Source: Flavobacteriales bacterium
GTDB taxonomy: Bacteria > Bacteroidota > Bacteroidia > CAIKAF01
NCBI GenBank assembly: GCA_025451235.1
Contig: JANWKT010000028.1
Location: 62,001 to 126,000 of the forward strand
Direction of reading: 5' to 3'
Length of the DNA: 64,000 nt
Shown: positions 1-64,000 of the stretch, one piece after another
Layout of the letters: each line of letters starts with the position of its first letter
How positions within the stretch are numbered: position 1 is the stretch's first letter
Notes under the pieces: model-generated
The model's input: only the letters and a program-made list of their open reading frames with translations
What the model was told of the DNA's origin: nothing
Databases searched by the model: none
Translations under genes and position numbers: made by a program

Positions 1-224
1 ATATGGGATTTATTATTATATTATTAACAGGAGATATCCGCATTGGACTGATCCTATTTTCGCTCAACTCCTTGTCCATCGGCCTATTCAATGGATTATG
101 GGTCAACAAATTAGGTGAAAAAGGTCTAATTTTGTTAACTCCCTTCCTCGATTTTATTTATACATTCGTACAACCGATTTTTCTGGTTAAAAGTTGGGTA
201 AGAAAAAAAGATGAATGGAACTAG
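1..224 (+). CDS. C-terminal end of a membrane protein, probably a family 2 glycosyltransferase (partial)
   Basis: Seventy-odd residues are visible; the frame is open to the window edge, so the gene most likely begins outside. The segment has two hydrophobic stretches and a short basic tail (KSWVRKKDEWN). A hydrophobic pair followed by a basic tail is common at the C-terminus of Bacteroidota membrane glycosyltransferases, and that family resemblance is the only basis for the name. The stop overlaps the start of the sigma factor gene by 10 nt, so the two are probably co-transcribed. The function is not secure from this fragment alone. Confidence 0.5.
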   Translation, partial: MGFIIILLTGDIRIGLILFSLNSLSIGLFNGLWVNKLGEKGLILLTPFLDFIYTFVQPIFLVKSWVRKKDEWN

Positions 225-820
225 ATAACTTATCATATAGGGCAAGATCGGATTACGAATTGGTTCTGAAAGCAACAGAGCAAGGCGATCAGGCAGCCTA
301 TGCTGAATTGATGGGCAGATATAAAGATTCTATCTATTATTTATTTTTTAAAATGGTAAATAATAAAGATGATGCGGAGGATTTGATGATTGAGTCTTTT
401 GGTAAAGCTTTCCGAAATCTTCATCATTATCAACCTACCTATGCTTTTAGTACCTGGCTATTCCGCATTGCCACCAATAATGGGATCGATCATATCCGCA
501 AAAAGAAAGTAGATACTTTTTCTATTGATAAGAATATTGCAGGTAGCGACGGAGATGATATGAAGATCGACATTAAATCTTCCAGTCTCGATCCTGAAGA
601 AGAACTCATTACAGAGCAGAAAAAATTATTGGTAAAGGAATTGGTAGATAAGCTAAAACCCAAATACCGGCAATTGATCGAAATGAGGTATTACGATGAA
701 CTTTCGTACGAAGAAATTGCAGAGAAACTGGAAATGCCCCTTGGAACCGTAAAGGCCCAGTTATTCAGGGCCAAGGACCTGCTATATAATATCATGAAAT
801 CAAATAAAGGCAAGATCTGA
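215..820 (+). CDS. ECF-type RNA polymerase sigma factor (sigma-70 family)
   Basis: A 201-residue sigma factor with region 2 at about residues 24-95 (DAEDLMIESF, then FSTWLFRIATN, the -10 binding helix) and region 4 at about 135-190. Region 4 carries the helix-turn-helix core ELSYEEIAEKLEMPLGTVKA and ends in QLFRAKDLL. Length and domain order are those of ECF sigma factors, which direct RNA polymerase to a small set of envelope or stress promoters. No anti-sigma factor gene is adjacent: the next gene is rsmG, 11 nt downstream. The start overlaps the preceding gene by 10 nt. Confidence 0.93.
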   Translation: MELDNLSYRARSDYELVLKATEQGDQAAYAELMGRYKDSIYYLFFKMVNNKDDAEDLMIESFGKAFRNLHHYQPTYAFSTWLFRIATNNGIDHIRKKKVDTFSIDKNIAGSDGDDMKIDIKSSSLDPEEELITEQKKLLVKELVDKLKPKYRQLIEMRYYDELSYEEIAEKLEMPLGTVKAQLFRAKDLLYNIMKSNKGKI

Positions 821-831
821 TAGTGTAAACG

Positions 832-1452
832 ATGCCAGATATTATTAGAAAATATTTTCCTGAGTTAGATGAAAATATTTTATCCCAAATAGAAAAAGCA
901 GCCGCCGCTTATAAAGAATGGAATGAAAAGATAAATGTGATCTCCCGAAAAGATATCGATCATCTTTATTTGCACCATTTTCTTCATAGCATGTCGATTC
1001 TCAAATGCATGAGTTTTGATCCTGGAACAAAGTTTATAGATGTAGGCACCGGGGGAGGTTTCCCGGGAGTACCGCTGGCCATTTGCTTACCTGATTGTGA
1101 TTTTTTGCTGGTTGATTCAATAGGCAAAAAACTAAAAGTAGTAGAGGGAGTATGTGAATCAGCCGGTATTAAAAATGTTAAAACCTTACATAGCCGGATA
1201 GAACAAGTAAAGGGACAAGCGGATTTTATAACTGGAAGGGCCGTAGAAACCTTGAAAGAATTTTATGATCATGTACATCATCTCATTCCTAAAAAACAAA
1301 CTGGAAAAGAAAAAGGCATCCTGTATTTAAAAGGAGGTGAATTAAAGGAGGAGATCAAAGAACTTAAAAAGCCGGTTCAGGGGTACAGCTTATTCCAAAA
1401 AATCCCAGAACCTTATTTTGAGACGAAAAGACTCATTTATATTCCTATCTGA
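832..1452 (+). CDS. rsmG: 16S rRNA (guanine-527-N7)-methyltransferase RsmG
   Basis: RsmG methylates N7 of G527 in 16S rRNA using S-adenosylmethionine. The 206 residues are the usual length. The Rossmann SAM-binding loop FIDVGTGGGFPGVP is at residues 68-81, followed by the acidic end of strand 2 (LLVDSIGKK) and the family motif GRAVETL near 141. It lies 11 nt after the sigma factor gene and is probably in its operon. Loss of RsmG gives low-level streptomycin resistance in other bacteria. Nothing looks broken. Confidence 0.95.
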   Translation: MPDIIRKYFPELDENILSQIEKAAAAYKEWNEKINVISRKDIDHLYLHHFLHSMSILKCMSFDPGTKFIDVGTGGGFPGVPLAICLPDCDFLLVDSIGKKLKVVEGVCESAGIKNVKTLHSRIEQVKGQADFITGRAVETLKEFYDHVHHLIPKKQTGKEKGILYLKGGELKEEIKELKKPVQGYSLFQKIPEPYFETKRLIYIPI

Positions 1453-1634
1453 TAACCATTCCATTTCAATAAACGTTTCCTCTTACAATAATCTGTTGAT
1501 TTTAGTTGACCATCGGTAAGTTTATTAGAATCAAAAACACCTGTATAACAGCTATTTAACTGTTACAAAACCCCCAAGAGATAATTAGCCCCTCCTTCAA
1601 AAAAAAAGCAGCCGGCCAAGGTTATTAATCTTTT

Positions 1635-1642
1635 TATATTTG
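1635..1642 (+). promoter_or_regulatory. Putative Bacteroidota -7 element (TATATTTG)
   Basis: TATATTTG fits the Bacteroidota -7 consensus TAnnTTTG exactly and lies 24 nt before the start of the membrane protein gene at 1666. No clear -33 TTTG is seen at the usual spacing. Confidence 0.5.
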
Positions 1643-1665
1643 GGGCTAACCTTATCGATTTTGTT

Positions 1666-2670
1666 ATGATTGTATTTATCTGGTCACGTTCAGGAATTTT
1701 AGTTCCCATTTTCTTTTTTCTAAGTGCTTGGCTCATTGGATATGCATACGATGATCATACGATAAAAAACGGACCATATATGGGCTTCGTTTTTTTATCT
1801 ACAAGTATCCTTGTCCTTATACAGGCCTTGATGGTCAAAGCAATGCAAAGTGCACCCTCCGAAGAAGGAGCTGAACAAGCCGAACCTAAGCCCAAAGGCA
1901 GGCACACCTTTTTTTATATCCCCGTTTTTTACTGGGGATTATTGACTGCCGGTTTATGTATTTATTTTTTTGTATCCGGAGGAATTGGCAACCCTAAAAA
2001 AAGATCAAATGACTCTTATGTGAGCACTTCAAAAAAGGAGGAGGAAAAACCCAAGCGGATCATTAATTTCCTGAACCCTACCGCAGATACTTTATATTGC
2101 TATATAGGTGAGCCAGGTGGAAATGAGCGAAAAGAAAAAATAGGACCTAACACATACTCGAGTTTAGAAGTAGATCCCGGAGAATATTTGTTCGGAGCGT
2201 TTGATTTGGACAATAACCTGGTTTACAGTCACGCTGACGAGTACGAAAAGGATCAGTCAAAATACCACCGGGTTAAAGAGAAAGATGGGAAAGTGTTTTA
2301 TTACAGGATTGTCTCCTCACCCACACCTGAAAAAACAGATTACGATGAGGCCTGGTATGTAATGGATGGCAAAAAACAACTCATCATGATCGATGTGACT
2401 GATATTTGTTTTGCCGACAGGACCAAAAAGGATATTACCGGAGTTAATTGGAGGGACCATATCGTTGAAGAATATGATCCCGGAGATCTGATCGAACCTC
2501 TGGCAGGATCTGGGAGTCAAACCAATTGTACGGTTCTGAATCTGGGTGAGGATATTCCTACACGTGCCAAATCTGGGAAGCTGGTATATTGGATGACTTC
2601 TTTTTCCAGGGATATAAAAATAACCGATGAGGTGATTGAGCAAAAAATAATAGGGAAGATATTCGATTAG
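1666..2670 (+). CDS. Membrane protein of unknown function with a soluble C-terminal domain
   Basis: A 334-residue protein with three predicted membrane segments (about residues 3-25, 38-58 and 84-105). Between the second and third is a short charged linker rich in Glu, Pro and Lys. A soluble domain of about 210 residues follows, rich in Asp, Lys and Tyr, with no signature I recognise. Residues from about 135 (INFLNPTADTLYCYIGEPG) look like the start of a beta-rich domain. It has its own putative promoter and stands alone between rsmG and the gamma carbonic anhydrase-like gene. Confidence 0.75.
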   Translation: MIVFIWSRSGILVPIFFFLSAWLIGYAYDDHTIKNGPYMGFVFLSTSILVLIQALMVKAMQSAPSEEGAEQAEPKPKGRHTFFYIPVFYWGLLTAGLCIYFFVSGGIGNPKKRSNDSYVSTSKKEEEKPKRIINFLNPTADTLYCYIGEPGGNERKEKIGPNTYSSLEVDPGEYLFGAFDLDNNLVYSHADEYEKDQSKYHRVKEKDGKVFYYRIVSSPTPEKTDYDEAWYVMDGKKQLIMIDVTDICFADRTKKDITGVNWRDHIVEEYDPGDLIEPLAGSGSQTNCTVLNLGEDIPTRAKSGKLVYWMTSFSRDIKITDEVIEQKIIGKIFD

Positions 2671-2747
2671 TATAAACCATCAATGACCTTAGTTTGAGAA
2701 TTTAAGGAGAAAGCGGTCGGGGTGAATCGACCCGCCAGAAAAAATCC

Positions 2748-2755
2748 TATCTTTA
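2748..2755 (+). promoter_or_regulatory. Putative -7 element (TATCTTTA)
   Basis: TATCTTTA lies 19 nt before the start codon at 2775. The same octamer precedes several other genes here (12410 plus strand; 20371 and 29469 minus strand), which suggests it is the common local form of TAnnTTTG. Confidence 0.4.
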
Positions 2756-2774
2756 TGTTCAAATAAAATTCACC

Positions 2775-3287
2775 ATGGCCATTATCCGGGAAATCCTTGG
2801 AAAAACCCCACAATTTGGTAAAGACTGCTGGTTAGCGGAAACAGCTGTGATCACCGGAGATTTTATTTGTGGTGATGATTGTACGTTCTGGTATAATGCG
2901 GTAATAAGAGGAGATGTACATTATATAAAAATGGGGAATAAAGTAAATGTACAGGACAATGCCACCGTACATGCTACTTATCAAAAAGCTCCAACGAATA
3001 TTGGAAACAATGTTTCCATCGCCCATAATGCTATTGTACATGGCTGCACCATACACGACAATGTTTTGATAGGGATGGGAGCCATCGTCATGGATCATGC
3101 CGTGGTCCATTCCAATTCCATTATCGGAGCAGGCGCAGTAGTTTTAGAAAATACGGTTGTAGAAAGTGGCTGTATCTATGCAGGCAATCCGGCCAAAAAA
3201 ATAAAAGAGGTGGATGAAGAACATGTAAAAGGATTAATTGAAAGGATTGCCAATAGCTATGTGAAGTATGCTGGTTGGTACAAGTAA
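2775..3287 (+). CDS. Gamma carbonic anhydrase family protein (hexapeptide-repeat, YrdA/PaaY type)
   Basis: A 170-residue left-handed beta-helix protein of the gamma carbonic anhydrase-like family. The hexapeptide rhythm runs from about residue 20 to 135. Three histidines placed as the usual zinc ligands are visible: H66 (NATVHATYQ), H84 (SIAHNAIVHG) and H89. Family members form trimers with zinc at the interfaces; many are annotated as carbonic anhydrases but have little measured activity, so the reaction here is uncertain. It is a single gene whose stop lies 2 nt from the end of the convergent LysE-family gene. Confidence 0.9.
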   Translation: MAIIREILGKTPQFGKDCWLAETAVITGDFICGDDCTFWYNAVIRGDVHYIKMGNKVNVQDNATVHATYQKAPTNIGNNVSIAHNAIVHGCTIHDNVLIGMGAIVMDHAVVHSNSIIGAGAVVLENTVVESGCIYAGNPAKKIKEVDEEHVKGLIERIANSYVKYAGWYK

Positions 3288-3288
3288 A

Positions 3289-3948
3289 TTATTTTACGAT
3301 ATACTTCAATACTACTATTACCGACTGATTAATGACCAGAATACTAAAAACAACTCCAATAATAATATCCAGCCAGAATCTAATGGCTTGCAATCTTTTG
3401 GCAATAAATTTACTGAGGATACCATAAGTGAAGAAAGCAAGAAAGGTTCCTACTGTTGTCCCAGCTACATAGATAAGAATAGATGGCCAGGTATCTTTCA
3501 ATAAACCTTCATCCTTTGTTTTGGTAGCTAGTACAATAAAAAACGGGATGGCAATGGGATTTAATAATCCAACGATCAGCCCTTTACCAAAACTGCCCAC
3601 CCTTTTCTTCGTTTCGATGGGTACAACATTATTTTTTTTGTTTTTATAGATCCTATATGCTTTTCTGAAATAATTGATCCCTAAAAATAAAAAAACAGGA
3701 ATGATCGCAATATTAATAGCAAATGCAAGCCTGGGTGACTCCAGGAAAAAGGCAGTAAATTTTGCTCCCAGAAAAGATTGGAGAAACTCCACAATACAGG
3801 CTGCCAAGGCAAGATAGATTCCATATTTTAAGCCCTTCTTTACAGTAGCATCCAGTACACTTAAATTAATAATGCCCGGAGGCAAAGAAAAAACATAACT
3901 CCACCACAACCCCCAAAGAAAGGACATTAAATAAAAATTCTCTATCAT
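3289..3948 (-). CDS. LysE family translocator
   Basis: A 219-residue inner membrane protein with about six hydrophobic segments. The family's N-terminal signature PPGIINLSVLDATVKKG lies at about residues 23-39, and the conserved LLNPIAIPFFIVLATK segment is in the middle. LysE/RhtB proteins export amino acids and similar small molecules; the substrate cannot be read from sequence. The start overlaps the stop of the upstream ATP-grasp gene by 4 nt, so the two are translationally coupled and may share a substrate class, which is inference. Confidence 0.88.
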   Translation of the reverse strand: MIENFYLMSFLWGLWWSYVFSLPPGIINLSVLDATVKKGLKYGIYLALAACIVEFLQSFLGAKFTAFFLESPRLAFAINIAIIPVFLFLGINYFRKAYRIYKNKKNNVVPIETKKRVGSFGKGLIVGLLNPIAIPFFIVLATKTKDEGLLKDTWPSILIYVAGTTVGTFLAFFTYGILSKFIAKRLQAIRFWLDIIIGVVFSILVINQSVIVVLKYIVK

Positions 3949-4991
3949 GACTCTGCCAAGATACGATAAGCTTTCATTATTTTCAAATGAGCCCTCACCT
4001 CCTTTAAGGTCATGTACTTGATGCCTTTTGCATGGTTATAGGTCGAAATCTTATAAACCATTCTCCATTGGTTGATCAGGTCTCTCCAAGCGTGGACCAA
4101 TTTGTAATCCGGGTCATAAATATGCGCCGGTTCGGCCCCGCATCCGTTTAATTCAACAATAAAAATGTTCTTTCCTTCCTTTAGGTCTTCCTCATGCGTA
4201 GTCCTTAAATCATACCGGCAAAAATAAATCCCGGGGATCTGATCGGTGATCTTATCAAAAACTTCGTTTAACCGTGTATCGATCATACTGTTTCCATTAA
4301 TGAACTTGGTACCTCTGGCATGGTTGCCAATAGGTTCTAACTCCAGTTCTTCTTCTTCCCTTAAAACTTCGTCCATCCGGTTACCAAATTTGGCTTCTAA
4401 TTTTCCCCATTGCAATACAGCCCTGTTATTATTGCTCATCAGTTCCCGTAATGTTGATTTTCCATTTCCTTTAATATGCAGGAACTCTTTTTTAACCACC
4501 GAAAAAACTTTTCCCTTTTCCTCCCAAGGATATCTACGGTAAAATATCCCAAGTTCCATTTTAAAATCGCAAAATGGCTGAATGATATAGTCCACCTTGT
4601 TTTTTAGAATATATAATTCCAACTCTCCTTGATCATGGATCTTAGCTACCTGGAAGCCTTTTTCACCCCTGTCGGGCTTGCAAATAATCGGATAGGTCAA
4701 TTTATTTTCATGGAGGATTTTCTGTACGGAATCAAGGGGAGTTCCTGGTTTGATCAATAAGGTAATGGGTTTTAAATGGTCGGGAATGGTGTTAAATATT
4801 TCTATTTTAGATTCACCCATAAAACCACCGGTTACAATACCGGGGTTAGAGGCACTAAAAAAAAACGGACTGCGTGCCTTGATCGTGAGCCATACATAAT
4901 AAGCATACAATGGCAGGTAAACAATATACGAAGGCCAGTACTCCCAATGGAAAAGCCTGATGAAGAATTTCTTGTTCTTTAATCCTTTCAT
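3945..4991 (-). CDS. ATP-grasp protein, D-alanine-D-alanine ligase-like
   Basis: A 348-residue protein. After an N-terminal region with a hydrophobic Tyr-rich stretch (residues 14-36) comes an ATP-grasp fold: the lysine strand YPIICKPDRGEKGF near residue 100, a second nucleotide segment (YIIQPFCDFKMELGIFYRRYP), and the metal-binding motif FIVELNGCGAEP near 290. ATP-grasp ligases join a carboxylate to an amine through an acyl phosphate. Bacteroidota homologues are often named D-Ala-D-Ala ligase, but the N-terminus is unlike Ddl and the true substrate is unknown. It is coupled to the LysE-family exporter downstream. Confidence 0.82.
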   Translation of the reverse strand: MKGLKNKKFFIRLFHWEYWPSYIVYLPLYAYYVWLTIKARSPFFFSASNPGIVTGGFMGESKIEIFNTIPDHLKPITLLIKPGTPLDSVQKILHENKLTYPIICKPDRGEKGFQVAKIHDQGELELYILKNKVDYIIQPFCDFKMELGIFYRRYPWEEKGKVFSVVKKEFLHIKGNGKSTLRELMSNNNRAVLQWGKLEAKFGNRMDEVLREEEELELEPIGNHARGTKFINGNSMIDTRLNEVFDKITDQIPGIYFCRYDLRTTHEEDLKEGKNIFIVELNGCGAEPAHIYDPDYKLVHAWRDLINQWRMVYKISTYNHAKGIKYMTLKEVRAHLKIMKAYRILAES

Positions 4992-5005
4992 CGGTCCTGG
5001 ATCAA

Positions 5006-5707
5006 TTAACGAATGCTAACGGTTTTTTCTACATGATCCCGGGTAAGCAAATCATGATAGTTCATCCGGATCTCATTGGATGATTTTTGTACGGTTGTAA
5101 TACTAACTGTTTTTACAATAGGAAGGTCGAGCAGAAACCCATCTGGATTGTTAAGTCCATGAAAAAAGGAAAGCCCATCGGCAGTTATTTGAGTTTGGGT
5201 ATCTATCCAGGAATGGAATTTCAGGTCTTTTCCACTTGCTGTTTCTTCATCATATAAGGTACAGGATGACCATAAATGGGTTTCGTTTTCCTCTTTCATT
5301 TGAAAAAATTTCTCTTCCCCATCCCATTTCAACTCATACACCATTCCATTCTCGAGCATAATCAGGGTAAAGTTTTCTATGTTCTTCAAGTCTATTTTAT
5401 TGTGAAACTGAATCGCTGTCTCGTACGAAAAATACTCCATCAATATCAGACCCCTGCTTTTTCGGTAAGGGGGTTGATGTGAATGTTTGATAAAAGCACC
5501 ATTTAAAAGGCAGGCCACTTTGCCTTGGGTTGACATAGCTATCCAACTGCCTCCCGCTTTAGAGTCTTTGGGACAAATAATGGTACCTGCTTCAACGATG
5601 GTAGTTTCATCTCCAGGTTCATGAGTAACCCTTTCTGGGTTTTCATCGCGGTTAGAAGTAAGAATGAAATTGCCTGAGCCCAGAGGCACATAGCTTACTG
5701 TGCACAT
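5006..5707 (-). CDS. NRDE family protein (TANGO2-like)
   Basis: A 233-residue protein that begins MCTVSYVP, placing Cys2 at the mature N-terminus as in N-terminal-nucleophile-type proteins. It carries the family motif NRDE at residues 19-22 (LTSNRDENPER). The family includes eukaryotic TANGO2 and is widespread in bacteria; the biochemical function is not established, and heme handling has been proposed for TANGO2. The start overlaps the 3' end of the DinB gene by 13 nt, so the two are coupled. It ends 14 nt upstream of the ATP-grasp gene start, suggesting a four-gene minus-strand operon from DinB to LysE. Confidence 0.88.
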   Translation of the reverse strand: MCTVSYVPLGSGNFILTSNRDENPERVTHEPGDETTIVEAGTIICPKDSKAGGSWIAMSTQGKVACLLNGAFIKHSHQPPYRKSRGLILMEYFSYETAIQFHNKIDLKNIENFTLIMLENGMVYELKWDGEEKFFQMKEENETHLWSSCTLYDEETASGKDLKFHSWIDTQTQITADGLSFFHGLNNPDGFLLDLPIVKTVSITTVQKSSNEIRMNYHDLLTRDHVEKTVSIR

Positions 5708-6207
5708 GAGTTTTGCTGGAATTTAATGGTAGACGGAGCTACCCCAAATTCATTTTCCAATTCTACATGAGGGGCGGCTACCTTTACACCAATCTTTATG
5801 AGGGCCATATGGTGTATGGTGTGCTCAAGGTTATAAACCACCTCTCTTTTAACATTGGAAACTACAGTATCTACCAAGCTGGTTTGTGGATCATACGACA
5901 TATGAAGTTCAACCTGGTCATCAAGATTGATCTTTTGAAGTTCTGCAATAATATTTTGAACCGCAACGGCTGCTAGCTCAGGGTCAGTTTCAATATTCTT
6001 ATCTCTTTCACGCAGGTCATAGTTGATCATGCCCTGGTTATAGTTTTTAATCAAACAATGATAAAACTCAATAATATGACGGGTATGACCTCCAAGTGAA
6101 GAGCCATTAAATACATCCAGCGGCTTGGAATAGGTATTTGCATCTACTTGCTCCAAAAAGCGTAAGAGTGATTGCAAGGTAAGCCCGGTAGCCTGTAATA
6201 TCTGCAT
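5695..6207 (-). CDS. DinB family protein
   Basis: A 170-residue four-helix-bundle protein of the DinB/YfiT type. Metal-binding histidines are visible in GGHTRHIIEFYH (residues 40-51) and in the late helix EHTIHHMALIK near residue 128. DinB-like proteins are metal-dependent enzymes of varied role, including thiol-transferases; none can be assigned here. A putative promoter lies 24 nt upstream, so this is probably the first gene of the block running through the NRDE, ATP-grasp and LysE genes. Confidence 0.85.
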   Translation of the reverse strand: MQILQATGLTLQSLLRFLEQVDANTYSKPLDVFNGSSLGGHTRHIIEFYHCLIKNYNQGMINYDLRERDKNIETDPELAAVAVQNIIAELQKINLDDQVELHMSYDPQTSLVDTVVSNVKREVVYNLEHTIHHMALIKIGVKVAAPHVELENEFGVAPSTIKFQQNSCAQ

Positions 6208-6230
6208 AGGTTATCGAATGAAACTGGGGG

Positions 6231-6238
6231 CAAATGTA
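6231..6238 (-). promoter_or_regulatory. Putative -7 element for the DinB operon (TACATTTG on the minus strand)
   Basis: On the minus strand TACATTTG matches TAnnTTTG and lies 24 nt before the DinB start at 6207. No convincing -33 element is seen. Confidence 0.5.
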
Positions 6239-6323
6239 GCAATATTATTAATTTCTCCCTGATTATTGGGACTATTGACCCTAAATTTTCTTAATAAAAC
6301 CAGCTGTTTGTTCATCCCAGGGC

Positions 6324-6851
6324 TTAGTTTTGAACGCTTGAATCCTTCGAGGCCCCCGTCTGCCCTTCAATTACCATATCCATGTAGGCCTCAGGGTCTT
6401 GGAGCAGAAGAATGGCATTTTTTGCATCCCGGCACAGGGGGTGGGTAGGATAGGTCCTGATGAAAATATCGTACTCCGCTATGGACCTTAACATATCATG
6501 CTTCAAAAGGTCATAAACAATGGCCTTTTTAAATTGCATCAAAGGAGCCCGTATATCATCTGGGTATTCTTTCAGGAACTGGTTAATGAACCTAAGTGCC
6601 CCATCTGCATCATTGTTTAAAATACTGTACTCAGTGGCATTTATGATATAACTCTTGTTAATGGTATCCTGCGGATAGGCCTGGATATATTTTTCATACG
6701 ATCCAATTAACTGATCAGCCTTCTCCTTATTAAAACCCTTTGTTAAATCCTGTTCCTGCTTGTTCAGGTCCTTTTTTATTCTCACCTTTTTATCGGAACA
6801 GGATCCCAATAAAACAACCATCATGAGTATGATCAACGTCTTGTTCTTCAT
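6324..6851 (-). CDS. TPR-like lipoprotein of unknown function
   Basis: A 175-residue lipoprotein. The signal peptide MKNKTLIILMMVVLLGSCSDKK has a lipobox ending at Cys18. The mature part is mostly helical with a repeat rhythm resembling tetratricopeptide repeats (KADQLIGSYEKYIQAYPQD, then GALRFINQFLKEYPDD, then AEYDIFIRTYPTHP), each with a Tyr-Pro turn. TPRs usually mediate protein contacts. It lies 5 nt after def in the ruvX-def-lipoprotein run. The exact role is unknown. Confidence 0.82.
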   Translation of the reverse strand: MKNKTLIILMMVVLLGSCSDKKVRIKKDLNKQEQDLTKGFNKEKADQLIGSYEKYIQAYPQDTINKSYIINATEYSILNNDADGALRFINQFLKEYPDDIRAPLMQFKKAIVYDLLKHDMLRSIAEYDIFIRTYPTHPLCRDAKNAILLLQDPEAYMDMVIEGQTGASKDSSVQN

Positions 6852-6856
6852 CTTCC

Positions 6857-7417
6857 CTATTTGCGGTTAAAAAATCTCATTCTATAATGGATCTTCACGT
6901 CTCCTTTTACGATCTTATCCAATCGAGGCTTCAATAGCTTCTTTTTTAATGGGGGTAAAAGATCGGTAAATAACTTCCCTTCTATATGGTCATATTCATG
7001 TTGAATGATCCTTGCCGCCATTCCGGTATAGGTTTCTTCCAACAGTTCCCATTTTTCGTTATAATATTCAATCGTGATCACAGGCTTCCGGTCGATATCT
7101 TCCCTAATTCCGGGAACACTTAAACAGCCTTCGTTATATGGCCATTCCTTTCCAGTCTCCTCTAAAATAATAGGGTTGATAAATACTTTTTTGAAGTTGG
7201 CCAGTTCAGGCTCATCCTCCTCAAAAGTAGAAGCATCCACAATAAATAACCGCAGACTTTTTCCCACTTGTGGAGCAGCCAAACCCACTCCATTTGCATT
7301 GTACATGGTATCCCACATGTTTTTGATAAGTTCCTTTATATGTGGATCATTTTCCTCAATTTCTTCGCCTACTTTCCGAAGCACAGGATCTCCATATCCT
7401 ACTATTGGTAAAACCAT
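6857..7417 (-). CDS. def: Peptide deformylase
   Basis: Peptide deformylase removes the formyl group from the initiator methionine of new proteins. All three family motifs are intact: GVGLAAPQ at residues 43-50, EGCLS at 96-100 and HEYDH at 140-144. Metal ligands are Cys98, His140 and His144, with Glu141 as catalytic base. The 186 residues are the usual length. It lies between ruvX (5 nt upstream) and the TPR-like lipoprotein (5 nt downstream), an arrangement seen in other Bacteroidota. Confidence 0.97.
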   Translation of the reverse strand: MVLPIVGYGDPVLRKVGEEIEENDPHIKELIKNMWDTMYNANGVGLAAPQVGKSLRLFIVDASTFEEDEPELANFKKVFINPIILEETGKEWPYNEGCLSVPGIREDIDRKPVITIEYYNEKWELLEETYTGMAARIIQHEYDHIEGKLFTDLLPPLKKKLLKPRLDKIVKGDVKIHYRMRFFNRK

Positions 7418-7422
7418 CTTAA

Positions 7423-7842
7423 TTAAATTCTTTTTTTGTATTCCAGGTAGTTTTGTAAGAGAATGGTTGCACTTACCATGTCTACCGTTTTTTTGTTTTT
7501 CATTTCCCTTTTACCAGCACCTGCCATTTTCATGGTTTGCATAGCTATCTTACTGGTAAAACGTTCATCATAAAATTCCATACCAATGTCACCAAAGGTC
7601 CTTTTTATTTTTTCGGCCACTTTCTGGATCAATTCCCAGCTCTCACTTTCGGTAAAGTTCATTTGCATAGGTTTTCCCACAACAAAGAGTTCTACCTTTT
7701 CAGTAGCCATATACTTTTTTAAATAAGGAACCAGCTCATTCGTATCAATTCCCTCCAAACCGGTAGCTATCATCTGTAAAGGATCGGTAACAGCAATGCC
7801 TGTTCGTTTACCTCCAATATCCAACGCTAAAATTCTTGCCAC
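7423..7842 (-). CDS. ruvX: Holliday junction resolvase-like protein RuvX/YqgF
   Basis: A 139-residue RNase H-fold protein of the RuvX/YqgF family. The first acidic residue is in LALDIGGKRTGIAV (Asp8), followed by VVGKPM, FYDERFTS and a C-terminal acidic segment KKTVDMVSATILLQ. Family members act in pre-16S rRNA end processing or as putative Holliday junction resolvases, and most bacteria need one copy. First gene of the run ruvX-def-lipoprotein; the divergent spacer upstream holds the palindrome and G-tract described at 7925. Confidence 0.93.
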   Translation of the reverse strand: MARILALDIGGKRTGIAVTDPLQMIATGLEGIDTNELVPYLKKYMATEKVELFVVGKPMQMNFTESESWELIQKVAEKIKRTFGDIGMEFYDERFTSKIAMQTMKMAGAGKREMKNKKTVDMVSATILLQNYLEYKKRI

Positions 7843-7924
7843 CGGGTTATGTTAGGATACAAATTTAATAAAAAAGCCAATGGATCACTTAAATGGGGCG
7901 GCTGAACCTTGCTTCCTGACAGCT

Positions 7925-7965
7925 TCCCGATAGCTATCGGGAGGGAGGGAGGGAGGTAGGTAGGG
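7925..7965. repeat. 18-bp perfect palindrome running into a G-quadruplex-type G tract
   Basis: TCCCGATAGCTATCGGGA at 7925-7942 is a perfect palindrome. Its right arm merges into four GGG runs separated by single A residues (7939-7953), which meets the strict pattern for an intramolecular G-quadruplex on the plus strand, then GG-TA-GG-TA-GGG. The site is in the 233-bp divergent spacer between ruvX and the gene at 8076. It could be a REP-type element or a structure affecting both promoters. Confidence 0.75.
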
Positions 7966-8075
7966 ACGCTATACTCCTCACCTATGGTTGAAGCTTGGGA
8001 AGAGAGGTATCGCTCCAACCGTGCTCCGTCTTGGCGGGTATGTAATTCGGTCATAAAAAATATTACTTTTAAATC

Positions 8076-9980
8076 ATGAAACCTGCCATTGCTTTAACCT
8101 TACCTTTTTTTATCTCCATCTGCCTTTCTTCGCAGGTAAAATTTCCAGTAAGTGACCAGCAGATAACCCTAAAAAATCCTTTATTTGAACTCGATGAATC
8201 TATCAATGGCGAAACGGAGGAGATAAAAATTAAAGTGTATCCCAGCTATAAATACTCCCATCAGCAATTGCAGTTAAAAGACTCAAACGTTTACTCAAAC
8301 TATATGATATTTTGGGTGGATATATATTCCGAGGGGTCTCTCATTAAATCCTATATCCAGGAATATGGATACAACGGTCGAACCTACTCCTCTTCAGGCG
8401 ATATATCTATTCCTTCCTACACCATTCCACTTAAAAAAGGGCCGCATGAAATTGAAATAAAGATCCAGGGGAGATATAGCAAAGAAGAAGTAATTTTTAA
8501 AAACATATACATCAAAAAAGTAAATATCATCATGCCCGATCTTGCATTGGTGTTTTTTAGAGGGACCGATTTTACTTTTACCCATTCAGCCTTCGATCCG
8601 GGATCTCCTATGTCCATATTTAGCAAAACAGCTGGGCATGGATATGCAGACCCATACTTGGAAATAGTTGACAACAAACGAAACGATTACTATTCAAGTG
8701 GCTGTTATGTAAACGACCTGGCCATACCTTATCTAAGTGCTCATTTTATGGTGCCTGTAAATTCTATGCTATCTCTTCAGGCATGGGATGCGGATGATTT
8801 TTCAAAGGATGATAAAATGGGAGAGTTCCCATTGAAAAAAATAGGTCCTGGGCTTGACACTTCTGAATTTAATATATCCAACGAAAATGTTCTTTCTGGA
8901 AAAGTTTTTCTTTCCAACCGACCTATCCCTTATCTGTTAAATGCAAACTACACCGCAACGGATTTTAATTATAATGGGGCCAATGGCATAAAAATCGAAA
9001 GCCGGTATGATATCTTAAATATTGCGGCCGGCGATATCATCGAAGAATCCATATTGCCGGAATTCACCAGAGCGGATATTAACCTTTCCACTTCAGATTT
9101 TCACCCTATTTTGATGGGTCAGGATCTAGCTCAAAACGAAGAAAGGATGCGTGTCGTATCTTCCCATTTTATTCCTTATGCATCCCTACTAGATAGCATC
9201 GAGTCATTTGATTACCATACTCAAATAGCTAATATTGAGTATCCGCTGGGGGCATTCCCTGTCAAGGCTGATTACGAGGTTCCAGATCACCTGGAAGACG
9301 CCTCAGTAGATGTAAGCAGTATTATTTATGAATATTCAAAAGGTTTTACCGTCAATTTAAAATGCCATTTACCATCGGCTTACGAATATTTTCCTTTATA
9401 CATGGAAATAGATGTAGTGGGTGATGATGGGGTGAATTATACCGATAGTTTGATTTTCCCCAAATACACCTATGCATTTAAACGAATTGACCTTAAATCA
9501 GCCAACCGGGATATAACGGTTATACTCCCCTTACATACGATCAAAGAGTTCCCTAAACTTCAAATGCTGCAAATAACCTATAAAATAAAAACAAGAGGTA
9601 AGGGCTATGTGATTGGCTCAGGAAAAGAAACAAGATCACTGAATAAAACCGATTTTATGAGGGGTAATCAGTTTACTTATAAGATCAGCAAAAAACAATC
9701 GGTTACAGGCAGGCTGGTAGCTAGTATAAAATGTAATGGAAGAACATTGGAGTGGTTTGACCTAAAAGATAAAAAGGGTAGCTTTGATCTTGAAAAATAT
9801 TGGTTCCATCAAAACGAACGTTTTTTTGTGATTGAAATAATGGAAATAAAGGATGACAACATACCCAGAAGCCTGATTGCCATCCCCATTTTTCCCGCTG
9901 AGGGACAGAAATGGAGAGCAAAAAACCCCGGACTTAAATATTCGGGTTTAAAAAAACTAATCATCTCCAAAATAAATTGA
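8076..9980 (+). CDS. Secreted protein of unknown function with a C2-like segment
   Basis: A 634-residue protein with a signal peptide (about residues 1-19, ALTLPFFISICLSSQ). The first third is beta-rich. Residues about 150-290 resemble a C2 domain, with DPYLEI and WDADDFSKDDKMGEF placed like calcium-binding loops; this is a pattern-level resemblance only. The rest is again beta-rich with no sorting tail. The stop lies 12 nt before the next gene, a lipoprotein, so the two probably work as a pair. Confidence 0.78.
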   Translation: MKPAIALTLPFFISICLSSQVKFPVSDQQITLKNPLFELDESINGETEEIKIKVYPSYKYSHQQLQLKDSNVYSNYMIFWVDIYSEGSLIKSYIQEYGYNGRTYSSSGDISIPSYTIPLKKGPHEIEIKIQGRYSKEEVIFKNIYIKKVNIIMPDLALVFFRGTDFTFTHSAFDPGSPMSIFSKTAGHGYADPYLEIVDNKRNDYYSSGCYVNDLAIPYLSAHFMVPVNSMLSLQAWDADDFSKDDKMGEFPLKKIGPGLDTSEFNISNENVLSGKVFLSNRPIPYLLNANYTATDFNYNGANGIKIESRYDILNIAAGDIIEESILPEFTRADINLSTSDFHPILMGQDLAQNEERMRVVSSHFIPYASLLDSIESFDYHTQIANIEYPLGAFPVKADYEVPDHLEDASVDVSSIIYEYSKGFTVNLKCHLPSAYEYFPLYMEIDVVGDDGVNYTDSLIFPKYTYAFKRIDLKSANRDITVILPLHTIKEFPKLQMLQITYKIKTRGKGYVIGSGKETRSLNKTDFMRGNQFTYKISKKQSVTGRLVASIKCNGRTLEWFDLKDKKGSFDLEKYWFHQNERFFVIEIMEIKDDNIPRSLIAIPIFPAEGQKWRAKNPGLKYSGLKKLIISKIN

Positions 9981-9991
9981 CCTCCATTGAT

Positions 9992-10693
9992 ATGAAAAAA
10001 ACTATCCTCTTCCTATTTGTTATCATCAGTCTGGTGGCTTGTGGAAAAAAAGAAGCCTCCATCAAAAAATACTATTTCCCATATGCGGAATTGGTTGAAA
10101 GTTCCAAGATCTATCAATTTGTAAATAAAAAAGACAGCACGGATGTTGTTTATTGGGAAGTGTGGACCAATGCACAAGGGAGCGACACTGTATTTAATAC
10201 TGGCATCTATAATAAAAATAGAGAATTGCGGGAAGTTTTTAAGGAACAAGTGTTATCGACCGGAACGGATGTAATGGAATTCAGTATAAAGGCCGATTCG
10301 GGCTTTGTAAAAACCAACTTCAAGCAAAAGGAGGTAATACGATGGAATTTAAAGCCAAAACAAGTCTTGTTTTTTTCATTTAGTTATCCCAGCGAAAAAG
10401 GAGAACAGGAAATTGTAAAAGAGCGGACCCTAGAAAGCATGAAGGAGGAATTCGTCTTTGATGGAAAAACCTATCCTGCCATCCGGTTCAAAGATTTTTT
10501 CTTGTTTAATGAAATGAAAGACAATCGGACCATTACCACCGAGCAATATAGAAATAGCTTTTACGCTGCTGGCTTAGGCTTGGTTGGGTTTGAAACTTTT
10601 TATCCCGACGGAAGCAGCTCCTACTTCGAATTAAAAAGATTTATTCCACAGAAGGAATGGGAAAGCACAGTGTCAAGAGATACCCTTCATTAA
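9992..10693 (+). CDS. Lipoprotein of unknown function
   Basis: The signal peptide MKKTILFLFVIISLVACGKKE with a lipobox at LVAC fixes the start at ATG 9992 rather than an in-frame TTG five codons earlier. The mature part is about 215 residues with alternating charged and aromatic positions and no motif I know. It follows the secreted C2-like protein with a 12-nt gap and may be co-expressed with it. Confidence 0.8.
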   Translation: MKKTILFLFVIISLVACGKKEASIKKYYFPYAELVESSKIYQFVNKKDSTDVVYWEVWTNAQGSDTVFNTGIYNKNRELREVFKEQVLSTGTDVMEFSIKADSGFVKTNFKQKEVIRWNLKPKQVLFFSFSYPSEKGEQEIVKERTLESMKEEFVFDGKTYPAIRFKDFFLFNEMKDNRTITTEQYRNSFYAAGLGLVGFETFYPDGSSSYFELKRFIPQKEWESTVSRDTLH

Positions 10694-10807
10694 GTCATTC
10701 ATTTTAGAGCCAAAACCCCCAGACCTTGGTAAACCCATGATCAAAAAAAATCGGTCGGATATATCATTTTGCAGGTTTACAGCGTTTCTTTATGAAACCC
10801 CTTCACT

Positions 10808-11656
10808 ATGCTACTGAATCTTGTTCTTTCTGCCAATCTTCTATTGTTCAACACCACCCCAACTCCTGTAACGTTACAGGATGCCCTCAACAAAAAAATG
10901 GTAACCGTTACTGTTACCTCCAACCCAACGGGTACACATTACCACCAACCTGTTATCATGCATATTAAAAACATTACCGCCAATCCATTTCAGATCAAAG
11001 TGGAAAACGGAAGGACCTTTAGGCCGAACGATTCTACCTGCCAGCCTATTATCGTGGTACATGAAATGGTGGCTGACCTAAGCCCGGGTAAAACAACCGA
11101 TGTAAAAATTCCTGGTATGTGTTTTAACGCTACTAAACGTGCCCCCCATGATGAAATGACCTATAGCATTGGGAAGATGGCCACGGGTAACCTGGCCAAA
11201 GTTGCCCAATACCTGCAGGATAATAAGTTTGATGGTTATCCAGCCCAACATGCCATTTGGTGCATTAGCAATGGTGAACCGTTGGAAAATATTATCGACT
11301 GGGACGAATCGAAAGCCCTGAAGATTGCAGCATTTATGGCTGATCTGACTGGCCAGCCCATGCCCTCGAAGCCGGCTCCAGATGATTATGTAAGAAACCT
11401 ACAGGTGCGGCCCAATCCAAAAGTTACCGTGGGTGGTAATTTTGAATTTACACTTTTACGGGATACCGAAATACGTATTGGTATGTTCGACGCGAATGGT
11501 ATTATCGTACGGGAACTCTATTACAATCCTACCGAGAAACCGGGCAACCATGTTTTCGACTACGAATTTGATGCAACGGTATACACCGATGATGTGTATT
11601 ATATCCGTTATCTTGAAAATAATGTGGTATGGATGGAGGCTGTCCTCTCCCACTAA
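10808..11656 (+). CDS. Secreted protein of unknown function, possible C-terminal sorting-like beta domain
   Basis: A 282-residue protein with a hydrophobic N-terminus (MLLNLVLSANLLLFNTTP) that should be a signal peptide. The middle is beta-rich (residues 28-110), then helical (about 120-185). The last 90 residues (LQVRPNPKVTVGGNFEF to the end, EAVLSH) look like the Ig-like fold of T9SS tails, including the RPNP turn, but lack the typical final basic strand. It converges with the GT2 gene 9 nt away. Confidence 0.75.
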   Translation: MLLNLVLSANLLLFNTTPTPVTLQDALNKKMVTVTVTSNPTGTHYHQPVIMHIKNITANPFQIKVENGRTFRPNDSTCQPIIVVHEMVADLSPGKTTDVKIPGMCFNATKRAPHDEMTYSIGKMATGNLAKVAQYLQDNKFDGYPAQHAIWCISNGEPLENIIDWDESKALKIAAFMADLTGQPMPSKPAPDDYVRNLQVRPNPKVTVGGNFEFTLLRDTEIRIGMFDANGIIVRELYYNPTEKPGNHVFDYEFDATVYTDDVYYIRYLENNVVWMEAVLSH

Positions 11657-11665
11657 AGTTGCCCG

Positions 11666-12382
11666 TTAATTGGACCTGAAGAGCCCAAATTTTACAATGG
11701 TCCAAAGGATCTTAAAAGCATCTGTATTGCGTAGCTTTTTGCCTTCTCCTTCGTTTCGTGGGAAATATCCCACAGGAACTTCGGCTATATTATTTTTTTT
11801 AATCCTTAATGCCTTAATGATCAATTCGGCCTCAAATCCAAAACGGTTTTCACGCAATTTGATCTTATCGTAGAGGTTTTTGTGGATCAGCTTGTATCCA
11901 CAAGCCATATCAGTAATTTTTACGTTGATGATAATGGCCGTAAGCGAAGTAAATACCCTATTGGCCAAATATCTTTTATACGATGAAAGTGGCCTGTTCA
12001 CCCCTGCCATGTACCTGGATCCATTGATGAATTCCACCTTCAATTCATTCATACAATCAATCATTCGCGGAATATCTGTCGGTCGTAATTCAAGGTCTGA
12101 GTCCTGTATCAGAAAAACATTCCCGTTGGCAGCTGCAATACCTGTCCGTACAGCAGCCCCTTTCCCCTGGTTTTGATCATGTTTAAGCACCCTTATATTA
12201 GAAACGGATGCTGTCAATGAAGATACTACCTGGTAGGATTGATCCGTAGAACAATCATCCACAACAATGATCTCATATGCCGTTACGGAGGCAGGAAGCT
12301 GAATCTTTCTTACCTGCTCAATCACTTCAGTAACCAAAGTCTCCTCATTGTATAGAGGGATAATTATACTCAGAAAATACAT
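11666..12382 (-). CDS. Family 2 glycosyltransferase, dolichyl-phosphate mannose synthase-like
   Basis: A 238-residue GT-A fold enzyme. The N-terminus IIIPLYNEE and the nucleotide-binding IIVVDDCSTDQS are typical. The metal-binding DxD position reads QDSDLELRPTDIP, followed by GSRYMAG. It matches the DPM1-type GT2 subgroup that moves a sugar from a nucleotide donor to a polyprenyl phosphate. No C-terminal membrane domain is present. It is divergent from the FkbM and GT-C-like genes, which fits a local envelope-glycan role; the acceptor is unknown. Confidence 0.9.
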   Translation of the reverse strand: MYFLSIIIPLYNEETLVTEVIEQVRKIQLPASVTAYEIIVVDDCSTDQSYQVVSSLTASVSNIRVLKHDQNQGKGAAVRTGIAAANGNVFLIQDSDLELRPTDIPRMIDCMNELKVEFINGSRYMAGVNRPLSSYKRYLANRVFTSLTAIIINVKITDMACGYKLIHKNLYDKIKLRENRFGFEAELIIKALRIKKNNIAEVPVGYFPRNEGEGKKLRNTDAFKILWTIVKFGLFRSN

Positions 12383-12409
12383 CTATACAAAGAAAGGAAA
12401 AATAGTTAT

Positions 12410-12417
12410 TATCTTTA
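12410..12417 (+). promoter_or_regulatory. Putative -7 element (TATCTTTA) for the FkbM operon
   Basis: TATCTTTA lies 11 nt before the ATG at 12429, so the transcript would have a very short leader. It sits in a 46-bp divergent spacer. No -33 element is clear. Confidence 0.4.
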
Positions 12418-12428
12418 CACATCTTAAA

Positions 12429-13169
12429 ATGATTAAACCAATAAAAAATACCTTAAGAAAAGTACTTTTTACCGCCGGGATTGACATTACCAAAAACCAG
12501 CAGTATGACAGGCAAACCCTTGTCATCATGAAAAAACTGCTTAAAAAAGACTCGAACTGTATTGATATCGGCTGCCATAAAGGGGAAGTAATGGACGAAA
12601 TCCTCAAAATTGCACCGGATGGTATGCATGTTGGGTTTGAACCCATCCCGGAATATTATGATTTTCTGATAAAAAAGTATAGCTCTAGAAAAAATGTACA
12701 TATTTATAAAAATGCCCTGAGCGATACGAATGGATCATCTGAATTTAACTGGGTAAAAAATGCTCCGGCTTACAGCGGTATTAAACAAAGATCCTATGCC
12801 ATCAAAAACCCTCAAATCGAAAAAATTGAGGTGGAGTTGAAAAAACTCGATGAGATGGGGAAAGATCTTCCCCCAATCGACCTGATCAAAATAGACGTGG
12901 AGGGTGCAGAAATGAAAGTGCTAAAAGGGGCCATCCAATTTGTTCAACAACACCGTCCGTATATTATTTTTGAATGTGGAATGGGTGCCGCCGATTTCTA
13001 TGGAGTAACTCCAAAGGAAGTATTTTTATTTTTTGAGCAAATACAATACAAACTGAATACTTTAAAAGGATTTTTAAACCAGTCAATTCCACTCACCGAA
13101 GCGCAGTTTATTGATCTATATGATAAAAAAATTGATTATTATTTTATAGCCTACGCAAAAAAAGGATGA
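12429..13169 (+). CDS. FkbM family methyltransferase
   Basis: About 246 residues. The start is placed at ATG 12429 (MIKPIKNTLRK), because the longer reading from 12348 would run back into the divergent GT2 gene. SAM-binding motif I is NCIDIGCHKGEVMDEI, the next acidic segment is HVGFEPIPEYYDFL, and the FkbM signature PIDLIKIDVEGAEMKVLKGA follows. FkbM enzymes O-methylate sugars or natural products. The stop overlaps the next gene's start by 4 nt. With the two GT-C-like proteins downstream, methylation of a surface glycan is a reasonable guess. Confidence 0.9.
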   Translation: MIKPIKNTLRKVLFTAGIDITKNQQYDRQTLVIMKKLLKKDSNCIDIGCHKGEVMDEILKIAPDGMHVGFEPIPEYYDFLIKKYSSRKNVHIYKNALSDTNGSSEFNWVKNAPAYSGIKQRSYAIKNPQIEKIEVELKKLDEMGKDLPPIDLIKIDVEGAEMKVLKGAIQFVQQHRPYIIFECGMGAADFYGVTPKEVFLFFEQIQYKLNTLKGFLNQSIPLTEAQFIDLYDKKIDYYFIAYAKKG

Positions 13170-14575
13170 AAAAATATCTTATCTGGTTGGGGCATCTCTC
13201 TCTTTTAGTTACAGCTATATTGGCGGTATTTTTCTATAAGGAAAGGGTTTTTTTTGTAGACCCCGGTCAGCAATTGTTCGAAATGATCAATGAAGGAGGG
13301 TTTAAGGTATTTGTACATCGGTATAGCATGGTTATTAACCAAAGTATTCCATTACTCGCTATAAAACTGGGACTACCTTTAAAGTATATTACCATTGCAT
13401 ACTCTTTATCATTCGTTATTATATTTTATATATGTTACCTAATTGCTGTATATGGATTCAAAAATATTGCAGCAGGCTTGGGTATTGCGTTTGCTCCTAT
13501 ATTTATACGGATGGCCTTTGGTCATAGTATCTCAGAGGCATGGCTGGGAATAGCCTATAGTGCAGTTTTTTATGCCTTGTTGAACTATTATCATGTTTGG
13601 AAAAAAAAAGGCCCTGTATTTATAGCTCTCTTTTACTTTCTGATGATAGTGGTGATTGGTATCAACTATTTTATTCATCCTATCACTCTGTTCACCGTCG
13701 CTTTTTCTATCGGTTTTACTTATTTCTATAAAAAAGAATTCAGGAGTTCTCATATTTATATTGTCGGCATGCTGATTCTTGTGGTATACTTGCACAAATT
13801 TGCATTTCCGGCTCATCCGCATGAAGAACGTTTTTTTGAAGGTATCAAAAACGCGGATAAATTGTTGCCGCAACTTGGACAACTACCGGTACTCGAATTT
13901 TTCAGACTTTATTTTTACCAAATATATCTACCAGGCATATTACTGCTTGTAGGGGCAATTTTCTATTTTATAAAAGACCGAAGAATCATCTCATACTTCT
14001 TTGTAATCATATTTTCCGCATTTTATGTAGTTATTGCTTGTCTGGCTTTTTATAAAGGAGATGCACCATTTGCACTCGAAAGCCGGTTAATTCCACTTGC
14101 ATTTATGTTGATTTTACCTGTAGCAGAAATATTGAAAGAAAAAAAGGAAAATATTCTATTTATATCCGGACTGGTTGTGATTCTGTTCTACTCATACACA
14201 AATCTCTATTCCTTGGTTAAACAAACTCATACTAAGCGAATCGCTTTTTACGAACATATGCTAAGTGAAAGTATGAAGTTTCCTGAAAGAAAATTCTTCG
14301 TCTACTTACCGGAGGGAGAAAATACCCCTGTAAATACATGGGGATCGGCCGTCGAAACTTTGATGCTAAGCTCATTAGAGGGTAAAGAAAATAGCCGAAC
14401 GATTATTTTTGTGGATAGAAAAACAGACATTACCTCAGGAATAAATTTCTGGCCATGTGTATTTCTGTGGGTACGATGGTATATGTTCTTTCCCGAAGAC
14501 TGGCTGAATAAAAGATACTATAACCTACAGTGTACAAAATATCGAGAACTCATTTATCCAAAGACATTTGATTAA
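13166..14575 (+). CDS. Polytopic membrane protein, possible GT-C-type glycosyltransferase
   Basis: A 469-residue protein with about ten hydrophobic segments from residue 5 to about 355, then a soluble tail of about 110 residues. The first large loop has an acidic start (FFVDPGQQLFEMINEGG), in the position where GT-C enzymes keep their catalytic Asp; that is the only hint of activity. Its start overlaps the FkbM gene by 4 nt and its end overlaps the next gene by 8 nt, so the three are translationally coupled. Confidence 0.8.
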   Translation: MKKYLIWLGHLSLLVTAILAVFFYKERVFFVDPGQQLFEMINEGGFKVFVHRYSMVINQSIPLLAIKLGLPLKYITIAYSLSFVIIFYICYLIAVYGFKNIAAGLGIAFAPIFIRMAFGHSISEAWLGIAYSAVFYALLNYYHVWKKKGPVFIALFYFLMIVVIGINYFIHPITLFTVAFSIGFTYFYKKEFRSSHIYIVGMLILVVYLHKFAFPAHPHEERFFEGIKNADKLLPQLGQLPVLEFFRLYFYQIYLPGILLLVGAIFYFIKDRRIISYFFVIIFSAFYVVIACLAFYKGDAPFALESRLIPLAFMLILPVAEILKEKKENILFISGLVVILFYSYTNLYSLVKQTHTKRIAFYEHMLSESMKFPERKFFVYLPEGENTPVNTWGSAVETLMLSSLEGKENSRTIIFVDRKTDITSGINFWPCVFLWVRWYMFFPEDWLNKRYYNLQCTKYRELIYPKTFD

Positions 14576-15902
14576 AAGGCTTAAAAATATTCCTCCATCA
14601 ATATGGCTTCTTTTCGCCCTGGTGATATTTTTTATCAGCTATAATGAGATCAGAAAAGGCGGCAAAAAGGATGCATTTCATGTGGTAAAGAGTGATGCCC
14701 AGTTTTACCATGAATATATTGCAGTATATATTTTTGGTCAGGAACCCTATTTCTCAAGAGAAAAAAAGCCTATCAATAAATATACGATGGGAATGGCTGT
14801 TTCGTATCTACCTGCCATAGCCACAGGTTATGTTATTTGTGAACTCACTGAGCAGGACCATAATCATGGAAAGAGTTACGTCTATCAACATCTTCTGTTT
14901 TATCTAGGATTGTTATATACCATTGTTGGGTTGGTCTTTTTAAGATTAATTCTAAAAAAATGGTTCGGTGAAATTGCGATCACGATCGTACTTGGACTCA
15001 TTTTCTTTGGTACGAATCTATACTATTATATCATTTTCGAGCCTATCATGGCCCATCCTGTAAGCTTTGCCTTGCTTACCGGTTTTGCCTATTATAGTCT
15101 ACAGCTCATTGAAAAAAGAACCTACAGATATGCACTAGGAGTGGGAATCACCTTAGGTTTGCTTACGCTTATACGGCCCACAAATATTATAGTTGGTATA
15201 TTTCCACTGGTCTATTTTTTACTTCAATACAGAGGTCAGGGAAATATCATGACAATGTTGAAGAAAGACTTTCCTAAATTACTGCTCATTCTTACGATTA
15301 GCTTCCTTTTGTTTTTCCCTCAAATGTTTTATTGGCATCACTATACAGGCAAATGGTTTACCTATTCATATGGCAAGGAAGGATTCTTTTGGAACAAGCC
15401 GGCAATCCTCCAGGTTTTATTTAGTTTTCGAAAAGGATGGTTGATCTATACACCACTCATGTTTTTTATCATACCTGGTGCCGTGATCTGTTTCAAAAAG
15501 AACAAGCCCCTGTTTTGGGCCATTACCATTTATTTTTTATTGAACCTTTATATCATTTCATCTTGGTGGTGTTGGTGGTATGGTGGAAGCTTTGGAATGA
15601 GAACATTGATCGATTGCTACGGATTGATGGCCATTTTTATTTGTTTTTTTATCGACTATATTTTAAAGAAAAAGAAAGTAGTTGTTGGAATATTCTTACT
15701 CATTTTCATTTTCTTGGTATATTTAAATTTATACCAAACCAGGCAGGCCAGAATTTGCCGGATCCATTTCGATAGTATGACCTTTATGGCTTATAAAAAA
15801 GTATTTTTAACGGATCGCCTTACTTTAACGAAAGAAGAATGGGAAGCAATGTTGGATAGTCCAGATTATGATGCAGCTATCCAAGGAAAAAGGTTTTGGT
15901 AA
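14568..15902 (+). CDS. Polytopic membrane protein, GT39/PMT-like glycosyltransferase
   Basis: A 444-residue protein with ten or more membrane segments. It starts at TTG 14568, overlapping the preceding stop by 8 nt. The first loop carries SDAQFYHEYIAVYI, resembling the acidic loop of family 39 (dolichyl-phosphate-mannose) enzymes, and the later SSWWCWWYGGSFGMRTLID segment is a recurrent feature of Bacteroidota homologues. GT-C enzymes use lipid-phosphate sugars, so the GT2 enzyme nearby could supply the donor. That pairing is inference. Confidence 0.82.
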   Translation: MIKRLKNIPPSIWLLFALVIFFISYNEIRKGGKKDAFHVVKSDAQFYHEYIAVYIFGQEPYFSREKKPINKYTMGMAVSYLPAIATGYVICELTEQDHNHGKSYVYQHLLFYLGLLYTIVGLVFLRLILKKWFGEIAITIVLGLIFFGTNLYYYIIFEPIMAHPVSFALLTGFAYYSLQLIEKRTYRYALGVGITLGLLTLIRPTNIIVGIFPLVYFLLQYRGQGNIMTMLKKDFPKLLLILTISFLLFFPQMFYWHHYTGKWFTYSYGKEGFFWNKPAILQVLFSFRKGWLIYTPLMFFIIPGAVICFKKNKPLFWAITIYFLLNLYIISSWWCWWYGGSFGMRTLIDCYGLMAIFICFFIDYILKKKKVVVGIFLLIFIFLVYLNLYQTRQARICRIHFDSMTFMAYKKVFLTDRLTLTKEEWEAMLDSPDYDAAIQGKRFW

Positions 15903-15907
15903 TTGGG

Positions 15908-17362
15908 TCAATGGCTCACCAACAATTTTTTTCTTCCTATTCCTTTATTGGTAATCACTTCCACAATATACATACCATAGCTTAGGGTATTCAGTGAAAC
16001 CAGTTGTGTAACATACTCCTGCCCCAGTTCAACCTGCACTACCCTTCCGTTTAGGTCATAAATTTTGATGAGTTGAATGGGTAATCCGGCATCTATATGA
16101 AGCATTTGAGTAGTTACCGGATTAGGGTAAACAGAAAAATGGATGGGTTCATAATCTTCTGCCGAAACAAGGGGAGTAAGCGGGGCCACTAATGATGTAT
16201 CCGTTTTTAGAATAAAGCTGGCTGTTGGACCAGGGCCGTATGAATTCGTTGATCCAGTTACAACCAAGCCCTTATCGAAGCATTTTCTGATATCATGAGG
16301 GTACTCAAATTCATCCAGAGGTTTGATGATTTGAGCATCAAATATCATCCCGTATAAAGTTCGATGCAAATAAATATCCGTATTCCCTAAATCAGAGGAT
16401 CGAATATCACCAGTAACATAGAATTTCCCTTTACCATCCATTCTCATCCTTGTATGGTCAAGCATTTCGGGTTGGTTAAAGAACCAACCATAATCGTAGA
16501 ATAAAGCACAGGAAACTGAGTCTCCCCTAAAAAACCTGGCTTCCTGGACAAGCGAAAGTGGGTTGTATTGAGTATATGAAAAAGCAAAAGACATTTTATT
16601 CGAATTGTCAATATACATATCACCGCTGTACCCAATTTCATCAACCGGAGTTCCATATGTCTTAGTCCAAATGGTATCCCCCGCCGAATTTAAATATACA
16701 ATGTAAACATCACTTCCACCAGCACCAAAACTATTGGTGGTTCCTATCACGACAATACAGTTATTCCTGTCAACATAAACATAATTGGCATAGTCATCCT
16801 CAGTACCTCCAAACGTTCTTGTCCACAATGTATCTCCATTCTGATCGATCCTGATCACATACATATCATTGTTCCCATTACCAAAGCTGTAAGTTTCGCC
16901 GGCAATAACATAGGTACTGTCCTGCAAGGTATCAATAGAATGTGCCATATCCCAATCGGCACCACCATATGATCTGGTCCATATAGAATCACCGTTCAAG
17001 TCGGTTTTTACTATGTAAAAATTATATCCCGAAGTGTCAAAATTGTTTTGATAACCAGCTAAAACATATCCGGCCCCCCCCGTTGCTCCAATGATTGATT
17101 TAGCTCCCTCAAGGCTATTATTCAAACCTATATTTTTGTACCATTCAAGAATTCCTAAACTATCGGTTTTATAAATAAGAACATCTGTTCCATTGCTTCC
17201 GGATTGGGAAGTAATACCTCCTACTACATATCCGGTATCACTCACTTGAAGCACTCCTTCACCCGAATCATAGATCCCATGGCCGTAAGTCCAAAAAAAA
17301 GTCACTTGTTGAGCTAAAACGATCTGGCAAGATAATACTGCCAATAATAAAAACCTCTTCAT
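15908..17362 (-). CDS. T9SS-sorted secreted protein with beta-propeller-like repeats
   Basis: A 484-residue protein with signal peptide MKRFLLLAVLSCQIVLAQ. Residues about 25-260 hold at least four repeats of roughly 50 residues. Each has a GGYVVGG/VIAGET strand, a DMYVIRIDQNGDTLWTRTFGG strand pair and an Asp-rich turn, as in bacterial propeller repeats. The last 80 residues are a type A sorting domain (FSVYPNPVTTQ, IKIYDLNGRVV, GMYIVEV, then the basic end KKLLVSH). It should leave by T9SS and stay on or near the cell surface. Last gene of the three-gene set with 17366 and 18625. Confidence 0.9.
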   Translation of the reverse strand: MKRFLLLAVLSCQIVLAQQVTFFWTYGHGIYDSGEGVLQVSDTGYVVGGITSQSGSNGTDVLIYKTDSLGILEWYKNIGLNNSLEGAKSIIGATGGAGYVLAGYQNNFDTSGYNFYIVKTDLNGDSIWTRSYGGADWDMAHSIDTLQDSTYVIAGETYSFGNGNNDMYVIRIDQNGDTLWTRTFGGTEDDYANYVYVDRNNCIVVIGTTNSFGAGGSDVYIVYLNSAGDTIWTKTYGTPVDEIGYSGDMYIDNSNKMSFAFSYTQYNPLSLVQEARFFRGDSVSCALFYDYGWFFNQPEMLDHTRMRMDGKGKFYVTGDIRSSDLGNTDIYLHRTLYGMIFDAQIIKPLDEFEYPHDIRKCFDKGLVVTGSTNSYGPGPTASFILKTDTSLVAPLTPLVSAEDYEPIHFSVYPNPVTTQMLHIDAGLPIQLIKIYDLNGRVVQVELGQEYVTQLVSLNTLSYGMYIVEVITNKGIGRKKLLVSH

Positions 17363-17365
17363 ACC

Positions 17366-18628
17366 TTAAAAGCTTTTGTTAAACCTAAACCCTGCACTTA
17401 GCCCGGTTGCAAAGGTATTGGGAACGATGCCCTCTACATTTTTACTATAAACCAATAATGAATATCCTTTGGCGAATTCAACTCCAAAATCGAATCCGAA
17501 ATTAAAGCGACTAAACCCACCATAGCCTGCCATTACCGACAATACAATATTTTTATGGGGATAAAATATCCCTTTTACATAAACCAATGGATAAAAGCTT
17601 CTCAACATTTTTGTTTGAACACCTGCCTGCAAAAATATTTTTTCAGGTTTAATAGCATAGGTATAATTCAGGTTAATGTTCATGGGTAATACCATCGTCC
17701 CTAAAGTTTCTTTCCTGGTTCTGATATATTTATCATCCAGTGAATCCGCAAAGTTTTGAAACTCATCCCCAGTTGCTGTAACAATATTATTGATTTCCAC
17801 TCCGGTAAAATGAATGCTTGTATCAATTTCGGCAATATCGCCGGGTCTGGTCCATCCAATAAAACCCAGGTCATTTAATGAAAGATGGAGATAGTGACGG
17901 TTGCTGATACAACCATCATATCCAAGATCAAAACCCAATCCGGAGCCGTTATTAGATAAGAAATAGCTATACTCAGGATTTGTTCTCATCAAAAAAAGTT
18001 GGCCGTCCAGGTCTACAAAATTACCGGCACTATCCGTATTCATATTCATTCTTCCTGAATCGAACATCATGCGGCTATTCCCGTTCAGGAAAGAAACGGC
18101 AAATCCAAACTTATGCTGGTCCTTATCATTCGAAAATGATTTGATAAATCCGAGTTTAAATTGTTGGTAAAACACAATCTCTCCATGTGCAGGAGCCAAT
18201 GAAACATTGGATCCTTGAAAAGGTTTATTGCCATAGAAAACCAAGTCAAATAGATTTTTTTCAAAGGCAAAATCACCATAGATCCTGTTGCTTAAGCCCA
18301 GGTGAAAGCCCCAATCCTTCCCCAATAAAGTATCATTATAGTTGGTAAAAGATACCTCCGTGTTCCAATCAAAACCCATAGTATTGTTGCTCTTCATCAA
18401 TTGATCACTCACTGAAGCTTTCATGGCATCATCGATAAAATTACCAGTCAAAAAAGTATTGATGAAGGAAGTGTTCACAGCATTTGAACCGAGCTGGGCC
18501 TGTGTATTCAATTGAATTTGCCTATGATGCGTAGGATATTTAAAATGAAAATAGTTGCTAATATTTGTATTAGAAAACAGAAAAAACATTGGTAAACCAA
18601 TTAGTAATCCTTTATCGGTCCATCTCAT
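17366..18628 (-). CDS. Outer membrane beta-barrel protein, DUF5723-like
   Basis: A 420-residue protein with an N-terminal hydrophobic signal, then alternating strands throughout (for example FDWNTEVSFTNYND and FGVEFAKGYSLLVYSK) ending in an aromatic residue (FRFNKSF), as outer-membrane barrels do. It resembles the DUF5723 family of Bacteroidota, whose function is not known. The start overlaps the stop of the upstream lipoprotein gene by 4 nt; the T9SS gene follows 3 nt downstream. The trio looks like one envelope module. Confidence 0.75.
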   Translation of the reverse strand: MRWTDKGLLIGLPMFFLFSNTNISNYFHFKYPTHHRQIQLNTQAQLGSNAVNTSFINTFLTGNFIDDAMKASVSDQLMKSNNTMGFDWNTEVSFTNYNDTLLGKDWGFHLGLSNRIYGDFAFEKNLFDLVFYGNKPFQGSNVSLAPAHGEIVFYQQFKLGFIKSFSNDKDQHKFGFAVSFLNGNSRMMFDSGRMNMNTDSAGNFVDLDGQLFLMRTNPEYSYFLSNNGSGLGFDLGYDGCISNRHYLHLSLNDLGFIGWTRPGDIAEIDTSIHFTGVEINNIVTATGDEFQNFADSLDDKYIRTRKETLGTMVLPMNINLNYTYAIKPEKIFLQAGVQTKMLRSFYPLVYVKGIFYPHKNIVLSVMAGYGGFSRFNFGFDFGVEFAKGYSLLVYSKNVEGIVPNTFATGLSAGFRFNKSF

Positions 18629-20232
18629 AAAACTATATGGTATTTTATATCAGCAATTAACTTCAACTTTAAATAATAGTCACTATACATCTGTAACCTC
18701 CCGGCAGCGGCAGGTTGAGTATTAAAGGTTGCCCTGATTCTTATACTGGTTGCATTTTTCAGGTTGGCAATTTGTGTTGGGTTCACTGTTGCTATCAAAT
18801 CAGCGCTGATCGGCGTAACAACCCTGTTCATTATATTTACAGGCGCTGCAGGTATTAAATCGTTCACCAAAACCGAATCGATCAATAAGCCTGTATTGTC
18901 CAGTGCATACAATTGCACATTCATGGCTATGGGGAATTTATTTTCAGCCCGAATGATGAATTGGCCATCCACTACATTGTCTAAAATATCAAGGGATGCA
19001 AATGGATTAATAACCGTATCAACAAACATTAACTGACTGATCGAAAATTTTAGAGGGGCTTGAATTTGAGTTTCCACCTTGGCCGGGTAATCGGTATAGT
19101 AGAAATCCGTATACCCTCCGATATTGCCAAACGGGTTCAATTTCATTTCGGCGGTAAAATTCAGTTCATCCGGTAAAAGCTCTATGATCTGTTCAAGGTT
19201 TGAATTACCCGTATTGAACGAATAAGTATATTGGCTTGCAACCAATGGGTTACTCGAAATTCCGGTTTCATAGGCCCTATTAATATTTATGGTTGAACCC
19301 ATTTCTGGATGTGTTAGCCAAAGAACTCCTCCGGTTCGGGTATTTGTAGCTTTAAAATATACAGGTCTAAATCTAACCTCTGCACCAATGGTATTCTTAA
19401 CCGTTAAATTCAAAGAGATCTGCTCTATGTCAACCACACCACTCTGGAACAACTTCATCTCCTCAATCTTCGCTGTAATATTGTTCTGGCTAAAATCATA
19501 TTGGCCCAGGTATCCTTTTCCATACTCAGGCACTATATCAACCATTTCGTTGGTAACAACAAATATCACCTGATTTATAACTAAAGGCAATCCATTATCC
19601 CCTAAAATAGTACTTACATCCACATAGGCGGAGAACGTGTTCAACTCGTTGTTAAAGGGGCCTGTGGTATTGATATGAAAATTTGAAACGTCGAATTCTC
19701 TTGAATAATAAACCGTATCCTGTCCGGGAGGAGCTCCGGCCGGAACTCCGGGTATGGTATCGGAAAATGAAAAAGGTATTCCACCGTAAGTGGCGGCAGG
19801 GATATAATAGGTAAATGCTAACCTTTCCGCTGCGGTCGATTTTAATGTGAGTTTTAGTTTTCCTTCCTTCAGCCAAAGTTCTCTTAATTCAACTCCAGTA
19901 GCAGCCAGGTCAATGGGTATTTCCTGGGTAGGTATTGGAGTCCCTGGAGCCAAAGTGGTGGTAAAGGGTGATAAAAAGGCAAAAGGTGCCGTAAATTGTG
20001 GAAATTCAGTAGCTGTATCCAGGTTAAATGTAAAGGCATCCGCATTGATATTGAGCCATACGGAACTATCACCATTTACCAGAATATTTTCGTCTCCAAA
20101 TAGTTTAGTAACATCCAGTGTGGTTTCCACCACAGGAGCATAGGCATCTACGTCCCAACTTGTCCCTTGGGTAGTACATCCGATAAATAACAAAGCCCAG
20201 TTTACCAGCAGTAGAGAGATGACCTTTTTCAT
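18625..20232 (-). CDS. Large lipoprotein of unknown function
   Basis: A 535-residue lipoprotein. The signal MKKVISLLLVNWALLFIGC gives a lipidated Cys19. The rest is beta-rich with several Ig-like or LEA-like stretches (for example MKLFQSGVVDIEQISLNLTV and ILDNVVDGQFIIRAENKFP). It is the first gene of a three-gene operon with the barrel protein and the T9SS propeller protein, so it may be a periplasmic-side partner of the barrel. The promoter and structured leader are at 20371-20403 and 20251-20308. Confidence 0.8.
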   Translation of the reverse strand: MKKVISLLLVNWALLFIGCTTQGTSWDVDAYAPVVETTLDVTKLFGDENILVNGDSSVWLNINADAFTFNLDTATEFPQFTAPFAFLSPFTTTLAPGTPIPTQEIPIDLAATGVELRELWLKEGKLKLTLKSTAAERLAFTYYIPAATYGGIPFSFSDTIPGVPAGAPPGQDTVYYSREFDVSNFHINTTGPFNNELNTFSAYVDVSTILGDNGLPLVINQVIFVVTNEMVDIVPEYGKGYLGQYDFSQNNITAKIEEMKLFQSGVVDIEQISLNLTVKNTIGAEVRFRPVYFKATNTRTGGVLWLTHPEMGSTININRAYETGISSNPLVASQYTYSFNTGNSNLEQIIELLPDELNFTAEMKLNPFGNIGGYTDFYYTDYPAKVETQIQAPLKFSISQLMFVDTVINPFASLDILDNVVDGQFIIRAENKFPIAMNVQLYALDNTGLLIDSVLVNDLIPAAPVNIMNRVVTPISADLIATVNPTQIANLKNATSIRIRATFNTQPAAAGRLQMYSDYYLKLKLIADIKYHIVL

Positions 20233-20250
20233 TCCATTCTTTTGGGGCCC

Positions 20251-20308
20251 TGCTGATCCAGCTTAAGCAAGGTTTGCTGGTGCAAAACCAACTTAGGCTA
20301 CGTCAGCA
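20251..20308 (-). other. Imperfect hairpin in the 5' leader of the 18625-20232 operon
   Basis: Outer arms TGCTGATCCAGCTTAAG and CTTAGGCTACGTCAGCA pair with a few mismatches around an inner GGTTT/AAACC stem. The element lies between the predicted promoter and the start codon, so it would be in the RNA leader. It may be a REP-type repeat that landed there or a regulatory structure. It does not match a riboswitch class I know. Confidence 0.5.
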
Positions 20309-20370
20309 CCGGGTTGTATGTGCTATCTGCGATGAAGGATAGTACTGCCCATCCCTAGGCCATTATTATA

Positions 20371-20403
20371 TAAAGATACAAAATTTATTCTAAAAGTTGC
20401 AAA
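20371..20403 (-). promoter_or_regulatory. Putative promoter of the 18625-20232 operon
   Basis: On the minus strand a -33 TTTG (20400-20403), a 21-nt spacer and a -7 TATCTTTA (20371-20378) fit the Bacteroidota pattern. Transcription would start near 20364 and give a leader of about 130 nt. Confidence 0.5.
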
Positions 20404-20438
20404 ATAGATGAAGCCTCCAAATCTAGGCCCACTCCTCC

Positions 20439-20978
20439 TTACACCACCACCTTATATTTGTTCAGGTAGTCCTGCCAGTTCCATAAGAAAAATTCTACCA
20501 TTTCGGTCAATTCCTTCATCACAATGGGGCTGGGTGAGTTTAGTTTTTGAAAATGTTCCTTTTGGTACTTATTTAGATCGTACTTATGGAAAATAGCCAA
20601 TGACATGGCTTTTACTATGTTTTTAGGTTCACCCAACAAGCTACGCAAAAAAGTTTCGTAATCGATCAATATCTCCAGCGCAATATCCGGGTCTTTTCCC
20701 ATGGCTTTGATAATTTCCCGTGAGAAAACAGCACTGATGGCATCCGCCTGCTTTTTATCAAAATGTCCATCAAGGTTGACCAGGTTACCAGCGTATACGA
20801 TATAAAGGAACCATTCATTTTCCTTGTCTGAGAGTTTAGGTGATTTCTCAAACTCCTTTTCTTCATTAATATATCCGGCAATTTCCGAAAAACCGGCATC
20901 CACCACCTCATATATGGTGCCTACATATTGAGGTGCCAACTCTTCTACTTTTACTTTCTTTTTTCCAAAAAGACCCAT
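20439..20978 (-). CDS. Cytosolic helical protein of unknown function
   Basis: A 179-residue soluble protein that starts MGLFGKKKVKVEEL, with no signal peptide. It is largely helical and acidic, with a tryptophan-rich C-terminus (MVEFFLWNWQDYLNKYK). No motif is recognised. It stands alone, with repeat-like spacers on both sides (20233-20438 and 20979-21200). Confidence 0.75.
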   Translation of the reverse strand: MGLFGKKKVKVEELAPQYVGTIYEVVDAGFSEIAGYINEEKEFEKSPKLSDKENEWFLYIVYAGNLVNLDGHFDKKQADAISAVFSREIIKAMGKDPDIALEILIDYETFLRSLLGEPKNIVKAMSLAIFHKYDLNKYQKEHFQKLNSPSPIVMKELTEMVEFFLWNWQDYLNKYKVVV

Positions 20979-21095
20979 AATTACGATTAAATAAGGTTGT
21001 TCGATGTCAAATTAAGAGGTTATTTTATTAAAATGCAAACATTGTATGATCTGCCCGGGATGGAAGCGATAGCTGGACGAAAGCAAAGGCCAGGA

Positions 21096-21145
21096 TTGCT
21101 TGATATACAAAAGTGGAGGAACGAAACTCTTTGTATATCTAGCAA
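21096..21145. repeat. REP-like hairpin, copy A
   Basis: Arms TTGCTTGATATACAAA (21096-21111) and TTTGTATATCTAGCAA (21130-21145) pair at 15 of 16 positions around an 18-nt loop. The core is shared with copy B at 55332-55373 near the RAYT gene, with matching changes on both sides of the stem. It lies in the 222-bp spacer between the helical protein and lhgO, where I see no gene. Confidence 0.7.
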
Positions 21146-21200
21146 GCCGGTTTTTGCTGAGACCACTTAAGCGGACGGCCTGAATGGCAGCCTAAAAGAA

Positions 21201-22442
21201 CTAATTACTATGCGCAATAGAAAAATGCTTCTCAGCCATATTGGTAATTTCTTCCCCAATCGCCAAACAAGCCGAAGCTGCCGGGGAAGGCGCATTCAAT
21301 ACATGTATGCTGTTCTCTCTATATTCAATTTTAAAATCCTCGATCATATCACCATAGGGGTCCAAGGCCATGGCCCTTACTCCGGCCCTGCCCGGCTCAA
21401 TATCATCCATTTCTAAAGAAGGAACCAATCTTTGAAGGGTTTTAAGAAATAGTTTTTGAGAAAAAGCCCGCCGGTATTCGGCCATGCCGAATTTCCAATG
21501 CTTAAAAAATAGCTTCCATGTTCCCCGATAACTTAAGGCATCCAAGGTGTCTATAAAATTGAAAGAAGTTTTTTTATATCCTTCCCGCTTAAAGGTGAAT
21601 ACCGCATTGGGGCCACATTCAACACCACCTTCCACCATTCTCGTAAAATGCACACCAAGGAATGGAAACTCAGGATTCGGAACCGGATAGATCAAATGTT
21701 TTACTTTATTCAAGCCTTTTGGGGTGAGCTCATAATAATCTCCTCTAAAGCCTACTATTTTCATGTTGAGATTTTCAACTCCATCTTTCTTTGCCATGCG
21801 ATCACTTTGCAGCCCGCAACAAAAAACAAGTTTATCAGCCATAAACGTTCGATCTCCTGCTACTATAATGCTTTGCTCTCCATACCTTTGGATCCGTTGC
21901 ACTTCTGTATTAGTATATATTCTAGATTCGGGATTAATTTTTGTGACCAATTCGGCCATTTTCTCTGTAGCTCCACGAAAATCGATAATGCCGGTACATC
22001 CTACACGAATGGCCTTGATGCCGGCACAATAAGGTTCTATTTGCTTGATCTGATCGGCATCAAGGATTTCCATATCCTCAATCCCGTTGGCTATGCCACG
22101 CTGATAAATTTTATCCAACAGGGGTAATTCCCATTCTTCAATGGCTACAATTAATTTACCACAAACATCATGTGCCACTCCATGTTGCTGAGCAAATTGA
22201 ACGAGTTCTCTTCGACCATCCACGCAATTTCTGGCTTTATATGATCCAGGTTTATAATAAATCCCTGAGTGGATCACTCCACTGTTATTTCCTGTTTGGT
22301 GCTCCGCCAGTTTTTTTTCTTTCTCCAATAAGGCAATGCGGACATGGGGAAAGCGGGTTTGTAATTTATAAGCAGTCGCCACTCCAACAATTCCGCCGCC
22401 GATAATGATGACATCAAATGTATTTTCAGTATTACTCGCCAT
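21201..22442 (-). CDS. lhgO: L-2-hydroxyglutarate oxidase LhgO
   Basis: A 413-residue FAD-dependent oxidoreductase of the DAO fold. The dinucleotide-binding motif IIIGGGIVGVATAYKL is at about residues 12-27, and the family segment HQTGNNSGVIHSGIYYKPGS follows near 48. C-terminal hallmarks GPNAVFTFKREGY and EPGRAGVRAMALDPYG are present. LhgO oxidises L-2-hydroxyglutarate to 2-oxoglutarate and passes electrons to the quinone pool. It ends in NAPSPAASACLAIGEEI, as in the family. Single gene. Confidence 0.93.
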   Translation of the reverse strand: MASNTENTFDVIIIGGGIVGVATAYKLQTRFPHVRIALLEKEKKLAEHQTGNNSGVIHSGIYYKPGSYKARNCVDGRRELVQFAQQHGVAHDVCGKLIVAIEEWELPLLDKIYQRGIANGIEDMEILDADQIKQIEPYCAGIKAIRVGCTGIIDFRGATEKMAELVTKINPESRIYTNTEVQRIQRYGEQSIIVAGDRTFMADKLVFCCGLQSDRMAKKDGVENLNMKIVGFRGDYYELTPKGLNKVKHLIYPVPNPEFPFLGVHFTRMVEGGVECGPNAVFTFKREGYKKTSFNFIDTLDALSYRGTWKLFFKHWKFGMAEYRRAFSQKLFLKTLQRLVPSLEMDDIEPGRAGVRAMALDPYGDMIEDFKIEYRENSIHVLNAPSPAASACLAIGEEITNMAEKHFSIAHSN

Positions 22443-22479
22443 AATGAAAGGTCAAAATTATCCATTAATCCGTTTCAAC

Positions 22480-22520
22480 AAATAAAAAAGGGGGAAGTTT
22501 TGCTTCCCCCTTTTTTATTT
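22480..22520 (-). terminator. Strong bidirectional intrinsic terminator
   Basis: An 18-bp perfect stem (core GGGGGAAG / CTTCCCCC, flanked by A-rich and T-rich arms) around the loop TTTTG. It lies 17 nt after the stop of the glycine-rich protein gene and has T runs on both strands. Confidence 0.9.
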
Positions 22521-22536
22521 AATTATATAATTTATT

Positions 22537-23673
22537 CTAATAATGAATGATAATCATACCATTACCTACATTAACTCCGGGAGTAATAACGGAATTGAAA
22601 CCAACTGTACCAGTTGAGCCTCCAGCACCGCCGCCGCCAGCACCTTTATCATTACCAGAGCAACCTGTAGTTCCTGCAGAGCCACCGCCGCCACCGCCGC
22701 CAGCGATTAAACCGCCGCCGCCGCCGCCACCACCTGGGATAGATGGGCTACCAAAGCAACAACAAGCCTGGCCGCCGCCGCCTGCACCACCAGTACCACC
22801 AGAGGCAGGAGCACCTGGAGCTCCTAAGAATCCACCGCATCCAATTCCAGCACCACCACCAGCAGCACCAACACCACCACCACCACCACCAGCAACTCCG
22901 CCGGATGTAGGAGCATCAACTCCATTTCCACCATTTCCACCGCCACCGGACCCACCGGTACCACCATTAATGGTAGCGGAACTTTCGCAGCCTGCACGGC
23001 CACCACCACCACCACCACCGGCAGTGATAATTCTATTAGCTTCTGCTGTTCCTCCAAATCTTACATCACTGGCACCACCGCCACCACCGGCATTTTGGTT
23101 TCCACCAGCTGCACCGCCGTTAAAACCACCGGTTGGGGTAGCTCCCTGGCCTCCAACAAAAATATTCAGGACTTGTCCGGGAATGGCAGGAAAAGTAGCT
23201 ATGATATAACCACCTAAACCACCAGCTCCACCAGAAGCGCCTATACCGCCGGTAGCACCAGAACCACCCGCAGCTCCCCAAACTTCGATCTTGATCGAAT
23301 CACAAGCATCTAAAGGAACTGTCCATGTTTCCATTGCTCCTGTAAAGTTGAAAGTAGCAGAACGATCATAGTTTCGCAAGAAAATATAATGTCCATCAGT
23401 GAAAAAAGTATCACATGTATTTTCCAAGATCGCAGCTCTTACGTAGTAACTGGCGGTAATAGGAAAACATATAGTATCGTTGGTTCCTCCAGGAACATCT
23501 GCCCACATAATGCTGTCGGAAGAATATTGCCATTGGATATTTCCTTGGAAAGCGGTTGTGGTAACACAAACGTTTTCACCAAAACAAACCGAGTCAACGG
23601 CCTGTGCTTGTACAACACCTGAAAAAGTAACAGGTGCAGCAAGTGCTATGATATATTTTAAAATTCTTTTCAT
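22537..23673 (-). CDS. Secreted glycine-rich protein
   Basis: A 378-residue protein with signal peptide MKRILKYIIALAAPVTFSGVVQAQ. Residues about 25-105 form a small domain with four cysteines. The rest is the glycine-rich fold (entry strand ATFNFTGAMETWTVPLDACDSIKIEVWG, then Gly-Gly-Ala repeats to the exit strand GNGMIIIHY). This matches the bacterial Gly_rich family of surface proteins. No T9SS tail is present. Codon bias toward GGN makes the opposite strand an open proline-rich frame, which is only a shadow. It follows the T9SS gene at 23688 by 14 nt and is probably co-transcribed. Confidence 0.85.
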   Translation of the reverse strand: MKRILKYIIALAAPVTFSGVVQAQAVDSVCFGENVCVTTTAFQGNIQWQYSSDSIMWADVPGGTNDTICFPITASYYVRAAILENTCDTFFTDGHYIFLRNYDRSATFNFTGAMETWTVPLDACDSIKIEVWGAAGGSGATGGIGASGGAGGLGGYIIATFPAIPGQVLNIFVGGQGATPTGGFNGGAAGGNQNAGGGGGASDVRFGGTAEANRIITAGGGGGGGRAGCESSATINGGTGGSGGGGNGGNGVDAPTSGGVAGGGGGGVGAAGGGAGIGCGGFLGAPGAPASGGTGGAGGGGQACCCFGSPSIPGGGGGGGGLIAGGGGGGGSAGTTGCSGNDKGAGGGGAGGSTGTVGFNSVITPGVNVGNGMIIIHY

Positions 23674-23687
23674 ATCCTGTTTTTTTC

Positions 23688-24320
23688 TTATTTAATAATA
23701 AATGTTTTGGTTAATGAATGCGTTCCAACCGTAATTCTCATTAAGTAATTACCAGCTGCAGCCGTTGTTAAACTGAAACTTTCTTTCAGTTCTGTTCCTG
23801 GCTTTTGATAATTCTTGGTCACGATGAGTTCTCCATTCATATTAAATATCTGAAGTAAAACAGTAGAAGGTTTATTTTTAAATTGAATTGAAACATTGAA
23901 ATCCCCTTCTGATGGATTTGGATAAATGTTCATAGCTTCAATTTCTTTGATCTCCTCAAGACCTGAACAGTCGATTACCGTTACGTTAACCACATCTTGG
24001 GCAGAGCAATTTCTGCTATCGGTTACAGTAAGGGTATAAGGTGTTGAAATCGTTGGGGTAGCTGTTGGAGTAGCACTAGTAGTTGAAGAAAGAGTTGCTC
24101 CAGGAGACCATAGATAAGAGAATGTTGAGGTTCCTCCACTTTGGGAAGCATTCAACACGGTGTTGTTTCCATTACAGATAGTAACATCACCTGACGCAAT
24201 AGCAACCAATGCTGGTGGCTGGGCGGCGTGGGGAATCGTAATAAATGTTTGGGCGTGCATGAAAGCTGTGCTCGACAGCATCAACACACTCGCCAAACAG
24301 AGGCGTAAGTTTTTTTTCAT
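23688..24320 (-). CDS. T9SS-sorted secreted protein with one PKD/Ig-like domain
   Basis: The start is placed at ATG 24320 (MKKNLRLCLASVLMLSSTAFMHAQ), which gives a proper signal peptide; the longer frame adds 16 residues that overlap the promoter. The mature protein has one Ig/PKD-like domain (residues about 38-120, ending in DVVNVTVIDC) and a type A sorting domain (AMNIYPNPSEGDF, LQIFNMNGELI, GNYLMRITV, TKTFIIK). About 210 residues in all. It is upstream of the glycine-rich protein and may display or anchor it; that link is inferred only from adjacency. Confidence 0.88.
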   Translation of the reverse strand: MKKNLRLCLASVLMLSSTAFMHAQTFITIPHAAQPPALVAIASGDVTICNGNNTVLNASQSGGTSTFSYLWSPGATLSSTTSATPTATPTISTPYTLTVTDSRNCSAQDVVNVTVIDCSGLEEIKEIEAMNIYPNPSEGDFNVSIQFKNKPSTVLLQIFNMNGELIVTKNYQKPGTELKESFSLTTAAAGNYLMRITVGTHSLTKTFIIK

Positions 24321-24344
24321 ATGGAACTGTATTTTGATTTTGTA

Positions 24345-24352
24345 CAAATATA
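24345..24352 (-). promoter_or_regulatory. Putative -7 element (TATATTTG on the minus strand)
   Basis: An exact TAnnTTTG match 25 nt before the start at 24320, and the main reason to prefer that start. The spacer from here to 24581 holds a terminator and no gene I can support. Confidence 0.55.
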
Positions 24353-24520
24353 AATAAAAACATATCACTTGTATGATAAAACAGCATTGTTATTAGCTCA
24401 AATATGATCTGGGTGAATAATCGAAATCATAAAAATGGGCACCATCGGGTCCTTTTTAGGCGTAAACAGCATTATTTGTTGAGCCAACGTAGGTTTATTT
24501 TGAGTAAAGACAAGTGCATA

Positions 24521-24558
24521 AAAAAAGAGCATCCGTCAAAGACAGATGCTCTTTTTTT
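24521..24558 (-). terminator. Intrinsic terminator after the tectonin-like repeat gene
   Basis: Stem AGAGCATC / GATGCTCT with A-rich and T-rich flanks and an inner GTC/GAC pair. It lies 24 nt beyond the stop of the gene at 24582 and has T runs on both strands. Confidence 0.85.
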
Positions 24559-24581
24559 AACAAATCTTCCAGTTCTTGATC

Positions 24582-25376
24582 CTATTTAACACTGATCTCG
24601 TAAAGCGTTCCGGATTTTTCGATGGTATACACCTTTCCGTTGGCCGAGGTCATGAATTTTGTGTTTCCATAATCCGGTTTTCCAATCTGCTTCCAGGTCC
24701 CGGTGGTAAGATCGGTCTCATAACATGCGCCGGAGGTTTCTACGGTATATAATTTATCACCAATGGTGGTAGTAAATGCCGTTTTTGCCCATGCACCGGC
24801 CGCTCCTATTTGTTTCCAGGCTCCAGTAGAAGGATCCACCTGGTATATAGTACCATCGGTTTCGATGGTGTATAATTTTGAGCTCCCAGCCAATAAAAAT
24901 TTAGTTTTAGCAAATTCAGCCTTGCCAATTTGCACCCAGGCACCTGTTGACAGGGTGGTTTTATAAAGTGCCCCAGAGCTTTCTACGGTATACAACGCAT
25001 CGTTCATTACAACTCCAGCCATGGTATTTACCCAGGCTCCTGCGGTTCCTATTGTTTTCCATGCTCCTGTTGATGGAATAATTTCATACAACGTCCCATT
25101 TTTTTCGATGGTATATAGTTTGCTGCTGGAGGCGAAAAGAAACTTTGTGTTTCCATAATCAGGTTTACCCACCTGTGCCCATGTACCAGAACTAACAGAA
25201 GTATTGTACAATGCCCCTGTACTTTCTATGGTATACAAGCTTGTCCCAGACCCCGAAGCAAAAATGGTATTTACCCAGGCCCCGGATGCTCCTACTTGTT
25301 TCCAGGATCCCGCTTGACTGAAACCAAAGGCAGTTGTAATCATAAATGCCCCAAACATTAAAATTGATTTTTTCAT
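24582..25376 (-). CDS. Secreted repeat protein, tectonin-like six-bladed beta-propeller
   Basis: A 264-residue protein with signal peptide MKKSILMFGAFMITTAFGFSQA. The mature part is six blades of about 41 residues, each with W-K/A-QIG near the start and LYTIE-SGTLYE near the end. Odd blades carry AGAWVNT and even blades PDYGNTKF (or EFAKTKF), so the unit is an AB pair of about 82 residues repeated three times. This matches tectonin/tachylectin-type propellers, which often bind sugars or lipopolysaccharide. No sorting tail is present, so it may stay periplasmic or be secreted another way. Confidence 0.85.
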   Translation of the reverse strand: MKKSILMFGAFMITTAFGFSQAGSWKQVGASGAWVNTIFASGSGTSLYTIESTGALYNTSVSSGTWAQVGKPDYGNTKFLFASSSKLYTIEKNGTLYEIIPSTGAWKTIGTAGAWVNTMAGVVMNDALYTVESSGALYKTTLSTGAWVQIGKAEFAKTKFLLAGSSKLYTIETDGTIYQVDPSTGAWKQIGAAGAWAKTAFTTTIGDKLYTVETSGACYETDLTTGTWKQIGKPDYGNTKFMTSANGKVYTIEKSGTLYEISVK

Positions 25377-25421
25377 AGTTATTGATTTTTTTATGTTGAC
25401 TTTTGACTAAAGATATATTTT

Positions 25422-27914
25422 TTAGTTTAATTCAATCATGTTAATTAATAGCTTATATGCCCCAGGAACCCCATCAGGCAGCTGCCTGAAAAATGAAAGT
25501 CCTGAATAAATAAAATTTCCTTTGCCATATTTAGCAACAATCAAGCCCCCCTTTTTTTCCTCTTCACCTGGATCGCTGCATGCGATCAAAGGAGTATAGT
25601 TCTTATCCCAGTCGCCAGCAAAATACAATCCTCGTTCCTGTACCCATCCTTTAAAATCTCCATCTGTTATTTTATAAGGAGTATTAAAAATAGGATGCTG
25701 GGCGTCGAGTATTTTTATTTCAGCATTTTCATCTGTCACCCTGTCACGACTAATTTTAAAAGGATAAGGTCCGTTTTCCTTTACTTTTGAATTTCCGGAA
25801 GTAACATATTGTACAATGAGGTTGCCACCCTTGTTCACATAGGAATAAAGAATGGGTTGTAACGCCTGCATATTGTCTATAGTATTGTAGCTGCGAATAC
25901 CAAGTATTACAGTTTTATAGATGGAATAATCAGTGGTGAGAATATTTTCCGGCTTCACCACCTGTATACTATATCCGCTTTCTTCCAGGTCATGCGCAAT
26001 GTCATCACCTGCTCCATTGATATAGGCAATGTTCGACAAAGGAAGGTTGTTATCTACCTTCACCAGCTTAACCGTTGCTTCTGGAAATAACACAATCGTT
26101 GGAACATGATCATATTTGATCTCTTTGAAACTGCACGAGTAATTTCTTCCATTGCAAATTACTTCTGCTCTTAAGTTTCCCACCGTATTGCTATCGGGCG
26201 GGGTAACCATGAATTCCACATTTTGGGTTTCGCGTTTTTGAGCAATATTAAAGCTCATTTCGATTGGAGATACTTTCCATCCAGCAGGTACATTCAATTT
26301 CACGACGCCTTGACAATTGTTTTTGAAGGCCTGCAACTGTATAGTAATTTTTTCTTCCTCTTTTTTTCTCCAAACCATTACCTGCTGCAAAGGCGTTACG
26401 GTTACGGGTGGTGCTAGATACACGGGTTGGTGGATCTCCCCTTTTTCAGGATCCGATTTCTTATACATGATCTGGCCCTTAAATTCCAATCCCTTGATAG
26501 GTTGCTTGTTATTAAAGGCCGGAATAATAGTATAGGTCATCGGTTCAAAATTTTTATTCTCGATAGCCCTACTATAATTCTTCACATCTACGTCAATTGT
26601 TTTAAAATCCCACCAAATAGGATTTGAAAAAGGAGCATCTTCTTTGACCGTCAAAACACCAGAGGTCCACTTTTGCCCCTCCTCACCGTTTACCTGTCGG
26701 TTGTATTCAAAATCATTGTTCAGCCATTCCGACTGAAACGGAAATCTCAAATTAAAATAGGTAAGAAATTTCCCGCTTCTGTTAATCGTTTCTGTTTTCA
26801 TTCTCAGAGTATCACCTACTGCATAAATATAATCATCGGTATACACCTCATGGTAAAAACCCAAACATTGATTGATGAGGATGATAATATCCTCCTCCTT
26901 TTTTTTCACCAGGTAAGAATCATCATTCAGTTTTTTCACTTCCTGAAAAAGTTCAATCAGGTCCTCCACTGAAGCCGAAGGGTCGCTGAAATTATATTTA
27001 TTGAGAATATTATCGATTCTACTAATAATACTCTTACCATTTTTGACCCTATTCCAGGTAAAATCATATCCACTAAAAATGTCCTTATTCGTGGGAACAG
27101 TGCCTGCAGAGTGTATAAAATATTCAAGTTGTTCGCCCCGGAGACCAACCGTTCCAAATCCCTGGCTTTTATGGCAGCTTCGGCTCAAAGCAGCAATTTC
27201 CGTGTAGGAGGTCCCTAACAATGAGTTATAATTCCCACAATCCAATTTCATCAAAGAATCCAGGTTAGTCCCTTTTTCGAAGAAAAAAGAAGAAGCATTC
27301 CAAACAACTCTTGGGACCTTCCAGGTGTTTACATAAGGTAATTGTTCATAGGCTTCGTTGGTATCCGTGCTCAGCTCGATCACTTCATTGGCCAGTATAG
27401 CGGAAGCTGTATGATGGCCATGTGTTTTGCCTGCTTCTGTATTAAAACGGGTAATGATAAGGTCAGGTTGAAATTTTCGGATCACATAGATCAGGTCATG
27501 CATAATTTTTTTCTTTTTCCAGATCTTAAAAGTTTCCTCCGGGTTTTTGGAATATCCAAAATCGGATGCTCTGGAAAAAAATTGAATCCCTCCGTCTATT
27601 TTACGAGCTTCTGTTAATTCATGAGTTCTGATCACTCCTAGTTCATCCCCAAATTCTCCACCCACTAAATTTTGTCCTCCATCTCCCCGGGTAAGTGAGA
27701 TATATGCAGCATTCAGTTTTTTTTCGTTGGCCAACCAGGTGATGAGCCTGGTATTCTCATCATCAGGATGTGCCGCCACATAAAGCACCGACCCCATTAC
27801 CTTCAATTTTTGTAATTGATGGTAGATTTTAGAGGAATTCCATTGCTGGTAGGATTGCGCAAATAAAGGGGTGGTTATAGTAAATAATAGAAGGAATAAT
27901 CGGCAATAGCTCAT
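25422..27914 (-). CDS. PIG-L family deacetylase, large secreted form
   Basis: An 830-residue protein with signal peptide MSYCRLFLLLFTITTPLFAQ. The N-terminal LmbE/PIG-L domain (about residues 40-290) carries the zinc motif HPDDE at 49-53 and the second metal segment GKTHGHH at 163-168. PIG-L enzymes remove N-acetyl groups from sugars. The rest is an Ig-like region (about 390-600) and a C-terminal Rossmann-like domain (about 620-830, GIRSYNTIDNMQAL, then YGKGNFIYSGLSFFRQLP) resembling glutamine amidotransferase-like ThuA folds. The substrate is likely an exogenous glycan, inferred from export. Confidence 0.9.
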   Translation of the reverse strand: MSYCRLFLLLFTITTPLFAQSYQQWNSSKIYHQLQKLKVMGSVLYVAAHPDDENTRLITWLANEKKLNAAYISLTRGDGGQNLVGGEFGDELGVIRTHELTEARKIDGGIQFFSRASDFGYSKNPEETFKIWKKKKIMHDLIYVIRKFQPDLIITRFNTEAGKTHGHHTASAILANEVIELSTDTNEAYEQLPYVNTWKVPRVVWNASSFFFEKGTNLDSLMKLDCGNYNSLLGTSYTEIAALSRSCHKSQGFGTVGLRGEQLEYFIHSAGTVPTNKDIFSGYDFTWNRVKNGKSIISRIDNILNKYNFSDPSASVEDLIELFQEVKKLNDDSYLVKKKEEDIIILINQCLGFYHEVYTDDYIYAVGDTLRMKTETINRSGKFLTYFNLRFPFQSEWLNNDFEYNRQVNGEEGQKWTSGVLTVKEDAPFSNPIWWDFKTIDVDVKNYSRAIENKNFEPMTYTIIPAFNNKQPIKGLEFKGQIMYKKSDPEKGEIHQPVYLAPPVTVTPLQQVMVWRKKEEEKITIQLQAFKNNCQGVVKLNVPAGWKVSPIEMSFNIAQKRETQNVEFMVTPPDSNTVGNLRAEVICNGRNYSCSFKEIKYDHVPTIVLFPEATVKLVKVDNNLPLSNIAYINGAGDDIAHDLEESGYSIQVVKPENILTTDYSIYKTVILGIRSYNTIDNMQALQPILYSYVNKGGNLIVQYVTSGNSKVKENGPYPFKISRDRVTDENAEIKILDAQHPIFNTPYKITDGDFKGWVQERGLYFAGDWDKNYTPLIACSDPGEEEKKGGLIVAKYGKGNFIYSGLSFFRQLPDGVPGAYKLLINMIELN

Positions 27915-27952
27915 GGATAGTAATTTGAGGTAAATATACAGAAATTCAACCT

Positions 27953-29452
27953 CTATTTAAAGGAGATACCATCCCAGGTATATTTTTTATATAGACTTCG
28001 GTTCTCGCCTTCCCATCCAGTTAATTTATAGATGATCACTTTTCCATCCTCCCCGCCCTTATCTTCCGGGAATGCTATTTCATATTTGAGATCATAACTT
28101 TGATCCGGCGGAATCTGAATGGAATGAAATTTTATGCCATCATAAAAAAGATAAACGTCGTTTATCACATCCGAACCTTCTGTATTTTCAGCCCTGTGTA
28201 AATGAACAATATGCTGAATGGATCCCAATTTTTTATTGATCACTTGAATATCAGGAAATATATAGGGACCGGATTGTTCTTCAACAGAAATAAAAGTAAA
28301 TGGTAAAGTTTGTAGTAGCTGGTCATCCAATGCTATCTTTACTTCCAAAACATAGGTTGAATATTTCAGTTTCTTTTTTAGTCCAGCTCTTATTTTCAAA
28401 GTTTTTCCTGTATGGGTTATAATATTTTCTTCAGCCATCGAAAAATCACCATACCATATATATCCTACTAAGGTTTGATTCTCTTTTTGAATGCTACAAA
28501 GAACCCAGGACATAGATAATCCTTGCATTGACAGGCCTTTATCTACCTTTTCGTTGTCTGTGTTTCGATAAACGGTCAACATATCATCAAAATGCAAAGT
28601 GGTTAGAACCGATGCATTGGTGTCAGGGATAGCGTATAATTTAACCTGGTCCCTAAAAATGGTTCTTTCCCCTTCCGGCAATCCAATCCCATTCCATGCA
28701 TGCTCATGGAGGAGGATGGGTCGGTTTTTATAATGGTTGTTATCATAGAATTCAACTACCAACATATCTTTTTTCCCTTTCGAATCTTCTGGTACAAAAA
28801 TGGAATCTACACTTCTGAAATGATGAAGCTCTGAATTGGCGATAAAAAGTACACTTTTGGATGGTACACGGTATTTATTGTCCGGATCATACACAAGGAA
28901 TATCTTTCCCATGTTATCAAGAAGTTTTGACTCCATTAAGTCCACCATAAGATGACTTTCATCAGCCGGGAAATTAATATCAAAATCTGCCTCATATACA
29001 ACCGATGAAAGAATGGTGTTATTTTCAACCCACTTGCCTTTAACCATAAACCCTCCACCAAATAATCCTGGTGATTCATAACTATCCATACCCACCAGCA
29101 AATATTGGGTTGTTCCGTTGAATTGCCAGCTAGAAGTAACAATAGACAATAACCCTCCCCAAACATAACCTTTCTGTTTTTTACCCTCTTTTTCGAATTC
29201 TACCAAGTACCAGGGCATATCAACACCATTGTCATTGGTATACCTTTCACCGGATTTATCCAGAATTTTTACTGGTGTGGAAATTCTTAAATTGGCAACC
29301 ACCTCCCCCTCTTTCGATGGACTGCTCCTTAGATTTACCTTATCAGCCCATAGATAAACCCTTGAGCCATCTGGAAACATTTCTTTGGTCTGCGCATGAG
29401 AAAATAAGGCAAGGGAAAGCAAAAAAAGGAAGAAGAGGAAGTTTTTGGTCAT
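27953..29452 (-). CDS. SH3-like domain protein, secreted, function unknown
   Basis: A 499-residue protein with signal peptide MTKNFLFFLFLLSLALFSHAQ. A bacterial SH3 domain occupies about residues 30-110 (VNLRSSPSKEGEVVANLRISTPVKIL, ending in KGYVWGGLLS). A second SH3-like unit is near residues 270-350 (VKLYAIPDTNASVLTTLHFDDMLTVY, then LVGYIWYGDFS). Such domains often bind cell-wall peptides. On the minus strand TATCTTTA at 29469-29476 is a possible -7 element 17 nt upstream. Confidence 0.83.
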   Translation of the reverse strand: MTKNFLFFLFLLSLALFSHAQTKEMFPDGSRVYLWADKVNLRSSPSKEGEVVANLRISTPVKILDKSGERYTNDNGVDMPWYLVEFEKEGKKQKGYVWGGLLSIVTSSWQFNGTTQYLLVGMDSYESPGLFGGGFMVKGKWVENNTILSSVVYEADFDINFPADESHLMVDLMESKLLDNMGKIFLVYDPDNKYRVPSKSVLFIANSELHHFRSVDSIFVPEDSKGKKDMLVVEFYDNNHYKNRPILLHEHAWNGIGLPEGERTIFRDQVKLYAIPDTNASVLTTLHFDDMLTVYRNTDNEKVDKGLSMQGLSMSWVLCSIQKENQTLVGYIWYGDFSMAEENIITHTGKTLKIRAGLKKKLKYSTYVLEVKIALDDQLLQTLPFTFISVEEQSGPYIFPDIQVINKKLGSIQHIVHLHRAENTEGSDVINDVYLFYDGIKFHSIQIPPDQSYDLKYEIAFPEDKGGEDGKVIIYKLTGWEGENRSLYKKYTWDGISFK

Positions 29453-29570
29453 AAGTTGATTAGTGAATTAAAGATAAGTTTTTTTCATAATAATGCTGCA
29501 ATGTCTTATATTTCTAGCTGGAATTCAGTTAATTTTAAAGTAGCTTAACAGTGTTCTAATGAATCCGACT

Positions 29571-29578
29571 TAAATTTG
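29571..29578 (+). promoter_or_regulatory. Putative -7 element of the phosphatase operon (TAAATTTG)
   Basis: An exact TAnnTTTG match 14 nt before the ATG at 29593. It faces away from the SH3-protein promoter in a 140-bp divergent spacer. Confidence 0.5.
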
Positions 29579-29592
29579 CAACTCCATTCAAG

Positions 29593-31410
29593 TTGATGAA
29601 AAGGTTAATAACAATAGTCCTACTGGTTTTTACCGTTACTTATGTGCATGCACAAGTAACGGTGGTCCGTGGACCTTATATTCAAATCGCCACTCAAAAC
29701 AGTATTGTTATTAAATGGAGAACCAATACGGCAACCACCAGCAGGGTGATATACGGACTCGACCAGATCAACCTTATTTATACGGTGAATGAATCCGCCA
29801 ATACTACCGAGCATGAAGTAGAATTGACTGGATTAAATATGGATACCAAATATTATTATTCTATTGGGAACGCTACTGATCTTTTATCAGCTTCTCCCGA
29901 CCAGTTCTTTTATACACTTCCTCCAACCAATACTGAGCGTGAATATAACTTCTGGGTGGTAGGAGATTGCGGCACTGCCAATAATGACCAGCGAGCTGTA
30001 AGAGATGCTTACCAAACCTATATGGGAACCACCAGGATATACGGTATGATCATGTTGGGCGATAATGCTTATACTTTAGGGACGGATGGAGAATACCAGA
30101 ACGCTATCTTCAATAATATGTACGAGGATATCGTCAGCAATACCGTGATGTGGCCAACTCCGGGAAACCATGATTATTACAGTGGGGCGGATGCCAGTAC
30201 ACAAACGGGACCCTATTACGACATTTTTACTTTGCCCAGTGCAGGTCAGCTTGGTGGACTCATATCTGGAACAGAGGCTTATTATTCCTACAACATTGGG
30301 AATATTCATTTTATTTCCATCGATTCTTATGATTCAGGTCGTGATTCAACGAATGCCATGGGAGCCTGGCTTAAACAGGATCTGCAAAATAATAACCAGG
30401 AATGGACCATTGCTTATTGGCACCATGCTCCTTATTCGAAGGGAAATCACAATTCAGATAATCCTTTTCCATTCGTTGATGGCGAACTAAAAGAAATGAG
30501 GGAACAATTTGTTCCTATTTTAGAAAGGTATGGGGTGGATCTTATTTTATGCGGACATAGTCACGCTTACGAAAGGTCCTTTTTCCTCAAAGGCCATTAT
30601 GGAGAATCTTCCACCTTCAATCCTTCGCACCAGGTAGATAATGGAAGCGGCGATTTTGTGACGGATTGTCCCTATATAAAAAATACCCAATCCTCAGAAG
30701 CCTTTAAAGGAACCGTTTATGCAGTGGTCGGGGTATCGGGTAAAACCCAAAGTCCTTCTTCCAGCTGGCCTCATCCAGCCATGCATATAGCCTCCACCGA
30801 TCACCTGGGTTCGATGATGTTGACCATTAAAAACAACCGGTTAGATGCTAAATTTGTTACCAGTACCAATAGCATCTACGATCAATTTACGATCATTAAA
30901 AATGCCGGGGGTGTCCAAACGATTACGGTATGTCAGGGCATGGAAGCAACCTTGGAACCTTCTTTTCCAGCAACTCAATATGTATGGACACCAGGGAACA
31001 TCAATGCTACCAGTCTAACGATCAATCCGTTCTTCAATTCATTTTATTATGGTGCGGATCCAATGGGTTGCATCAAGGATACTTTTCAAATTTCCGTTAT
31101 TCAGCCAGGATCACCACAGGATACCTGCGATTGGACGGCAGGAATGTATGAATCCGCAAATGAACTAGTCTTCGTTCATCCAAATCCTGTGAAAATTGGA
31201 GAAGTTATCCGTATTGAGATCACTAACCAATCAGAAAATAAATTTCAATTAGACTGGCTTGACGTTTCCGGAAAGTTATTGAGCTCAAATTCCATCTCCA
31301 ACGGGATAAACATAGTTCCAACACCAGGTAAAATAACACCAGGTATATATTTTATCAAGGTATACCTCGATAAAAATATTTATATTCATAAACTCATACT
31401 CACTGATTAA
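29593..31410 (+). CDS. T9SS-exported metallophosphatase (purple acid phosphatase type)
   Basis: A 605-residue protein with a signal peptide (MMKRLITIVLLVFTVTYVHAQ). Residues about 25-110 are a fibronectin-III-like purple acid phosphatase N-domain. The catalytic domain has all metal motifs: GDCG (Asp125), GDNAY (Asp157, Asn158), GNHDYY (191-196), WHHAPYSKGNH (276-286) and GHSHAYER (321-328). A type A sorting domain ends the protein (FVHPNPVKIGEVIRIEI to IHKLILTD). It should release phosphate from esters at the cell surface. First gene of an operon with 31422 and 33013. Confidence 0.93.
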   Translation: MMKRLITIVLLVFTVTYVHAQVTVVRGPYIQIATQNSIVIKWRTNTATTSRVIYGLDQINLIYTVNESANTTEHEVELTGLNMDTKYYYSIGNATDLLSASPDQFFYTLPPTNTEREYNFWVVGDCGTANNDQRAVRDAYQTYMGTTRIYGMIMLGDNAYTLGTDGEYQNAIFNNMYEDIVSNTVMWPTPGNHDYYSGADASTQTGPYYDIFTLPSAGQLGGLISGTEAYYSYNIGNIHFISIDSYDSGRDSTNAMGAWLKQDLQNNNQEWTIAYWHHAPYSKGNHNSDNPFPFVDGELKEMREQFVPILERYGVDLILCGHSHAYERSFFLKGHYGESSTFNPSHQVDNGSGDFVTDCPYIKNTQSSEAFKGTVYAVVGVSGKTQSPSSSWPHPAMHIASTDHLGSMMLTIKNNRLDAKFVTSTNSIYDQFTIIKNAGGVQTITVCQGMEATLEPSFPATQYVWTPGNINATSLTINPFFNSFYYGADPMGCIKDTFQISVIQPGSPQDTCDWTAGMYESANELVFVHPNPVKIGEVIRIEITNQSENKFQLDWLDVSGKLLSSNSISNGINIVPTPGKITPGIYFIKVYLDKNIYIHKLILTD

Positions 31411-31421
31411 ATCTATTTTTT

Positions 31422-33008
31422 ATGAAAGGATTATTATTATTTACCTGTTTTGTTTTCTCAACATTCACATTATTTTCTCAATGTACCACTACCAACATCC
31501 CCGGGAATTATACACAATCAACCGATATTATTCAAAGTGGAATTATTAATGTAACCGGCACCTATACCTTACCAGCAGGAGTTACCATAACGGTTCCATC
31601 CTACGGTTTGGACAATTGTGGATCGTTGATCATTAACGCTAGCAAAATTGTGATCCAGGGAAATATTGTTGCTGACAACTCAGGTTACCTAGGAGGTACC
31701 GGTGGCTTAGGAGCTACTTTGGTTACTTCCATCACAGGTCATGAAAATGGATTAACGGGTTGTATCGATAAAGACAATCCTGGGCAAATTACAGTGGGTG
31801 GAGGTCAGGCCGGTCAGGTTGGAACAGGAAGTGGTGCAGGTTTGGCCGGAGGAAATGGTACGGTTGGATCAGGTACTAAACAAGTATGTCAGAATTTTGG
31901 TGATGAAGCAGGATTGATAGGGGGTGCCGGAGGTGCTGGCGGCGGCGGAGGAGGAAGTTATGGAGGAGCAGGAACTTCTGGGAACAGTGGTGGAAACGGG
32001 ATCGCAACCGGAAGTACCAATGGGTTTTCATTTTCTACAGCTTATACTCCTATCGCAGGTATTGGGGGACCAGGAGGTACAACAGGTGCAACTTATGGAA
32101 CATTGAATGGAACTGATATTGATCTGGGATCAGGTGGGGCAGGTGCCGGTGGCGGAGGGAGATCTTTTTATGTAGGTGAAAACGGATTACCTGGAGGTAA
32201 TGGGGGCGGATTGATCCAACTCATCGCCACAGATTCATTGATCATTTCGGGAAATATTTCTGCTAATGGCGAAAATGGACAAGCAGGGGGTAAGGGTGGC
32301 AACGGCGATGAAAGTCCGGATTGTTGTAGCGATGGTTGCAATGATTGTGCTGAAAGAACGATCAGTGCAGGCGCAGGAGGAGGCAGCGGAAGCGGCGGCG
32401 GATCAGGTGGTGGAATTTTCCTTCAGTCGGATGATTATATGAATCTAACCGGGACTTTATCTGCCAACGGTGGGAATAGCGGCGCTGCGGGCTTAAAAGG
32501 AAATGGTGCTTCATGCAATTATGGGGGTGGTGGTTTTTGCAGTGGCAACGATATGTCGTCGGATGCCGGATCGGATGGTAATTCCGGTGGCTCAGGTGGT
32601 GGTGGCCGAATAAAAATTTTCGCAACCAATTGTCCGACCAATGTGGTTACACCTAATCATACCGAAACAGGAGGCAGTGGGGCTTCTGCCGGCACATACG
32701 CAGTTGTGATTTCCGGCTGCCCTGCATTTATAGGCATGGAAAATTATATTGGAACTTTGGAGGCTCATGTATATCCTAATCCTGCTGAAGATTTTATCAA
32801 TATACAGATCAATGCATTCAGCTTAGGAATGAAAGATGTAAATATATTCATGTATGATGCTACGGGAAAATTGATCATGCAGGAAATAAGCATTCTTGAA
32901 AAAGGTTCCATCATACAATTACCTGTTGAAAATCTGTCGAGTGGAATGTACTCGGTAGTCCTTAGAAATAACCATACACATGCCACCTATAAATTTATAA
33001 AACAATAA
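31422..33008 (+). CDS. T9SS-sorted glycine-rich surface protein
   Basis: A 528-residue protein with signal peptide MKGLLLFTCFVFSTFTLFSQ. A short beta domain (about residues 25-90) leads into a glycine-rich region to about 415, with a GGxGGxGxxG pattern and a Cys-rich insert near 303-312 (DCCSDGCNDC). The last 80 residues are a type A sorting domain (AHVYPNPAEDFINI, IFMYDATGKLI, GMYSVVL, YKFIKQ). It lies 11 nt after one phosphatase gene and 4 nt before the next. It may be a matrix or adhesin-like component; the sequence does not show a catalytic site. Confidence 0.9.
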   Translation: MKGLLLFTCFVFSTFTLFSQCTTTNIPGNYTQSTDIIQSGIINVTGTYTLPAGVTITVPSYGLDNCGSLIINASKIVIQGNIVADNSGYLGGTGGLGATLVTSITGHENGLTGCIDKDNPGQITVGGGQAGQVGTGSGAGLAGGNGTVGSGTKQVCQNFGDEAGLIGGAGGAGGGGGGSYGGAGTSGNSGGNGIATGSTNGFSFSTAYTPIAGIGGPGGTTGATYGTLNGTDIDLGSGGAGAGGGGRSFYVGENGLPGGNGGGLIQLIATDSLIISGNISANGENGQAGGKGGNGDESPDCCSDGCNDCAERTISAGAGGGSGSGGGSGGGIFLQSDDYMNLTGTLSANGGNSGAAGLKGNGASCNYGGGGFCSGNDMSSDAGSDGNSGGSGGGGRIKIFATNCPTNVVTPNHTETGGSGASAGTYAVVISGCPAFIGMENYIGTLEAHVYPNPAEDFINIQINAFSLGMKDVNIFMYDATGKLIMQEISILEKGSIIQLPVENLSSGMYSVVLRNNHTHATYKFIKQ

Positions 33009-33012
33009 TTCC

Positions 33013-34863
33013 GTGAAAAATGCCCTACTTATTGCCGGATTTTTTACTTTCTTTTTTCATGCTGCTTTTTCGCAGGTGGATCGAGTATTGGTGTTAAATC
33101 CACTGTTGAAACCATTTTATCATGGGGTTGCTTCAGGTGATCCATTAACCAATAGTGTCATGATCTGGACCAGGCTTACCCCTGATACAGGGTTTGTTGG
33201 AACAGCAAATATCGATTGGAGAGTAGCACTTGATACAGGAATGACAAATATTATTCAAAGTGGAATGCATTCAACCGATCTCAGCCGGGATTACACCGTA
33301 AAAGTGGATGTAACCGGTTTACAACCGGATACCTGGTATTATTACGAATTTACTTATAATAATAAAAACTCCATTCGCGGCAGAACTAAAACCACACCGG
33401 TTGGAATGAAAGATTCACTTCGATTTGCTGTAGTCTCTTGTGCTGATTACCAGGAAGGTTATTTTAATGCTTATGCCGTGATCAAGAATAGAAATGATAT
33501 TGATGCAGTAATTCATTTAGGAGATTATATGTACGAAGGTGGTGATGATCCTGGAGCTGTAGGTGGAAGGATCCACGAGCCTGCCAATGAAATTATTGAC
33601 TTATATGATTACCGGACCCGACTTTCACAATATCATTTAGATGAAGATTTGATGCGTTTGCATCAGCAATATCCGTTCATCATGGTTTGGGATGACCACG
33701 AAAGTGCTAATAATTCGTGGAGAGATGGTGCTGATAACCATACCGAAGGCGTGGAAGGAACCTGGGTGGATAGAAAAAATTATTCGAAACAGGCTTATTA
33801 TGAATGGTTACCTGTACGTCCACAGATCATTGCTGGTGATAGTATTTTATATAGGAAAATTGCTTTCGGAAGTTTAATAGACCTCATCATGGTAGATACC
33901 CGTTTGCATGGCCGGGAGGAACAGGCGGGCACCACCGGAGCTACTGTAAATGATCCCAGCCGCACTATACTGGGCACGGATCAATATACCTGGCTCATTC
34001 AAAATATGTTGTTCTCTACCGCATCATGGAAAATATTGGGCAACCAGGTAATGTTTGCTCCCTTGGAAATTGCAGGTGTTGGAGTAAATGAAGATCAATG
34101 GGATGGATACCCGGCCGAAAGAAATAGCATTATGAGCCAGGTGCTGGCGAACAATATAGAAGGAGTTGTTGTGCTTACCGGCGATATCCATACTGCCTGG
34201 GGCAACGATGTCCCAACTGCGAATTATCAAAGCAATGGGACCGGTTCGGCATTTGTTGAATATGTTACACCCAGTATTACTTCTACCAATTCTCCCATAG
34301 GAGGATTAGGGGAAGCAGTGATTCAACTCGCCAATAACCATATGAAATATATTAATTTGACAGAACATGGTTTTCTTATTTTGGATGTGAACCAAGTGAG
34401 AGCACAATCCGATTGGTTCTATGTAAATACATTGACCAGCCCAAGTACTGCCTATCATTGGGATGAATCATGGTATGTGAATCACAACGAAAGGCATTTG
34501 CGCAATACCATCACTGCGGCTTTCCCCCGTGCTGAATTAAATCATTTACAATCTCCCCCCTGGCCCAGGTTTGTTCCTAATTCGGCGGTGGAAGAAAATA
34601 CATCTTCCAATATTTTCATGGGTGTATACCCCAATCCATTTAATGATGGAATTTATTTGCAGTACCATTTAGCAGAAAGTTCTCAGGTTGAACTGATCGT
34701 TTCAGATCTCCGTGGCGGAATTGTTACTTCCCAGGCATCCAATGATCAAGCGGCAGGTATCCATCATACCTGGATGGAATTAAATGTAGCCCCAGGAGTT
34801 TACCTGGTAACATTAAGAGTAAACAATAAAGATTGTTTTACTTCAAGGGTGATCCGTCAATAG
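33013..34863 (+). CDS. T9SS-exported PhoD-like alkaline phosphatase
   Basis: A 616-residue protein starting at GTG 33013, 4 nt after the preceding stop; the signal peptide (KNALLIAGFFTFFFHAAFSQ) supports this start. PhoD motifs are clear: the N-domain opening FYHGVASGDPLTNSVMIWTR, SCADYQEGYFNAY, HLGDYMYEGGDD, MVWDDHESANNSW and VVLTGDIHTAW. PhoD enzymes are Fe/Ca phosphodiesterases or monoesterases. A sorting domain ends the protein (MGVYPNPFNDGIYL to TSRVIRQ). With the purple acid phosphatase it forms a phosphorus-scavenging pair. Confidence 0.93.
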   Translation: MKNALLIAGFFTFFFHAAFSQVDRVLVLNPLLKPFYHGVASGDPLTNSVMIWTRLTPDTGFVGTANIDWRVALDTGMTNIIQSGMHSTDLSRDYTVKVDVTGLQPDTWYYYEFTYNNKNSIRGRTKTTPVGMKDSLRFAVVSCADYQEGYFNAYAVIKNRNDIDAVIHLGDYMYEGGDDPGAVGGRIHEPANEIIDLYDYRTRLSQYHLDEDLMRLHQQYPFIMVWDDHESANNSWRDGADNHTEGVEGTWVDRKNYSKQAYYEWLPVRPQIIAGDSILYRKIAFGSLIDLIMVDTRLHGREEQAGTTGATVNDPSRTILGTDQYTWLIQNMLFSTASWKILGNQVMFAPLEIAGVGVNEDQWDGYPAERNSIMSQVLANNIEGVVVLTGDIHTAWGNDVPTANYQSNGTGSAFVEYVTPSITSTNSPIGGLGEAVIQLANNHMKYINLTEHGFLILDVNQVRAQSDWFYVNTLTSPSTAYHWDESWYVNHNERHLRNTITAAFPRAELNHLQSPPWPRFVPNSAVEENTSSNIFMGVYPNPFNDGIYLQYHLAESSQVELIVSDLRGGIVTSQASNDQAAGIHHTWMELNVAPGVYLVTLRVNNKDCFTSRVIRQ

Positions 34864-34902
34864 CGAATATTCTCCTAATATCACCAAGGAAAAAGAAGAT
34901 TT

Positions 34903-35991
34903 CTACTCCACTCCCATCAGGCTATATGGAACCCTGATGGCTTTGGGCCTGTATACATTCGGATCCATCTGCCCACTTATGCAAGTATTTTCGCAGGTCC
35001 CATATCCGTTGATGCAATAGGTGATCAATAATTCATTGTTACCATTGGTGAATTCGGGATGCGCCAATCCAAAATAAAAGAAAGGATAATTTCCATTGAG
35101 TGTATCATCTACTTCCCAAACTTCCTTGCGATTTGTAAAAGGCCCGTATGGGCTAGTGGAAGTTTGGGTATAAATGGTTTTGCCTTGATTGCATCCCACA
35201 CTAAATTCGGCGGTAATCAGCAGATATTTGCTGTTTACTTTAATACAATAGAACGAATAAGTAAACTCATCATAAATAGATGTTGCATTATTTACATTGG
35301 TTGACCAAGAACCACCATCATAATATTCCCACGAAGCATATATATTATTTTCGGGATAGCGGGCCACAAATAAATCATTGCCAAACCCATTTCCTTTAAT
35401 TCCATAAACATAGTAATACCCACCCTCTTTAAACACTGAAGTTCCAAATACAATTCCGTTTTTACTTGGAAGCAAGGAATAACCACTTACAGTTAGATCC
35501 GGGAAATGAATTTTGGCCACATAATTTGAATCGATCACTTCGAAAAAAGGAGCCGTTCCAATACCATGTAATCGCTGCATAAAAACATAAACGGTATCAT
35601 TTTGCTGATAGCCATGTTGTGGCCAGAACCAATAATTATTATCGGCACCCACTTGAAAAAAAGATGCTGGAGATCCTGACCCAAGCAAGGTGGTTTGCTG
35701 GGATGGATCTGCAATAGTATAGGTTTGTACTGCATTTCTGACCTGGAATAAACATGGCACCGTATGGGTGGTAAAATTATAATTATCTATATAGCTGTCG
35801 CTATACGTAAAAAGACTTCTTCCATCAGAAAGTGGAATAGAATATCCTCCATCCATGGCCACTACTCCGGATGTTCTTTTGAAATAATCAGTAAATGTTT
35901 GGTCTTTATATGTCAGTGGTGCATTATTTTCAGGTGCACAGGAAAACATTCCTATTAAAATACCGCTGAGAATGAGAGGTGTTTTTTTCAT
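34903..35991 (-). CDS. Lipoprotein with five-bladed propeller-like domain (DUF4185/DUF5005-like)
   Basis: A 362-residue lipoprotein. The signal MKKTPLILSGILIGMFSC lipidates Cys18. The mature domain repeats blades with aromatic-Gly-Gly strands (GGYSIPLSDGRSLFTYSDSY, NNYWFWPQHGY, EGGYYYVYGIKGN, KYLLITAEFS, NNELLITYCIN), much like the five-bladed sugar-related propellers of DUF4185/DUF5005. Some relatives are near glycoside hydrolases, but no catalytic residue is certain here. It converges with the phosphatase operon 39 nt away. Confidence 0.75.
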   Translation of the reverse strand: MKKTPLILSGILIGMFSCAPENNAPLTYKDQTFTDYFKRTSGVVAMDGGYSIPLSDGRSLFTYSDSYIDNYNFTTHTVPCLFQVRNAVQTYTIADPSQQTTLLGSGSPASFFQVGADNNYWFWPQHGYQQNDTVYVFMQRLHGIGTAPFFEVIDSNYVAKIHFPDLTVSGYSLLPSKNGIVFGTSVFKEGGYYYVYGIKGNGFGNDLFVARYPENNIYASWEYYDGGSWSTNVNNATSIYDEFTYSFYCIKVNSKYLLITAEFSVGCNQGKTIYTQTSTSPYGPFTNRKEVWEVDDTLNGNYPFFYFGLAHPEFTNGNNELLITYCINGYGTCENTCISGQMDPNVYRPKAIRVPYSLMGVE

Positions 35992-36250
35992 GATTAACTT
36001 TATTGAGGTTCATATTAATTGAAAGAAACATAGCCAACGAATATAAGGCCCACCAAAACCATGCCTAAAATCTTAAAATGTTTTAAAATATCACCCTAAC
36101 GGCCAATGGGTAAAGCATTAGCCTCCTGGATCCTATCGAAACACACTTAAGGAAGTAAAGAAAAAATAAAAACCGCTCTTGGAAATTTATCAGGAAAATG
36201 TAATTTGTTGGATTCAATTTTGACAGAAAATTTATCAACCTGAAATTAAA

Positions 36251-37789
36251 ATGCTAGTAAAAACATTCGGATCGGCGGTATATGGTGTGAATGCACAAAC
36301 TATTACGGTGGAAGTAAACGTATCCGACGGAATAAAATTTCACTTGGTAGGATTGCCTGATAATGCCGTAAAGGAAAGTACACTCCGGATTGAAGCAGCC
36401 CTTAAAAATAACGAGTACAGGATCCCTGGGAAAAAAATAATTGTGAACATGGCCCCTGCTGATATCCGCAAAGAGGGAAGCTCGTATGACCTGACCATTG
36501 CCCTGGGGATTTTAGCGGCCACCGAACAAATCCATACGGACCGATTGAATGATTTTATCATTATGGGTGAATTGGGATTAGATGGGGATATTCAACCTAT
36601 GAAAGGAACTTTACCCATTGCCATACAAGCACGTGCCGATAAATTTAAAGGGATCATTGTACCAGAGGCCAATGCGATGGAAGGAGCTATTGTGGCCGGT
36701 CTGGATGTATATGGCGTGAATAATTTAAAAGAAGTCTGCGATTTTCTCGAAGGAAAAGCGGAACTTGAAAAAACTATTTTCAATACCCGGGATGAATTTG
36801 CCTATCAACAACAACAAATGCCTTTTGATTTTTCGGAAGTAAAGGGGCAGGAAAATATTAAACGTGCTTTGGAAATTGCAGCTGCAGGGGGGCATAACGT
36901 TTTATTAATCGGTCCGCCAGGAGCAGGAAAAACCATGCTGGCCAAACGAATCCCCACTATATTACCTCCTTTGGGTTTGCATGAGGCGTTGGAAACCACC
37001 AAGATCCATTCTGTAGCAGGCAAATTAGGTAAACATAAAGGATTGATCAGCATGCGACCTTTCAGATCTCCCCATCATACTATTTCGGATGTGGCGTTGG
37101 TTGGAGGCGGTGGAAATCCTCAACCTGGAGAAATCTCGCTGGCCCATAATGGTGTTTTGTTTTTAGATGAGCTTCCAGAATTTAAACGGTCTGTACTAGA
37201 AGTCTTGCGCCAACCTTTGGAAGACAGAGTGGTAACCATTTCAAGAGCGAAGGCCTCGATCGAATATCCAGCCAATTTTATGATGGTAGCCTCCATGAAC
37301 CCATGCCCTTGCGGCAATTACAACCATCCGGAAAAAGATTGTGTTTGTGGCCCGGGAGTGGTGCAAAAATATTTGAACAAGATCAGCGGACCTTTATTGG
37401 ATAGAATAGACCTGCATGTTGAAGTAACTCCGGTCAATTTTGATGAGCTATCAGAAAAACGCAATGGAGAACCGAGCGAAAAGATCCGGGAAAGGGTACT
37501 AACTGCACGAGAAGTTCAAAGCGAAAGATTCAAAGAAAGTGAAGGGATCTATAGCAACGCTATGATGACCAGCAAACAGTTAAGAGAGATCTGCCAGATC
37601 GACCAGGTAAGTTCTAATCTGCTCAAAGTAGCCATGGAAAGACTTAAATTATCTGCCAGAGCTTACGACCGTATCTTAAAAGTAGCCAGAACAGTAGCAG
37701 ACCTGGGTGGATCTGCTTCTATTAAACCCGAACATATTGCCGAAGCCATTACTTTCAGAAGTTTGGATAGGGAAAATTGGGCAGGGTAG
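36251..37789 (+). CDS. comM: YifB/ComM family Mg-chelatase-like AAA ATPase
   Basis: A 512-residue protein of the ComM/YifB family. The N-terminal chelatase-linked domain (1-175) is followed by the AAA+ module: Walker A GPPGAGKT at 221-228, PFRSPHHT, Walker B VLFLDELPEF, and the zinc-like NPCPCGNY. ComM is a hexameric helicase that helps branch migration during natural transformation in Vibrio; in non-competent bacteria its role is less clear. Length is typical. Single gene with a 259-bp divergent spacer upstream in which no gene is seen. Confidence 0.93.
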   Translation: MLVKTFGSAVYGVNAQTITVEVNVSDGIKFHLVGLPDNAVKESTLRIEAALKNNEYRIPGKKIIVNMAPADIRKEGSSYDLTIALGILAATEQIHTDRLNDFIIMGELGLDGDIQPMKGTLPIAIQARADKFKGIIVPEANAMEGAIVAGLDVYGVNNLKEVCDFLEGKAELEKTIFNTRDEFAYQQQQMPFDFSEVKGQENIKRALEIAAAGGHNVLLIGPPGAGKTMLAKRIPTILPPLGLHEALETTKIHSVAGKLGKHKGLISMRPFRSPHHTISDVALVGGGGNPQPGEISLAHNGVLFLDELPEFKRSVLEVLRQPLEDRVVTISRAKASIEYPANFMMVASMNPCPCGNYNHPEKDCVCGPGVVQKYLNKISGPLLDRIDLHVEVTPVNFDELSEKRNGEPSEKIRERVLTAREVQSERFKESEGIYSNAMMTSKQLREICQIDQVSSNLLKVAMERLKLSARAYDRILKVARTVADLGGSASIKPEHIAEAITFRSLDRENWAG

Positions 37790-37794
37790 GAAAA

Positions 37795-38181
37795 CTAAGG
37801 CAAGTAAATATTTGCAGTTTTAGTTGGTGAATTAATACTAAACGTAAGTAGTTTATCTAAATTCTGATTGAAATAGGATACACCTGTAGTCAAGTTAACC
37901 CTGCGTTCAACACCCGTTGCATGTATTGAATACTGACCATTTTCAAAATCGCCAAAATCCAATGTGCTGATTCCATCGCTATATTGAGTTGCCAGTATAT
38001 CACCCTCCTTGGCCAGCTCTAGTTTAATCCCATCCTGCAGATAATAACTACTATTACCACTTGGTGGATGACTGTAATGGGCCACTACTTTTAAATTACC
38101 CTTACAGGAAACAAGGAAAAAAAGGCCAAAGAATAATAGAACCCCTCCAGCCAAGAACTTTGTATTTACTATATTTTTCAT
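37795..38181 (-). CDS. Small lipoprotein of unknown function
   Basis: A 128-residue lipoprotein; the hydrophobic signal FLAGGVLLFFGLFFLVSC lipidates a Cys near position 26. The mature part (about 100 residues) is beta-rich, for example HYSHPPSGNSSYYLQDG and GVSYFNQNLDKLLTFS. It converges with comM 5 nt away and has its own promoter match at 38202. No family is recognised. Confidence 0.75.
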   Translation of the reverse strand: MKNIVNTKFLAGGVLLFFGLFFLVSCKGNLKVVAHYSHPPSGNSSYYLQDGIKLELAKEGDILATQYSDGISTLDFGDFENGQYSIHATGVERRVNLTTGVSYFNQNLDKLLTFSINSPTKTANIYLP

Positions 38182-38201
38182 AATTTTTATTATTTATAGT
38201 G

Positions 38202-38209
38202 CAAAGGTA
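38202..38209 (-). promoter_or_regulatory. Putative -7 element (TACCTTTG on the minus strand)
   Basis: An exact TAnnTTTG match 21 nt before the start of the lipoprotein at 38181. Confidence 0.5.
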
Positions 38210-38458
38210 TGGGGGCAACATTGGATAGAGTTACACTATTATTTTATTCATTGCATTATTCCAACTTCGATGAAATAAATAGAAAGGCTGGCTCACCTTA
38301 TTGTGGTGCTGTATTATCCATACTGAGACTATATGGTCAATTACAAACCTGGGTAATGTCTGATTAAATCCCCTGAATATATACTTGCGGAGTTGGTGAG
38401 TTCAGAAGCTTTCATATTTATCCTATTGTAAATCAGACAGGTACAATAAATTGTATTT

Positions 38459-38473
38459 TGGCACCTGATTTGC
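38459..38473 (+). promoter_or_regulatory. Sigma-54 promoter of the caspase gene (TGGCAC-N5-TTGC)
   Basis: TGGCACCTGATTTGC has every conserved base of the sigma-54 consensus at the correct GG-N10-GC spacing. The predicted start is near 38485, giving a 35-nt leader before the ATG at 38520. Sigma-54 promoters need an activator ATPase; one is encoded 6.5 kb downstream. Confidence 0.8.
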
Positions 38474-38519
38474 TATTTTAGACACACATTATTTTAATCA
38501 TACAAACATCCAACAACCT

Positions 38520-39884
38520 ATGAAATCTAAATTATCGATTGCGCTCTTATTAACCCTGGTGTTCTTCCAGGTGAGCAAAATCTTTTCCCAATCTTTTTAT
38601 GAAATAAAATTTACTGATAAAGCAGGAGCCGTTTATACTGGCTTTATGGTTTATGTAAGCGAATCGGAAAGTTATATGCGGATGGCCTATTATAATGAAG
38701 GGCAATATCGCGTGGTGAATGTAAACTATGATGCTAAAACCGGTACCCTGGAAGATGGAACTCATTATTTTGTTATGTCGGGTTCTAACCCAACCTATAT
38801 AACAGAATCGAACAGCGGTGAAAGCTATAATCCGGATACTTTTATATGGTTATGGAGTGATACTAAAGACTATGGCCTTCCCTACGTAACCGATGATCCA
38901 AATTTTGCAGAGGAAAATTTTAAACAGGTTGATTCCTATACAGAATTGGATCCGCATTCTTTTACGAAAGAATATCTGCATCAGTTTTATTCGACCAATG
39001 AGCCAGACTACCTTGCATTATTGGGTATGGTAGATGATAGTTATAATAGTTATACCAATAATGATGTAAATTACAATAACACCAACTATAACAACGAAAA
39101 TTCGAATAACAATAATACCAATAGCGGTGTGGTAACTATGCACCTGATCATAGCAGCAAATACGGCTATTACTGATATTGGACCAAGTTGCGAAATGGAT
39201 AAAAAAAGAATGGTATCGGAAATGGAAAGCGTAACAGATGCATTGGGTATTACAATGAAAAAATATATCATCGATGATAAAAATCTAACCAAAGCAAATG
39301 TATTGAGCACATTGAATAACTTATCTCCTGGGTCGAATGATATTGTTATATTTTTCTATACAGGTCATGGTTTCAGGTGGTCAGATCAAAGCGATCAATA
39401 CTCAAACATGGATTTTCGTTACAATCCATACACCCAAATAAGTGGTGAAACTTGTATGACACTTTCGGAGGTAAATAACAAAATAGCTTCCAAAGGGGCC
39501 CGGTTAACTATTTCACTGGCTGATTGCTGCAATTCAGATATTGGAGTAAATTCAAGATCTTCCGAACGGTTCCTGGTTTCCCGGTCGGATCCAAACTATG
39601 ATGAGAAAAAATTAGCCAGGCTTTTCTTAAACGCCAAAGGAAATGTGATGTCGTGTGCCGCAAGTCCGGGAGAAGTTTCCTGGTGCAATGAATCTGACGG
39701 AGGATTTTTTATGTTTAGTTTCTTCCAGGCATTTCATGAAGAAGTAGGTTATTTAAGTAATGACCCTAATTGGGATGAGGTGATGGCCAATACCAAAAAA
39801 TATGCGGCCTATAAAACTTCCAGCGGATGTAATGGTTGCTCGGCCCAAAATGCAGTAAAACAAGTGAGTGTAACCTATAATTAA
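38520..39884 (+). CDS. Exported caspase-like peptidase (orthocaspase, C14 family)
   Basis: A 454-residue protein with signal peptide MKSKLSIALLLTLVFFQVSKIFSQ. Residues 25-170 form an N-terminal domain of unknown type, then comes a linker of Asn and Tyr (about 173-202). The caspase p20 fold follows: strand MHLIIAAN, the histidine loop FYTGHGF (His283) and the cysteine loop SLADCCNSD, where Cys337 sits in the place of the catalytic cysteine. Caspase-like enzymes usually cut after Arg or Lys in bacteria. Export is unusual, since most act in the cytoplasm. It is preceded by a sigma-54 promoter and followed 6 nt later by the next gene. Confidence 0.88.
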   Translation: MKSKLSIALLLTLVFFQVSKIFSQSFYEIKFTDKAGAVYTGFMVYVSESESYMRMAYYNEGQYRVVNVNYDAKTGTLEDGTHYFVMSGSNPTYITESNSGESYNPDTFIWLWSDTKDYGLPYVTDDPNFAEENFKQVDSYTELDPHSFTKEYLHQFYSTNEPDYLALLGMVDDSYNSYTNNDVNYNNTNYNNENSNNNNTNSGVVTMHLIIAANTAITDIGPSCEMDKKRMVSEMESVTDALGITMKKYIIDDKNLTKANVLSTLNNLSPGSNDIVIFFYTGHGFRWSDQSDQYSNMDFRYNPYTQISGETCMTLSEVNNKIASKGARLTISLADCCNSDIGVNSRSSERFLVSRSDPNYDEKKLARLFLNAKGNVMSCAASPGEVSWCNESDGGFFMFSFFQAFHEEVGYLSNDPNWDEVMANTKKYAAYKTSSGCNGCSAQNAVKQVSVTYN

Positions 39885-39890
39885 TCGACT

Positions 39891-40388
39891 TTGAAAAATA
39901 TATATTTCTTATTTGTATTACTGGCCATCACTGGCAGCGCTGAAGCTAAAAATATGCATAAGGTATTTGGGACTCACGACAAGGTGATAAAAAACGCTCC
40001 AAAAGTGGAGGTATTTATGATTGATCCCATTCCTGTTCTATCGGTTGAACAAATACAAGGTGAAAACTATGTATATGATTACCGTGTGATACAATCCAAC
40101 AGTTTAAAAAAGAAAGCCGCTTCTGCCATTACAGCGGCTGCCTTGGATACCAATCAATACCTGTATGGGGTGAGCAAAAAATGCCCGTTCATGGGAAAAT
40201 ATGCGGTACATTTCAGGCAAGGAAAACAGTCCGTTACTATTATCCTCAGTGATCTATGTGCCAAAGCAATTATTTTCTGCCCTGGTTCTATTATTGATAA
40301 AAAACATATTGATCTGATAGAAAACAGCAGTATTGTTCTATCCGTTATTGCTGGACTTAGTTCGCCTGCTACCCATCAAAAAAAGTAA
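39891..40388 (+). CDS. Small exported protein of unknown function, next to the caspase gene
   Basis: A 165-residue protein starting at TTG 39891; this start gives a clean signal peptide (KNIYFLFVLLAITGSAEA). The mature part has three cysteines (KKCPFMGKYAV, SDLCAKAIIFCPG) and no recognised motif. It begins 6 nt after the caspase stop, so it is very likely co-transcribed and may be a partner or substrate of the caspase. That role is inference. Confidence 0.7.
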   Translation: MKNIYFLFVLLAITGSAEAKNMHKVFGTHDKVIKNAPKVEVFMIDPIPVLSVEQIQGENYVYDYRVIQSNSLKKKAASAITAAALDTNQYLYGVSKKCPFMGKYAVHFRQGKQSVTIILSDLCAKAIIFCPGSIIDKKHIDLIENSSIVLSVIAGLSSPATHQKK

Positions 40389-40499
40389 ATACTCACTGTT
40401 TCCAGCAGTTGTATAGAATTATATAGGTTTTTTTGCAACCAGTGATCAATTTTGAACGTCTATAAGTATATTAGTACCCTCAAAACAAAAATGCTACAT

Positions 40500-40832
40500 A
40501 TGAAGCCAATCACATTTGTTATAGTAATGTTAACAGCCGGATGGCTGAATGGCATTTCAGCTCAAAATCTTGATCCCTCCGACTCTAATATCCCTACCAT
40601 AGATATAGCGATGGACCTCTACAATGCCCATAAATACAAGGAATCTATTCCAGAATTCTCCAAGGTGATTAAAGAGGATGAAAAGAATGGAAAAGCATTC
40701 TATTATAGAGGAATGGCCAAGATGCATGAAAAACAAAATGGGTTTTGCAAGGATCTGGAGGAGTCATTAAAGCTCGGATATGCTACCAGCGCGGATATTT
40801 ATTATTATGGATGTGAGACCCATACCAAATAA
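40500..40832 (+). CDS. Exported TPR protein
   Basis: The start is set at ATG 40500 (MKPITFVIVMLTAGWLNGISAQ, a signal peptide); an in-frame ATG at 40491 and a TTG at 40452 are also possible. About 110 residues, with one to two tetratricopeptide-like units (AMDLYNAHKYKESIPEFSKVIKED, then GKAFYYRGMAKMHEKQN) and a single Cys pair near the end (GFCKDLEE, YYGCETH). TPRs mediate binding. Third plus-strand gene after the sigma-54 promoter, with a 111-nt gap. Confidence 0.75.
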   Translation: MKPITFVIVMLTAGWLNGISAQNLDPSDSNIPTIDIAMDLYNAHKYKESIPEFSKVIKEDEKNGKAFYYRGMAKMHEKQNGFCKDLEESLKLGYATSADIYYYGCETHTK

Positions 40833-40838
40833 TAAGAC

Positions 40839-41381
40839 CTATACCCCTAAAATTTTCGCATCAAGTAAGAATTTCAGGAATAGATGAGTTTTGATATCAG
40901 TGGTATTTACCCTATCGGTAAATAACTGAACCCGTATTGCAAGTGAGTCCTGTTTAATATAATTGACCAATTCCACGTCATTTATATCCATCACCAAAGT
41001 GTCTCCAATATTCTCAGGAATATGATTTTTAAAGGCCACTTCCGCTTCCGGCAAGTCTTTGGCTACCAGATATAAGTGGATAGAGGTAATAAAAGAAAAA
41101 TCATCTCCCTCGGTATTAATAATGGCCGCCCTTATTTCTCTTACCTTACATCCTTCGATCAGATCAGAGTTTGTGTTATTATCACTGAAGTATTTTTGGG
41201 AGTTAGTAGGAAAATAGGGGGTGTAGATATCATAGGGGATATTCGCTGGAACACCCGCTGGAATAGTAAATCCTTTGGTATAACTCATTTCAAACTGGGT
41301 GAATTTGTCAAACCATTTACACCCTGCCATCATCACCATTGATGCCAAGGCTATCAGCCAAAATTTTCTTGTCGATCTCAT
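40839..41381 (-). CDS. Lipoprotein of unknown function
   Basis: A 180-residue lipoprotein with signal MRSTRKFWLIALASMVMMAGC and Cys21 as the lipidated residue. The mature part is beta-rich with a Pro-rich loop (IPAGVPANIPYDIYTPYFP). It converges with the TPR gene 6 nt away. No family is recognised. Confidence 0.78.
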   Translation of the reverse strand: MRSTRKFWLIALASMVMMAGCKWFDKFTQFEMSYTKGFTIPAGVPANIPYDIYTPYFPTNSQKYFSDNNTNSDLIEGCKVREIRAAIINTEGDDFSFITSIHLYLVAKDLPEAEVAFKNHIPENIGDTLVMDINDVELVNYIKQDSLAIRVQLFTDRVNTTDIKTHLFLKFLLDAKILGV

Positions 41382-41525
41382 GTTTTCTAATGTTTTAATC
41401 CAACCAATGGGTGCAAATAGCAGGCAATTTTCCGTATTTTAACCATAAAATACTTATAATAAATTAGTTACATAAGCAATGGGTGTTTTTGGACATCCTC
41501 AAAAACCCCTAAATGATAGGAAATT

Positions 41526-41538
41526 TCTCAAAATGAGA
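41526..41538. promoter_or_regulatory. Putative activator site 1 (TCTCAAAATGAGA)
   Basis: A 13-bp palindrome with 5-bp arms. The same motif, with one changed central base at the third copy, is found at 41683-41695 and 46318-46330. The three flank the response regulator-kinase-activator genes, so it is most likely the binding site of the NtrC-type regulator. Confidence 0.65.
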
Positions 41539-41681
41539 CAGTGTCCCAGTGGCTGTGCATGAACCACCTTCCGTTATGGGTTGTTATAAGATTTGTCCTG
41601 GTTATCTAATCAACGAGCATACATGATGTCCATTTTCTCCCCCATTTAGGCCCCTCTTTTTTATATAAATCGATAAAAATA

Positions 41682-41696
41682 TTCTCAAAATGAGAA
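41682..41696. promoter_or_regulatory. Putative activator site 2 (TTCTCAAAATGAGAA)
   Basis: Contains the 13-bp motif with one more paired base on each side. It lies 410 bp before the response regulator start and about 100 bp before the weak sigma-54-like sequences at 41779-41807. Confidence 0.65.
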
Positions 41697-42091
41697 AAAA
41701 GCTCAGCAAATGCCCCGGTTTTGAAAACCCAGGAAGCAGATAAAGTATTGTTTATCAGAATCATACATTTCCTAAAATCGGCTATTAGAATGCTGGCATA
41801 GCCTTGGAGAATACAAAATTCTGAATAACAGGGATACTTACTATTAAAAATTCTCGGTTTAGAATAATCAAGTGTTTTGCAATGAAGTGGCCGGCCTCTG
41901 ATGGTTAAAGAAGTGTCGAGCAACTCTCTTAGCAAAACAAGAATGACCCTAGGACCTAAGGACCGCAGATGAGGAATAGCCTATTGCCAATATAATAATT
42001 GTAAGGAATGGGAGGTAAAAAATTAGGCAGTGTTCAAATGTAGAGTGGCAAAAGGAGGGGGCCATTGCCCTTTCCTTTAAAACAGGGAATT

Positions 42092-42517
42092 ATGGAAACA
42101 AATAAAAAAATAGTAAAAATTGTGATTATAGAAGATAACGAGTTTTTCAATCAACTGTTAACGACAAGATTGAAAAACTATATTTATCCGATCGCTGATG
42201 ACCAACATTTTGAGCTTCAGGTAAACTCTTATACCAATTCAAAAGATGCTCTGCTTAACTTACCAGATGATACCGATATTGTTTTTCTTGACTATTATCT
42301 GGGAGACTCGATTACCGGAATTGAGGTGATGAAAAAAATAAAGAAGGCCTGCAATTCGTGTAATGTTATTATCATTTCTCAAGTAAAAAGTTTACAAACT
42401 TCTCTGGTAACTTTATTAGAGGGGGCCTCAGAATTTATTTTGAAAGACAAGAATGCTATTACCAAAAGCTGTTACGTGGCTGAAGAAATGATCTACAAAA
42501 GACTTAAATATATATAG
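42092..42517 (+). CDS. Single-domain response regulator
   Basis: About 141 residues, started at ATG 42092 (METNKKIVKIVIIEDNEFFN); the longer TTG frame adds nine residues. A complete receiver domain: acidic pocket IIEDNE, phosphorylation site LDYYLG (Asp67) and lysine in ILKDK near 113. No output domain follows. Its N-terminus (EDNEFFN) resembles the NtrC-type regulator's (EDNEWYN), so the two may be sister receivers for the same kinase, acting as a phosphate shuttle or sink. Followed by the hybrid kinase after 62 nt. Confidence 0.9.
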   Translation: METNKKIVKIVIIEDNEFFNQLLTTRLKNYIYPIADDQHFELQVNSYTNSKDALLNLPDDTDIVFLDYYLGDSITGIEVMKKIKKACNSCNVIIISQVKSLQTSLVTLLEGASEFILKDKNAITKSCYVAEEMIYKRLKYI

Positions 42518-42579
42518 ATAAGAGCTTGTTTATTCCTAATATTTCAGTAAATTTAATAATGTGAAAAAAGGAGTTTCCT

Positions 42580-44925
42580 ATGAAAAAAAGATTCTCATTA
42601 GAAGTAGGAATGCTTATTTTTATTTCCACCCTGGTGTTGATCGTTTCTATTTCGGGAATTATCACCTATCAGAATATAACTTCTTTGACCTTTGATCTAA
42701 AGAAAGGCACCACTCCGGATAATAAAGTAATCCTACTAAAACAAATCACCGCTGATTTGTATGAAACCGAGAGTAGTGTAAGGACTTTTTATTTTACCCG
42801 AGATTCGGCCTATTTGACTAACTATACCCCTTCTAAGAATTTAGTTGAGAACAGGATGACCGTTTTGGAAAGTTATCTTCAAAATGATCCGTTGAATAGA
42901 TCAAGGCTAGATTCTATCAGGTATTTTGTTCAGGAAAAATATCTGGTGATGGACGAATGGCTTGTACTGGAAAAGAATGAAAAAGTAACCAAGGAGCTGA
43001 GCAAACTTCCAGAAAAAATAGATTCCGAGGCGAAGAAGACAATCAATGATGACACGTCCGAAAAAATAAGGAAGAAAGATAAAAAAAATTATCTCGATGT
43101 TCAGCTATTGGAAAACGAGGTAAAAAAAATTCAACAACAACAAACCAGCCAGCTAAGAGCGCTTAACCAGCAGGAGCTGATGCTGAATATTAAAAACAAA
43201 GCCATCAACGATGCTTTAAGGAATATCGTTGCCCGGATGGAAAAAGAAGAAAAATCATCTCTTGCCGAGTTGAACGAAAATGCCATACAAAAAGCCAATA
43301 TCACCAACTTCATTATTGCCGCATTTTGCACATCTGCAGTTTTCCTTTTGGTGATCTTTGGTACCACTTTATTTAGATATATTGTTAAAACAAGGGAATA
43401 CAACCGGGCCTTAAAAAATGCCCACCTTGAAGCAGAAAATCTTGCAGAGGCCAAGCAGAACTTCTTGGCAAATATGACCCATGAGATCAGAACACCCATT
43501 AATTCGATCCTGGGATTTACCGAACAGCTTGATAAATCCTCCTTATCAAATCAACAAAGGGAGTATTTGCAAATAGTTAAAAAATCCTCCATACACTTGC
43601 TGAAAATAGTGAATGATGTATTGGATTATTCAAAACTACAGGCTGGGAAATTTTCGTTTGAGAAGATTATATTCAATCCTGCGGAGACCATTCAGGAAGT
43701 GATAGATATTTTATTACCCGAAGCGGAGGCCAAAAGTATCAAGGTCCACTTTCAAAAAAATGAAGGGATTCCTGATTTTTTGAGAGGAGACCCGTTTCGT
43801 TTACAACAGATTCTTTTGAATTTAATGGGCAATGCCATTAAATTTACCGGGTCCGGAAGTATTTTCGTTGTTGTAAATACAGAGAAAATGGAAGGAAATG
43901 AGCTTTTACTGAAGGTAGAGGTTCGGGATACAGGTATTGGTATTCCTGCTCATAAGGTAGATAAGGTATTCGGGGATTTCGAACAGGCAGATTCCAATAT
44001 TTCAAGAAAGTTCAGAGGTACAGGACTTGGCTTAAGTATTACAAAAAAGCTGGTGGAAAATCAGCAAGGAAGTATCCATATCATCAGTAAAGAAGGGGCG
44101 GGAACTGTGGTAAATTTTGTGATCCCCTATGAGGTGGTCAACAACCATCAGGAAACCGTTGTTTCAGACAAACGAATTGATTCCACCTTTTTAGCCGGCA
44201 AAAAAATTCTGATAGTGGATGATGAGCCTTTTAACCGAAAATTGCTCAGGACCATCTTGCTTCAATGGGGGGCCACTGTAGAGGAAGCCCACGATGGCGA
44301 AAATGCTTTGTTCTTAGTGAACAACAAACAATATGATTTGGTATTGATGGATGTTAGGATGCCTGGTATGACAGGTATTGAAATTACCCGCAGAATAAGA
44401 TCACATGAAAAGCCAGAGATAAGGAATCTCATCATCATAGCACTCACTGCCTCCAACGACAAAGAAAAAGAAATGAAATGCCTTGAGGCGGGAATGAATG
44501 CCTTTCTGCCGAAACCATTCACGGAACAGCAATTTTTTGAAGTGGTCAATAAAACTTTTTCGGGCTTACCTTCACCGCAACAAAATGATATTAGTATCAG
44601 CATGAACGAGCTATCTAAGTTGGCAAATGGTGATAAGAACTTCGTAAAGGAAATGGCGAGATTATTTATTAAGGGTGCAGAAGAAAGTGTTGAAACAATC
44701 AAGAAAGCATATGAAGTAGATGATTGGGGTACGATCAGGTCAGTTACCCATAAAGTGGCTCCTTCATGCAGGCACTTGGGGGCCACAAAAATGCTTGAAT
44801 TGGTAAAATTAATAGAAAAACAGGCAGAAAATGATGTAAGTAAAGCAGATTTGAATGTGCTCATCCACGAATTAGAGGTGGAGTCATCAGCGGCCATTGA
44901 TGAAGTAAAAAAATATTTGGTTTAA
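42580..44925 (+). CDS. Hybrid sensor histidine kinase with receiver and HPt domains
   Basis: A 781-residue membrane kinase. TM1 at about 8-30, a helical sensor region of about 210 residues (CHASE3-like), and TM2 at about 242-266. HisKA has His301 (NMTHEIRTPINS). HATPase motifs are NLMGNAIKF (N box), DTGIGIP (G1) and FRGTGLGLSI (G2). The receiver (about 541-660) has Asp591 (LMDVRMPGM) and Lys645. The C-terminal HPt has His724 (SVTHKVAPS). A good AGGAG ribosome site at 42569-42573 is unusual for the phylum. It likely passes phosphate to the regulator at 44944 through the HPt. Confidence 0.96.
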   Translation: MKKRFSLEVGMLIFISTLVLIVSISGIITYQNITSLTFDLKKGTTPDNKVILLKQITADLYETESSVRTFYFTRDSAYLTNYTPSKNLVENRMTVLESYLQNDPLNRSRLDSIRYFVQEKYLVMDEWLVLEKNEKVTKELSKLPEKIDSEAKKTINDDTSEKIRKKDKKNYLDVQLLENEVKKIQQQQTSQLRALNQQELMLNIKNKAINDALRNIVARMEKEEKSSLAELNENAIQKANITNFIIAAFCTSAVFLLVIFGTTLFRYIVKTREYNRALKNAHLEAENLAEAKQNFLANMTHEIRTPINSILGFTEQLDKSSLSNQQREYLQIVKKSSIHLLKIVNDVLDYSKLQAGKFSFEKIIFNPAETIQEVIDILLPEAEAKSIKVHFQKNEGIPDFLRGDPFRLQQILLNLMGNAIKFTGSGSIFVVVNTEKMEGNELLLKVEVRDTGIGIPAHKVDKVFGDFEQADSNISRKFRGTGLGLSITKKLVENQQGSIHIISKEGAGTVVNFVIPYEVVNNHQETVVSDKRIDSTFLAGKKILIVDDEPFNRKLLRTILLQWGATVEEAHDGENALFLVNNKQYDLVLMDVRMPGMTGIEITRRIRSHEKPEIRNLIIIALTASNDKEKEMKCLEAGMNAFLPKPFTEQQFFEVVNKTFSGLPSPQQNDISISMNELSKLANGDKNFVKEMARLFIKGAEESVETIKKAYEVDDWGTIRSVTHKVAPSCRHLGATKMLELVKLIEKQAENDVSKADLNVLIHELEVESSAAIDEVKKYLV

Positions 44926-44943
44926 CTTGCCCCTTATAAACGA

Positions 44944-46296
44944 ATGATATCAATTATGAACGAGAAGAACTTTAGTGTATTTATTGTAGAAGATAATGAA
45001 TGGTATAACAAATTTCTTGTACACCATTTATCACTCAATCCCGAATACGAAGTGAAAAGCTTCCTTTCAGGGAAAGAGCTTTTAAAGAGCATGCACTTGC
45101 TTCCGGATGTGATTACGTTGGATTATAGGTTGCCTGATTATGAAGGGACAAAACTGTTGAAAGAAATTAAAGGGCTTTCTCCGGAGACTGAAGTAATTGT
45201 GATTTCTGAACAAAATGAGATTGAGATCGCCATTGACCTTCTGAAAGGGGGGGCATATGATTATATTGTTAAAGCCGAAGATATTCGGGATAGGCTATTG
45301 AACCTTGTCCAAAATATCAGAAAGAATTATCAACTGCAGGAAAAAGTGAGCCATCTTGAAAAAGAGGTACAAAAAAAATATGATTTCCAGAAAACGGTCC
45401 TTGGTAATAGCAAAGGGATCCATAAGGTGCATGAGTTGATCGAAAAAAGCCTGTCAACCAGTATCAACATTATGCTCTCGGGAGAAACAGGAACCGGGAA
45501 AGAAATAGTGGCCAAGGCTATCCATTATAACTCCCCTAGAAAAGATAAACCGTTTGTTGCAGTAAATGTAACCGCACTGCCAGCTGATTTAATAGAAAGT
45601 GAATTATTTGGCCATGAGAAGGGTTCTTTCACAGGAGCCATGACCAGGCGGCTAGGAAAATTCGAAGAAGCTCATGGTGGTACCTTGTTCCTGGATGAAA
45701 TCGGGGAAATGGACATTGCCTTCCAGGCAAAATTACTAAGGGCCCTGCAGGAAAGAGAAATAACCAGGGTAGGAAGTAATACACCTGTAAAGATTGATTG
45801 CAGGGTTATTACGGCCACCAATAGAAATTTAATGGAGATGGTAAAGAATGGCAAGTTCAGGGAAGACCTTTACTACCGGTTAATAGGGCTCCCTATTGAG
45901 TTACCTCCTTTAAGGGACAGGGAAAAGGATATTCTTATTCTGGCCAAATTTTTTGTAGACGAGTTTTGTAAAGAAAACAAAATGGATACAAAAACATTTA
46001 CTGCGGATGCAAGGGATAAACTATTGTCTTATTCATTTCCAGGGAATATAAGAGAATTAAAGTCGTTGGTGGAACTGGCCGTGGTATTAAGCAGTACCAG
46101 CGAGATCAAGGCCGATGATATTTCCATCGCATCCTTTGATCCTTTGCCTGAAATGATGGCTGAAGAATTTACCATGCGACAATATGAGCTACGCATCCTC
46201 AAATCATATTTGGTAAAATATAATGACGATGTGAAAAAAGTGGCCGAAAAACTGGATATAAGTAGTGCCACTATTTACCGAATGTTAAAAGAGTAA
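44944..46296 (+). CDS. NtrC-type sigma-54-dependent response regulator
   Basis: A 450-residue activator. The receiver domain has Asp60 (TLDYRLPDYEG) and Lys110. The AAA+ domain has Walker A GETGTGKE (180-187), the sigma-54-contacting loop GSFTGA (227-232, the GAFTGA variant) and Walker B GGTLFLDEIGEM (245-256). A Fis-type helix-turn-helix ends the protein (VKKVAEKLDISSATIYRMLK). Such proteins remodel the closed complex of sigma-54 RNA polymerase. The start may be ATG 44944 or 44956 (MNEKNF). It lies 18 nt after the kinase gene. Its likely site is the palindrome at 41526, 41682 and 46312. Confidence 0.97.
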   Translation: MISIMNEKNFSVFIVEDNEWYNKFLVHHLSLNPEYEVKSFLSGKELLKSMHLLPDVITLDYRLPDYEGTKLLKEIKGLSPETEVIVISEQNEIEIAIDLLKGGAYDYIVKAEDIRDRLLNLVQNIRKNYQLQEKVSHLEKEVQKKYDFQKTVLGNSKGIHKVHELIEKSLSTSINIMLSGETGTGKEIVAKAIHYNSPRKDKPFVAVNVTALPADLIESELFGHEKGSFTGAMTRRLGKFEEAHGGTLFLDEIGEMDIAFQAKLLRALQEREITRVGSNTPVKIDCRVITATNRNLMEMVKNGKFREDLYYRLIGLPIELPPLRDREKDILILAKFFVDEFCKENKMDTKTFTADARDKLLSYSFPGNIRELKSLVELAVVLSSTSEIKADDISIASFDPLPEMMAEEFTMRQYELRILKSYLVKYNDDVKKVAEKLDISSATIYRMLKE

Positions 46297-46311
46297 ATAT
46301 CATTTTTAGAA

Positions 46312-46336
46312 TTTTTTTCTCAAATTGAGAAAAAAA
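46312..46336. promoter_or_regulatory. Putative activator site 3 (perfect 25-nt palindrome around TCTCAAATTGAGA)
   Basis: Twelve-bp arms (T7-CTCAA / TTGAG-A7) around one central A. The core is the same motif as at 41526 and 41682 with one changed central base. Its centre is 88 nt upstream of the predicted sigma-54 start at 46412, which is a usual distance for an activator site. Confidence 0.7.
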
Positions 46337-46355
46337 TGCACCCTCCGATTTCCTG

Positions 46356-46379
46356 AAAGCCCTGTAAACAGGGCTTTTT
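46356..46379 (+). terminator. Intrinsic terminator of the activator gene
   Basis: Stem AAAGCCCTG / CAGGGCTTT, loop TAAA, then TTTTT. It ends 7 nt before the next promoter, so the small downstream transcript is separate from the regulator operon. Confidence 0.85.
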
Positions 46380-46385
46380 AATTTA

Positions 46386-46400
46386 TGGCACAAGCATTGT
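46386..46400 (+). promoter_or_regulatory. Near-consensus sigma-54 promoter (TGGCAC-N5-TTGT)
   Basis: TGGCACAAGCATTGT matches TGGCAC-N5-TTGC at every position except the final C. It lies between the activator terminator and the predicted transcript at 46412. The third palindrome is just upstream. Confidence 0.72.
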
Positions 46401-46420
46401 TCCTCATAAATTGTTGATAG

Positions 46421-46507
46421 ATGGCAGAAGCAAAATTATCTGCAAGTACCCAAGTGGTATTTCAGTCTATATATCATCCCGTTCTTACACTCTGTATAGT
46501 GGTTTAG
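46421..46507 (+). CDS. Possible 28-residue peptide within the small transcript
   Basis: ATG GCA GAA to TAG, reading MAEAKLSASTQVVFQSIYHP and then VLTLCIVV. The C-terminal half is hydrophobic. The start would be only 9 nt from the predicted RNA 5' end, with no ribosome site, so the ORF may be accidental. Confidence 0.25.
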   Translation: MAEAKLSASTQVVFQSIYHPVLTLCIVV

Positions 46508-46510
46508 TGA

Positions 46511-46547
46511 AAAGAGAGTTCGAGTATGACGAACTCTCTTTTTTTTT
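46511..46547 (+). terminator. Strong intrinsic terminator of the small transcript
   Basis: A 10-bp perfect stem AGAGAGTTCG / CGAACTCTCT, 7-nt loop, then nine T residues. It also gives a weaker terminator for the minus-strand receptor gene that ends at 46605. Confidence 0.9.
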
Positions 46548-46604
46548 GAATAGAGCCCAGAGCTTGTATAAGAAGCCCCCTTTATAGACAGAAGAATTTA
46601 TCCC

Positions 46605-48908
46605 TTATTTCTTGGTTTTATACAACGTAAACCGGATCCCCAAAAAGCCTCTTATGCCCTGGTTAGGTGCAAAAACATAGGAAGGATCAAAGGTGAGGGC
46701 ATTGGGGTTATTAGGTGTAGCCACCACTTGGCCCTGTGCATCAAAGACTACGTCCTTATCAAAGGGGTCAAACGGACGGGCAATACTGTTAGCAGGTGGT
46801 GTAAAGTTCAGCAAGTTTTTAACTCCTCCATATATTTCGATCCCGTTTTTGAATTTTTTGGTGATTTGTATATTCTGGATACTAAAGAAAGGTGATATGT
46901 CGGGCCGGTCATCCAATGGGCCTAATACCGGGAGCCGCATAGGTCCATACAAGTTGCCCGTATAGTCAATAGAAAGACCAATCTTTTCGAAAGAATAGCC
47001 TACATTCCAAACCCCGGTAAACTGCTCGGTTAGCATTTGTCTTTCCCAGGTGCCATTTTCGTGAATGGAAACATCCATGGCTGTTGCTCCAACCAATACT
47101 TTTAGATTTTTCCATACAATGTCAAGATTAATAGACCCTCCGGTGGATTGAGCAAAACCATTTAGGTTGCGGTAAATGATCTTGTTCGGATCTGTTTCAT
47201 AATCAGGAATGATCCTATTAGAAAAATAAGTATACCAGCCTGAAACATCTATTCCTATAATGACTGCACTTTTTGTATAGATCTTTTTCACAAAATTAAT
47301 ATTGCCATTCCACGAAGTTTCGGGTGAAAGTTTTTCAGCAAAAACCACTTCCCTCGCTCCTGTCAGCGCAGCATGATCTTCTGTAAATACATTGGCTACC
47401 CGATAACCATTTCCAGCTCCTATTCTCAGAACATTTCTTTTGTTGGCCGAACTCCATTTATAATTAATACGGGGGCAAAATATGCTTCCATGTAATGTAT
47501 TATAATCATACCGTACACCCAACAAAAGTTTATGCTTCTCATTAAACGTTATTTCATCCTGAACAAATATCCCTGGAAGATGTGTAATCGAAGGTTGATT
47601 TGCCGGAATATTGATGGTATCAAATTCGGCTGTTGCGGATGTATTGTCATCGTAATAAATAAACCTATAAGTAACTCCCAACAATATATCATTTATCCTG
47701 CCTATTTTTTTATTCCAAGTAAATTGACCAAAAGCAATATATTGATCGGCTATATAAGATACTTTGCCATATACAGAATTTTGATAATGCCCATTCGCAC
47801 TAAATTGAAAGTTGATATTTTCTTTCACAGGCAACTGGTAAGTTCCAAAAGCTTCCCACCGGGTTGTATAAATACTTTCTGCATAAATACTGTCACCCCC
47901 TCTGAATGCCGGTGTCCAATTCATATCACCACCCCATCGGTCCTCGTATACAAATCGGCCTGCCAAAGTAAAGACCCTATTGTCTTTTCGATCTAAGCTC
48001 CATTTATTGAATAAGGATACCCGATTCTGTAAAGTTATATCCGTAAATCCATCCTGATTGTTATCGATGGGCACTTGATAGTTGTAATAGTTAAGACCTA
48101 TAATAGAATGAACCTTTTTCCCGAGTTTAAATTTGAATCCAAAGTCAGAATTGATCTCACCCCAGGTTGTCGCGAAGACATCGGCTGAGATCACAGGAGC
48201 ATTTGCCGGTTTTTTTGTAATGATATTAATGAGCCCCCCCACTGCTTCTGAACCGTATAGGGTAGAAGCAGGTCCTTTTACTATTTCCATTCTTTCAATC
48301 AATGATTGAGGAATACCAGTTAAACCATATACAGTTGAAAGACCACTTACGATCGGCATTCCATCAATTAATACCATCGTATATGGGCCTTCAAGCCCAT
48401 TCATATGTATATCTCCTGTGTTGCATACATTACAGTTAAGCTGCGGCCTTACCCCATTTACATTTTGCAGGCATTCAAAAAGTGAAGGGGTAGGATTGGC
48501 TTTAAAAAATTTGGCGGTATATACTTCTACATTAACAGCGCTTTCCATTTTACTTACCTCCTTCATAGTCCCGGAAATGACTGCCTCATTAAGATCAGTG
48601 GCGGATTGTACCATGGATAGGTCCAGAGTAATGTGAGGTTGAGGGTTAGTTATAGATATTTTTTGAGTTTGGGTTTGATATCCCATCATAACCACCTGCA
48701 CATCATAGTCCCCAAATGGAATGTTTTTGATTTCATAGTACCCGGAAGAGTTAGTAACAGCTCCCAAATTGATTTTTTGAATAATTACGTTGGCAAATTC
48801 CAACGGCAAACTATCGTTTTTTATATGACCCGATATAATGCCTGTTTGTGCATGAAGGGAACCAATGAAGAAGATGAACAAACCTATTATGGAACCACTG
48901 CGTAACAT
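46605..48908 (-). CDS. TonB-dependent receptor with carboxypeptidase-like N-domain
   Basis: A 767-residue outer membrane receptor with signal peptide (about 1-20). A carboxypeptidase-regulatory-like domain covers about 22-105. The plug follows (about 120-235), with the cysteine pair QLNCNVCNTGD, MVLIDGMPIVSG, IEIVKGPASTLYGSEAVGG and INIITKKP. The barrel ends in IRFTLYKTKK. The Cys-X2-Cys loop in the plug is shared by a Bacteroidota subgroup of TonB receptors; metal or metal-chelate uptake is a fair guess, but the substrate is not known. A full promoter is at 48944-48973. Confidence 0.92.
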   Translation of the reverse strand: MLRSGSIIGLFIFFIGSLHAQTGIISGHIKNDSLPLEFANVIIQKINLGAVTNSSGYYEIKNIPFGDYDVQVVMMGYQTQTQKISITNPQPHITLDLSMVQSATDLNEAVISGTMKEVSKMESAVNVEVYTAKFFKANPTPSLFECLQNVNGVRPQLNCNVCNTGDIHMNGLEGPYTMVLIDGMPIVSGLSTVYGLTGIPQSLIERMEIVKGPASTLYGSEAVGGLINIITKKPANAPVISADVFATTWGEINSDFGFKFKLGKKVHSIIGLNYYNYQVPIDNNQDGFTDITLQNRVSLFNKWSLDRKDNRVFTLAGRFVYEDRWGGDMNWTPAFRGGDSIYAESIYTTRWEAFGTYQLPVKENINFQFSANGHYQNSVYGKVSYIADQYIAFGQFTWNKKIGRINDILLGVTYRFIYYDDNTSATAEFDTINIPANQPSITHLPGIFVQDEITFNEKHKLLLGVRYDYNTLHGSIFCPRINYKWSSANKRNVLRIGAGNGYRVANVFTEDHAALTGAREVVFAEKLSPETSWNGNINFVKKIYTKSAVIIGIDVSGWYTYFSNRIIPDYETDPNKIIYRNLNGFAQSTGGSINLDIVWKNLKVLVGATAMDVSIHENGTWERQMLTEQFTGVWNVGYSFEKIGLSIDYTGNLYGPMRLPVLGPLDDRPDISPFFSIQNIQITKKFKNGIEIYGGVKNLLNFTPPANSIARPFDPFDKDVVFDAQGQVVATPNNPNALTFDPSYVFAPNQGIRGFLGIRFTLYKTKK

Positions 48909-48943
48909 GTGCTTTTTTAGCTGACCTGGAATTAATATTTAGC

Positions 48944-48973
48944 CAAATGTAAAAAAAATATTAGACAAGCAAA
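48944..48973 (-). promoter_or_regulatory. Complete Bacteroidota promoter (-33 TTTG, 18-nt spacer, -7 TACATTTG)
   Basis: On the minus strand: TTTG at 48970-48973, spacer, and TACATTTG at 48944-48951, ending 35 nt before the receptor start at 48908. This is the clearest primary promoter in the window. Confidence 0.65.
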
Positions 48974-49024
48974 AAAATATACGCATTTTTTTAGCTAATA
49001 ACCTATTTTACAGCTAAATAAAAA

Positions 49025-49046
49025 AGCCGCTTCTTTCGAAGCGGCC
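49025..49046 (-). terminator. Intrinsic terminator of the Omp28-like gene
   Basis: Stem GCCGCTTC / GAAGCGGC with loop TTTC. On the minus strand the stem is followed by TTTTTTATTT. It lies 28 nt after the gene's stop. Confidence 0.88.
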
Positions 49047-49073
49047 CTTTATAAATCAAGAATTATTTTATAA

Positions 49074-51080
49074 TTATTGTACAGATAGTTTTAGCACTTT
49101 GGGAGTGTTACCGGCCAATACTTCCACCAGGTAAATTCCACTTGCCCAACCGTTGGTGTTGATCTCAATATTTTGAACCCCACTTAATGGTCCATAGTTA
49201 TGATTTGAAATCAATTTTCCATCGATGGTATAGATATTCAAAATCACTTCTGTTTTACTGGTCAGGTTCAAACTTAAATTGGTAAGATCAGTGGTTGGGT
49301 TTGGATATATCGACATTTGATTGATAGGATTTTCTCCTTCAACTCCTAATACATTGATGAATCCATTTGTTTCGGCCTGGGTGATGGTAGTGGAAGAAGC
49401 ATTGTCAATTTTTCCGGTTCCATCAATAAATAAACCTATGATCTTCATATCAGGTTTGCTCCATGCTGCAGGAACGGCGAAAACAAAATTATGCGTTTTT
49501 GTATATCCAATAGACGCAGGAATTGTATACGCATTGGACAATCCTAAAAACGAAGGAGCAATCGCCCTTGCAACAAAATCGTATTCCATTTGTGCAGCAG
49601 GAACTGGATTTGGAAGGGACTCATAACCTCCCATTGGGCCAGCACCACCACCAGCATAAGCATTTACCTGGTTATAACCGCTTCCGGAACCGGTAACATT
49701 ATCTTCAATTAATACACAAGCCACTTTATAATTTCCTGAGCTTACGGCCTGAGCAAAGGTTGTAGTAAGCGATACAAACAAAGTATCGTTTCCAACACTC
49801 CATACCGCTCCATTTACAATATTTGCTTTAGGTGCAATTTGTATCCTGGTGATAAAGTCTGGCTCCATGGCTGATGGATCAACAAAGGTAAGTCTATCAA
49901 CTTTTGCATTTGGAAAACCAGTAGCAGCTAATCCTGCATCATAAGTTGGATCTGCCATTGGATCTGCATTGTGAACAGCTATTCCCTGGAAATAACCTGC
50001 ATATGTGCTCGACAACATATCCATAAATACTGCACCTCTTGGACACCACTGGCACCATGTGCCTGTTGCTTCTTCCCCTATCACTAATTTGCCAGCCGCT
50101 GGTGTAATAGCCGTATAGTTATATACCAATGTATCATCATTGGTATTATCATCATCCATGGTTCCTGAAGAAACCTGTGCATCTACCGAAATGGCATTGT
50201 TTGCAGCATAGGTGATCTGGTTGGATAAAACCACGATCTGGGTATCCATAGAAGCCAGGTTCATCCCTGTAAAAGTTTGACTACCAACTAAACTTCCGTT
50301 GTGATACAAGCTCACATAAGGATTCGCAACAGTTCCAGTCCCTACATTTCTCAACAAAGCTTGGATATTTACCTGTGATCCAGCAAGACCTCCCGGTACA
50401 GTAAGATAACTTACCGCAATATTATTCGCCGTAAGTACATAAGGAGTATGAGTAGCGGATACATCATCTATATAATATTGATGACCATTTAACGGAAATA
50501 TATCGATCGATGCAATACCTAAGCTGGTATTATGAAAAGTTCCAACACTTGAACCATTGATATCCACATTCCATTCGCTGTTATTTAAATTGGCCGTAAT
50601 TACCAGATGGAACCATGCACCCATTGGATAACTTGCTGAAAAAGACAAACCGTATTGGTTCGCAACATCAAATGTTCCATCATTGTTAAAGGTCCAGTCA
50701 CTATTCCACACTTGTCCAACAGTAGTGTTTTGCTGGAAATTGAAATAAGCACCGGTACCATTATTTACATACATCCATAGATCCAAGGTAAATGTACCTG
50801 TGGTATGTTGACCACCTAAAGGTAATATAAGATCTACCGGACCACCACCTGAGGCTGTAGAAGAAAAATAAACCGAGTTACTTCCTGCATGAGCCAGCGC
50901 ATTAGATACCAATGGATCTTCAGCATTTCCTTCTGTCCCACTCCAGGTGGTCCAGTTGGGTGAATTCTGGGCTAAATAGGTCCCGGCAGTATATGATTCG
51001 AAATCATCAGAAAATGTAAACTGCGCCGATAAAAAACCCGCAACGGTTAACATGGATAGAGTTGTAAAGAATTTCTTCAT
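49074..51080 (-). CDS. T9SS-sorted Omp28-related protein
   Basis: A 668-residue protein with signal peptide MKKFFTTLSMLTVAGFLSAQ. A concanavalin/LamG-like domain covers about 22-210 (FSDDFESYTAGTYLAQNSPN). A CARDB-like domain covers about 215-330. An Omp28-related thioredoxin-like domain (about 335-570) carries the CxxC pair in TGTWCQWCPRG. A type A sorting domain follows (MSIYPNPTTDLTNL, IYTIDGKLISN, GIYLVEV, VLKLSVQ). It is exported by T9SS and may act in thiol chemistry or adhesion at the surface; neither is shown. Single gene. Confidence 0.92.
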   Translation of the reverse strand: MKKFFTTLSMLTVAGFLSAQFTFSDDFESYTAGTYLAQNSPNWTTWSGTEGNAEDPLVSNALAHAGSNSVYFSSTASGGGPVDLILPLGGQHTTGTFTLDLWMYVNNGTGAYFNFQQNTTVGQVWNSDWTFNNDGTFDVANQYGLSFSASYPMGAWFHLVITANLNNSEWNVDINGSSVGTFHNTSLGIASIDIFPLNGHQYYIDDVSATHTPYVLTANNIAVSYLTVPGGLAGSQVNIQALLRNVGTGTVANPYVSLYHNGSLVGSQTFTGMNLASMDTQIVVLSNQITYAANNAISVDAQVSSGTMDDDNTNDDTLVYNYTAITPAAGKLVIGEEATGTWCQWCPRGAVFMDMLSSTYAGYFQGIAVHNADPMADPTYDAGLAATGFPNAKVDRLTFVDPSAMEPDFITRIQIAPKANIVNGAVWSVGNDTLFVSLTTTFAQAVSSGNYKVACVLIEDNVTGSGSGYNQVNAYAGGGAGPMGGYESLPNPVPAAQMEYDFVARAIAPSFLGLSNAYTIPASIGYTKTHNFVFAVPAAWSKPDMKIIGLFIDGTGKIDNASSTTITQAETNGFINVLGVEGENPINQMSIYPNPTTDLTNLSLNLTSKTEVILNIYTIDGKLISNHNYGPLSGVQNIEINTNGWASGIYLVEVLAGNTPKVLKLSVQ

Positions 51081-51170
51081 GACGTTTTATATTTTATCCA
51101 ATATTAAGGAATATTAAAGAATTTAACACGTATTAAGGAAGTTTTCTGCATCTTCGAACCTGATAGATAC

Positions 51171-51196
51171 AAAAAAAGGGGGCTAAAGCCCCCTTG
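51171..51196 (-). terminator. Intrinsic terminator of the two-domain lipoprotein gene
   Basis: Stem GGGGGC / GCCCCC with loop TAAA; on the minus strand it is followed by seven T residues. It lies 17 nt after the stop at 51213. Confidence 0.88.
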
Positions 51197-51212
51197 AACA
51201 CTTATAGAAGGA

Positions 51213-51971
51213 TTATTCAACGACAAAATCGACCGATTTCACCTCTTTACCATTCTCGGCATCAAACATCCGAAAGGAATACTTGCCTGCCTCATTTGGA
51301 GCGGTGAACTCAAAACTTCCTTTGCTTCTCTTTTCCAAATACTTATATCCCATATCCACTTCATCTGCCACATCCGCACTTCCATGTTTTGTGGCTGCCG
51401 GAACAAGACCTATCCACGCATTCTCATTCCATGTAACCAATGCCCTAAAGGTTACGATCATCTTTTCTCCTTTCGCATAAGATTTTTTATCCGTACCTAT
51501 TTCGATCTTGGTATTCGCCGGACCTTTAATTCGAAAACTAACAGAAGCTACTTCCTTTTTATCCTTTCCAGAACTGTTCATCCTGAAGTCAAAACTACCT
51601 GTATCAGGAGGTGCAATAAAAACTAGCTCCCCTTCAGTTTTACCATCCAAATATTTATAGGCAATATCATATTCATCGTTTTTATCTGCATTCCCATGTG
51701 GTGTAGAGGCCGGAATAATTCCTACCCAGGGATTATTTCCTTCTGAACCTGCGGCCGTAAAACTTAACCTGATCTCCTCACCTGGTTCAACTGCAGTTTG
51801 TGCCAAGGTAAGCGTGCCACTTAAAACACCGGTGGGTTGTTTTTGTTCTTCAGTATTCGTGTTGCTGCTGGAATCTTTGGGGTTATCCTCTTTCTTTTCG
51901 CCCCCTTTTTTTCCACAGGAAGTAAAAGAAACAACACCGATCAAAGCGGCTAGAATAATTGTTTTTTTCAT
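51213..51971 (-). CDS. Lipoprotein with two copies of one beta-sandwich domain
   Basis: A 252-residue lipoprotein; signal MKKTIILAALIGVVSFTSC lipidates Cys19, followed by a charged linker rich in Lys, Glu and Asn. Two homologous domains of about 95 residues follow (about 50-150 and 155-252). Both have a PGEEIRLSF/KGEKMIVTF strand, a WVGIIPASTPHGNAD or WIGLVPAATKHGSAD motif, a YKYL turn and a final FRM-V-FRI strand. I know the motif from other secreted bacterial proteins but not a function. The shared His-Gly-x-Ala-Asp loops could bind a metal. Confidence 0.83.
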   Translation of the reverse strand: MKKTIILAALIGVVSFTSCGKKGGEKKEDNPKDSSSNTNTEEQKQPTGVLSGTLTLAQTAVEPGEEIRLSFTAAGSEGNNPWVGIIPASTPHGNADKNDEYDIAYKYLDGKTEGELVFIAPPDTGSFDFRMNSSGKDKKEVASVSFRIKGPANTKIEIGTDKKSYAKGEKMIVTFRALVTWNENAWIGLVPAATKHGSADVADEVDMGYKYLEKRSKGSFEFTAPNEAGKYSFRMFDAENGKEVKSVDFVVE

Positions 51972-52078
51972 ATGAATTGGATTTACGGATTGATTAGATC
52001 AAATTAAATGAAAATTTTCATCACAAAGCTTTTCATCCAGTCTTTATTAGATAAAATAACATGAATATGTGATGTTAT

Positions 52079-54688
52079 TTATGGGATATAGGTGGCCACC
52101 TTTTCCAAGGCTTTATTCAATCCAGCAGGATTTTTTCCTCCGGCAGTTGCAAAGAAGGCTTGTCCCCCTCCACCCCCTTGGATCTCTTTGGCCAGCTCAT
52201 TTACAATGCTCTTGGCATTCATCCCTTTATTTACAAGGCTATCACTCAGCATAACAGTCAATCCTACCTTATCACCTTGTACATTTCCCAAAACCAGGTA
52301 AAGATCACTTAATTCCCCTCTTAATTCGTAGGCTATATTTTTTAGGGCATCATTATCCAGGTCCACCCTTTCTGCCAACATATTGACCCCATTAATATTT
52401 TTGATCTTGTTTTTCAATTCAGCTTTTATTTGTTTGGTTTGAGCCGATTTGAATTTTTCCAATTCCTTTTTTAATTGCTCATTCTCCTGCAAAATACTTT
52501 CAGCACCCTTTAAAGGATCTTTGGTATTTTTCAGTATTTCTTTTAATTGTTCCAACAGTCCTAACTCCGAATTAATAAATTCTTCCGCTTTATCTGCGGT
52601 AATAGCTTCTATTCTTCTTACTCCAGCAGCCACCGAGCTTTCAGAAATGATCTTGAAGAATCCTATATGACCGGTAGCTCTTACATGGCATCCTCCACAA
52701 AGCTCCACAGAATAATTTTTATCGAAAGTGATCACCCTTACAAACTCACCATACTTTTCTCCAAACAAGGCCATGGCTCCTAAACTGGTGGCCTCCTTAA
52801 ATGGAACATTTCTTTTTTCATCGAGTTGAATATTCTCTCTAATCCTTTCATTCACCATATGCTCAATCCTCCCTAACTCCTCCTCCGTAACCTTACTATG
52901 GTGCGAAAAATCGAAACGTAAATATTCTGCGTTCACCAACGACCCTCTTTGTTCAACATGGGTGCCCAATACATTTCTCAGTGCTGCATGTAACAGATGG
53001 GTTGCACTATGGTTATTGGTGGTCAATGTTCTTAATTGTTCATCAATATGGGCAGTAAAGAGGGCTTCCGGATTTTCTGGTAACTGATCTGCAATATGAA
53101 TGATTAATTCATTTTCCTTGATCGTATCCCTAATAAATACTTTTTCATTGGGCGATTGAATGTATCCACGATCTCCCACCTGTCCTCCGCTTTCAGCATA
53201 AAAAGGCGTTCTATCCAATACAATTTGGTAAACGTCCTTCCCTTTTTGGTTTACTTTTCGGTATTTAGAAATTCTACTCTCGGTAATGGTTTCATCGTAA
53301 CCCAGAAACTCCACTTTAGGAATGGATTTTAATTCTACCCAATCACCTGCAGTAATTTTTCCAGCAGCTTTGCTTCTTTCTTTTTGTGCTTTTAAATTCT
53401 CCTCAAAACCTTTCTCATCTACACTTAATCCCTGTTCATTGGCAATAAGCCTTGTGAGGTCCGCAGGGAACCCAAATGTATCATACAATTCAAATACTTG
53501 AGCTCCTGGAATTTCCTTCCCATTTAAATTCGATGTAATTTCCTTTAGGCGGAATAAACCCATTTCCAAAGTTCTTAAAAAAGAATTTTCCTCTTCTAAA
53601 ATTACCTTGGTAATAAAATTCCGCTGGGCATGTATTTCAATAAAAGTATCCCCCAATGTTCCATCCAATTCCTCTACCAAAATATTCATGAAGGGTTTTT
53701 TCATTCCTAAAAACGAGTATCCGTAGCGGATCGCCCTTCGTAATATTCTTCTGATCACATAACCTGCTCCAGTATTAGAAGGTAATTGCCCATCGGCAAT
53801 GGCAATACCTACAGCACGTAAATGATCCGAAATAACCCGGATAGCAATATCGGTTTTTGGATCTTTACCATATACATGTCCGCTTAATTCTTCGATCCTA
53901 TAAATAATGGGCGTAAATACATCTGTATCGTAATTGCTGGTTTTACTTTGTAACACCATACACAATCTTTCAAAACCCATTCCGGTATCTACATGCTGTT
54001 TGGGGAGTTTTACCAAACTCCCATCGGCTTTACGTTCGAACTCCATGAACACATTGTTCCAGATCTCGATTACCTGGGGGTGGTCATTATTAACTAACTC
54101 TTTCCCGCTTACCTTCTTTTTCTCGGACTCTGAACGAATATCCACATGTATCTCACTACAAGGTCCACATGGGCCAATTTCTCCCATTTCCCAGAAGTTA
54201 TCCTTTTTATTGCCCATGAGTATCCTGTCTTCGGCAATAAATTGTTTCCAGGTATCAAATGCTTCCTGGTCGAAAGGTACACCATCTGCTTCGCTTCCTT
54301 CGAAAACCGTTACATATAATTTATCTTTATCGATCTTGTAAACTTCGGTCAACAATTCCCAGGCCCAGGTAATGGCCTCTTTTTTAAAATAATCCCCAAA
54401 GCTCCAGTTACCCAACATTTCGAACATGGTATGGTGATAAGTATCTTTTCCTACATCTTCAAGATCATTATGCTTTCCGCTAACACGTAAACATTTTTGT
54501 GTATCGGCAATTCTTGTATACTTGATGGGTGCATTGCCTAAAAAAATATCTTTAAAAGGTGCCATGCCCGAATTGTTGAACATCAACGTTGGATCATTTT
54601 TGATGACCATGGGTGCTGATGGAACAATTTCATGTCCTTTACTTCGAAAGAATTCTAAAAATGTGGATCGTATTTGCTTTGCATTCAT
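52079..54688 (-). CDS. alaS: Alanine-tRNA ligase
   Basis: An 869-residue class II synthetase, full length. It attaches alanine to tRNA-Ala and edits Ser and Gly. The N-terminal catalytic domain begins [20 protein letters not shown] with [16 protein letters not shown] (motif 1 region) and [11 protein letters not shown]. The editing domain has the zinc ligands [13 protein letters not shown] (HxxxH) and [13 protein letters not shown]. The C-Ala domain ends [16 protein letters not shown]. The start codon at 54688 is followed upstream by a palindromic REP-like region (54701-54765). Confidence 0.97.
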
Positions 54689-54700
54689 TGTTTTTCTTGG

Positions 54701-54765
54701 GCGCCTTTTCCGGTGTTCTGCAGTAGTCCTCGTTCCTGCGGGCTACTGCTGCCACCCCGGGGCGC
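54701..54765. repeat. Nested hairpin, REP-like, between alaS and the RAYT gene
   Basis: Inner arms GCAGTAG (54720-54726) and CTACTGC (54743-54749), outer arms GCGCC (54701-54705) and GGCGC (54761-54765). GC-rich in an AT-rich region. Its place next to a RAYT gene suggests it is a target or product of that transposase. It would also fall in the leader of alaS. Confidence 0.6.
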
Positions 54766-54810
54766 TTTCGGCACAAAAATAGCATTTTTAGAGTAAAAAT
54801 CATCATTCTC

Positions 54811-54832
54811 GCAGCAGGTTTAAACCTGCTGC
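54811..54832. repeat. 22-bp perfect palindrome (GCAGCAGGTTT and its complement)
   Basis: Two 11-bp halves pair without a mismatch. It lies 42 bp before the RAYT start. It may be a REP arm or a binding site for the transposase. Confidence 0.7.
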
Positions 54833-54874
54833 TCAAGGCTGACATGAAATTGTATTTTTTACTATTTTTATTGC

Positions 54875-55285
54875 ATGGGACAATCAAATGTTCATGTTTT
54901 TATTCACTCCGTATGGACTACTAGGTTCAGAAAACCTTTGATACTTCCTTCTTTTGAAGAAAGACTCTTCGAATTCATAAAGCAGAATTTCAAGAAATTT
55001 GATTCAAATGTTGTTGCAATTAACGGAATGCCTGATCATATTCATGTTCTATATTGGTTACATCAATCTCAATCTATTGCATCTGTTATTAAATATATTA
55101 AAGGGGCGAGTTCATTCTGGATCAATGAACAAAAATTTTTATCCGAAAAATTTGCATGGCAAGGTGGCTACAGTGCACTCTCCATTCAATACAATAACTA
55201 CGAAAAGGTGGTGGACTACATCAACAATCAAAAGATCCATCATTCAAAAAAAAGCCTTTTTAAAGATCTGGAGGATCTTGACTAG
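54875..55285 (+). CDS. REP-associated tyrosine transposase (RAYT/IS200-like Y1 family)
   Basis: A 136-residue Y1 transposase, near the lower end of the size range. The HUH metal motif reads DHIHVLY (His55, His57); the catalytic tyrosine is Tyr115 in VVDYINNQK. It opens with VHVFIHSVWTTRFRKPLI, typical of the group. RAYTs cut single-stranded DNA at hairpins and are thought to spread REP sequences. No terminal inverted repeats or partner tnpB are present, so it looks like a single-copy domesticated RAYT. Hairpins lie on both sides. Confidence 0.92.
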   Translation: MGQSNVHVFIHSVWTTRFRKPLILPSFEERLFEFIKQNFKKFDSNVVAINGMPDHIHVLYWLHQSQSIASVIKYIKGASSFWINEQKFLSEKFAWQGGYSALSIQYNNYEKVVDYINNQKIHHSKKSLFKDLEDLD

Positions 55286-55398
55286 CCCCGACTGGCAGCA
55301 GCAGCTGACGGGGCCGGAAGCTTAGAGGCAGTTGATTTACAAGAGTGGAGTGTTAGCAAACTCCTTGCAAATACCACTGCCCCTTGGCTTCCGCGACT
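55285..55398. repeat. REP-like block after the RAYT gene, including hairpin copy B
   Basis: A first hairpin GCCCCG / CGGGGC (55285-55290, 55309-55314). A larger one follows with arms GGAAGC...GGCAGT (55316-55332) and ACTGCC...GCTTCC (55376-55392). Inside the larger one is the core TTGATTTACAAGAGTGGAG (55332-55350) and AAACTCCTTG (55358-55367), shared with copy A at 21099. The sequence GACTGGCA appears at 55290 and again at 55395. The apparent upstream extension of the M23 gene reads through this repeat and is not real coding. Confidence 0.65.
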
Positions 55399-55505
55399 GG
55401 CACTACTGCAGAAGGCGGGATAAAGCTTCTCCTGCTTCATGGTGTCTCTGGGATATAGCTACAAATATCAAAAATGACTACTTTAGTACTCCCAAAAAAC
55501 CACTA

Positions 55506-56477
55506 GTGGCGAGAACAAAATTCATATTCAATACCAAAACCCTCAGCTACGAGAAACATATCGAGCCCATTGGCCGACGTTTGCTGAAGCTGGCCTCCAT
55601 GCTTTCCACCTCCCTGGTGATTAGTGTGGTGATCATTTTTTTGGTATACAGGTTTGTGGATTCTCCCAAAGAAAAACAATTGAAAAGAGAGATCAATAAT
55701 TTAGAACTCAATTATAGTTTATTGAACCAACGGGTCGACCGGATCAATACCGTTTTAAAAGACCTGGAAGACCGGGATGATAATATTTACCGCGCCATTT
55801 TTGAGGCAGAACCTATTCCAGACGATCTTAGGCAATCGGGTTTTGCAGGTATAAACCGTTATGATAAACTGGAAGGTTACAAATATACCGAACTGATCAA
55901 AGGCTTAACGCAAAAAGTAGATAAACTCGCCAAAGCTACCGTGATCCAATCCAAATCGTACGACGATATCTGGAACCTGATCAATAACCAGGAAAAAATG
56001 TTGGGTTCCATACCAGCTATTATGCCCATCCACCAAAAAGACCTGAAACTCATGGCCAGTGGTTTTGGTGAAAGGATAGATCCTATTTATAAAACATCCC
56101 ACTTCCATGCAGGAATGGATTTTGTGGCGGACATTGGCAAACCTGTATATGCAACAGGGAACGGCACTATTGAATTTGCCGGTACCGATGACAGCGGTTA
56201 TGGAATACATGTAAAAGTGAACCATAGTTTTGGTTATCTCACCCTGTATGGCCACCTAAGTGAATTAAAATGTGTAGAAGGACAAAAAGTAAAACGGGGT
56301 GACCTGATAGGACTGGTAGGAAGTACTGGAAAATCCGTAGGTCCTCATTTGCATTATGAGGTACATAAAAATGGGATTCCGGTAAATCCGGTGAACTATT
56401 ATTTCAGTGACTTGAGTCCCGAAGAATACCTGGAGTTGATTGAACAAAGCAGGCAACCGAGTCAAAGTTTTGATTGA
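55506..56477 (+). CDS. M23 family metallopeptidase, membrane-anchored
   Basis: The start is set at GTG 55506 (VARTKFIFNTKTLSYEKH), because Bacteroidota homologues begin at this point and the longer frame is repeat DNA. About 323 residues: one membrane helix at about 30-52 (LSTSLVISVVIIFLVYRFV), a coiled region to about 100, and a C-terminal LytM domain with zinc ligands His201 and Asp205 (HFHAGMD), His250 (YGHLS) and HLHYE at 281-285. It should cut peptidoglycan cross-links in the periplasm. The stop overlaps the next gene by 4 nt. Confidence 0.92.
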   Translation: MARTKFIFNTKTLSYEKHIEPIGRRLLKLASMLSTSLVISVVIIFLVYRFVDSPKEKQLKREINNLELNYSLLNQRVDRINTVLKDLEDRDDNIYRAIFEAEPIPDDLRQSGFAGINRYDKLEGYKYTELIKGLTQKVDKLAKATVIQSKSYDDIWNLINNQEKMLGSIPAIMPIHQKDLKLMASGFGERIDPIYKTSHFHAGMDFVADIGKPVYATGNGTIEFAGTDDSGYGIHVKVNHSFGYLTLYGHLSELKCVEGQKVKRGDLIGLVGSTGKSVGPHLHYEVHKNGIPVNPVNYYFSDLSPEEYLELIEQSRQPSQSFD

Positions 56478-57916
56478 TGAGAGTTTTTTTAGCCATATTT
56501 TTATTATTATTTGTGCAGTTTTCCTTTGCCCAGGTCCGGACGATCTATACCTTTAAAGCTGAAGCCGGGTATGAATCCAAATATGGAATAGTTGCTGAGA
56601 AAACACTGGATAATGGGTTCATTTTATTTTCAAAGGCTGAAAGAACTCAACATATTCAAACAGCTTCCATTGATCAGATAAATAACCCCGATGACCAATA
56701 TTCCTATATTTTTAAGTACAATATTGGCAAAAGCAAGAAAAAATTTATTTTACCCCAATGGACATCTTCATTAGATATCATTCAGGATAAATTTATCCAA
56801 TCATCAGATCCATACTATTGCATTTACGATTTTTCGGGTAACAAACTGGTTGAAACGAAAGCTTTCGATGAGCCCATCATTTGGAATAACACGTATATTG
56901 CAAAGTCGGTCTTTTATAGCGCTGACTATAGTAGTAACTGGGGCCCATTTAGTGTATACCAGTTTTTTTCTTTCGGTGATTTTAAGGAATTATGGAAGGA
57001 CACTTTTAATAATATAAGAAAAGAAAAAGATTTTATTTTTTTGTCGAATGACCACGATCCAGGAAAGAACAAAGTTTTCAGTACAGATATGCAAGATATT
57101 TTTGGTAACAATTATTTCCCCAGATATTATCTGGAATCAGTGAACCATTTTGTGGTAGAAGAAAAAGGAGCCAATGTAATGGGGGTGATGGATATGAATA
57201 AGGAAACCTTGGTACCTCTTAAATATAGTTGGATAAACACCATCGAAACAGAAGAGTTATACCAAACAAATAAATACTCCCATAAGTACTTAATTGATGC
57301 CCGAACAGAAGATAGCTCCTTCATTTACAATAGCAGGTATAAATTATTGTTCAGTGCCCCTAGTTTTAGATATGAATTAAAAGATAGTCTGCTTGAGATC
57401 CAGGGTGGAGACTTCGAGGCTTTGATTGATACCACAGGAAAAGTAATTGTTCCCTATAAGAAATGGTGGCTGACTCTTGAAAAAGACTATATTCAAACCG
57501 GTGTATGGGATGGTAGCATTTTTGATCATGGATGGTATAATTATGGAGGGAAGGAGATCTTTCCACCCATTTATAGAAAAATAACTCCGGTAAAGGATGG
57601 CATGGTTATTTTGGAAAGAAAAGAAGAAGACCAACCCTGGAAGGTAGACTTGGCTGATATAACCGGGAAAATATATACCACAGCACCTTATGATTCCTAT
57701 CGGGGTTTTACAGATGGAGTTTTTATGTTCAGCTCCCATGGATCTATTTTCATCTATGATGAAAAAGGTAATTATCTATTCAGCATTCAAGCAAATTGGA
57801 TCAGTGATTTTGTGAATGGTGAAGCCCAGGTGCAGGTAGGCAAAAAAACAGGGGTCATCAATAAAAAAGGTGAATGGGTAGTAAAACCACGGTTTAAAAG
57901 ACTGAAAGCTAAATAG
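56474..57916 (+). CDS. WG-repeat secreted protein
   Basis: A 480-residue protein with signal peptide MMRVFLAIFLLLFVQFSFAQ. The C-terminal half has WG-type beta repeats (ALIDTTGKVIVPYKKW, GWYNYGGKEIFPPIYRKI, GVINKKGEWVVKPRFKRL). Such repeats form small beta units in many secreted bacterial proteins of unknown role. It begins within the stop of the M23 gene. A 42-bp copy of the end of that M23 gene lies just past this gene's stop, so the WG gene sits between two copies of the M23 tail. Confidence 0.85.
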   Translation: MMRVFLAIFLLLFVQFSFAQVRTIYTFKAEAGYESKYGIVAEKTLDNGFILFSKAERTQHIQTASIDQINNPDDQYSYIFKYNIGKSKKKFILPQWTSSLDIIQDKFIQSSDPYYCIYDFSGNKLVETKAFDEPIIWNNTYIAKSVFYSADYSSNWGPFSVYQFFSFGDFKELWKDTFNNIRKEKDFIFLSNDHDPGKNKVFSTDMQDIFGNNYFPRYYLESVNHFVVEEKGANVMGVMDMNKETLVPLKYSWINTIETEELYQTNKYSHKYLIDARTEDSSFIYNSRYKLLFSAPSFRYELKDSLLEIQGGDFEALIDTTGKVIVPYKKWWLTLEKDYIQTGVWDGSIFDHGWYNYGGKEIFPPIYRKITPVKDGMVILERKEEDQPWKVDLADITGKIYTTAPYDSYRGFTDGVFMFSSHGSIFIYDEKGNYLFSIQANWISDFVNGEAQVQVGKKTGVINKKGEWVVKPRFKRLKAK

Positions 57917-57923
57917 CCCGGGA

Positions 57924-57965
57924 TTAATTGAACAAGGCAGGCAACCGAATCAAAGTTTTGGTTAA
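57924..57965 (+). repeat. Second copy of the M23 gene's last 42 bp
   Basis: It matches 56436-56477 at 37 of 42 positions and encodes the same tail (LIEQGRQPNQSFG, stop). All five differences are A/G transitions. This is a gene remnant, 1488 bp from the original, on the far side of the WG-repeat gene. Confidence 0.85.
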
Positions 57966-57996
57966 ATTTGATCCATAACAATGGCTAAACATTCAA

Positions 57997-58158
57997 ATGA
58001 TGGAATTTGTTGCAAACTCAAATATGGTAAATCCCAAAGTAACAGAGAATCTTGTTGAAACCAGCATGTATAACCAGGTATTGGTGCTGATCGGCTTTAT
58101 ATCCGTGATTGCGGTGGTAGGTATTTTTTCTTACTTCCTTCTCAAAAAGAGACATTAA
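57997..58158 (+). CDS. Small single-pass membrane protein (53 residues)
   Basis: ATG 57997 to TAA 58158. A polar N-terminus (MMEFVANSNMVNPKVTENLV), one membrane helix (VLVLIGFISVIAVVGIFSYF) and a basic tail (LLKKRH). The shape is that of a type I or small tail-anchored protein with the basic end inside. The gene lies 31 nt after the M23-tail remnant and converges with lnt. No family is recognised. Confidence 0.6.
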   Translation: MMEFVANSNMVNPKVTENLVETSMYNQVLVLIGFISVIAVVGIFSYFLLKKRH

Positions 58159-58166
58159 AAAGATCC

Positions 58167-59765
58167 CTACAGCACTCTCTTCTTAAAAAATATCATTTTG
58201 ATATAGGCGAAGACCAATAGCAACATGCTCAGCCATAAAGCAGCCCTTCCCAAATAATCACCATACTCTACATAAAACGTAATATGATCATTGCCATTGA
58301 TGGTTCCTTCAATGGCTGCAGACGTATTATACTTGGTGGGTGAAATCACATCCCCTCTTTGGTTAATGAAACAGGATATACCCGTATTGGCCGAACGTGC
58401 AATGGACCTACGGGTCTCTATAGATCTTAATCTTGCATAGGCCAACAATTGTTTGTAACCGGGTCGATCCCCCCACCATGCATCATTGGTACTGATCGCA
58501 ATAAAATTAGCTCCGTTTTGCACGTATTCTCCACAATAGGCTCCATAAATACTTTCATAACAAATAACAGGGGCAGCTTTTACATTGATATCATCATTTA
58601 CAAATACGGATCTTTCCTTTTGTGTTCCAAAATCCCCGATCTGGCCTCCCAATTTAGTAAAGAACCTTTTCTGTAGAGGTTTTAATGCTTCTGCAAACGG
58701 GAACATTTCAGGTCCTGGAACCAGTTTTGATTTATGGTAGACCTGATAAGGATCTCCATTACCAATTTGAACGGCCGCATTATAATCATCATAATACCAG
58801 CCATCCGGTTGGAGCGAAGCGCTGGAGGCCACAGGTGATCCAGGTTTAAAAAATTTGTATGAAGAAATCCCTGTAATTATTTTGAGTTTTGGATAAGGAG
58901 CAATTACCTTTTGTAACGTATCCACGGCAAAATCTCTGTGCAAGCTATCCTCATTGGTTTGAACTGGAATAGCCGTTTCAGGAAAGATCAAATAATCCGT
59001 ATTGGCATTGAGATGGGGAACTGATAGTTCGATTAAATGATTGAGTTGATAAATGGCAGGGATCTGTCCGAATTTTTGCCAAGGATCTATATTAGGTTGG
59101 ATGCAAACAACATGGATGGGATTTTCTTTTTCTTTGTAAGTAGCATAACGAACCATTGAAATGCTGATTGGCACAATGAGCAATAAAGAGGTGATCAATG
59201 CCGACCGGAAATAAGCTCTTTTGTTCCTGTATTCTTTCACCGTTTCATAAATAAAAATATTCACCAGCAATACCCAAAGTGTTCCCCCCATATTACCGGT
59301 TACTTCGTACCATTGGATCAATTGGGGGTTGTTGGCAAAAACATTTCCTATCTGCAACCAGGGCCACGAAAGGTCCCAATCCAGATGTAAGTATTCAAAA
59401 GCCAGCCATAATAAAATCAATCCTACATAGCCCCTAAAAGTTCCGAATATTTTTTTTACACGCATAAAGAGCATCCAAACAATGCTCATAAAATATGAAT
59501 TGGCAAATATCGCCAGGATGGCACCTTCAGCGGATGCATACATGATCCAATAAGTGGTGAGTACATTCCAGATCACAAAAGAGAAATAAATATAGGGCCA
59601 TGCTCTTAATCCGGCATATCTTTTATCCAGTACCTGGTCAGTAACATAGAGCAACGGAATAAAAGCAATAAAGATCAAAGGGGCAATACCACGACCGGGC
59701 CAAGAGAGTGCCAACAAAAGCCCCGAAACAAGGGCAAGTATTAAATAGATCCATTTTTTATTCAT
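58167..59765 (-). CDS. lnt: Apolipoprotein N-acyltransferase
   Basis: Started at ATG 59765 (MNKKWIYLILALVSG), nine residues inside the longest frame, because this begins the first membrane helix. About 532 residues with six to seven N-terminal membrane segments and a nitrilase domain. The catalytic set is visible: Glu263 (FPETAIPV), the lysine segment YHKSKLVPGPE, and Cys402 (PVICYESIYG). Lnt adds the third acyl chain to lipoproteins at the periplasmic face of the inner membrane. Last gene of a run with the SGNH and MBOAT genes (49 nt gap). Confidence 0.93.
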   Translation of the reverse strand: MNKKWIYLILALVSGLLLALSWPGRGIAPLIFIAFIPLLYVTDQVLDKRYAGLRAWPYIYFSFVIWNVLTTYWIMYASAEGAILAIFANSYFMSIVWMLFMRVKKIFGTFRGYVGLILLWLAFEYLHLDWDLSWPWLQIGNVFANNPQLIQWYEVTGNMGGTLWVLLVNIFIYETVKEYRNKRAYFRSALITSLLLIVPISISMVRYATYKEKENPIHVVCIQPNIDPWQKFGQIPAIYQLNHLIELSVPHLNANTDYLIFPETAIPVQTNEDSLHRDFAVDTLQKVIAPYPKLKIITGISSYKFFKPGSPVASSASLQPDGWYYDDYNAAVQIGNGDPYQVYHKSKLVPGPEMFPFAEALKPLQKRFFTKLGGQIGDFGTQKERSVFVNDDINVKAAPVICYESIYGAYCGEYVQNGANFIAISTNDAWWGDRPGYKQLLAYARLRSIETRRSIARSANTGISCFINQRGDVISPTKYNTSAAIEGTINGNDHITFYVEYGDYLGRAALWLSMLLLVFAYIKMIFFKKRVL

Positions 59766-59814
59766 CCCTAAAGAAAGTACTAAACTAAACAATTTTATTC
59801 ACCCTGGAACAGGG

Positions 59815-60804
59815 TCATTTCCCAAATATGGGTTGGAGGTCATGGGCAAGCTGAGCGCTGAAGAGCATAGCCCCTTCGGTATTCAAATGATTCCCATCCA
59901 GAAAAAATTGGGAAGAATCAGACAGAGGACCATCCATATAATTGAGGATTTTGAATGAGCTGTTTTCCAATTGGTCCTCCAATAATCTGAGCATCTCGTT
60001 CTTGTTCATGAAAAAATCTCCGGTATTTTTATGTAAAGGAGCAATGATAATGACCAGAACTATATTTTTCTGCTTACAAAGCTCAATGATCTCCTGTAAT
60101 GCTTCCTGATCTTTTTGGGTGGGGTTCGAATAAAAAGGTTTCGAAACATCCAACATGAAGCCTCCATTTTTTACAACAGGTACCGGTACAAATCCATCCC
60201 GGTAAGTCAGGTCAAAAGCCGTTGTTCGATCTGCATATCCCCTATAAGATGTATATAGCATTTTATCACCTGTAAAAGGAAAACTGTAGAATGGAAATAA
60301 CTTCATATACCTTACCCGTCCGTCAAGCTTGCTCAAACCTTTATACAAAGATGGATCACCCAAATAAGGGAGAAACCTGTATAAACTGTTCACATCATTT
60401 TTACCATTCATATTATGGATATCAATACTCAGCACCACCTGTTGAATATGGTTGGATCTGGACAGAATAGATCTTAACGTAAGTGCATTGACGGGTAAGT
60501 CGGCTCCTCCCAAGCCGGCATTGTAAGATGAAAGTCCGGTGATAGAATCAATGATACCTGGAATAAGATGTGATTCACATCTGGAAGAACCCAACAAAAG
60601 CGTATTCGAATGAATGGTATCAACGAACAATTGGTTCATTTTATCATACTCACCTACCTCATGGCTTCTGATTCCCTGGTATACCAATGCCCGGATAATC
60701 CATAGTATTGTTATCAATACAATAGCCCAGGCCATGGTTTTAATTGCCAGCGATCTAAAACTGGAAGTAGATGAATTCATTGGTTCCAAATTCTCCAAAA
60801 ACAA
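59815..60804 (-). CDS. SGNH-like membrane-anchored protein, partner of the MBOAT acyltransferase
   Basis: A 329-residue protein (329 from ATG 60804; ATG 60780 would give 321 and shorten the overlap). One membrane helix at about 23-43. The rest is an SGNH-like fold: first block LLLGSSRCES and last block DGNHLNTEGA with the Asp-x-x-His pair. The middle block LGGADLPVNAL resembles the Gly loop. In alginate and teichoic acid acetylation, such proteins finish the transfer begun by an MBOAT protein. Here the start lies inside the MBOAT gene (50-bp overlap). Confidence 0.82.
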   Translation of the reverse strand: MFLENLEPMNSSTSSFRSLAIKTMAWAIVLITILWIIRALVYQGIRSHEVGEYDKMNQLFVDTIHSNTLLLGSSRCESHLIPGIIDSITGLSSYNAGLGGADLPVNALTLRSILSRSNHIQQVVLSIDIHNMNGKNDVNSLYRFLPYLGDPSLYKGLSKLDGRVRYMKLFPFYSFPFTGDKMLYTSYRGYADRTTAFDLTYRDGFVPVPVVKNGGFMLDVSKPFYSNPTQKDQEALQEIIELCKQKNIVLVIIIAPLHKNTGDFFMNKNEMLRLLEDQLENSSFKILNYMDGPLSDSSQFFLDGNHLNTEGAMLFSAQLAHDLQPIFGK

Positions 60805-62161
60805 AAATGAATATAGTTATACAAAAATAAAAAACAGGTCTCAAGCGCTTCAATAATTTTTTTGTGGGCTTCCTTTCCAACCATTCCTTCATGAACAGAA
60901 GTCCAACAAAAGCCATGGTGAGATATCCACTATAAAAACCCACTCCAAAATTATTCAACACTTTAATCGAACAACCTGAAAAGGTTGCCAGCTCGTTTGC
61001 AATGAGGAGGAGATCGCTCAATGAACTGGCCCTGAAGGCAAGAAAGAATAATGATTGGATCAGGATCACATAAGCCCATCGAATCACTGCAGGAAAACGG
61101 ATCCTCCTGAACAAGGGGTTGAGGGCAAGCTCTAATAAAACCCATAGTCCGTTAAGAACTCCCCAAATAATAAATGTAAAATTAGCTCCGTGCCATAATC
61201 CACTTAAGAAGAAAACCAGCAGGATGCTGAAGGCCATTCTCAGCTTACCTGTTTTGTTCCCACCCAATGGATGATATACATAATCTTTGAACCAGGTAGT
61301 AAGAGAAATATGCCAGTTCCTCCAAAAATTCTTCACACTATTTGAATAAAAGGGTCGAAGCCAGTTGATCATGAGGTCAATTCCAAATAAACGTGCAGTT
61401 CCACGGGCAATATCTGTATAGCCTGAAAAATCTGTATAAATCTGCACCAGGAATAAAAATCCGATGAGCAACCATTCCCAACCATGATATCCTGGTACAT
61501 CGGAAAATGCTTTGTTCACCATAGGTGCTATCCTATCTGCGATCACCAGTTTTTTAAAAAATCCCCAAATGATCCATTTAATTCCGATTTGAAAATTTTC
61601 AGCCACAAAACGGATCTTCCCCACCGACTTTAATCGAGGCATGAGATGACCATATCTTTCAATAGGTCCTGCTACCAATTGAGGAAAGAAAGAAACATAT
61701 AAGGCATAATTAAAAATAGATTTCTCCGGAACGATTTTTTTTCGGTACACATCGATCGTATAGCTTAAAGATTGGAAAGTATAAAAAGAGATTCCGGCGG
61801 GAAGGATCCAGTTTTCTGCCTGGTAAGCATTAAAAACAAGGATCTTCGAAGGTTCGGTAATGGAATAAAAAAGAAAATTAAAATATTTAAAGACCACCAA
61901 CATCCCCAGGTTCAACAATAATGTGATCACCAGGAATAGTTTTTGTTTTTGGGGACTTGTAGAATGATAAATGGCTTTGCTGCAATAATAGTCGAGTACA
62001 ATGGAAATCCCCAGCAAAATTAAATATTCTGGATGTCCGGTCCCATAAAACAGCAGGCTGGTGATCAATAACAAAGCGATCCTGAACCTGCCGGGGATCA
62101 AATAAAATACGGTGAGGACCGTAGGTAAAAAAATAAGAAAGGCAATGGATTTAAATGACAC
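60755..62161 (-). CDS. MBOAT family O-acyltransferase (AlgI/DltB type)
   Basis: A 468-residue protein with about eleven membrane segments. MBOAT motifs are visible: the conserved FFPQLVAGPIERY at about 158-170, WRNWHISLTTWFKDYVYHPLG (His284) and SGLWHGANFTF with the catalytic His324. It moves acyl groups across the inner membrane onto a periplasmic acceptor such as a polysaccharide. The polysaccharide target is not visible here. It overlaps the SGNH gene, a strong sign of a working pair. Confidence 0.92.
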   Translation of the reverse strand: MSFKSIAFLIFLPTVLTVFYLIPGRFRIALLLITSLLFYGTGHPEYLILLGISIVLDYYCSKAIYHSTSPQKQKLFLVITLLLNLGMLVVFKYFNFLFYSITEPSKILVFNAYQAENWILPAGISFYTFQSLSYTIDVYRKKIVPEKSIFNYALYVSFFPQLVAGPIERYGHLMPRLKSVGKIRFVAENFQIGIKWIIWGFFKKLVIADRIAPMVNKAFSDVPGYHGWEWLLIGFLFLVQIYTDFSGYTDIARGTARLFGIDLMINWLRPFYSNSVKNFWRNWHISLTTWFKDYVYHPLGGNKTGKLRMAFSILLVFFLSGLWHGANFTFIIWGVLNGLWVLLELALNPLFRRIRFPAVIRWAYVILIQSLFFLAFRASSLSDLLLIANELATFSGCSIKVLNNFGVGFYSGYLTMAFVGLLFMKEWLERKPTKKLLKRLRPVFYFCITIFIFVFGEFGTNEFIYFQF

Positions 62162-62235
62162 CCTTCAATAAGTTTGCTCTAAACTATAAAGAAAATCGGA
62201 ATGATGGTTCCACCGTAAATGGTCGAATGGTTGTA

Positions 62236-62388
62236 TTGACTCCAGGGGAGTCAAATGTTGGTAGAAAATAATTGTGGTAGGGAGCTCAACGACCCCAGCG
62301 GGGTCGTAGGTTCAGGATCTGCGACCCCGCTGGGGTCGTTATTTATTTTCGATTTATTTTTTACCAATATATGACCCTTCCAGGGTCA
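62236..62388. repeat. Four-hairpin palindromic element (BIME-like)
   Basis: Four short hairpins: TTGACTCC-AGG-GGAGTCAA (62236), CGACCCC-AGC-GGGGTCG (62290), CGACCCC-GCT-GGGGTCG (62322) and TGACCCT-TCC-AGGGTCA (62372). The second and third are exact reverse complements of each other. The first and fourth flank them in inverted orientation, and both are followed outward or inward by a TTGGTA motif. The set is a nested inverted repeat, as in bacterial interspersed mosaic elements built by RAYTs. Confidence 0.8.
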
Positions 62389-62422
62389 AATACATTCAAA
62401 AAATTGATCTGCAATTGGATGA

Positions 62423-62519
62423 CTACCTTAAAATAAAAGTATAGAAGGAAACCTAGCGTAGAATAGATAGCTTTCCAGGCAATCCTTTACCTTAAGATAT
62501 ATAATTTGCCAGGGAAACC
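62423..62519 (-). repeat. Degenerate tandem copies of the PorU2-like gene's last ten codons
   Basis: Read on the minus strand after the stop at 62520: GFPGKLYILR-stop (62487-62519), then GLPGKLSILR-stop (62453-62485), then a more decayed copy (62423-62453). The gene's own end reads NNFGKLYILR-stop (62520-62552). The unit is 33 nt. The first copy is in frame and directly adjacent; the second is shifted by one base. Confidence 0.85.
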
Positions 62520-64000
62520 TTACCTTAAAATATATAACTTCCCGAAATTGTTCTTGAAATACTTATCTGCAGAGGTCGTTCGATGATCGATCACATCCCC
62601 GTTCACTTTGGTGATCACCTGGTAAATATATACCCCGGTGGCCAGCTTATCACCGTATTCATCGGTACCGTTCCACTTGAATTGGGTAACGTTGTTGCCC
62701 ACATGGATCGGACCCAACTCATCCAGGGTAATTTCTCGGACCACTACTCCACTAATGGTCATGATACGGATAGTAAACTCCGACGGAATTTCAGAACCCG
62801 TTAAGGTAAATACCCATTGAGTGGAAGTTGAAAATGGATTGGGGAAGTTGAAAATATGGGTAATGGTAGATTGATTGATGACCTCGAATTTTATTTTATA
62901 ATCATATACTCCACTATCTCCATAACCCGATTCATTTCCACTTACATCTCTTGCCCTCAGCAATAATTCATAAATACCATCTTGTAAAGTCAGGTCAGGA
63001 CGGAATTCGATCTTCGCATAATTTTCCGTGGTAGTGGCCGGGATAAAAGTAACTTCCGGATTTCCAAAATAAACATTTACTGGGGTGCTTTGGCCCGGAT
63101 AACGCAGGAATAATTTAAAGTCGGCGGTATCATCCAATAGAAGTTGGACATTTTCATCTTTGGCTTGTATATTGATCAAAGGTTTGCCCGAGACAATATC
63201 CCCATCCATGATATGGATCCCATCGAAAGTAACATCCAACAATGGGTTAAATTTATCCCCACTAACGACCATGTTCCTAGAACCAATATTGTTGAAATGG
63301 AATTGCTCCAGTTGATGGATGGGTGTAAAAGGATTCGCTTCCACATAAAAACTATTCAATCCGGGGAAGTTGGCGGTTGAAACAGAAAAAGTATCTACCA
63401 AAAACTGCCCGACTCGCAATGAATCCAGCTTGACAAAATAATTATGGGTCACATTGTTTTGGTCGACGATAAAATACCGTACCTGCAAACTATCCATGTC
63501 ATAGTCCCCAATATTTTCAATGGCGGTGCTGAACGTAAGCATTTGCCCTTGAGAGGTGGTATCATCATCATAAAAATAAGAGATGTTGGGATTCAAAGCA
63601 CATTCAGGAACTCCTTCATACATCACATGCCAATGATTGATCTGTGAAGGGGTGACCGTGCTATCGTCCCTGGTATACATGTATAACTTAAGGAAAGGAT
63701 ATTCGTTAGCAGGCATGTAGGAATTAAGAGCAAAGATGTCTAACGTAGTAATAGGTATCTGCGTCAATCCGGAAATGGCATTCTCATTTCCCAGCGTATC
63801 AATCCCCACAATACTTACCCATGCGCTGTCATTTGCTGCAACCGCATCCAAACTATGGGTTTGCCAATGAAAGGAAGTCCAGTTGGAAGCAGGTCCAACA
63901 ATTTCACTCGTAATGGTTCCAAAATTCCATTGGTTTTGAAGATTCACCGTTAATTCAATAGGGTCAACAATATTGGCTCCCACTACTTCAACCGTAGAGG
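62520..64000 (-). CDS. C-terminal part of a PorU2-like T9SS protein (partial)
   Basis: The reading frame is open to the window edge (about 493 residues visible), so the gene starts outside. The end matches the conserved tail of the putative T9SS sortase PorU2: IFNFPNPFSTSTQWVF, IRIMTISGVVVREIT, FKWNGTDEYGDKLATGVYIYQV and FGKLYILR. The upstream part has Ig-like domains (LQVRYFIVDQNN, FYVEANPFTPIHQLEQFHF). PorU-type proteins cut sorting signals and attach T9SS cargo to surface lipids. The catalytic domain is not in view, so activity cannot be judged. The 3' end is followed by tail copies. Confidence 0.85.
   Translation of the reverse strand, partial: STVEVVGANIVDPIELTVNLQNQWNFGTITSEIVGPASNWTSFHWQTHSLDAVAANDSAWVSIVGIDTLGNENAISGLTQIPITTLDIFALNSYMPANEYPFLKLYMYTRDDSTVTPSQINHWHVMYEGVPECALNPNISYFYDDDTTSQGQMLTFSTAIENIGDYDMDSLQVRYFIVDQNNVTHNYFVKLDSLRVGQFLVDTFSVSTANFPGLNSFYVEANPFTPIHQLEQFHFNNIGSRNMVVSGDKFNPLLDVTFDGIHIMDGDIVSGKPLINIQAKDENVQLLLDDTADFKLFLRYPGQSTPVNVYFGNPEVTFIPATTTENYAKIEFRPDLTLQDGIYELLLRARDVSGNESGYGDSGVYDYKIKFEVINQSTITHIFNFPNPFSTSTQWVFTLTGSEIPSEFTIRIMTISGVVVREITLDELGPIHVGNNVTQFKWNGTDEYGDKLATGVYIYQVITKVNGDVIDHRTTSADKYFKNNFGKLYILR

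Follow-up and report, generated by a model that had tools for sequence, protein, structure and literature searches.

Organization of the locus

The window, a stretch of 64,000 nt, comes from a genome that is 98% complete (G000) and belongs to an uncultured lineage of Bacteroidota. It contains a two-component operon in the order stand-alone receiver, CHASE3 hybrid kinase and NtrC-type activator, followed by a predicted small RNA gene (Table 1). The activator has the features of a group I bEBP, namely a PF00072 receiver, a PF00158 domain (6.7e-70) and GSFTGA for the GAFTGA-type loop; its helix-turn-helix gives a weak Pfam match to HTH_22, under the cut-off. NtrC-family activators act solely on one special promoter class, that of sigma-54, and sRNAs with a sigma-54 promoter and an NtrC-type activator are well known in Proteobacteria. 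There is one rpoN gene in G000 and one in the comparison genome, G001, the one other genome of the genus available for comparison (a Flavobacteriales MAG; contig JANWKQ010000108.1 at the RNA locus), whose activator is 82% identical.

A sequence-only reading of the window had pointed to a palindrome, a terminator for the activator gene, TGGCAC-N5-TTGT and a second terminator, and had taken them to specify a sigma-54-dependent small RNA or a 28-residue peptide. All four elements lie at the positions given by that reading. The two terminators fall within a 400-bp region, as compared with 0.2 in shuffled sequences.

Table 1. Features of the two-component operon and of the adjoining RNA locus (positions in the window)
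Feature	Position	Strand	Basis or remark
Additional palindrome resembling the activator site, TCTCAAAATGAGA	41526..41538		absent from the matching G001 region
Putative activator-site palindrome upstream of the two-component operon, TCTCAAAATGAGA	41683..41695		kept in G001 contig C122 as TCTCATTTTGAGA
Putative -24/-12 promoter of the two-component operon, TGGCATAGCCTTGGA	41794..41808	+	non-canonical -12; conserved TGGCATAGCSTTGG
Stand-alone response regulator receiver gene	42092..42517	+	PF00072; ATG at 42092 chosen by orthology with G001
CHASE3 hybrid histidine kinase, receiver and Hpt domains	42580..44925	+	domain matches
NtrC-family activator: receiver, AAA+ (GSFTGA), C-terminal helix-turn-helix	44944..46296	+	domain matches
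Palindrome TTTTTTTCTCAAATTGAGAAAAAAA, likely upstream activating site	46312..46336 (core 46318-46330)		sequence; recurrence at other loci
Intrinsic terminator of the activator operon, stem AAAGCCCTGTAAACAGGGCTTT and T-run	46356..46379	+	between palindrome and promoter; terminator scan
Sigma-54-type -24/-12 promoter TGGCACAAGCATTGT	46386..46400	+	TGGCAC-N5-TTGT match
Predicted small RNA, about 136 nt	46412..46547	+	start inferred from promoter
Stem-loop, 7-bp stem and 5-nt loop	46444..46462	+	three compensatory changes in G001
Conserved single-stranded UAUAUAUCAUCYCGUUCUUR, candidate pairing region	46467..46486	+	conserved in G001; predicted fold
Small conserved hairpin CACU...AGUG	46488..46501	+	predicted fold in both species
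Intrinsic terminator of the small RNA, AAAGAGAGTTCGAGTATGACGAACTCTCTTTTTTTTT	46511..46547	+	terminator scan

Conservation in a second genome of the genus

In G001, the activator stop codon is likewise followed by the palindrome, a terminator, TGGCATATCCATTGA and the RNA with its own terminator. The palindrome lies 68 bp from the promoter in both genomes. This is slightly nearer than the 80-150 bp expected of an activator site in the sequence-only reading, but the spacing is exactly conserved. The terminator hairpin of the activator operon is kept with a changed stem sequence. The gene after the RNA differs between the genomes, the TonB-receptor stretch of the window (~46548-48938) being replaced in G001, and synteny resumes at about 49016. 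The persistence of promoter, spacing, terminator and RNA module despite a different next gene supports the proposal of a sigma-54-dependent sRNA, as far as sequence comparison can.

Between the two activator genes, fourfold-degenerate sites are 43% identical and third positions 49%. The 52-nt 3' module of the RNA is identical at 46/52 positions (88.5%; binomial P ~8e-12 at the fourfold rate), the 5' half at 48%, and the stretch past the RNA terminator at 6/16. The 88.5% identity of the 3' module, set against 43% at fourfold-degenerate sites, indicates that selection acts on this part of the RNA.

G000 and G001 were the only two of 395 class genomes in which the RNA was detected. BLAST-type and covariance-model searches of these 395 genomes for homologues outside the genus returned weak matches only; the three best of them were inspected and are carried by the terminator stem. 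No homologue was found at the loci around other activator orthologues, nor any paralogous copy.

It could be argued that the stem at 46511-46547 just terminates transcription in both directions, in the service of the convergent gene on the minus strand, the -24/-12 match being fortuitous. Indeed, both genomes have a convergent gene downstream, and a short T-run is present in the minus direction too. However, the plus direction has by far the longer T-run, and the convergent genes are different ones in the two genomes. Moreover, conservation extends over about 45 bases upstream of the stem, more than a terminator requires, and the palindrome-promoter spacing is exactly conserved, all of which makes this explanation improbable.

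Structure and coding potential of the RNA

The predicted RNA is about 136 nt long here and about 159 nt in the G001 species. The order of parts is common to both folds. After a 5' end that varies come the 7-bp stem and its 5-nt loop, the single-stranded stretch listed in Table 1 and the CACU/AGUG hairpin, which a linker separates from the terminator stem. In both species the RNA folds better than its shuffles (z -2.4 and -2.2). All 7/7 pairs of the stem at 46444-46462 are kept in G001, three of them through changes in both bases and two through a change in one. Shuffles reach this in 66/500 cases, and slid pairings keep just 37-54% of their pairs. Because two sequences only are compared, the covariation is suggestive, not conclusive. 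Of the marks of conservation named in the sequence-only reading, the promoter-terminator pair after the activator and the stem covariation are seen in G001, and codon conservation is not.

The suggested 28-residue peptide would be translated from an ATG ORF of 28 codons that begins at 46421, after the predicted start, so that the transcript would be a small mRNA. A 38-codon ORF behind a palindrome and TGGCAT in G001 (L291, see below) gives some room to this proposal, since the regulon may include small proteins. Yet the matching frame in G001 has no start codon and its stops are 15 codons apart. The aligned region contains a 20-base insertion and a 2-base indel, and conservation resides in the 3' stem-loops and the linker, not at the ORF start. 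A peptide product is therefore highly improbable. The ORF, with no counterpart in G001 and no conservation of its frame, was rejected as the product.

A non-coding RNA is the best fit, given that the 28-residue ORF lacks conservation. At the level of sequence, the locus is that of an sRNA: non-coding, with its own terminator and with a conserved promoter and activator site. The window holds no Rfam match at the gathering score, and at E up to 10 the region 46250-46650 gives chance-level matches only. None of these is CrcZ, NrsZ, Qrr or GlmY/GlmZ, names that are perhaps not all modelled in Rfam. Hfq (PF17209) was not found in G000 (98% complete) or in G001.

The predicted promoter and the probable activator site

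The sigma-54 consensus is GG-N10-GC within TGGCAC-N5-TTGC. The -24 half of the RNA promoter is perfect here, whereas at -12, where TTGC is canonical, G000 has TTGT and G001 has TTGA; the G001 promoter, TGGCATATCCATTGA, has TGGCAT at -24. Palindrome-linked promoters, those of the RNA and of the lipoprotein genes described below, have TTGA or TTGT at -12, the lipoprotein promoters sharing TTGA. No primary promoter of the TAnnTTTG type (at least 5/6) was found around the RNA start in G000. TGGCAC-N5-TTG occurs 36 times in the genome and 12 times in the reversed control, an approximately threefold enrichment, so that the promoter motif alone is modest evidence. It is the combination of elements that lifts the locus above chance.

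The palindrome is very probably the binding site of the adjacent activator, since it recurs after activator orthologues and before -24/-12 promoters in the genus. Across Bacteroidota, 33/93 distinct regions carry it (at least 11/13 match, within 300 bp downstream of an activator orthologue), as compared with 3.1 for shuffles (maximum 7) and 1 for the reversed motif. Of those TGGCAC-N5-TTG sites in G000 and G001 that were examined, a palindrome of at least 12/13 preceded only the ones of the RNA gene, of a DUF4382 lipoprotein gene in both genomes and of a small lipoprotein pair in G000. The corresponding spacings are 68/68, 113/116 and 113 bp. The DUF4382 gene (L159, L150) is preceded by the palindrome and TGGCAC-N5-TTGA in both genomes, while the pair (L062 1506-2464) consists of two tandem genes, one weakly Lipocalin_4-like, behind the palindrome and TGGCACCATGATTGA. 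Palindrome-plus-TGGCAY pairs number 4 in G000, 4 in G001 and 0 in their controls, and the reversed control gives 4 in total in all 395 class genomes. One of the four G000 matches lies inside the activator gene on the opposite strand, and because some matches look coincidental these counts are support, not proof. The likely assignment of the palindrome to the activator strengthens the sRNA proposal.

Several related activators are encoded in the genome, with 15 matches to the activator sequence at E<=0.001, and palindrome and promoter might serve one of these instead. This is very improbable, given that, across Bacteroidota, the regions following orthologues of the adjacent activator are enriched in the palindrome and that the C-terminal recognition helices of these orthologues are alike, their recognition-helix region being conserved.

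Upstream of the receiver-kinase-activator operon, the palindrome and TGGCATAGCSTTGG are 111/112 bp apart in the two genomes (window 41683-41808; L160 1501-1626 in the comparison). As both are kept in an intergenic region that is otherwise unalignable between the genomes, autoregulation is suggested. The operon is likely to be autoregulated via its putative promoter with a non-canonical -12.

Other promoter-like sites were noted in the two genomes. At L291 (G001 contig C40, ~3328-3700), a palindrome with a TGGCAT site 69 bp downstream is followed by the 38-codon ORF, whose product is small and hydrophobic (MKTFFLIESELVGQITIVALGILYAGALVTNVFLNLAW), and by a hairpin that resembles a terminator. 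The sequence TGGCACAAAAATTGCACCAAAAA, which looks like a canonical sigma-54 promoter but has no palindrome, is conserved in both genomes ahead of a gene that begins with MLKDLYQSALFPSEIKAML (L170, L181) and probably belongs to the regulon of another activator. At window position 38459, TGGCACCTGATTTGC lies upstream of a secreted-protein ORF (MKSKLSIALLLTLVFF...) and is kept in G001 (L197).

The gene slot after the activator

Behind the activator orthologues of other Bacteroidota, this slot is often occupied by an envelope-protein gene. In six loci (L010, L079, L080, L086, L090, L108) the product belongs to a family of outer-membrane-like proteins, and Pfam gives no match for two of its members. 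DUF4382 genes directly follow the activator in L087 and L112. Coiled-coil protein genes do so in L098, L100, L102, L106, L109, L110, L077, L083, L092 and L093, and most of these loci carry the palindrome; the one coiled-coil protein tested, that of L098, matches NCBIfam Cbp1_fam_LP (7e-60). Elsewhere the slot holds a receiver gene, which may begin another two-component set. In both genomes of the window's genus, it is taken by the RNA gene.

Proposed mechanism

From the architecture of the locus, its conservation, the stem covariation and the recurrence of the palindrome beside activator orthologues, a stand-alone non-coding sRNA gene, driven by the palindrome-bound activator and sigma-54 and most likely acting in trans by base pairing, emerges as the probable reading. 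The phosphorylated response regulator encoded just upstream would bind the palindrome and remodel the sigma-54 RNA polymerase 68 bp downstream, at TGGCAC-N5-TTGT. Transcription would start near 46412 and stop at the hairpin 46511-46547, while the hairpin 46356-46379 would shield the RNA gene from read-through out of the activator operon. By way of further copies of the palindrome, the activator would also drive the DUF4382 lipoprotein gene and probably its own operon.

Once made, the RNA would most likely pair in trans through its conserved single-stranded 3' stretch and thus form a post-transcriptional arm of the two-component system, probably directed at envelope genes. Such targets are proposed because of the nature of the rest of the regulon. 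Neither a search for complements of the conserved stretch in both genomes, in which the best-matching loci were inspected, nor duplex energies against the start regions of genes in the regulon and in the window revealed a conserved target above background. An RNA that is real and activator-driven might instead bind a protein, by titration as CrcZ does with Hfq/Crc. CrcZ, the closest arrangement, does titrate a protein (PMC8395346), the structured 3' module is conserved, and the target searches yielded no mRNA. However, no repeated protein-binding motif was recognised in the RNA, nor was Hfq found in G000 or G001, and protein binding is considered unlikely.

Base pairing by an activator-driven sRNA remains the preferred reading. 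An even chance is given to the broader view that this is the first sRNA activated by sigma-54 and an NtrC-family regulator in Bacteroidota, apparently working without Hfq. In that broader view, the sRNA would count among the outputs of an envelope two-component system that spans the phylum and uses a common operator, TCTCAAAWTGAGA, the slot beside the activator, often that of an envelope-protein gene, having been turned into a riboregulator. No sigma-54-dependent sRNA was found described for Bacteroidota in the open-access literature, in agreement with the sequence-only reading, which knew of none. Regulatory RNAs of this phylum are little understood and seemingly Hfq-independent. The locus lends itself to testing, its activator, operator, promoter and RNA ends all being specified by prediction. 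Knowing the operator should also help to trace the regulon of this activator family, which is found widely in the phylum beside envelope genes and is otherwise uncharacterised.

Comparison with known systems

The Qrr RNAs of Vibrio are short sigma-54-driven sRNAs under the NtrC-family regulator LuxO and depend on Hfq. Here, the RNA matches no Rfam family, Hfq was not detected and paralogous copies were not found. GlmY is reported to be controlled by the QseE-QseF two-component sigma-54 activator, which binds upstream activating sequences, and is linked to the envelope (PMC6075780). To that extent, GlmY/GlmZ resemble the present locus, as interpreted here, in having a two-component sigma-54 activator, upstream activating sites and an envelope link, but the RNA here is of another family, without an Rfam match. 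The analogies drawn earlier to GlmY/GlmZ and Qrr are thus apt, although CrcZ and NrsZ, encoded immediately behind cbrB and ntrC, are nearer in arrangement. In Flavobacterium psychrophilum, a member of the same phylum, sigma-54 (SM4) promoters and Rfp sRNAs have both been mapped; the available text of that study lists Rfp11 under SM6 and no sRNA under the sigma-54 motif (PMC9723704).

NrsZ is encoded in the ntrC-PA5126 intergenic region of Pseudomonas aeruginosa and driven by NtrC and RpoN (PMC8395346). Like the RNA described here, it follows the gene of its regulator, and it is a base-pairing regulator. Unlike it, NrsZ is ~226 nt long, processed and responsive to nitrogen through NtrB-NtrC, whereas the partner kinase here is a CHASE3 hybrid. 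In Pseudomonas, the gene of CrcZ lies between cbrB and pcnB and is RpoN-dependent and CbrB-activated (PMC8395346). It shares with the present locus an sRNA gene directly after that of its NtrC-type regulator (CbrB, of the CbrA-CbrB pair) and an RpoN promoter, here predicted. CrcZ, however, is a 407-nt decoy of Hfq/Crc, while the RNA here is ~136 nt, has no Rfam match and comes from another phylum in which, in the two genomes of this genus, Hfq was not detected. Moreover, CbrB is without palindromic sites (PMC6296734), in contrast to the single near-perfect palindrome found here. Matching no Rfam family, the locus is nonetheless arranged like that of CrcZ or NrsZ.
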